Source of the DNA: a virus
IMG/VR virus record: IMGVR_UViG_3300006749_000090
Location: 1-27,714 of that record
Direction: 5' to 3' (one strand)
DNA length: 27,714 nucleotides
The position numbers were made by a program, and so were the translations under genes. Positions 1-27,714 of this stretch are shown piece after piece. How positions within the stretch are numbered: position 1 is the first letter of the stretch; every line of letters begins with the position of its first letter. Under the pieces are notes generated by a model. That model worked only from the letters and a program-made list of their open reading frames with translations, made no database searches and was not told where the DNA came from.

Positions 1-39
1 GTATGTGTATGTTATTCCTTTGTAGTCTGTTGTACCCAT
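1..39 (-). CDS. start of the gene after the major capsid protein (partial)
   Basis: An ATG at 39 opens a frame that runs off the window edge after 13 codons (MGTTDYKGITYTY). Directly upstream is AGGTGATG with a spacing of about 5 bases, a strong ribosome site of the same GGTGA type used elsewhere here. It follows the capsid gene stop (79-77) by about 40 bases. By position it could be a head-completion or connector protein, but too little is visible to say. The gene call rests on the start context only. Confidence 0.55.
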   Translation of the reverse strand, partial: MGTTDYKGITYTY

Positions 40-76
40 TTTTCATCACCTATCTTTTATTCTCCTACACGCTACC

Positions 77-1222
77 TCACTTTAGGTCGCGAATGCTCCC
101 CTGTGCTCCGAAGAAAGTAGTCCATAGTTCTCCCATGGTTCTGTATAGTCCTTCTTGGCCCAGTCTGTTGATGGCGAACGGGTCACCAGTTTCAATGCCA
201 CTCTCAAAGTACTGCGTTGGTATTGCAGTGCTGAAGTACATGTAGTCTGTGTCGAGGAAGTACATCCTGCTGAGGGAGTCCTTTGGCATGTCCTTGGTTG
301 GGATGATTGGAACACCGTTGTATGTAGCAACGATGAATCCGGCTTCCATACCGGGAACACCCTTGACGCCGTTGTAGGTTGGCGTGACTCTCTTCTCTTC
401 CATGAACCTCTGTTGGGACTGTAGCAGTTGCTGTAGTCTCATCAAGGTGTCATATCCGGTCAGGATGACTTTCGGGTTTCCACCGCGCTCCCAGATTTGC
501 TGGAAGAGGGTGTCAAGGTGGTCGAGGCTGAGCGTTCTGTTCACAGAGGCGTCAGTACTAGCATTGTCCTCTGCGTATGACCATGTGTTGGCGCTCCTGT
601 CGATGGAGTAGATGTCGTCTTCTCCAGCAGCAGCGTGCTTTGTACCACCCGCGCCGTAGGACATGCTGGTGTTGCCAGCAGTGATTCTGTCCAACGACTC
701 AAAGTTGTTGCCAGCGACGGTCGAGACGTCCGTTAGGAGCATCTTGTTGACCATCTCAGCGTGGTGCTTACCCATCTCTTCCTTGAGTACTGCTCGGATG
801 TCGCCCATTCCATCGTCCCTGTCAGCGAGGAAGATTGCGGTCTCCGACATGTCGAAGGTGTGTGCAATCGTCTTTGGCTTTGCAGCAACGTGCTGGAAGG
901 TTGGCCTCACAGTGTCAGGTAGAGTTGCGTTCTCTGCGACGCCACCGTGGAGTGAGCCTCCATTGGGCTTGGCGGTGATGACTCTCCATCCCGACCTGTC
1001 CCAAGGCTTCTTTGGAAGGATGCTGAAGGCGTTGAACTCTTGGTTCAACTGCGACCAGACCTTGCGCCCGTAGATTGCTTGGTAGGTACCAGAAGTCGTG
1101 GACAGCATAGGGCTGTCGGCCTTGAGCAACTCGCTACCGGTGTAGGAGTATCCCATTGCGTTTCCGGCACCGTAGTAGTACCTTTCCATATCTGTTATTG
1201 TGCGTACGTAGTCTCTTGCCAT
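77..1222 (-). CDS. major capsid protein, HK97 fold
   Basis: A 381-aa protein that probably forms the icosahedral shell. It lies directly after the prohead protease/scaffold gene (5-base gap), the standard protease-to-capsid order of HK97-like viruses. Residues about 50-80 (WSQLNQEFNAFSILPKKPW) resemble the N-terminal arm and first strand of archaeal-virus HK97-type capsid proteins. The central part (VILTGYDTLMRLQQLL, then GVPIIPTKDMP and YFLDTDYMYF) has the pattern of the P and A domains, where a receptor-like strand is followed by a substituted loop. No long charged N-terminal delta domain is fused, which agrees with a separate scaffold region in the upstream gene. An upstream AGGGGAGAGTGAT supports the start. 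Function is inferred from position and pattern. Confidence 0.85.
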   Translation of the reverse strand: MARDYVRTITDMERYYYGAGNAMGYSYTGSELLKADSPMLSTTSGTYQAIYGRKVWSQLNQEFNAFSILPKKPWDRSGWRVITAKPNGGSLHGGVAENATLPDTVRPTFQHVAAKPKTIAHTFDMSETAIFLADRDDGMGDIRAVLKEEMGKHHAEMVNKMLLTDVSTVAGNNFESLDRITAGNTSMSYGAGGTKHAAAGEDDIYSIDRSANTWSYAEDNASTDASVNRTLSLDHLDTLFQQIWERGGNPKVILTGYDTLMRLQQLLQSQQRFMEEKRVTPTYNGVKGVPGMEAGFIVATYNGVPIIPTKDMPKDSLSRMYFLDTDYMYFSTAIPTQYFESGIETGDPFAINRLGQEGLYRTMGELWTTFFGAQGSIRDLK

Positions 1223-1227
1223 CTAAA

Positions 1228-2607
1228 TCACTCTCCCCTGAAGGTTTTGTCTGCGAGGGCATGAACTTCGTCCCATGACATTCGCGCCATATCTTGTGTT
1301 GAGGGAATATCTACTACTGGTGCTGCGCTCTTAGCGATTGGAACACCGGCTTCGGCTGTACCGAGGCTGTCGATTCTCTCGTTGAGTGCACCGAGTGCTT
1401 TCACTACCTCATCGAGAGGACCGCGTGCATCGAATGCTGCTGCCTGAGCCTTGGCTATCTCGTCGTGTCGCTCTGACTGGAAGCGAGTTGCGAATGTGCT
1501 CTCAAGGCTGCCCCTGAATTCCTGCTCCATTGCTGCTGCCTTGTATACTTCGTAAGCAGCCTCGATGTCTGCGTCGGAAACCCTGTCAGCAGTTAGGAAA
1601 TCGGATTTCTTGACTTCTTTTCCGCCTTTTGCATTCATTCTTGCTACGGCGTTGGTCGAGGGTTTGCCATTTTCAGACTCTCTACCGGGTGCCTGACCGT
1701 AATCTAGGTCAAACTCTTCGGGAGTGGACCCGAGGTTCGCTTTGGTGAGGTCATCGAAGTGGTGTCGTGCACCATCAATGTCAACGCCTGCGGATTTCAG
1801 GGTGTTCTCCATCCAGTCGAGGTAGTCAGAGGAGATGACGTCCGAGTACTCCTCGGATTTCTTCTTGTCATCTTCCATGGCTTCTTTCTCGTCTTTCTTC
1901 TCGTCTTTCTTCTCATCCTTGGATTCGTCTTTCTTCTCGTCTTTCATGGCGTCTTTGAGTTGAGGAGGCATTCCTTTCTCCATCGCATCTAGTCGGCCTT
2001 CAAGACGGGATAGGACATCGCCAAGTTGTGCTGTCATGTCTTCTTCTGTCATTTTTCTCACCTTTTCTTTTGTGTTATTTTCCATTTCCCCATCTTGTTT
2101 GAGTATTCTGAATGTTGCTTCTGGATTGATGCCTTTCTCGCATATCGTGATTTCATGCAGTTCTAACTTGCTGATTTCTTGATAGTCACCGTGTTTTGGG
2201 TCGCTCTTCCTGACTCGCTTGAATGCCTGTCCTCCGATGCTGAACCCACGTAGTTTTCCTTTCCGTATCTCGGCGGCAACTTCTCGTGCTTTCTCGATGT
2301 CGTCACGCAGTTGTATTACAACAAACATCCCGACATCATCGACTTCGCTTTTCCACAACCTCCCTTCACTATCTGTATATGATGGAACTACTTCGCCTAC
2401 CTGTATGTTTGAGTGCGCTAGTTGGACGTTCCTGTATTTCGGTTCTTGCATGAACTTGCGAAATCCGTCCGTCAGAGCCTCCATTGTGATTAAATCGCCC
2501 TGCTTGTCAACCAGTTCGACACTTGCGTATCCAGCGACAACGAGGTCATTACCTGCTTTGAGCAGGACGATATTGTCCTCATTGAAGAGTCGCTGTTGAG
2601 ATAACAC
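1228..2607 (-). CDS. prohead protease fused to scaffold domain
   Basis: A 459-aa two-part protein. Residues 1-170 match the HK97/U35-type prohead serine protease: His65 (VQLAHSN), Ser123 (LRGFSIGG) and Glu152 (LHEITICEKGINPEA) sit where the catalytic residues are expected. It should cleave scaffold and capsid precursors during head maturation. Residues 175-459 look like a scaffold: a Lys/Glu/Asp-rich linker (about 215-250, repeated DEKKDEKK), helical segments, and a C-terminal tail with MSWDEVHALA. The start is GTG at 2607 with AGGTGAT just upstream. An internal ATG at 2052 with its own ribosome site could yield the scaffold alone (separate entry). The last ~35 residues resemble the tail of the small protein at 8449-8787. 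Confidence 0.88.
   Translation of the reverse strand: MLSQQRLFNEDNIVLLKAGNDLVVAGYASVELVDKQGDLITMEALTDGFRKFMQEPKYRNVQLAHSNIQVGEVVPSYTDSEGRLWKSEVDDVGMFVVIQLRDDIEKAREVAAEIRKGKLRGFSIGGQAFKRVRKSDPKHGDYQEISKLELHEITICEKGINPEATFRILKQDGEMENNTKEKVRKMTEEDMTAQLGDVLSRLEGRLDAMEKGMPPQLKDAMKDEKKDESKDEKKDEKKDEKEAMEDDKKKSEEYSDVISSDYLDWMENTLKSAGVDIDGARHHFDDLTKANLGSTPEEFDLDYGQAPGRESENGKPSTNAVARMNAKGGKEVKKSDFLTADRVSDADIEAAYEVYKAAAMEQEFRGSLESTFATRFQSERHDEIAKAQAAAFDARGPLDEVVKALGALNERIDSLGTAEAGVPIAKSAAPVVDIPSTQDMARMSWDEVHALADKTFRGE
2050..2063 (-). promoter_or_regulatory. internal ribosome site and start for scaffold-only product
   Basis: Within the protease/scaffold gene the minus strand reads AAAGGTGAGAAAAATG. The GGTGAG is four bases from an in-frame ATG at 2052 (Met186), just after the protease domain ends. 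A second in-frame ATG at 2085 (Met175) also has a G-rich run upstream. The arrangement resembles lambda C/Nu3, where a scaffold is translated from inside the protease gene. Use of this site is inferred. Confidence 0.5.
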
Positions 2608-2636
2608 ACTATCACCTAACTCATTGCAATACTATA

Positions 2637-5600
2637 TCAACTAACCGAACTATGCTCCTTGGACTTTCTCTTTCTCTTTGGGTAGTCCTCCGGCTTCTCA
2701 GGGTCCTGCTCAGGACGCTCCTTCATGTCGTAGTCTGGAAGGGTGGCCTCGTTGTTCAAAGTGGTCGGACCACGTGGGCTGGATATATCGGAGCCTACAT
2801 CTATACCGAGTCCCTTGCCACCGCTCATGGGATAGTGCCCGCTCCCTGCCTTCTCCAAAGCATCGAGTGCCCTCTCTATGAGTTCTATGGCCTTGACCAT
2901 CTTCGGCTTGAGGAGGATGTTCGGGTCCTTCTTCGGCTTGAGCACGCCACCGCTCTGGTTGTCTATTCTTCGCGCACGCTCATCGGTCATGCCCTCGTTC
3001 GCTCTCTCCTCATCCCAATCGGACTTGTCCGAGTCATCGGTATCGCTCGTCTTCTTCTTCGCGTATGCCTTGAGCATCTCATCGAAGGCTGGCATCCAAT
3101 AACTCTCAAGGCTCTTCGCTAGGACAAGCGTGTAGTCCCTCTCCTTGAGGCTGCTCAATGCGGAGCGTGGATTCTCCACCCTGTCATCAACGATGTCGTA
3201 CTTGAGTATGTCATGGTCGAAGTGCAGGATGAACATATCCTCGTCTATCTCCATGCCGAAGGGGATGTGGAATTCATCGTCCGATTTTGTCATGAGCACC
3301 CACTTAGGATGTTTTTCCTCACCGCGCATATACGTTGACTTTGCATCCCTCAGCAGTATCTTCTTGTCCTTGTTCTCGCTCTGGATGAACTTGATTGCCT
3401 CCTCAAGACCGTCCTCGTCGGTTATCCTGAGTGTGGATGGTCCGGGTATGAACACGTTCTCACGGCTGTCGAACTGCCCCCTGAGCAGTTTCATGCGCTC
3501 CCTCACATCCATGTCGGTGACGTCAGTGCCGTCATACTCCATGATGTCGAAGATGTGTATGCCGTCCGAGTTCTTCACAGCGTCAACGACGTAGTTCCTC
3601 TTGCCTAGTTTTCTGAGGCACTTGGACATCTCGGAGGATATAGACACGCTCTCGTTGTCATCGTCCTTGACTGATACGTACGTGCCTTTCCTCGTGACCT
3701 TGACTCTGTTTCCGTCCTCCATGACCGAGACAGCCCACTCACCTGTGAATCCACGTAGTTCCTCTATGTCACCATACTCAAACACCTTGTGATAGGGCTC
3801 TATCAAGGGCATCTCGCTCGGTAGGGCCTTGGAGACATCTAGCAAGTCCGATTCACCGAGTTGCCCGGTGTTCACGTCGAAGTTGCTTGATGACCTCTCA
3901 AAGTCAACACCACCTGCTGTCTGCGCCATCTGCTGCGCGGTGTCGAACGTCTGCTGACCATGAAGGGAGAGCAGGGTCTCCTCGGATACTGGTAGTAGGC
4001 TCATCCTCTCAGTCTCTCTCCCGAACTGAGGGTTCCCGTCCATGTCCGCGAAGGCCCTTACCGTGGGTGTGCCGGTCATGCTCCCATGGTGGTAAGCAAG
4101 ACCGCTGCTGGAGTAGTACAGGTTGGGGGTCGCCCCGTTGACCGAGAGGATTGAGTCTATCGGTGTGTCCATACTCTGTATTGACATCGGATTCAACACC
4201 TCTTCCTGACTGAGAGTGTCCCTCATCGTATCGGGCGGCAGAGCACCGGCATCGAATGAGATTAACTGCGAGAGCAGTCTCTTACTCTTGTTCCTCTGTC
4301 TCTGCTCCAGAAGAGGCTCCCTCCCTGAGCCTTTTGCTGCTCTACCGAGACCGGGCTCGACCTTCATTCTATGGTGCTTCAAACCCAAGGACTCCATCAG
4401 CCCCTTCGTATCGAAGCGAAGCAGGTTGTTCAAACCCTGCAACTCGGTGTGCAGGGGATGTGACCTATCTCCCTCGGTTTCGCTGAGCATGTGGGAAACT
4501 ATGTCATCGTGACTCTCACCTACGTTCTTGTAGGACTCGGTGAAGCCGTCGTCAACTTCAGAGTTCACGAGAGAGGAGAGCGTGGTGACCTTGGTGGCCC
4601 CTGAGTCTATGGCCTCCTGCGCCATGCGTAGATGCTCTTCATCTATGGGGAGTCCCAAGTCAGAGAGCAACTCATCTGCTTGTGTGTCTTGGTCTATCAC
4701 CGGCAAATCATCGTTCATGATGATATGAGCGAGCATTGGTAAGTATCTCTGCTTGTCATTAGCGGTGACCACCTTCTGCTCCTCTGATATACCATCAGCG
4801 AGGGTCGTCGCTCCATGTGAGTCATGGCTCATGTGAAGGGACATAATCTCCGCATCATGGAGGGCCGCTGAGGTGTTTATCAGGAACTGGGAGACTCCGA
4901 CTACCTCGGGGTTGAATGCGTCTGGGTCTTTCTCGACGTATCCGGGTATGATGACCTCCTTCGCTATCTTCTCTATGGCGAGCATGTCATTCATCTTCCT
5001 CACATCAGGCTCGGAGGTCCTGCCGCTGCTGAAGTTGTGGTAGGTGTAGTTGTCCTTGATACTCTTTGCCTTCATCTGTAGGATGGAGTTCTTGTACTCC
5101 TTCAACTGGTCACGGAGTTGCATCCTCCTCGACTCAAGGGATGATACTACGGAGGGTATGGGCCTCTCCTTCTCGTACTCGCTCCTGATTGAGTCCTCAA
5201 GATTGTAAATCTCGTCTTCCAACTGGTCCATGTCCTGTAGGAGCATCTCGTTCTCGCCCTTAATGGGGACGGAGGCCAAGTTTCCAGTGTAGGCCAGTTC
5301 GATGAGTTCCTCCATGGACTCTATGTTTGGATGCATGGGTGACAGGCCAGCAACCACCTCATCGAACGAGAACATCCTCTTCGATGGTCCGAGAGTCACC
5401 TTGCCTGTGTCATCCCTGCTGCCAACGACGTGGAAGCCACCCTTGCCCAATATGTGTCTATAGTGATGAGAGGCATTCGCCGCCACATGGGTGTCACTAA
5501 TTTGGGAGCGTGATGCTCCTGCATGCTTACCCCAGTCTGATGTAGGGCCATTGTGCTGGTTCTCATAAATATGACGTGACATCAACAATGAGATGTCCTT

Positions 5601-7715
5601 CTTCTTCTCATCATCCAACTCGTGCTCCAATCTCTTCGTGAGTCCGGGTGTGATGCTGTGTTGTACGTGGTTTGCCTTCTGACCTAGATATGCGCCTTGC
5701 GTTCTATCGAAGGGAGTCATAATTTGGTTTGCCGTGTATGCATGAGCCTGTCCGGTCGCTTTGTGATGCCTCGTTATTGGTGATAAAATTCCCATCAAAC
5801 CACGATTCATGTCATATCCGCTTGGTTCCATGGTGCCCATGAGTGAGTTCTTATCATCGCCAATCTGACCGAGGAGAGCGAATAGTGCCTCCAAGTGAGT
5901 TGAGTCGCTGAGGCCAAGGTTCCCTCTCATGTAGGGTCTGCTCCAATGGGACTGACCGCCGAGGTGGATGCCGTTCGACTTGATGTAGTGCCTCTTCTCT
6001 TTGTCCGTTAACTTGCTTGAGGTCGGTCCTATGGTGGAGTTAAACGCAGTCAGTGCATTGCCTATCTCCGCTATCCTCGGTGATATGTATTGTGAGTCTG
6101 CTATGACCCCACTCAAACCCTGCAACTCATCCTCCTCAAAGTATGGATTCTCCTTCTCTGCCTTGAGCAACTCGCTTATCGGATGGGACTTCTCAGTGTC
6201 TATGAAGTCGTAGAAGTCCTCAGTAGTCACGCTGCCGTCCGGTTTGTTGTATCCCAACTCGTCCTCAAGAGCCCTCAAAGCGTAGAGCAGTGGCTCCTTT
6301 CCTTCTTGATTAGGTGACTCCCTCATGAGGCTCTTTAGTTTCTTCCTGTTCTCAGGCCCGTAGATTGGTAGTCTCTTCAAGGTCTCACCTTCACCCTCAA
6401 ACAACCCAAGTCGCTCGTTTATCCCCGACAGGAATTTGTCTCTCAACGTGCCATGCTCGGGGTCATTGATTGAGTTCAGGGCATTCATCATGGCTGTCGA
6501 GTCGAATGGTGCGCTCTCCTGTGTCTCCTTGTGCCTGTGCATGTTCGGTATTGAGCGATGTGACTGTCCCACCACCCAGTTCAACTCAGGCGCTGCCCTC
6601 ATCATCATGTTTCTCTTGAACCTACTCAGAGGCACCTCATGACCGTCTGAAAGTTTGACGTTGTACTCCTCCGGGTTTGTCGATGAGTTCTCCGCCAAGT
6701 GCTCTATCACCTTGGTTCTCTCAGTTGGGTCCAACCACTCAAGGCCCATGTGATAACCAAGCCATCCTAGTTTATGCGGGTGCTTGACCGTCACACTCTC
6801 CATGGTATCGCTTCCATATGTGTCTTCCATCATCGCTTGAATGTCCTCTTCCTTGAGTCCTGCTTGTGTGAGTTGCTCACGCACCTTCACCTTCTCATCG
6901 TAGTTGGGTAATCCCACCTCATCTATTGTCTGCTCAAAGACGTCGTTCTGACCGCTCCATAGTTTGGCGGCATCATCGAAGTGGGCCTCCCTCACATCAC
7001 GCTCAGTTCCTCCTTCTTTCATGATGGAGTCAACGGTGCTCATGTTGTTATTCCTCCACTTCTGATATGCCCTCTCATACAACTCGTCTTCGTGGGACGC
7101 ACCACCCTTGCCCTTGCTCAATGGACCGAGGAAAAGATGCCTCTTGTCTCCCTCTTGACCGATGCCCGATATGACGGGATTGTCCTTGTAGTCTGTTTCA
7201 TGTGCCCTCTCGGACTCAGCCCAAGAGCGTGCAGGTGAGTTTTCCTCGTCGTCAGGTAGGTAGTAGTCCCTGAGCATCTCGATGAAAGCAGGATACCCAG
7301 TTCCGGGGTGCTTCATGAGAAGTGGGTGCACGTCCTTGGACCAAGGGTGGTTGTCAGTCTGACTCTGCTGCTCTATCCTCTCAATCTCATCACCGGGTGC
7401 GCGACTCGTGAGTTCGGGCCACTTTGAGTGCATGATGTTGAAGTCGTTCCCATGTGAGAATCTTCCAGTCAACCTGTGCTTGGCTCTTTCAAGCCCTATG
7501 GTGCGTGTGGCAGTCTTGTCTGCACTTTTCAAAACAACCTCCAACAAGGGTGTGAATACGTCATCCCCTATCTTGATGCCCTTGTGTAGAAGGTTGCTCT
7601 CAGCCAGCAGGTACTGCTCCCTCTCGTAGTCAAAGTCGCTCTGGGAGAGCACTGACTTCAGGAGTTCATTCCGGGCCTGTGTGAATATCTCGACGTCATC
7701 CTGCTGCAAGGCATT
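2637..7715 (-). CDS. giant presumptive virion protein with degenerate DNA-ligase-like domain
   Basis: About 1693 aa, read from a GTG at 7718 that overlaps the preceding stop as GTGA; GGAGGG lies 2 bases upstream. I do not recognise residues 1-1280, which are hydrophilic and rich in His, Asp and Ser; residues ~825-890 are a probable coiled coil. Residues ~1288-1480 follow the adenylation domain of ATP-dependent DNA ligases in order: MPLIEP..., GEWAV, MEDGNR (motif I), FDIMEYDGTDVTDMDVRERM (motif IIIa region), KKILLRD (motif IV), and KWVLMTK (motif V). The nucleophile Lys is Met1333 and motif IV is altered (Lys1453 for Glu, Arg1457 for Lys), so ligase activity is unlikely. The C-terminus is charged and low in complexity. 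It sits between small head genes and the protease, which suggests a head-associated or internal virion protein; this is inference. Confidence 0.75.
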   Translation of the reverse strand, partial: NALQQDDVEIFTQARNELLKSVLSQSDFDYEREQYLLAESNLLHKGIKIGDDVFTPLLEVVLKSADKTATRTIGLERAKHRLTGRFSHGNDFNIMHSKWPELTSRAPGDEIERIEQQSQTDNHPWSKDVHPLLMKHPGTGYPAFIEMLRDYYLPDDEENSPARSWAESERAHETDYKDNPVISGIGQEGDKRHLFLGPLSKGKGGASHEDELYERAYQKWRNNNMSTVDSIMKEGGTERDVREAHFDDAAKLWSGQNDVFEQTIDEVGLPNYDEKVKVREQLTQAGLKEEDIQAMMEDTYGSDTMESVTVKHPHKLGWLGYHMGLEWLDPTERTKVIEHLAENSSTNPEEYNVKLSDGHEVPLSRFKRNMMMRAAPELNWVVGQSHRSIPNMHRHKETQESAPFDSTAMMNALNSINDPEHGTLRDKFLSGINERLGLFEGEGETLKRLPIYGPENRKKLKSLMRESPNQEGKEPLLYALRALEDELGYNKPDGSVTTEDFYDFIDTEKSHPISELLKAEKENPYFEEDELQGLSGVIADSQYISPRIAEIGNALTAFNSTIGPTSSKLTDKEKRHYIKSNGIHLGGQSHWSRPYMRGNLGLSDSTHLEALFALLGQIGDDKNSLMGTMEPSGYDMNRGLMGILSPITRHHKATGQAHAYTANQIMTPFDRTQGAYLGQKANHVQHSITPGLTKRLEHELDDEKKKDISLLMSRHIYENQHNGPTSDWGKHAGASRSQISDTHVAANASHHYRHILGKGGFHVVGSRDDTGKVTLGPSKRMFSFDEVVAGLSPMHPNIESMEELIELAYTGNLASVPIKGENEMLLQDMDQLEDEIYNLEDSIRSEYEKERPIPSVVSSLESRRMQLRDQLKEYKNSILQMKAKSIKDNYTYHNFSSGRTSEPDVRKMNDMLAIEKIAKEVIIPGYVEKDPDAFNPEVVGVSQFLINTSAALHDAEIMSLHMSHDSHGATTLADGISEEQKVVTANDKQRYLPMLAHIIMNDDLPVIDQDTQADELLSDLGLPIDEEHLRMAQEAIDSGATKVTTLSSLVNSEVDDGFTESYKNVGESHDDIVSHMLSETEGDRSHPLHTELQGLNNLLRFDTKGLMESLGLKHHRMKVEPGLGRAAKGSGREPLLEQRQRNKSKRLLSQLISFDAGALPPDTMRDTLSQEEVLNPMSIQSMDTPIDSILSVNGATPNLYYSSSGLAYHHGSMTGTPTVRAFADMDGNPQFGRETERMSLLPVSEETLLSLHGQQTFDTAQQMAQTAGGVDFERSSSNFDVNTGQLGESDLLDVSKALPSEMPLIEPYHKVFEYGDIEELRGFTGEWAVSVMEDGNRVKVTRKGTYVSVKDDDNESVSISSEMSKCLRKLGKRNYVVDAVKNSDGIHIFDIMEYDGTDVTDMDVRERMKLLRGQFDSRENVFIPGPSTLRITDEDGLEEAIKFIQSENKDKKILLRDAKSTYMRGEEKHPKWVLMTKSDDEFHIPFGMEIDEDMFILHFDHDILKYDIVDDRVENPRSALSSLKERDYTLVLAKSLESYWMPAFDEMLKAYAKKKTSDTDDSDKSDWDEERANEGMTDERARRIDNQSGGVLKPKKDPNILLKPKMVKAIELIERALDALEKAGSGHYPMSGGKGLGIDVGSDISSPRGPTTLNNEATLPDYDMKERPEQDPEKPEDYPKRKRKSKEHSSVS

Positions 7716-7876
7716 CACCTCCCTCCGAGGGAGGCTGCTATTCTAGTGGGGCATGCATCGAGGGACTCACCGCTATGGTCTGGGTTCAAGCATCCTGTGG
7801 CGGAGGTTGCACCGCACAATTGACAATTATCTGTCTGTTCTATTCCCTTTATGACTGCAACCCAACTCAACTTCAT
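7715..7876 (-). CDS. 53-aa Cys-rich protein, hidden small gene
   Basis: A frame of 53 codons fills what otherwise looks like a gap. ATG at 7876 overlaps the upstream stop as ATGA and is preceded by GGAGGG. The stop at 7717-7715 overlaps the downstream GTG as GTGA, so both junctions show translational coupling. The product begins MKLSWVAVIKGIEQTDNC and holds Cys18, Cys21, Cys29, His34 and Cys42 in a CxxC-x7-C-x4-H arrangement, consistent with one bound zinc. Function is unknown. Zinc-knuckle proteins recur among its neighbours. Confidence 0.7.
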   Translation of the reverse strand: MKLSWVAVIKGIEQTDNCQLCGATSATGCLNPDHSGESLDACPTRIAASLGGR

Positions 7877-8448
7877 CCCTCCGTGAGATGACCCTCGACT
7901 GGATTCTCGTGGGTATTCATCTTAGCACGTAGAGCCTCAAGGTTGACTGACATGGATGTCGCTCCCTTGTTGGCGACGTCATCGGAATCAAGGAGGGACT
8001 GGTTGGTCTGATACTGTGCGTTGAAAGTCTGACCGCCTGACTCAGACATGAACTGGACGCCTCCGGGTCGAGTGTCGAACGCCTGTATTTTGTGCTGCTC
8101 ACCCTTCTTCATCGTACCGTACTTCTGCACACAACTGTCCTTCATCATGCAGTCACCGGCCTTGTCCAACTTGCCGCCGCAACTGGGGCACTTGTCAGCC
8201 TTCTGCACACCTTCACAACTGCCCTTCATCATGCAGCCACCGGCCTTGTCCAACTTACCACCGCAACTGGGGCACTTGTCAGCCTTCTTCTTCTCGTCCT
8301 TGCTACCTTTACCATCGGCTGCGAATGCAGGGACCTTCTTCCCGTCATGCTCGACCATATCCAACTTCTCTGCTTTAGTAAGCAGGGATTGGGCTTTCTC
8401 TAGCATGTTAGCAACCTCGGTTGAAACTTCTTGGTATCTCGGTCTCAT
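7873..8448 (-). CDS. 191-aa head-region protein with duplicated Cys motif
   Basis: Unknown function. Residues ~65-125 hold two copies of CPSCGGKLDKAGxCMMKxSC, 28 residues apart, each with four cysteines (CxxC-x9-C-x5-C) that could bind zinc. The N-terminal 35 residues look helical (MLEKAQSLLTKAEKL). The C-terminal part is Gln/Asn-rich and may pack against other head proteins. The gene starts right after the TAG of the previous gene, with GGAG about 9 bases upstream of ATG. Its place between portal and protease suggests a head accessory or decoration protein, but no family is recognised. Confidence 0.7.
   Translation of the reverse strand: MRPRYQEVSTEVANMLEKAQSLLTKAEKLDMVEHDGKKVPAFAADGKGSKDEKKKADKCPSCGGKLDKAGGCMMKGSCEGVQKADKCPSCGGKLDKAGDCMMKDSCVQKYGTMKKGEQHKIQAFDTRPGGVQFMSESGGQTFNAQYQTNQSLLDSDDVANKGATSMSVNLEALRAKMNTHENPVEGHLTEG
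8133..8288. repeat. 84-bp tandem duplication inside a Cys-rich gene
   Basis: Segments 8133-8204 and 8217-8288 are nearly identical (a few third-position differences) and offset by exactly 84 bp, so they add one 28-residue Cys motif without shifting the frame. The few synonymous differences suggest a fairly recent duplication held under protein-level selection. Confidence 0.85.
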
Positions 8449-8787
8449 CTAATACAACTCCTTCGTCTCTTGGTATTGAGATGCCATATCGTGTATTTGT
8501 GCCCACGACATGTTGTGCACCTCTTCGTTTGTGTATGTGGGCAGTGGGCCGTTTGAGTTTGATTTTGCTAGGATGCTATTATCAGGTAGTTCACCACGGA
8601 AACCGTCTTGGCTTACGTTCTCGGTGAATGGCGTGCGCATGGTGACGTACCCGGCCTTGCGTAGCATCTTCTGTGGAGTCTCCAAGTTCGTCTCCATCTT
8701 CATGATGCGAGAGTCCATCTCTTCCATCTTGTTGATTAGCATCTCCATGAGTCTCTGTGCAGGGTCAACCTGTGACTCATCGGACAT
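8449..8787 (-). CDS. small head protein with scaffold-like C-terminal tail
   Basis: 112 aa if read from the ATG at 8787, which has GGAGTG 8 bases upstream; an upstream in-frame ATG at 8805 would give 118 aa but overlaps the previous gene. The N-terminal half is helical (RLMEMLINKMEEMDSRIMKM, a likely short coiled coil). The last ~35 residues (ILAKS..., MSWAQIHDMA) align with the last ~35 of the protease/scaffold protein (IAKS..., MSWDEVHALA). The shared tail suggests that both contact the same partner, perhaps the capsid protein or portal during assembly. No family is recognised. Confidence 0.7.
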   Translation of the reverse strand: MSDESQVDPAQRLMEMLINKMEEMDSRIMKMETNLETPQKMLRKAGYVTMRTPFTENVSQDGFRGELPDNSILAKSNSNGPLPTYTNEEVHNMSWAQIHDMASQYQETKELY

Positions 8788-8792
8788 GTGCT

Positions 8793-9185
8793 TCACTCCG
8801 ACCATCGACCGAAGGTACCGCTCACGTTTCTCATGTTCGTGTTGGTTCGTGCGGGAATGACTGTTCCCTTCAGAACTTGTGGACGTGCGGAGGGGTCTAG
8901 TTTTGCTCCCCTCTCATTGAACTTCATGATGGGAACCCCACCTGCGAATTGCTGGACTCCATTGTAATCAACCACGTTCTCTGACTTGCGTATCTCACGT
9001 GTGATATCCGTGTTGAGGTAGTCTGCATATTTGACTATCTCAGAAAGATGGAAGCGAGATGAGGCAGCGTCGTTGCTCTCAAGCGCCTTGTTCAAACTGT
9101 CCATATGGACAGACATTTTTCTAGCCATTGGGTCCATTTTGTGTAAGTCCATAGCGAATACCTGCCTGTTCCACATGGGCCTCAT
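8793..9185 (-). CDS. 130-aa unknown head-region protein
   Basis: Directly follows the portal gene. Residues 15-60 are predicted helical (MDLHKMDPMARKMSVHMDSL). The C-terminal half contains VVDYNGVQQFAGGVPIMKFN and a basic, Asn/Arg-rich end. There is no clear ribosome site before the ATG at 9185; an in-frame ATG three codons on is possible. Position suggests a head or connector component. I do not recognise a family. Confidence 0.65.
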   Translation of the reverse strand: MRPMWNRQVFAMDLHKMDPMARKMSVHMDSLNKALESNDAASSRFHLSEIVKYADYLNTDITREIRKSENVVDYNGVQQFAGGVPIMKFNERGAKLDPSARPQVLKGTVIPARTNTNMRNVSGTFGRWSE

Positions 9186-9193
9186 TATTTAGT

Positions 9194-10999
9194 TTAAGCG
9201 CCTCTGAGCCTTCTAGCGTCGGAAATTCTCTTCTGATTTTGCTGTGCCATTGTGGCTTGCGGTCCACGTTGCTGCACGCTGCTGATGGGTGAACCTGAAC
9301 CCATACTTGTACGATTTTGCGGAGACGGCATTCCCCTGTTTCTTAGACCGACGCCCTGACCGCCGGGAACTGGTGGTGGGACTGGCATACCGGGTGGACC
9401 TGCACGTGGTGTGCCGGGTGGCATCGCCCCCGGAGGTATGCCCGGTGGCATACCGGGTGGCATACCCGGAGGCATGGGTCTACCCGGAGGCATACCGGGA
9501 GGCATACCGGGAGGCATACCGGGAGGCATACCGGGAGGCATGCCCGGTGGCATACCGGGTTGTGCACCGGGTTGTGGCTCAGGCTGCTTCTGATAGATGA
9601 AGCGAATATCCCTCTCGCTTCCCTCTTCCAGCATCTCAGGCTTGTAGCCGAGCATCATCATGCGCTGTGCGAGATTGACCTCCATCTCATCTCGGCGGAG
9701 TCTGGTTATCTCATCCTCCTCCTCGTTTGGATAGAGAGTGAGTTTCCAGTCCGTTACGCCCATCTCCTTGAGCATGCGCGGGAATAGTACATCTGTGTAC
9801 ACCTTCTGACCGAACTCGACGGCTCTGTTGGTGACGAGAATCTGCATTCCCTCGTTGTTCAGGCCACCGCTCTTGCCGTTGTCTATCATGAATATGTTGC
9901 TGACGCCGTAGAAGGCGGACATGCGTGCGCGTATCTCATCGCGCACAGCGATGTACTGCATCTCTTCCAATGTGTCCATGAACTTGACCCAGTTGACTCC
10001 GCCTCTCCCCGTAGCCGATTCTATGCCGACCTTCGGGATGTAGTGCGGGTCACGCTCCATCTTCTCATCGACGGCCTTCCAGAATGACTTCATGGATTCC
10101 AAGTTGTCAGTGGTGACAGAGATGATTCCCTTGGGCGACCTTCTCTTCTGATATGCGGTGTAGAGATAGTTGTCCATCGCTGTGAGTGTCATAGCCTGTC
10201 GCCAAAGCGTGTTCACAGGGCTCTTGCCGTACAACTTGGATGGATTGTACTTGCTGATGTGTATGACCTCCCCCTCAAGGAAGTACTGGGTCTTGCCGCT
10301 ACCTGCCATGTTCACATAATGCACGTCTTGCATCTTGTTCCCGCAGACCTCGCATGACTCCTCCTGACCGGGATATGCCACTTGGTCACGGTGTATGGGA
10401 CATACCTTGTACCTGCCACCGCGAACACCACGCTTGTCTGAGACGATACGCATGAAGATAGGGTCACCGCGAACGACCTCTTTCACACGGTAGAACAGAA
10501 TCTCGCTAGTCTCGGGGTCAACGTTATACTCCTTGATGAGAATGAGAAAGCCGTCATCCACGACATTCAGGTCGTGCTCCACCTCTTGCAGCACGTGCAT
10601 GAAGGACTGCTCCATTGAGTTGGTCTGTCGTAGCAGCCACTTTGGGTAGATGAGTTGCTCGATTTCAGGCGCTCTCACAGGTCCCTCGCACAACTTGCAC
10701 ACATCCACATTGTCGCTGTGCTCCTCCCCGCACGACGTGCATACGCGTTGGAACCTCTTCTCCCAGTAGTATCCCCTCCTGAATATCTCCTGAGATAGTT
10801 TGGAAACTATGGTTCGTAGAACGAGATTCTCATGCGTCACAGCATAGAGTGCTGGTATGGTGATGCCCTGAGCCATTACTGGTTCCTGTATGCCGGTGGT
10901 GTAGAGCGGCATCGTTGGCTCAGGAGTGCTGCGCCTTCGGAAAGGCTCGGAGAGAGCCGATAGGAAACGAGAGATTCTGCTGCCTTCTTCCTCTGCCAT
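9194..10999 (-). CDS. portal protein with zinc knuckles and collagen-like tail
   Basis: About 601 aa. The portal ring is the gateway for DNA packaging and the head-tail joint. The core ([20 protein letters not shown], then [13 protein letters not shown], then a long helix-rich segment to ~470) matches phage portal patterns, and it follows the large terminase. Two Cys clusters are inserted: Cys88/91/102/105 and Cys201/His204/Cys217/Cys220, both consistent with zinc knuckles. Residues ~480-540 are a PPGM repeat, followed by a basic Ser/Gln-rich end. ATG at 10999 overlaps the upstream TGA by one base and has GAGGG 6 bases before it; a GTG one codon earlier is possible. Confidence 0.85.
9430..9560. 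repeat. 12-bp tandem repeat encoding PPGM
   Basis: Repeats of a 12-bp unit (GGAGGCATACCG on the plus strand), perfect over about 9485-9540 and imperfect to either side. They encode the Pro-Pro-Gly-Met tail of the portal. Such an array can change length by slippage in 4-residue steps without shifting the frame. Confidence 0.9.
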
Positions 11000-12135
11000 C
11001 ACAATCCCTCAGACCATTTTGTTACCGTATCGGCATCTATTCCCCATTCAGCGAGTAGGGCGTCAGACTTGGTTGTATCGTCTGACCAGTTCCTATACTT
11101 GACCACTTTCATCAACTCCTCCTTCCGTACTTTGTCTTCCTCATTCAAATATGCTAGGACGGCTCTCGCTTGAGTTTTCTTCATCTGTAGATGTGGTTCA
11201 AGAGCAGTTAGAAGTTTGCGAATGTCTGCCTTGGAATAGAACTGTAGTCTATGCTGGCTTCTCTGACTGTCCTTGTACACCTTCTGGTCCAGTTGCAGTA
11301 TGCCGCAATCGAGAGTCTTTCGCAGATGCTCGCAATGAGCGCGACCTCTGGTGCCAGTCGCTATGAAACCGGCTCTGGGCTCACCCCTCCCTGTGATGGA
11401 TATGTAGCCGTCTGCATCTAGGAAACCGGCAGCGTATGCGATTGGGTCCTTCAGTATGAGACCGGAGGAGTCTGCCTTGACGAATGTTGACCTGCCTGCT
11501 CCGTCCATGATATCGACCTCCTCCCCGTACATGGAGAGAATCTTCGCTAGTTTGTTGCTGGTCATGCTCTTGGTCGTGAGGTTCTCCTCATGCAGTCTCT
11601 CGTAGATGCCACGTGCTGTCATCGCGCCGTTCTGCTCTAGGTACTCAGATGCCTTCCTCACCATGAGCGCGTCCTTCTCTGATAGACGGTCTATCTGGTG
11701 TAGGGTGTTCTTCCACATCATCTTGGCATCCCTCCTACCTTGCATGGCCTTGACCCAAGCGTCCTTCTCATCATCTCCCCATACATCATCGAACTCCTCA
11801 AGTTTAGCGAGTATCTCCTCTGACATCTCCCACTGCCTGAATGAGCGCAGCAGGTTCACCTTGCGTGTGTCAGCGAACTTCCTGAGTGCCTTCATGTCAC
11901 GCTCGGACGGGGAGAACGCTCTGACTATGCGTGAGTTGTCCTCCAACCAGTCGTGCATCTTGATGGTGTTCTCAAACTCAAGCGCCTTGATTGTCCTGAT
12001 ATCCTGAATCAACTCATCTATGTCGCCCTTCTGGTCCTTGTTGGTTCTCCTGCTCTTTCTCAGACGCTTGACAATATCGTTGGCAGTGCATCCCATATGG
12101 GACTCAAACCATCCGTCTCCCGTCTTTGAGAACAT
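10999..12135 (-). CDS. LAGLIDADG homing endonuclease-like protein with HTH region
   Basis: 378 aa. Residues 235-243 (AAGFLDADG, followed by YISITGR) are a clear single LAGLIDADG motif, and the following ~90 residues fit its alpha-beta DNA-binding fold. With one motif, the enzyme would act as a homodimer. Residues ~150-210 resemble a winged helix (AMTARGIYERLHEE... SNKLAKILSMYG). The N-terminal 140 residues are helical and basic. It sits between large terminase and portal, a position where mobile or packaging-linked nucleases are common. It could be a mobile element or have been recruited for packaging. Upstream, a 20-codon frame in the same phase ends in TGA immediately before the ATG. Confidence 0.8.
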   Translation of the reverse strand: MFSKTGDGWFESHMGCTANDIVKRLRKSRRTNKDQKGDIDELIQDIRTIKALEFENTIKMHDWLEDNSRIVRAFSPSERDMKALRKFADTRKVNLLRSFRQWEMSEEILAKLEEFDDVWGDDEKDAWVKAMQGRRDAKMMWKNTLHQIDRLSEKDALMVRKASEYLEQNGAMTARGIYERLHEENLTTKSMTSNKLAKILSMYGEEVDIMDGAGRSTFVKADSSGLILKDPIAYAAGFLDADGYISITGRGEPRAGFIATGTRGRAHCEHLRKTLDCGILQLDQKVYKDSQRSQHRLQFYSKADIRKLLTALEPHLQMKKTQARAVLAYLNEEDKVRKEELMKVVKYRNWSDDTTKSDALLAEWGIDADTVTKWSEGL

Positions 12136-12194
12136 TCAACTACACCACATTGCACTGTTTTCATTGCAGTCATTGATGTATGTGGTATTGTTAT

Positions 12195-13670
12195 TCATGG
12201 TACCATCCACCCGCTACTCTTCGCATCCGAGTCAAACCAATTATCAAAGTTATCCATCACATCGTCCAGCAGGACTACTGTTCCCTTGAACTCCTTAGTG
12301 GCCCAGTTGGCGAGCGCTAGGCTCATAGCCAAGTCGTCATTGACGCCGACGCTCTCCAGCCTGCCGTTCTTCTGCATTCCGAAGCGATTCAGTTCCTGCT
12401 CGACCTTGTGCGTGTACTCACGGCTTCTCTCATTGCCGTACGGGAGTTTGATTTGCCCCTGTTCAAACGCAAGGAGAAGCGACATGAACAGTGACTCTTT
12501 CTTTGTACGTGTGGTCATGAAGACCCTGATTGGCATGTCTGATGCCATCTCCCTCATCTCAGCCTCCAGCATTCTCTGGAAGTTGTTCCCCTCAAGTTCT
12601 ATGAGGTCGGGTTGAAACTTGTTGTTCAGGATGACCATCATCCTCTTCTGAGCCAATGAAGACATACCACGCTCATGCACGACGTGCACAATCTGCTTGA
12701 TGTCCTCATCAGGCAATGTCCTCATCACAGTCATGGCTGTGAAGTCAGCGTTCTTGTCGGAGGATATGGCGGGGTCATGCCCGATGAAGTGCTGTCCCCA
12801 CACACCGTCCGGCTCCCCCTCCTCGTTGTAGTTCGTGTCTGCCCTGTCGAGCAGGACCAGTTCACGGTCCCTTGCATTCTCAAGTATGTCCATCGGGAAC
12901 ATGCTCGCCACGTCGTGTATGGGCTCGCACAGGTACTCGCGGCTGAACTGTATCGCAGGCATGGAAAGACGCCTCTGCTCAAGAGAGTCCAAATCCCAAC
13001 GCTCGGGCCAAAGCGCCACTCCCTGTGCGTTGATTGCCGGGTAGGTCTCGACCTGAAACGTCTCCTTCTGCTCCAACTCCGCATACAGGTCGTTGTAGGA
13101 GAACGGTGTTCCGACCATCATCAGTCGGCTGGTGTGGTGGAGGACGGGGAGCAGGACGCCGTAGAACCAGTCTGCCGTCCTCTGCAACTCGGTCCCGCTG
13201 GTGCCCCACAGGATGTCGTCGCACACAACGACGTCGGGGTGGAAACCACGAGTCGCACCGCCCACCGACTTAGCCATGATACGCGAGCCGTTCGTGAACT
13301 CAAAGTAGGACTTGGCCCAAGGCTTGCCCTCGGGCTTCAGACTCCTTAGAATATCTGTGCTGTCGATGTTGTTCCTGATGAAGCGCATATGCTCTAAGGT
13401 CTGCTCCAACGAGTGGGAGAAAATCATGATGTGCGTTCCGGGGTTGAACGCCGCCAGCCACAGCGCGTACGACATGAAGAACACGGACTTGCCATGGTCA
13501 CGAGAAGCCTTGACGCAGTAGTACTGATTCTTGTCGAGACCCGTGTCCCAAGACTCGTGATGGTTGCTGAACATGAATCCGAGCACGTCAACGAAGAAGT
13601 AACGGAACGACTTCTTGCACATCTCCCGGTCCATCTCTAGGACGAACTGCTCCATGTCCTCCGTGGGCAC
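12195..13670 (-). CDS. terL: terminase large subunit
   Basis: 491 aa, the DNA-packaging motor with ATPase and nuclease domains. Walker A is residues 54-62 (KASRDHGKS), Walker B is VVVCDD with Asp151/Asp152, and the coupling motif is MMVGTPFSYND near 184-195. The C-terminal RNase H-like nuclease shows Asp299 (FIGHDPA), Glu358/Glu360 (LIELEGN) and Asp445/446 (VNDDLAMSLALA). The start is GTG at 13670, supported by GGGAGG 9 bases upstream; the first in-frame ATG, five codons on, is too far away. The SRDHGKS form of the P-loop resembles those of archaeal tailed viruses. It is uninterrupted, with no intein. Confidence 0.95.
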   Translation of the reverse strand: MPTEDMEQFVLEMDREMCKKSFRYFFVDVLGFMFSNHHESWDTGLDKNQYYCVKASRDHGKSVFFMSYALWLAAFNPGTHIMIFSHSLEQTLEHMRFIRNNIDSTDILRSLKPEGKPWAKSYFEFTNGSRIMAKSVGGATRGFHPDVVVCDDILWGTSGTELQRTADWFYGVLLPVLHHTSRLMMVGTPFSYNDLYAELEQKETFQVETYPAINAQGVALWPERWDLDSLEQRRLSMPAIQFSREYLCEPIHDVASMFPMDILENARDRELVLLDRADTNYNEEGEPDGVWGQHFIGHDPAISSDKNADFTAMTVMRTLPDEDIKQIVHVVHERGMSSLAQKRMMVILNNKFQPDLIELEGNNFQRMLEAEMREMASDMPIRVFMTTRTKKESLFMSLLLAFEQGQIKLPYGNERSREYTHKVEQELNRFGMQKNGRLESVGVNDDLAMSLALANWATKEFKGTVVLLDDVMDNFDNWFDSDAKSSGWMVP

Positions 13671-13676
13671 GAATCA

Positions 13677-14279
13677 TTACCTCCCAGTCACCTTTACGTT
13701 ATCTCTTCTGAGTCCACCAAGATTAGTTTCCACATCTTCGTTATCGTCATTTTCTGCTAGAGCGTTTTGGTCTTTTAGTGCTTCTTTTGCTTCTTCACTT
13801 GATATTGCATTTAAGCGAGTATTAGCGGCTTCAACAGGATTCGGTGATGCATGTCTATTATCACCAGTGCTTGCATTAGGTGATGCAGGACTTGTTGGAC
13901 TATCGAACTCACCCAAGGTGGTCTGCCTCTGCTTTGGTTTCCCATAGTTGTCAATGTAGTTTCCAAGCCCGCCTAGATACCTCTCCGCTGGTTGTGCCAA
14001 ACCGTATGTCGTATACCCACTTAGACCAGCACGACCGAGTGCGGTGAGACCATCGCTTTGATTGTCATCTGCGAGACTGCTGAGTGCGCTCCAAGCAGCA
14101 GCGGCAGGTGCGATGTACCTACCTAACTGAGCGCCCATTTGTCCATATCTTCCAAGGCCCATTCTCTCCTCATCAGTAAGACCGCCACTGCTATTGAGAT
14201 TGATTTGTGGCATGAAACTGCTACCTGTAGCAGCCATTCCAATATCAGGTGCCTTCCTGATGACGTAGACCTTGCCCAT
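13677..14279 (-). CDS. 200-aa unknown protein upstream of terL
   Basis: Unknown. Residues ~40-110 are Gly/Ala/Tyr-rich (GRYGQMGAQLGRYIAP, AGLSGYTTYGLAQPAERYLG) and could form amphipathic or membrane-associating helices. Residues ~118-125 read QTTLGEFD, which resembles a PCNA-binding PIP box, and a near copy (QTSLGQFD) occurs in the protein at 22934-23719. The C-terminal third is acidic and probably disordered. The start ATG follows the previous stop directly, with GGGGGTGAG upstream. Confidence 0.65.
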   Translation of the reverse strand: MGKVYVIRKAPDIGMAATGSSFMPQINLNSSGGLTDEERMGLGRYGQMGAQLGRYIAPAAAAWSALSSLADDNQSDGLTALGRAGLSGYTTYGLAQPAERYLGGLGNYIDNYGKPKQRQTTLGEFDSPTSPASPNASTGDNRHASPNPVEAANTRLNAISSEEAKEALKDQNALAENDDNEDVETNLGGLRRDNVKVTGR

Positions 14280-16550
14280 CTACTCACCCCCGAACGTGAC
14301 CTTGACGACCTTGACCAACTCCTCGGGGTAGCCGAAACTCTTGGTGAGCCTCTGCCAGTCGCCCTTGGCGCTGTAGATGAGGCGTATGTCCTGCGGCGCT
14401 ATCCCCATCTTCTTGGCGAACGTCGAGATGTCGTGCTCGGAGGCTATGGACAGCGAGGATGATTTGTTCATCACACCGTCATCGAGACGCGCTTCGCGCA
14501 TCTGTAACGACTCCATGGCCTTGACCAACCTGTCCTCCGACTTCATGTAATCTGTGAGTTGAGTCTGCACAGGGGTATTTGGTAATACCTGCATCGTATC
14601 TCTATATTGGCTGACTTGTGTTGGTGTGTATGGACGTGTACGTTCCGGAAAGGGTGATTGGAGTATCCTCTGTATCTGCTCGTCACTGAGTTTTGGTAAT
14701 TTTGCACGTGCAGCGAGTATATCAGGCGTCATGGACCTCATGGGCGGTCGCACCATCTGTGTCGTGTCCTGTGCAGGTGCGGCTTGTGCAGGCGCGGCCT
14801 GTGCAGGCGCGGCCTGTGCAGGTGCGGCTTGTGTAACCGGTGGTTGTGTGATTTGTGCAGATTCGGATGGTTGTGCCGTATCGACGTACGATGGTTCGTT
14901 GAGCGGTGAGTATGGTATGTGCTCGGGAACCCCCTGACCGCTGACATTCAGCCTGATGCCTCCTGTTGGTATCGCTGTCGTGGGCAGTTCCTCGGGCACG
15001 CTGAAATCGGTGTTCTGACCCATGCTGTCTGCGATGTACTTGCCCATGGCACTAATCATGCTTCTAATCATAGGTGCTTGTGCCCTTGATTTCTCATTGA
15101 GTTTGATACCGTGTTTATCAAGCAACTCAGGTGGGATGGGGGTGTGCCTCAACCTTGAGTTCGCCTCGCCCTCTCCAGCCTCCTCATGGATACCGCTCAA
15201 TAGAGCAACTGCTCCCATGTTGCCCATGTTGTAGTGGGAGCCGGAGCCCCTCTTCCCGGTCTTGGCTGTTCCTATGTACCCGCGGAGCCCCTCAAGGCCG
15301 AGTGAGTTCTCGTCCTCCTCTCCTGTGTGTAACTCCGTGACGGCATTCGCTAGTTTCTTGTGGAATGACTTTCCAGTCGTCCTTCCGAAGAGTTTCATGA
15401 ATGCAGGGTATCCCTGTAGGTGGTTCAGTAGTGCTTCCCTCTGTTCTGGACTTGCCAGTATTCGCGAGAGTGGGACTTGCCCAATCATGGCATCATTGAG
15501 TTCTGGGTGTTCAAGGAAATTGATGGTCTGCTTGACGGTTTTATTCGCTAGTGCCTGTCCTATGTAATCTGGATGGCCCGAGGCACCGAGGAGCATCTCA
15601 CGTACCGCACCTGCGGTGCCTCCTTCTCCTTTTCTCGTCTTACCCACCCTCTGCATGAAGAACTCATCAGGAAGGTGGTCGAGGAAGGCCACCCCATGCA
15701 TGTTGTCGAATAGCCTCTCAACTGGGAAACCTGCTTGCTGCAACCTGTCGATAGTCATGTTGGTACCGCTCGCCCCTCTCCTCCCACCATGACCTGTTGG
15801 GTCTGTGAATCCCATCCTATACTCCTCTCCACTCGGTGATGTTCCGTATGACATCCAATCGCTCTTGATATGAGGATAGAACAGGTAGTTCATCGGGCTC
15901 TGTGGATTCTTATGCTCACCGAGTTCCTCCTCGCTCAGACCGAGTTCGCTCTGCATTATCTCCCTGAGAGCATCACCGAAGTGTATGGCTCCCGAGTCGA
16001 TGAAGGTCCCGAGTCGATGGTCGTCACCGTGGTAGTTGGTGTAGTGGGTTATCTTCCTCTTATTACCGTCATGTGTGATGTAGTGCTGCCTGTCACGCCT
16101 CGTGTCCTTTCCTTGATACTGTGATACGCCTATCTTCCTGTGCTCTGGGCTGTAGAAGCCCTGTAGGTGATTGTCCTCCGGGTGGTCCTCGTTCGTCTTT
16201 GCTATCGCCGCGTTTATGAGTTCCACTGGGTTAGCATTGATACCCTTCGATGCTAGGAACTCACCGAGATTCCTTGCAGCAGCGTCGATTGGGTGGTAGA
16301 ACGTGCTTCCAGTCTCTTGGTGGTGATAGGCCATTTCTCCGTGTTTACCCGCCTTCGGAACACCGGGTATGAGATTGCCGATACCGGTATCAGCGTTGCC
16401 ATGCGTACCTGTGTGAGCGACGGCAGGTGCATCCATGATTCCTCCCATGGCACCCATGGCCTCAACGGGTGGGTGGGTCTGAGGACGTCTCTCCCCATCC
16501 CAGAATAGGTAGTTGCCATCGCTCTTGCGAAAGTAGTACGGGCTAATCAT
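14280..16550 (-). CDS. 756-aa unknown structural-region protein
   Basis: Starts by ATGA overlap. Residues 1-470 are Gly/His-rich and hydrophilic, with phrases such as HPIDAAARNLGEFLASKG and QGYPAFMKLFGR; the latter echoes TGYPAFIEMLRDYY in the 1693-aa protein, so the two may share a distant theme. Residues ~574-594 are an (AAPAQ)4 linker. The C-terminus (STFAKKMGIAPQDIRLIYSA) looks like a small helical domain. No family is recognised. Its place beside the packaging genes suggests a virion or head-tail component. Confidence 0.65.
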   Translation of the reverse strand: MISPYYFRKSDGNYLFWDGERRPQTHPPVEAMGAMGGIMDAPAVAHTGTHGNADTGIGNLIPGVPKAGKHGEMAYHHQETGSTFYHPIDAAARNLGEFLASKGINANPVELINAAIAKTNEDHPEDNHLQGFYSPEHRKIGVSQYQGKDTRRDRQHYITHDGNKRKITHYTNYHGDDHRLGTFIDSGAIHFGDALREIMQSELGLSEEELGEHKNPQSPMNYLFYPHIKSDWMSYGTSPSGEEYRMGFTDPTGHGGRRGASGTNMTIDRLQQAGFPVERLFDNMHGVAFLDHLPDEFFMQRVGKTRKGEGGTAGAVREMLLGASGHPDYIGQALANKTVKQTINFLEHPELNDAMIGQVPLSRILASPEQREALLNHLQGYPAFMKLFGRTTGKSFHKKLANAVTELHTGEEDENSLGLEGLRGYIGTAKTGKRGSGSHYNMGNMGAVALLSGIHEEAGEGEANSRLRHTPIPPELLDKHGIKLNEKSRAQAPMIRSMISAMGKYIADSMGQNTDFSVPEELPTTAIPTGGIRLNVSGQGVPEHIPYSPLNEPSYVDTAQPSESAQITQPPVTQAAPAQAAPAQAAPAQAAPAQDTTQMVRPPMRSMTPDILAARAKLPKLSDEQIQRILQSPFPERTRPYTPTQVSQYRDTMQVLPNTPVQTQLTDYMKSEDRLVKAMESLQMREARLDDGVMNKSSSLSIASEHDISTFAKKMGIAPQDIRLIYSAKGDWQRLTKSFGYPEELVKVVKVTFGGE
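14771..14830. repeat. 15-bp tandem repeat encoding AAPAQ
   Basis: Four head-to-tail 15-bp units (GTGCAGGYGCGGCYT on the plus strand) encode an Ala-Ala-Pro-Ala-Gln linker between the N-terminal bulk and C-terminal region of the 756-aa protein. Confidence 0.9.
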
Positions 16551-17830
16551 GCTGTAGGACCCCCGCGATGCTCGGGGTGCACACCGAAGGCACGTGAGTC
16601 ATTCGTGGCGTCTTCTGTGCCCCCTTCAGGCCGCGAGGTGTTGTTGAAAGTGTTAGAGCGGTGCTTCGGCTTGTCCTCTCCAGCACCGTTCGTGTCCTTG
16701 GTTCCCATGCCCTTGCTGGTGGTGTCTTTCGTTCTTAGAGCCCTTCTCATCTGCCTGATGAGCGCTCTGAGTTCAGCCTTGTCTGAGAATGACATCCCCC
16801 TCGCTTTCATGAGGGTGGACCAAGCATCATCCATGGGCTCGCTCATGGCGAAGGCCATAGGGCTGCTCTGCTGATTCGATACTGCCATGGCTTGCATACC
16901 CGGATTACCACCGCGAAGTCCCATCCTGCTGACTCCTGATAGACCGCCTCCCGGCGTTCTTGGTCTTCTGAGGTGTGGGCTGCTGACTGCTCCCGACATC
17001 CTAGGTGCGTGTATCCTCGGTTTGCTTACAGAGACACCGGGGAGTCTACCACCACCGGTCTCACCTGCGAAGTAAGAGCGCTGCCCGTATCTCCTCTGGG
17101 ATGCTGTTGGGTTCCTTATGTTCCCTATTCTCCTCCTAGCCTCCTGTTGCCCAAGATACTCACGATATGCCGCAGGGTCCTTGGACTTGGGTTGCTTGAC
17201 TGCCACACCACGGTGCTCCATCTCAACTGCCTTCGGAGCGTCCATCATACCAGTTAGTTTGCCTCTCTTGACCCCTCTTCTCTGCGCCTTCGCCCTTCTG
17301 TTCGTGGCGCCCTTTGGACCTAGCGAGCCTCCCGGTGGTGCGTCGAACTGACCTGTGGATGGTCTCCATTCACGACGTGCCTCGTCCTTCCTCTGCCTAT
17401 CGACGTTCATCTCCTTCAGGAGAGTGGACCATGCGTTGTCCATAGCCTCGCCCATGGCGAACATGTTTCCTCCAGCGGCACCGGGTCCTTTCGCTCCCAT
17501 AGCCAAACTGGTCATGAAGCCGCCGTTGCCGGGTGGTCCCGTTATCGCTGACAACTCACGGTCTGCATCGATTTTCTCAGAGTCGTCAACCCTCTCGTCC
17601 TCTTCGGGCGGAAGGTCGCTCGGTCGTATCTTGATATGCTTGACCTTGCTTCTCTCCCTCTTCTCCCGCTCCTTCTTGCGCTGCTTCTTCTCGTAGCGCT
17701 CGTCACGAGCCTTGCCATCCTCGGGAGAGTACGTATCCTCCTCGTGATTGTTACGGTACATGTGGGAGGATTCAGACCTCGGATTGTACATTCGGGTCTC
17801 GCTTCCACGGCCCATCATACCCTCGGTCAT
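16547..17830 (-). CDS. 427-aa basic protein with two AMDxAWSTLxK motifs
   Basis: Unknown. Residues 40-70 are a highly basic helix. Two homologous segments, FAMGEAMDNAWSTLLK (~124-139) and FAMSEPMDDAWSTLMK (~327-342), frame a long Arg/Gly/Pro-rich middle (~140-320). A motif of this form recurs in several small proteins elsewhere in the window. The protein may bind DNA or line the inside of the head, given its charge; this is inference. ATGA overlaps at both ends show tight coupling with its neighbours. Confidence 0.65.
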   Translation of the reverse strand: MTEGMMGRGSETRMYNPRSESSHMYRNNHEEDTYSPEDGKARDERYEKKQRKKEREKRERSKVKHIKIRPSDLPPEEDERVDDSEKIDADRELSAITGPPGNGGFMTSLAMGAKGPGAAGGNMFAMGEAMDNAWSTLLKEMNVDRQRKDEARREWRPSTGQFDAPPGGSLGPKGATNRRAKAQRRGVKRGKLTGMMDAPKAVEMEHRGVAVKQPKSKDPAAYREYLGQQEARRRIGNIRNPTASQRRYGQRSYFAGETGGGRLPGVSVSKPRIHAPRMSGAVSSPHLRRPRTPGGGLSGVSRMGLRGGNPGMQAMAVSNQQSSPMAFAMSEPMDDAWSTLMKARGMSFSDKAELRALIRQMRRALRTKDTTSKGMGTKDTNGAGEDKPKHRSNTFNNTSRPEGGTEDATNDSRAFGVHPEHRGGPTA

Positions 17831-18231
17831 GCCTCTACTCCCGCGTACACACTTATTTCATTTTTGAGTCTGCTGGAGAGTCCCTCGTAGAACTCCTTGA
17901 CGAAAGACGGGCTGACGAAGCACCTTGCCATCGAGTCGCAGAGAAACTCAAAATTCGACAGTTCCTTCATGAGTTTCTCGCGTATCTCAAAGACATCGCG
18001 AGGCTCATCGGTGTCCTGTAGATTCTTCATCAGGTCCACTATCTTGAATATGCACTCGGTGTTGTCCAAACCTCTCTTGAAGTTCATCATCGAGTAATGG
18101 TTGAATCTGTCAACCACATTGACGCAGTAATCCAAGAAGAGAGGCAGGTCCGTGTCATGGAGGTTGTAGGAGGAGACGTAATGCCTATGACCGGGGTGGG
18201 ATATCTGCATCAGGTCACTGATTGATATCAA
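17827..18231 (-). CDS. 134-aa helical unknown protein
   Basis: Mostly helical with scattered Cys residues. No family is recognised. The first codon is TTG (18231), overlapping the previous stop as TTGA and preceded by AGGAGGAAGAGG, so a TTG start is credible; otherwise ATG at 18210 would shorten it by seven residues. The end overlaps the next gene by ATGA. Its position beside the putative small terminase suggests a packaging or connector role, but nothing in the sequence proves this. Confidence 0.6.
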   Translation of the reverse strand: MISISDLMQISHPGHRHYVSSYNLHDTDLPLFLDYCVNVVDRFNHYSMMNFKRGLDNTECIFKIVDLMKNLQDTDEPRDVFEIREKLMKELSNFEFLCDSMARCFVSPSFVKEFYEGLSSRLKNEISVYAGVEA

Positions 18232-18902
18232 ACCTCTTCCTCCTGCTCAAGAAGTTGTGCTCTTATCCTCTTCCACGTCTCAGGGGACTCCTTCGACAGT
18301 TCGACCTTGAGCACGTTGATTGTCTGGTTTATCTGCGGGGTATCACCGGATGTTCCCCATTGGTCGTTCATCTTGAGTAGGTCCTTGATGGTCTCACGGA
18401 CTTCTTTGTGAAGACCGACCGCATCACGCACGAAGCCGTCCTCGTGCACGCTCGCCTCGTCCAAGTACTCGTTCAACTTGCTGTTGAGTCTCTCCACATT
18501 GTCACGAAGAACGTTCATCTCACTGCCTACTTGTATCGCTACCTCAGTAGCGGCAGACCTCTGCACAAGCGGTTGGAAGTGGAACTTCATGTGATGGAAC
18601 ACGCTGTTCTCAGCGATTCCCAGTTCCTCCGCTATCGCATCTGACTCAGAGCCGTCAGCGAAGAAACGCGACTCATACTCGGCACGCGTTGGATGTGTGC
18701 ATAGTTTGCATGATGGATTGGCCGCCATGTGATACTCTCCCATGTGGTTCCTGAAGTGCCTGTCCGCTGTGTTCGTGCGCCATGACATCTCCTTGTCAAT
18801 CTGCTTGGCGGTCATCTCGCCATTCTTCATGGCCTCCTCGTAGATGGCTCTGTCAGGATGCATGCAGAATGCGCATGAGCGCTTTGTCACTGGTTCGCCC
18901 AC
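18228..18902 (-). CDS. double zinc/HTH DNA-binding protein, candidate small terminase
   Basis: 224 aa. Two tandem copies of the same domain: Cys10/Cys13 with HPDRAIYE, a helix-turn-helix-like stretch, then His49/His53; and Cys65/Cys68 with HPTRAEYE, a second HTH (DAIAEELGIAENSVFHH), then His104/His108. Each could hold one zinc through CxxC and HxxxH. The C-terminal 110 residues are helical and acidic, fit for oligomerisation. DNA-binding HTH plus an oligomerising tail upstream of terL is the layout of a small terminase; a transcription regulator is the alternative. The start is GTG at 18902 without a clear ribosome site. Confidence 0.72.
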   Translation of the reverse strand: MGEPVTKRSCAFCMHPDRAIYEEAMKNGEMTAKQIDKEMSWRTNTADRHFRNHMGEYHMAANPSCKLCTHPTRAEYESRFFADGSESDAIAEELGIAENSVFHHMKFHFQPLVQRSAATEVAIQVGSEMNVLRDNVERLNSKLNEYLDEASVHEDGFVRDAVGLHKEVRETIKDLLKMNDQWGTSGDTPQINQTINVLKVELSKESPETWKRIRAQLLEQEEEV

Positions 18903-18932
18903 GTAATGCCATACAAGGGATGTTTCATAATC

Positions 18933-19178
18933 CTATCTTGTTATTCGTGCGTATACAGTGGTTAGTAGTATGAATGAGACGAATACACCAACGAGGTACC
19001 AAGATGTCTCAGCAGATGTCAAATCGTTGCCTTTGAAAAGAAGAATACCTATGCCTACTAGAATTGCGCTAATTAGTTGCACCATAACCATATCGATAAT
19101 CACGCTTCTCTTAGGAGACATGATTTGCATGGAGAGGTCTGCTAGTGGTCGTGGTATGTAATCGGGGCTACCTATCAT
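18933..19178 (-). CDS. small two-TM membrane protein
   Basis: 81 aa from the ATG at 19178, which has GGTGA 5 bases upstream; a GTG at 19187 would add three residues. Two hydrophobic spans (VIIDMVMVQLISAILVGIGI and WYLVGVFVSFILLTTVY) are separated by a short polar loop, with both ends probably on the cytoplasmic side. Size and topology would fit a holin-like protein, but no lysis enzyme is nearby and the label is not proven. It belongs to the same unit as the other membrane proteins at 21017-22586. Confidence 0.7.
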   Translation of the reverse strand: MIGSPDYIPRPLADLSMQIMSPKRSVIIDMVMVQLISAILVGIGILLFKGNDLTSAETSWYLVGVFVSFILLTTVYARITR

Positions 19179-19183
19179 TTCAT

Positions 19184-19816
19184 TCACCTAAATCCGAAGG
19201 CTGAGCGCACAGCGCTGCCGACACCGCTGCCGACTGTCTCAAGCATGGTCGTGTCAGCGAGTGCGCTGTTCAACATGCCCTGCATGAGAGACTGCTGTGA
19301 TAGAGCGATTATCCTGTCGCGCTCCTGCATGGCTACGGTTACAGTCTGCTGTGATATGTTCTGCATGTTGTTCAACTTGGAGATGATGTTCTCCGAGGAT
19401 AGCGTCTGCAAGTCAGAGGGCAGAGAGGCCACATCCAGTGATATGGTGTCATCCTCAATCTTGAATGTGGAGTTCTTTAGGACATTGAGCAGTGAGAAGG
19501 CAGTGATGTTGGCTATCATCTCAACGAAGAGCGGCATGTTCTGCGAGATGATGAACCTGTCAATAGGCTGCATTGTATTCATCATGGCGGAGAGTATCTC
19601 AGCCTCGGACGGTGGAGCGATAGGAGCATTGTACTGGTTCTGCATACCAAGGCCCGAGCCTCCCATCATTCCAGCCATGAACGGATTGGCCTGCTGTGAT
19701 TGCCCCATTGGCATCTGACCCATTGGCAAACCACCTGCGGCTGCCATGCCGCCTGTTGCGGCTCCTAGACCTAGAGTGCTCTGCGTCTGTGCTCCTGTTA
19801 GGTTTATCCCGACCAT
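19184..19816 (-). CDS. 210-aa unknown protein, Gly/Met-rich N-terminus
   Basis: Residues 1-65 are low-complexity Gly/Met/Gln/Ala, probably disordered. Residues 70-130 are hydrophobic helices (PLFVEMIANITAFSLLNVL) and 140-200 a polar helical region, ending in a Gly/Ser-rich tail. Coupled to the previous gene by TAATG. No family is recognised. It could be a virion surface or assembly protein. Confidence 0.6.
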   Translation of the reverse strand: MVGINLTGAQTQSTLGLGAATGGMAAAGGLPMGQMPMGQSQQANPFMAGMMGGSGLGMQNQYNAPIAPPSEAEILSAMMNTMQPIDRFIISQNMPLFVEMIANITAFSLLNVLKNSTFKIEDDTISLDVASLPSDLQTLSSENIISKLNNMQNISQQTVTVAMQERDRIIALSQQSLMQGMLNSALADTTMLETVGSGVGSAVRSAFGFR

Positions 19817-20793
19817 TACTGATTCACCGCCTGTTGCTCAACCGCAGGGGGGATTATTGTTTGAGGCTGCTGGTTCATCATCGCTGTGAAAGCGGGAGTC
19901 GGTTGGGACGCCTCTATAATCTCCTTCTGAAACATCCTCATGTCGAATTGCACGATTGTTATGTCATTGTTCCCTGTCTGCGGATTCGGTATATGCCACA
20001 CGTTGATGCCCTTGGTCTTCTGCGCGTCCTTCTCTATCTCTTGGAAGAATGGCTCGTACTTCTGCACGATTGAAGGTGACGGTGTGGAGTTGCCTGCGAG
20101 GGATGTGACTGGTACAGTGACTAGACTGACACCTCTCTTCATCTTGTCACGGAAGCGACTTGGTTTCAACTCGGCCTCTCTCTCCTCCTCTGCCTCCCAC
20201 TTGCATAGTAGGTGATACAGGTGAAGATGCTCCGGGCAGTATGTTCCTTTGAGGGTCCTACCGCTGGTAACCCCGCTCCTGACTAGGAAAGCCTCAGTCT
20301 GTCCTGAGATTGGATTCTGCCAGTACATCTCCCACAGGCTTCTGCCTGTCTCCTCGTCTGTTATACGTGCGTAGAGATTGTCATACTCTATGAGTTCCTT
20401 GACATTGCAGCCATCCACGACGCATACACCACTGTCCTTGGTGTATCTGTAAGGGCTGCCGAACCATCTTCTAGGGTCGAATATGGACCTCTTCGCCGGT
20501 CTGAGCAACTTGTAGGCCTGCTTGATGTCCTTTCTCCTAGCCTTCCTAGGGTCTGGATGGGTGCTTGGATAGAAGTTGACCTTCGGGACCTCTATGTTCT
20601 TTCTCTGTGCAATCTGCTGCATCTGCTGCTGTGCGACTTGCTGCTCAAGCAGCGCAGCGTGGTTGAACTGCGGGTTTCCCTGCTGTGCCAACGCCATGAT
20701 GGCAGCCTCATTCACATTTGCGAGGGAGGGACGGGGTTGCAGATTTTGCCCAGTCATGGTTCGATACATATTATCGGGAACGTCGAGTACCAT
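19816..20793 (-). CDS. 325-aa unknown protein with treble-clef-like zinc site
   Basis: Residues 45-65 are Gln-rich helix (LEQQVAQQQMQQIAQR). Cys124, Cys129, Cys186 and His189 (CVVDGC... YCPEH) could form a single zinc site around a beta-rich domain (~105-200). The final 60 residues are Gln/Pro-rich. The ATG is preceded by GGGTGAT. No family is recognised. It sits between the AbrB protein and the 210-aa protein, and probably acts with the latter. Confidence 0.62.
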   Translation of the reverse strand: MVLDVPDNMYRTMTGQNLQPRPSLANVNEAAIMALAQQGNPQFNHAALLEQQVAQQQMQQIAQRKNIEVPKVNFYPSTHPDPRKARRKDIKQAYKLLRPAKRSIFDPRRWFGSPYRYTKDSGVCVVDGCNVKELIEYDNLYARITDEETGRSLWEMYWQNPISGQTEAFLVRSGVTSGRTLKGTYCPEHLHLYHLLCKWEAEEEREAELKPSRFRDKMKRGVSLVTVPVTSLAGNSTPSPSIVQKYEPFFQEIEKDAQKTKGINVWHIPNPQTGNNDITIVQFDMRMFQKEIIEASQPTPAFTAMMNQQPQTIIPPAVEQQAVNQ

Positions 20794-20797
20794 CGAA

Positions 20798-21016
20798 TCA
20801 CCCTTGAGGTATCACCTTGATGAACAATTCCCCATTTTCGTCTGAACCCACTTTCCACTCCAGTTTGTCACCCGCTTGGAGTCCAAATTGCGATACTAAC
20901 CACATTGGAACTGTGCATCGCACGCTATTGGAGCCCCCACCTGTTGGCACGAGAGTAGTCTTGCTTCCCCCACGTGCCATGTGCATTCGCACAGGGTCTT
21001 TATTCAAAAAGGTCAC
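20798..21016 (-). CDS. AbrB/MazE-type DNA-binding protein
   Basis: 72 aa. Residues ~20-70 match the swapped-hairpin AbrB fold: VRCTVPMWLVSQFGLQAGDK followed by LEWKV, a Gly turn and LFIKVIP. The phrase TVPxWLVxQxGLxxGDKLEW is typical of archaeal chromatin-associated or transcription regulators. It would bind DNA as a dimer and could regulate viral or host promoters. The GTG at 21016 follows the GTPase stop directly; later ATGs at residues 11 and 13 are alternatives. No toxin partner is adjacent, so an antitoxin role is not indicated. Confidence 0.82.
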   Translation of the reverse strand: MTFLNKDPVRMHMARGGSKTTLVPTGGGSNSVRCTVPMWLVSQFGLQAGDKLEWKVGSDENGELFIKVIPQG

Positions 21017-21724
21017 TCAAGAGGTCAAGAGTTCAATCATGGTGGGTTCGACGTTCCAACCGACTCTAGTAGCCATGAAAGAGCGTTTTGTGGGTATACC
21101 TGCCTTCTGCAATCTGATGAGGTCATCTCGGAAGGGGTCGAATATCTTGTGCTCGCCTATCCTACCTTGAGGCCACAGTCTCGATGCATCCTTGTCGAAG
21201 AATCGGTCTGCCTTGTTGGCAACGAGCATTATCCTCTTCGGAACGTAGTTCTTGCCCTTCCACCTGCTTCTGAGGGTACGATACCTGTATCCCCTGTTTA
21301 TCAGCGTGTCAACTAGGAATTTGAAGCCCGCTATCTGCTCTATGCCGTTGTTCCTGAATGCCCTCTCATCGAACATGTAGACTACAGCCTCGACCTGTCT
21401 CGCAACCATGTCCTCCACCCATAGGTTCCAGAACCTGTCCTCGCCGCCTACATCAGCGGAGTGAACCAGTCTCTTCTCATTCTTCCAGCCAACTCTCTTT
21501 CTAGTGGGCTTAGGCAGCATGTAGTTCATGAGCAACTTGTAGTGCTTCGTCCTCTCGGACTCCGGTATGTCCTCCATCTCACCGGGGGTGGTCATGTAGC
21601 GGTCCAATGTGGTCTTGCCGACCATGCTGGTACCGTAGATGCCCACTTTTCTCGGACGCCACGAGTTGTAGAGGTGCTGCCCCCATAACGCTGCGCCGAC
21701 GAGAGCGCTACCTGCCATCGTCAT
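21017..21724 (-). CDS. Arf/Ras-like small GTPase with N-terminal hydrophobic segment
   Basis: 235 aa. G1/Walker A is residues 31-39 (GTSMVGKTT), G3 is DVGG at 91-94 followed by EDRFWNLW, and G4 is NKAD at 170-173, so nucleotide binding with guanine specificity is likely. DVGGxxxxxxxW is the Arf-type form; the usual catalytic Gln after DVGG is Glu95. Residues 3-20 are hydrophobic and could anchor it in the membrane, an architecture like the SRP receptor beta subunit. The ATG at 21724 overlaps the upstream stop as ATGA and is preferred over an in-frame ATG at 21748. It sits in a cassette with TM proteins. Its role in the virus is unknown. Confidence 0.82.
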   Translation of the reverse strand: MTMAGSALVGAALWGQHLYNSWRPRKVGIYGTSMVGKTTLDRYMTTPGEMEDIPESERTKHYKLLMNYMLPKPTRKRVGWKNEKRLVHSADVGGEDRFWNLWVEDMVARQVEAVVYMFDERAFRNNGIEQIAGFKFLVDTLINRGYRYRTLRSRWKGKNYVPKRIMLVANKADRFFDKDASRLWPQGRIGEHKIFDPFRDDLIRLQKAGIPTKRSFMATRVGWNVEPTMIELLTS

Positions 21725-21984
21725 ACAGGCACCAACCCGATGAGCCATTCACCCAACTCACCGAGTTTGTATACCGACCACTCTACGGTCATGGCCCAGA
21801 CATCCTCACCTGTGTAATGTTGGAAAGCACTGGTGCTCAATGCAGCAGCGGCGCTGAAGATGATTGTCCTCAACCAGCCGACGCCCCATTCATAGGTGTT
21901 GTCGAATGTATTAGCCAAGTGCATGGCTCGGAGTGTTTCCTCGACGGAATCGTCCTTCGGGGTCTTGAAGATGCGTCCCATCAT
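21721..21984 (-). CDS. 87-aa membrane protein
   Basis: Residues ~33-57 (WGVGWLRTIIFSAAAALS...) form one likely transmembrane helix, and the C-terminal 20 residues are an amphipathic or second membrane-contacting helix. ATGA overlaps link it to both the EF-hand protein before it and the GTPase after it, so it is likely made together with them and may be a membrane partner. No family is recognised. GGTGAAGA precedes the start. Confidence 0.7.
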   Translation of the reverse strand: MMGRIFKTPKDDSVEETLRAMHLANTFDNTYEWGVGWLRTIIFSAAAALSTSAFQHYTGEDVWAMTVEWSVYKLGELGEWLIGLVPV

Positions 21985-22586
21985 TCTTCACCGCGACCTT
22001 TCTTGTATCTAAGGTCAGGGGTACCATCCTTCTTCAATGGTGGAGAAAGTTTGTCATCAAGGCTCCTTGGTGCGATGAAGGTGTTGCTGTCGGGGATGTT
22101 GGTAGCCAATGAGTCGAGTCCGAGACTCATGGGACCTGTGGATGTCATGATTTGCGATGATGGTTGGGTTACACTTGATTGTGTGGCAGCCCAAGCCTCC
22201 GGGTTCTGGGAAAACATCGCTAGTTCCCTCTGCAACTGCATTTCCTGTATCCTGAGTTCCATGTCTATCCGACGCTGCTCATGCTCGGACTGTATGCTTC
22301 GGAGGCGCATGTCACGGTCCCTCTGCATGTTCTGCTGGTTGACCCTCTGCATCATGCCCTGCTCAAAGAACATCTTGAACAGGTAGTAAGCGAGCACCTG
22401 AACGGCCAAGGCCGCCATAGAATACGTCATACCATTCACCCAAGAGTCACCTGTAGAACCGGCAGGCAACCAGATGCCCGAGTCGAAGACCCCGACTGCT
22501 ACTCCGATTAGCGCTGACTGCGCCAAAATCAAACCTGTTAATCTCAATTCACTGCTGTCTACTTGTCCGTCTCGATTCCAATCCAT
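21981..22586 (-). CDS. EF-hand/two-TM/coiled-coil membrane protein
   Basis: 201 aa. The N-terminus reads MDWNRDGQVDSSE: Asp2, Asn4, Asp6, Asp10 and Glu13 with Gly7 and Val9 exactly fit a 12-residue calcium-binding EF-hand/dockerin loop. Two transmembrane helices follow (~16-38 and ~48-73), then a Gln/Glu/Arg-rich coiled coil (~74-118) and a Pro/Ser-rich tail. First gene of the unit after the AT-rich gap, so probably first on its transcript; GAGGT lies 7 bases upstream of ATG. A calcium-responsive membrane anchor is a reasonable guess; no family is recognised. Confidence 0.75.
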   Translation of the reverse strand: MDWNRDGQVDSSELRLTGLILAQSALIGVAVGVFDSGIWLPAGSTGDSWVNGMTYSMAALAVQVLAYYLFKMFFEQGMMQRVNQQNMQRDRDMRLRSIQSEHEQRRIDMELRIQEMQLQRELAMFSQNPEAWAATQSSVTQPSSQIMTSTGPMSLGLDSLATNIPDSNTFIAPRSLDDKLSPPLKKDGTPDLRYKKGRGEE

Positions 22587-22733
22587 GTGACTGACCTCGT
22601 GCTAACCCACGTGAGGGGTCACCTTAAGAGTTTTTGAGGCTGTATAGAGGATGTTTACAATATTTCATTATTCATTCTATAAGTAATAATTAATATTATT
22701 GTCATTAAAGGAATAATGGAAACATTGGATTAA
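22587..22733 (-). promoter_or_regulatory. AT-rich intergenic region with probable terminator and promoter
   Basis: The longest non-coding stretch in the window, much richer in A+T than its surroundings. On the minus strand, T-rich runs follow the stop of the 67-aa gene, then a TATA-like TTACTTATAG (22686-22677), then a leader of roughly 70 bases to ATG at 22586. Near the start, 22595-22601 can pair with 22608-22616 (7 bp, two-base bulge, 6-base loop), placing the GAGG ribosome site in the stem. Promoter and hairpin are predictions. Confidence 0.5.
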
Positions 22734-22937
22734 TCACATTCCTTGCTCCCTGAGCATCCGAGCCTGACGAATCCTCTCCATACTGCTGGCATTTGGGTCG
22801 GTCATCGGCGCTCCCTGTGCCCTCATCGCGGCTAGTGCCTCTGCTCTCGACACGAAGTTGCCGCTGCCCGGTGGCATCTCCACCATATCTATGACCTCCT
22901 CCTTCAGCAGCCGGAAAGCAATGTCGAAGGGATTCAT
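22734..22937 (-). CDS. 67-aa protein with FDxAFxxLK start motif
   Basis: Begins MNPFDIAFRLLKEEVI, the motif shared by several small proteins here. The rest is helical and charged (SSMERIRQARMLREQ). ATG at 22937 overlaps the upstream stop as ATGA. Last gene before the AT-rich gap. Function unknown. Confidence 0.7.
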   Translation of the reverse strand: MNPFDIAFRLLKEEVIDMVEMPPGSGNFVSRAEALAAMRAQGAPMTDPNASSMERIRQARMLREQGM

Positions 22938-23719
22938 CTGACAGCCACCCTTCTGAGCGTGCCTTTGTCCTTGAAGTGCCTCGCTCTGTTGGAGTGCTCG
23001 GGCTCAAGCGTCAACCTGCCGCCCTGCGTGTGACTGACATCCATATGGTCATCAGTGCCGTAAATGCCCCTCTTTCGTCTCTCAGCGTGGAGTTCGCGCT
23101 GGTACTTGCGCCGCTCGGGCGTCTTCTCGTACTGCTTGTCATACTCCAACTTGCGCCTCATGGCCTCGGGCGACTTGCGCTCCTTGATGAAACTGAAAGC
23201 GAGGTCCATCTTGTCGAACTGGCCCAAGGAGGTCTGAGTCATGTCGCGTGAGTCTGTCGGCGTCGTGAGTTTCGGAACCTTACTCGGTTGGACGGTCTCA
23301 CCTGTGATTGCGTCTGTGGATGGCATGTTGTAGAGGTTGCCGACAGTACCCTGCGCCTCGGCCCTCCTTCTGAACTCCTCCTCGGTCAGCCCCATGTGAT
23401 TCGCCAACGTGGTCTGCTCCTTGACGATGGTGGGCTTGCCGCCGACACCCTGCTTCTTGGACCTCTTCCTCTTGGTGGCCGCCCTCTTCTGCCCCGTCGT
23501 CATTGAGCGTGACGTCTTGGGCGTGTCGCTGCTGACCTTCACGGAGGGTCTGCACTTCGGGTATCCCTTGCTAGACGTCTTGGCCTTCGACCTGCCGCAT
23601 GGCGGGTGCTTCCCGTCCTTGTCCTTCCTCGATACGTCTACCCACTTCTCCTTGAACCACCGGTTCAGGTTCTTGACTACCAGTGTATTGTGGCAGGTGC
23701 ATCGGGAGTCTGAACTCAT
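22934..23719 (-). CDS. basic aquatic-virus protein (DUF5872-like), 261 aa
   Basis: The ATG at 23719 overlaps the previous stop as ATGA and has GGGGA upstream; an in-frame start at 23767 is less likely. Residues ~10-90 (WFKEKWVDVSRK, PPCGRSKAK, GYPKCRPS, then TPKTSRSMTTGQK and KRKRSKK) match a basic family I know from many aquatic viruses, possibly DUF5872. Residues ~160-185 read QTSLGQFD then KMDLAFSFIKE, combining a PIP-box-like sequence with the FDxAW-type motif. The end (DVSHTQGG... HSNRARHFKDKGTLRR) is also common in such viruses. Nucleic-acid binding is likely from charge; true role unknown. Confidence 0.7.
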   Translation of the reverse strand: MSSDSRCTCHNTLVVKNLNRWFKEKWVDVSRKDKDGKHPPCGRSKAKTSSKGYPKCRPSVKVSSDTPKTSRSMTTGQKRAATKRKRSKKQGVGGKPTIVKEQTTLANHMGLTEEEFRRRAEAQGTVGNLYNMPSTDAITGETVQPSKVPKLTTPTDSRDMTQTSLGQFDKMDLAFSFIKERKSPEAMRRKLEYDKQYEKTPERRKYQRELHAERRKRGIYGTDDHMDVSHTQGGRLTLEPEHSNRARHFKDKGTLRRVAVR

Positions 23720-23904
23720 TTCTTCCCCTTCTTCTTGAACTTGCCTCGGCAGTACTGGACTGCCCATCCGTTAGCATAGGCAGACGGATAGACCTTGAAC
23801 TTCCGCTTCGCTGCGGCTTTTCCTTCAGGACATAGTTTCTTCTCAAGTGCATCCCAAGCGCTTCCCATACCTACGCAATGACCGCAATCACATGACTTTA
23901 TCAT
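23716..23904 (-). CDS. 62-aa small basic protein with Cys cluster
   Basis: Residues 5-12 hold CDCGHC, followed by a conserved segment KFKVYPSAYANGWAVQYCRG and a Lys-rich tail. The YPSAYANxWAVxxC phrase is a recurring small-protein family in aquatic viruses and phages. ATGA overlaps link it to both neighbours. Function unknown; the Cys residues may bind metal. Confidence 0.72.
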   Translation of the reverse strand: MIKSCDCGHCVGMGSAWDALEKKLCPEGKAAAKRKFKVYPSAYANGWAVQYCRGKFKKKGKK

Positions 23905-24077
23905 ATCACGAACACCATCTTCGTCAACTTGTCAGCGGCTTTGCGCTGTGCGTGGAGCAGGCTGTAGCATGGGCATCGGGGTGGTTTCATCGAGCATTTC
24001 ATCACGCCTTTCTCCATGCACTTGCAGGGGTTCTTCTTATCGCCGCCGCAGCAGCAACTGTCTCTCTTTAATGCCAT
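23901..24077 (-). CDS. 58-aa Cys-rich protein
   Basis: ATG at 24077 overlaps the previous TAA as TAATG and has AGGTGG about 8 bases upstream, so it is preferred over the upstream GTG. The product has ten cysteines in 58 residues (SCCCGGDKKNPCKCM, KCSMKPPRCPC), probably chelating two or more metal ions. A similar CGGDKKNPCKCM phrase recurs in aquatic-virus small proteins, as far as I recall. Function unknown. Confidence 0.7.
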   Translation of the reverse strand: MALKRDSCCCGGDKKNPCKCMEKGVMKCSMKPPRCPCYSLLHAQRKAADKLTKMVFVI

Positions 24078-24955
24078 TAACAATTCCACCTTTTCAATGC
24101 CGCACCTTTCGGTGTGAGTTTGCCGTCCTTGCTGGTCGGTCCCTTGGAACCACCCATGCGAGCGCAGAACGACTTGCGTCTCTTGGCCCTCTTGCTTCCG
24201 GGCTTGAGTTTGGATGGCTTGGTGGTGACAGGCGCTTTCAGGTTCGCTCCCGTCTCCCTCTTGAACTTGGCACGACCAGCAGCGTTGAGTCCGCCTTTCT
24301 TGTGATGGCGCTTGGGGTTGTAGCCGTGGAAGGGCTTGGACTTCTTCTTGCCCTTCTCAAAATAGTCCTCGACCAGAGTGCCGAACGCCTGTGTTGAGGG
24401 CGAGCAGCAGTCGCATGCGGCGCTCACTTGCACGTAGGCATCCGACTTCTTGACCTCCTTCTCGGGGTCTGCGGTGTCCTCCGGCTTCTTCGGCATCTTC
24501 GGGCCGACCGATATGATTAGCGCGAAGGCTGGCTTCTTCTTCTTTTTCTCCGACTTCACGACTGGGACGATGCTCGACCTCGGTATGCCACCGGCTCTGA
24601 CGTTGCTATCCGTTCCAGCGAAGACGCCACCATCGGGTTCTTGATGAGAGACTGCATTCGGCAGTCCTCCGCCCCTGATGCCAACTACGCCCACGTTACT
24701 CGCAGGTAGGCCGAACTTTTTGGCTCTTTCTTGTGCGAACTGTCGTGCGAGGTCCGGGTTGTCAGTGGTGTAGGATATCCTGTCCTCGCCTCTGAGGGAC
24801 TCTGGGACGTATCGGTTTGACCTCCTTGCAGGGCTGCCTCCCCTGATTCCTTGGTCGAGGACGCCCTGCATGTCGATTGTGCCATGATACTCGGTCACTG
24901 GGCCGAGGCTACTGGGCAAATCAGCGTGGTACTCACCGAGTTCGCTCTGTCTCAT
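24077..24955 (-). CDS. ART-like domain fused to DUF6321-like C-terminus
   Basis: 292 aa. Residues ~20-132 read YHGT (His24), then VLDQGIRGG, then ISYTTDNPDLARQFA (Ser61-Tyr62-Thr63), then VGVVGIRGG and GGIPRSSIVPV. This order resembles ADP-ribosyltransferase or RNA 2'-phosphotransferase folds, but I cannot point to a firm catalytic Glu. Residues ~135-200 are a Lys-rich linker with CDCC. Residues ~205-292 (KGGLNAAGRAKFKRETGANL, RRKSFCARMGG, LKRWNC) match a basic family common in aquatic viruses that I recall as DUF6321. Starts by ATGA overlap. Confidence 0.7.
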   Translation of the reverse strand: MRQSELGEYHADLPSSLGPVTEYHGTIDMQGVLDQGIRGGSPARRSNRYVPESLRGEDRISYTTDNPDLARQFAQERAKKFGLPASNVGVVGIRGGGLPNAVSHQEPDGGVFAGTDSNVRAGGIPRSSIVPVVKSEKKKKKPAFALIISVGPKMPKKPEDTADPEKEVKKSDAYVQVSAACDCCSPSTQAFGTLVEDYFEKGKKKSKPFHGYNPKRHHKKGGLNAAGRAKFKRETGANLKAPVTTKPSKLKPGSKRAKRRKSFCARMGGSKGPTSKDGKLTPKGAALKRWNC

Positions 24956-25176
24956 CTGTTCCTCACCACCCTGACGAGGCCCGTCTGCCTGCGCATCTTC
25001 GGCCTCAAGTTCCCGCGTGCGAGGTTGCGTGCGTAGCGCTTCTTGGTCTTCCTGTTCTTCGTGGCTCGCGACAGACGCTGCACCTTCGCCGCAGCAAGGC
25101 GTTTAGGGCGATTCTGAATGTACTTTGAGGACTTGATTACCCCAACGCTGACGCCGACCACGGACAATTGACGCAT
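24952..25176 (-). CDS. 74-aa very basic protein
   Basis: Residues 15-74 are dense in Arg and Lys (KRLAAAKVQRLSRATKNRKT and on), suggesting nucleic-acid binding. Its ATG (25176) lies in a palindrome, ACGCATGCGT, that also contains the ATG of the divergent plus-strand gene. No clear ribosome site. It ends by ATGA overlap with the next gene. Confidence 0.62.
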   Translation of the reverse strand: MRQLSVVGVSVGVIKSSKYIQNRPKRLAAAKVQRLSRATKNRKTKKRYARNLARGNLRPKMRRQTGLVRVVRNR

Positions 25177-25552
25177 GCGTTATGCTTTTGTTGTTGTGCT
25201 CATTCCACTCTTCATGCCCCTACCAGCCTTAGTCGCTCCGCTCATAGCGGGAGCGAAGACACTCGGTAGTATGGCTCTACAAGGTCTCGCAGGTCGAGTC
25301 GCACAGACAGGAGTGAGCGCCGCTGCCAAGGAGGGCGCCAAAGCAGTCGCACAGGGAGGCTTGAAGGAAGGCGCCAAAGCAGCAGCGAAGAATGTTAACA
25401 GAAACAAACTCATGAACTTCGCACAAGATGCGGGTAAGCAGCACATGGAGAGGCAGCAGAAAGAGCAGCAGAAGCAGCAGAAGCACTTGGAATCGACGCG
25501 TCAGGCGGCTGAACGCTCACGCGGCGGCACAACGAGCGGGTTCGGCCAGTGA
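25175..25552 (+). CDS. plus-strand 125-aa protein with hydrophobic N-terminus
   Basis: The only plus-strand gene I accept. Residues 3-40 are hydrophobic (YAFVVVLIPLFMPLPALVAP then LIAGAKTLGS), followed by Ala/Lys/Gly amphipathic repeats (AAKEGAKAVAQGGLKEGAKA) and a Gln/Lys-rich helix ending in RSRGGTTSGFGQ. Its codon use (AAG, TTC, AAC) fits its neighbours. The ATG at 25214 (MPLPALVAP) is an alternative start; neither has a clear ribosome site. It overlaps the HMG-CoA lyase-like gene tail-to-tail by 36 bases. Possible membrane-active or virion peptide; unknown. Confidence 0.6.
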   Translation: MRYAFVVVLIPLFMPLPALVAPLIAGAKTLGSMALQGLAGRVAQTGVSAAAKEGAKAVAQGGLKEGAKAAAKNVNRNKLMNFAQDAGKQHMERQQKEQQKQQKHLESTRQAAERSRGGTTSGFGQ

Positions 25553-26392
25553 GTCGGCGTACTCCATTGCAGCCGTCACCTTGGGCCAGTATATATGAGA
25601 ATCAAGCACTATTCCCCTATTGTTGGCCCATTTCATCATTTCCAAGGTTGATATGTTCGCCGTCGGGTCCTCTATGTTGATGCAGCCTCCGAAGTTCGCG
25701 ATGCTGGTGTCGAATTCACGCACACCGAGGTCGTATGCCATGTCAACCCGCCTCCAGACATTGCTGTCACCCTTGTGAAAGTGAACGCCCAATGTGAAAT
25801 CAGGCCTTGAGAAGTGCCTTATCACGCTCTCTACCGCTCTCAGCGTTGATTTTCCATTAGTGTCGGCCAATACAATGGTGCTTGCGACCGTCGAGAGCGA
25901 CTCAACGAGCATCTGCATGCCATTATCTAGGTTATCACCCTCAAATGCGTGTGAGATGTATGCCCTGACGCTTCTCCTATCGCCTCCACGGAGCATCTTG
26001 ACATACTCATCGAGCATCTCACCCATCGAACGACCGAAATTGCGCTCATTGAAGTCGTTATCGAGTGAAATGCAAATGTTGTAATTACTTATGCCTGCAT
26101 TCTTAGCACGTAATAGCCCTTTTCTATTCAGAACGAGCAGGGATAGGGTCACATCCCGGTTCAAGTACCGTTTCGCTACACTTTCACTTTCACGCATGGG
26201 TGTCACTGATGGTGAGACGCAACTACCGACCTCGATATTTCGCAGGCCAGCGTCAATCATCATCTCAAGCAGAATGCACTTGCTCTCAAGGGGAATATGG
26301 TGTGTCAGCACCTGCAAACCATCACGTAGCCCAACATCAGTGATTCGCAGGTGCGACACGATGGTAGGCAGTGATGAATAGCGCTTAAGCAT
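25517..26392 (-). CDS. HMG-CoA lyase-like DRE-TIM metallolyase
   Basis: 291 aa, close to the usual ~300 for the family. The HMG-CoA lyase signature is present in order: DVGLRDGLQ (Arg23, Asp24), IEVGSCVSPSVTPM (Glu54), LADTNGKST, HFH (His204, His206), FGGC (Cys237) and ANISTLEMM (Asn246). These cover the metal ligands (Asp, two His, Asn) and catalytic Arg, His and Cys known from HMG-CoA lyase, so it looks active. That enzyme splits HMG-CoA to acetyl-CoA and acetoacetate. Related lyases and synthases use other substrates, so specificity is unproven. It starts by 8-base overlap with the 62-aa gene. A metabolic gene in this setting is unusual. Confidence 0.85.
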   Translation of the reverse strand: MLKRYSSLPTIVSHLRITDVGLRDGLQVLTHHIPLESKCILLEMMIDAGLRNIEVGSCVSPSVTPMRESESVAKRYLNRDVTLSLLVLNRKGLLRAKNAGISNYNICISLDNDFNERNFGRSMGEMLDEYVKMLRGGDRRSVRAYISHAFEGDNLDNGMQMLVESLSTVASTIVLADTNGKSTLRAVESVIRHFSRPDFTLGVHFHKGDSNVWRRVDMAYDLGVREFDTSIANFGGCINIEDPTANISTLEMMKWANNRGIVLDSHIYWPKVTAAMEYADSLAEPARCAAA

Positions 26393-26573
26393 GATTGAGA
26401 TATTGCCACATCAGTTGACTTGCTTTGGTGCTGGTGGGGTTGTCCGTGTCCTCCATCATCTGGACCAGAGCCTTCTCTATCGCCATCGACTCGATTGACG
26501 AGAACGGCAGCCCGATTGGCTGGCTCTTAATCAGGAACCAAGCGCGGTCGAAAGCGGTCATACTGACCTTCAT
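26385..26573 (-). CDS. 62-aa protein with FDRAWxxIK motif, likely leaderless
   Basis: Residues 7-16 read AFDRAWFLIK, the motif repeated across this window; the rest is helical and acidic. No ribosome site precedes the ATG, but a TATA-like box lies about 26 bases before it, which fits a leaderless archaeal transcript. Function unknown. Confidence 0.65.
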   Translation of the reverse strand: MKVSMTAFDRAWFLIKSQPIGLPFSSIESMAIEKALVQMMEDTDNPTSTKASQLMWQYLNHA

Positions 26574-26606
26574 CGGGGTATATACGGCTGTTCACTTATA
26601 AATAAA
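26574..26606 (-). promoter_or_regulatory. archaeal-type TATA box for a leaderless start
   Basis: On the minus strand, TTTATTTATAAG (26606-26595) resembles the archaeal TATA consensus. Its centre is about 26-28 bases upstream of the ATG at 26573, where transcription would begin at or beside the start codon. It would drive the 62-aa protein and the HMG-CoA lyase-like gene. Confidence 0.5.
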
Positions 26607-26623
26607 CATTCTTGAGTTGTGTT

Positions 26624-26824
26624 TTATCTCGCTCTTGGTATATCCTTGCTACATTCTGGGCACAACGGGACGCCACCGACGTACTCAGTATTGCCCTTCT
26701 CGCCGCAGTATTGGCACGCTCTCTGCTCTTGCAGGTAGCGTATTCTCTCCATGCTCTTCCTGACTGCCTCGTCCGCCGTCACCATCGATTCCCAAGCCCT
26801 GTCCATAGGTGTGTAATACGACAT
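26624..26824 (-). CDS. 66-aa zinc-ribbon protein with MDRAW motif
   Basis: ATG at 26824 has GGAGG upstream at about 9-10 bases; an earlier in-frame GTG (26842) is less likely. The N-terminus MSYYTPMDRAWESMV carries the recurring motif. A helical stretch with SMERIR follows, then a zinc ribbon, CQYCGEKGNTEYVGGVPLCP then ECS (CxxC-x13-CxxC). Last gene before the TATA box. Function unknown. Confidence 0.7.
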   Translation of the reverse strand: MSYYTPMDRAWESMVTADEAVRKSMERIRYLQEQRACQYCGEKGNTEYVGGVPLCPECSKDIPRAR

Positions 26825-26825
26825 A

Positions 26826-27713
26826 TCACTGCTTCCTCCCACGAACGGGTATCCTTCGTGCTCTCTTCTTCTGAGGTTTATTACCTGACCTACCTAGGTT
26901 CTTCTCGTAGTTCAAACGTCCAGAAACGCGTTTTCGGTATCTTTCCCTGTCCCTCTCCTTGAGTTTTCGCTCCTCCTCGGCATCCTTCTCCCTCTGCTCA
27001 CGGAACATCTCCTCCTGCTCGGCCTGTATCTCTTCAGGGGTCTTCTCCTCCATCCCCAGTTTCTTCGTTTTCTCAGCGCTCCTATTCCTGTGTAATACGG
27101 CAACGCCCTCCTGCTCCTCTTCCGTGAGGGGATTGTCGTACTGGAACCTCATGCTGCCCTCTGATGGCATTCGTGGGTTGTCACCGAACGTCTGACGATG
27201 GTTGTACAATATGTCACCGACCTGCTCGTTCGTCGTGACCTCCCTCTGGTCCGTGGGCACGCCCTTCGCTCCACGGTACGCCATGTCCTCGACCATCTGC
27301 CTCGTCTTGCTAGGGAGCATGCTGAAGCCTATTTCCCTCTCATTCCCCCTACCTAGTTTCTTGACGTGTGCCTTGATTCCAGCCGCTCTGAGCGCCTCAT
27401 ACGTCTCAGGGGACAGGGGCTGGTCGAAGTTCGCCAGCACATAGGGCGGTACTTCCGGCACCTCGACCTCCCTGCCGTCGTCAAGAGTCACCATACGAGT
27501 GCCTTGGCCCTGTCTCAGACCCTCTGTGGTGGGGCCGAAGTAGTCAGCGCCAGTGAAGTTGCCCTTCTCATCGAGGTTGAGGTTCATGGCGGGGTCGTCG
27601 CGAATGAGATACTGCAACGCCTCCAACGGGAACTCGCTCGCCATCCTCTGGTACTGCTCATTGGTGAGGTCCGGCATCACAGCCGCCATCTTGAGCATGG
27701 CCCAAGCCTTATC
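26826..27713 (-). CDS. unknown protein, N-terminus cut by window edge
   Basis: The frame is open to the window edge (296 codons) and begins with DKAWAMLK, another copy of the FDxAWxxLK motif. The true start therefore most likely lies just outside; the internal ATG at 27698 is not favoured. The middle contains the segment VPPYVLANFDQPLSPETYEA and a beta-rich region. Residues ~205-290 are a long Glu/Arg/Lys helix (EEKTPEEIQAEQEEMFREQ) ending in a basic tail. No family is recognised. Confidence 0.65.
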   Translation of the reverse strand, partial: DKAWAMLKMAAVMPDLTNEQYQRMASEFPLEALQYLIRDDPAMNLNLDEKGNFTGADYFGPTTEGLRQGQGTRMVTLDDGREVEVPEVPPYVLANFDQPLSPETYEALRAAGIKAHVKKLGRGNEREIGFSMLPSKTRQMVEDMAYRGAKGVPTDQREVTTNEQVGDILYNHRQTFGDNPRMPSEGSMRFQYDNPLTEEEQEGVAVLHRNRSAEKTKKLGMEEKTPEEIQAEQEEMFREQREKDAEEERKLKERDRERYRKRVSGRLNYEKNLGRSGNKPQKKRARRIPVRGRKQ

Positions 27714-27714
27714 A

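Follow-up and report, generated by a model that had tools for sequence, protein, structure and literature searches.

The locus described here raises the question of what a small GTPase, encoded together with two predicted membrane proteins, might do in a tailed virus of archaea. It lies in a 27.7-kb IMG/VR record (the window, i.e., the whole stretch of DNA analyzed), in which family searches recovered terminase, portal, protease, and HK97-type capsid genes. The capsid protein is 33% identical to Druskaviridae capsids such as that of HVTV-1, and an HMG-CoA-lyase-like gene is located at 25517-26392. The Druskaviridae, including HVTV-1, are the cultured neighbors of the magroviruses (PMC8651126; PMC10768690), and an HMG-CoA-lyase-like accessory gene has been reported for the Aoguangviridae (PMC10768690). 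This capsid kinship and the shared accessory gene, matched to the published magrovirus descriptions, identify the source, as judged from its genes, as a magrovirus (order Magrovirales, Caudoviricetes). Its relatives reach 118 kb, and one of them (G014, 96 kb) is arranged as two opposing transcription blocks. Magrovirus hosts are the Poseidoniales, marine archaea that rank among the most common archaea in surface seawater. Contigs L104, L105, and L106, from GTDB MAGs labeled “Maricaulis,” “Asgard archaeon,” and “Cytophagaceae,” were considered as a source of host genes and rejected; they are short and have the cassette and gene order of magroviruses, so they are probably mis-binned virus contigs.

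Elsewhere in the window, on visual inspection, the C-terminal part of a 1693-aa protein (2637-7718) looks like an ATP-dependent DNA ligase adenylation domain that lacks the lysine of motif I (VMEDGNRV). Between terminase and portal, part of the gene at 10999-12135 is similar to homing endonucleases (HNH endonuclease family phrog_5046, E 3.4e-9; a weak LAGLIDADG match), and HVTV-1 has an annotated HNH endonuclease at the equivalent place. An Ala/Gly-rich ORF of 125 aa with a hydrophobic start (25175-25552, plus strand) runs on the strand opposite to all its neighbors and has matches of similar orientation in two other contigs (L071 and L074).

The three genes of the cassette are as follows:
21981..22586, minus strand: gene A, 201 aa, two predicted transmembrane (TM) helices (about 16-34 and 56-74)
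21721..21984, minus strand: gene B, 87 aa, a single predicted TM helix, sharing a 4-nt ATGA with each of A and C
21017..21724, minus strand: gene C, predicted Arf-like small GTPase, 235 aa from the Met at 21724

An earlier, sequence-only reading had described them as joined by ATGA overlaps, and the coordinates bear this out, with ATGA at 21981-21984 between A and B. The ORF list placed the start of C at 21748 (243 aa), which would overlap B by 28 nt. Relatives of C begin at the equivalent of Met9 (MSMAGS...), that is, at the ATG at 21724 of the window, and the longer listed start is probably wrong judging by this comparison. With the start at 21724, B and C also share an ATGA (21721-21724).

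The fold of C was predicted with AlphaFold2 on 82 homologues; an earlier run with 18 close homologues (pLDDT 48) was set aside. The result was a small-GTPase fold (mean pLDDT 82.2, pTM 0.80), as the sequence-only reading had anticipated. Values dropped to about 50-63 in switch I and at the end of the P-loop, and the active site is therefore not resolved in the model. Foldseek retrieved small GTPases with E-values down to 3.6e-7, which alone do not split Arf from Rab. By the structural aligner, the top ranks were Arl8b (Z 16.1) and the Asgard GerdArfR1 (15.9), followed by Arl1 and Arl6; rows 1 to 9 were all Arf, Arl, or ArfR (Z 16.1 to 14.8), and the best Rab scored 13.7. Sequence libraries gave weak matches only (Roc, E 0.018, best member 8e-4; Pfam Arf PF00025, best family member E 0.13, under the cut-off), PDB sequence searches returned nothing convincing, and PHROGs, NCBIfam, and PADLOC yielded nothing significant for any of the three genes. 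A profile of the viral C did match Asgard GTPases (E 1e-7 per genome); one Asgard MAG alone had 40 Arf-family GTPase matches. Several of the matched proteins (contigs L458, L461, and L462) share D[LM]GGQ..FW.LW with the viral C and are themselves assigned to Pfam Arf, with E-values from 1e-9 to 1e-16, and Asgard Arf-family GTPases with this signature are a possible cellular source family. Profile-profile comparison linked C to Asgard Arf-type proteins at E 2e-7, with scores that do not separate Arf (93.7%) from Asgard Rab-like proteins (93.0%). By its modeled fold and its G1, G3, and G4 motifs, C classifies as a P-loop small GTPase (TRAFAC). Although the profiles do not split Arf from Rab-like, the Arf-first fold ranking and the Asgard Arf links lead us to read it as a predicted divergent Arf-like GTPase, short of strict Arf-family membership. 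The Arf resemblance noted earlier thus stands on the fold ranking, on DxGG with Trp at +7, and on the links to archaeal Arf-family proteins.

The motifs of C are G1 GTSMVGKTT, G3 DVGGE with a Trp at +7, G4 NKAD, and a G5-like MATR. NKAD was found in all 184 C sequences, and K45-T46, D99, and G102 are invariant across 82. In the same 82 sequences G3 reads D-x-[GA]-G, with its Asp, its second Gly, and W110 (the Trp at +7) invariant; the reference spacing in Arf1 is Q71/W78. Switch I carries a long conserved insert, with TPGEM and RTxH invariant, and residue 82 is always a hydroxyl residue (Thr/Ser). The sequence-only reading had remarked on Glu in place of the Gln that follows DVGG and suggested that hydrolysis may be slow or need a partner. 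The Glu is real in this virus, while the residue after DxGG is Q in 45, E in 28, D in 8, and H in 1 of the 82 sequences, having changed at least eight times on the tree. This variation makes the Glu a lineage-specific state of a labile position, in a family that has kept Gln only partly, albeit as the commonest residue, so that the idea of slow hydrolysis comes down to a lineage detail. In MglA group 1 there is a built-in arginine finger, an Arg beside the G2 Thr (PMC4316618). The invariant Arg66-Thr67 of C recalls this arrangement, the candidates for the G2 Thr being T67 and T/S82, in a stretch much of which has pLDDT 50-63. At the N-terminus, residues 9 to 30 are predicted to form a hydrophobic and weakly amphipathic helix (mean moment 0.24, hydrophobicity 0.40), for which the octanol scale made no TM call. 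Family members open with MSM, MVE, or MPD, and the Gly2 that is myristoylated in Arf proteins is absent in most, as it is in many Arls and ArfRs.

The predicted TM helices of A and B agree with the membrane setting originally proposed. B has a highly conserved N-terminus of the MGRIFKTP type and a Trp-rich C-terminus. Beyond its TM helices, A appears by inspection to be a long charged helical stretch followed by a basic tail. Two features previously ascribed to A were not borne out. Its N-terminal EF-hand-like loop, DWNRDGQVDSSE, was present only in the window, in L001-L005, and in close kin; it scored 12.3 bits versus a cut-off of 25.9, and the entering helix is absent, so the EF-hand was rejected as a trait of the family. 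The putative coiled coil gained no support from a simple periodicity test. No cellular match to A or B was found in the family libraries.

Using C as bait, all three genes were found in 182 of 186 loci, and the other four were cut by the contig end; these are loci rather than independent genomes, with some contigs fetched twice. An adjacency filter was passed by 180 of the 186, two of the failures arising only from the longest-ORF start of C. This frequency excludes chance association. With terminase as bait, the cassette was present in 28/28 loci having 9.5 kb upstream, so the two baits agree that the three genes travel together, and the cassette is universal in the sampled magroviruses. Between the window and L106, the GTPase is 56% identical and the terminase 52%. 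Outside the magroviruses the picture changes. C was absent from eight Druskaviridae-like records, and the Druskaviridae records tested share capsid, portal, and protease with magroviruses yet are devoid of the A-B-C block. G045, a distinct relative matched in portal and capsid, also had neither C nor its neighbor genes. Most records retrieved with capsid as bait that have no GTPase stop before the place of the cassette, and one (G042) ends right at TerL. No match was found by tblastn of C in phage and plasmid collections (without the named magrovirus records OR863078 and ON649702), in agreement with the earlier statement that no such set was known from tailed archaeal viruses. A literature search, which missed two key magrovirus papers, found none naming both magrovirus and GTPase. 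The A-B-C cassette is apparently an undescribed magrovirus module, in which a GTPase fold of known type stands in a new context.

The cassette block heads the terminase-portal-protease-capsid series. Downstream of C are the following genes:
20798..21016, minus strand: AbrB/MazE-like small protein, directly after C (MazE_antitoxin, E 0.0015, below the cut-off)
19816..20793, minus strand: 325-aa protein, syntenic in 186/186 loci, no family match
19184..19816, minus strand: 210-aa protein, syntenic in 186/186 loci
18933..19187, minus strand: 84-aa protein (84TM), two strongly hydrophobic helices, holin-sized, syntenic in 185/186 loci

A gene for a 224-aa protein is likewise syntenic (185-186 of 186 loci). 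The AbrB-like gene was found in only 104 of 186 loci and is thus an accessory of the block and not part of its core. In G014, a single strand block running from about 54 kb round to 13 kb holds the structural genes, with the cassette inside, and its strand and gene content suggest a late timing of the cassette. Within this late block, A, B, and 84TM alone are convincing as TM proteins, the remaining hits being antisense ORFs or weak single segments of other proteins. No endolysin-like domain was found in ten large late proteins.

The intergenic gap directly upstream of A contains one more element:
about 22656..22730, no strand assigned: AT-rich imperfect inverted repeat

The AT fraction of this gap is 0.70 versus 0.54, and the folding z-score averages -2.1 across 137 regions upstream of A versus -0.55 upstream of C. 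By a strict score, a repeat was found near the start of A in 38 of 141 loci (about 0.8 expected) and always outscored any other within its 12 kb; in G014 (G014:59497), no ungapped inverted repeat elsewhere in the genome ranks above it by the score applied. The arms vary between lineages, whereas the dyad symmetry is kept, at the same place in many relatives. It could be a transcription control element, an RNA hairpin, or a DNA-processing site. The turning points of the GC skew in G014, near 52 kb and 12 kb, lie away from the repeat and so do not mark it as an origin. The AbrB protein is disfavored as its universal binder, since the clade of the L106/L115 type (e.g., L110 and L128), with no detected AbrB gene, keeps the repeat.

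Several known systems resemble parts of this cassette. Arf and Arl proteins, including the Asgard ArfR (8oum and 8ouk) and Arl8b (8jc5), share with C the fold (Z about 16), DxGG[Q] with Trp at +7, an N-terminal helix directly before strand 1, NKxD, and a G5-like ATR. However, identity is only 16-19%, the switch I of C is about 20 residues longer, the score is below the Pfam Arf cut-off, and C differs also in the mostly missing Gly2, the weakly amphipathic N-helix, the variable catalytic Gln, and the two viral membrane partners. The nearest viral folds in BFVD are Rab/Ras proteins of giant viruses (mimivirus Rab, 5xc5, among others), like C virus encoded and with a Ras-superfamily fold. Unlike C, they are of the Rab/Ras/Ran type and belong to viruses of eukaryotes, with an identity to C of 8-18% across the best 50 matches, and we know of no A/B partners for them. 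The mimivirus Rab has been proposed to act on membranes (PMC4569851). SRP receptor beta (5ck3) is a membrane-anchored Arf-like GTPase with a membrane partner, with a Z of 13.3, under the Arf scores; its partner is SR-alpha/FtsY, which A and B do not match in family searches. MglA is a prokaryotic small-GTPase switch, with the Arg beside the G2 Thr in group 1, but its G3 is TVPGQ/GTPGQ versus the viral DxGG, and it is regulated by MglB (roadblock). No match to roadblock/MglB (PF03259) was found in 12 long magrovirus records, in a search in which the control genomes were positive, and with the G3 of C being D-x-[GA]-G, its identification as MglA was rejected. Phage holin/lysis cassettes have, as here, small late TM proteins upstream of the packaging genes, including a holin-sized two-TM protein. 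The magrovirus cassette differs in having no known holin or endolysin match and, to our knowledge, holin cassettes contain no GTPase.

We tentatively propose that A-B-C is a late, membrane-bound, GTP-controlled switch module of magroviruses, with egress as its likeliest purpose, a reading to which we give somewhat less than even confidence. The hydrophobic N-terminal helix would dock C at the inner side of the host membrane, next to A, with its two TM helices and long charged cytosolic arm, and B, with one TM helix and the conserved N-terminus presumably cytosolic as well. Bound to GTP, C would hold A and B or bring about their assembly; they would be released or rearranged once the GTP is hydrolyzed. 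As infection ends, the three proteins, with the nearby 84TM, might open or reshape the host membrane and let the virions leave. A review notes that archaea have no peptidoglycan, that egress by endolysin and holin would be ineffective in them, that no holin gene is found in archaeal virus isolates, and that no mechanism has been proposed for complete disruption of the archaeal membrane (PMC4456609). Given the lack of peptidoglycan and of reported holins, and with A, B, and 84TM as the sole convincing late TM proteins, a GTP-switched late membrane complex is a natural candidate for egress. Of the roles first suggested from the sequence, exit is favored over entry solely by genome position and elimination. 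Envelope remodeling found no positive evidence, the virus being tailed, with an HK97-type capsid and no envelope genes seen. Against egress, a late TM protein need not serve lysis.

Other explanations have to be weighed against the same data. A-B-C could instead be a virion or assembly factor: a membrane GTPase complex might tether procapsids or the packaging process to the host membrane, or A and B might enter the virion and aid DNA across the membrane at infection, C serving as the switch for assembly. In nearly every locus the block adjoins the packaging and head genes, as well as those of the 325-, 210-, and 224-aa proteins; this contiguity, the universality of the block, and its terminase-like level of conservation would suit such a core role. 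We nevertheless regard it as unlikely, as the Druskaviridae tested have the same capsid, portal, and protease without the block, which is thus not needed for this head type, and we know of no tailed-virus assembly that uses a small GTPase. Similarly improbable, in our view, is a function in host takeover or superinfection exclusion, with C mimicking an Arf-like GTPase of the host archaeon and, with A and B, diverting a membrane process of the host (surface structures, secretion, vesicles, or cell polarity). The wealth of Arf-family GTPases in some archaea, as in the Asgard MAG above, some with FWxLW after DxGG, and the restriction of the cassette to viruses of one host order would fit a host-specific target; its location in the structural-gene block and not in the replication block, and the lack of cellular matches for A and B in the family libraries, do not. 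Finally, C might be a degenerate, non-hydrolyzing scaffold, in which the nucleotide does no switching and only stabilizes the fold to which A and B are anchored. The changeable catalytic-Gln position and the unusually long switch I could be read in this way, but the invariant G1, G3 Asp, G4, RTxH, and hydroxyl at residue 82 argue for a probably working nucleotide site, and Arg66-Thr67 may be a built-in arginine finger; we consider a mere scaffold very improbable.

A switch module for egress remains our preferred reading. The egress of tailed archaeal viruses is an open question, for which the cassette provides a named, testable candidate. The stronger claim, that magroviruses release their progeny via a dedicated membrane machine run by an Arf-type GTPase, is doubtful at this point; it would represent an egress system of a new kind, and no membrane switch with a small GTPase would have been known from tailed viruses before. 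Either way, Arf-type GTPases, which act in membrane traffic in eukaryotes, would now extend to tailed viruses of non-Asgard archaea.
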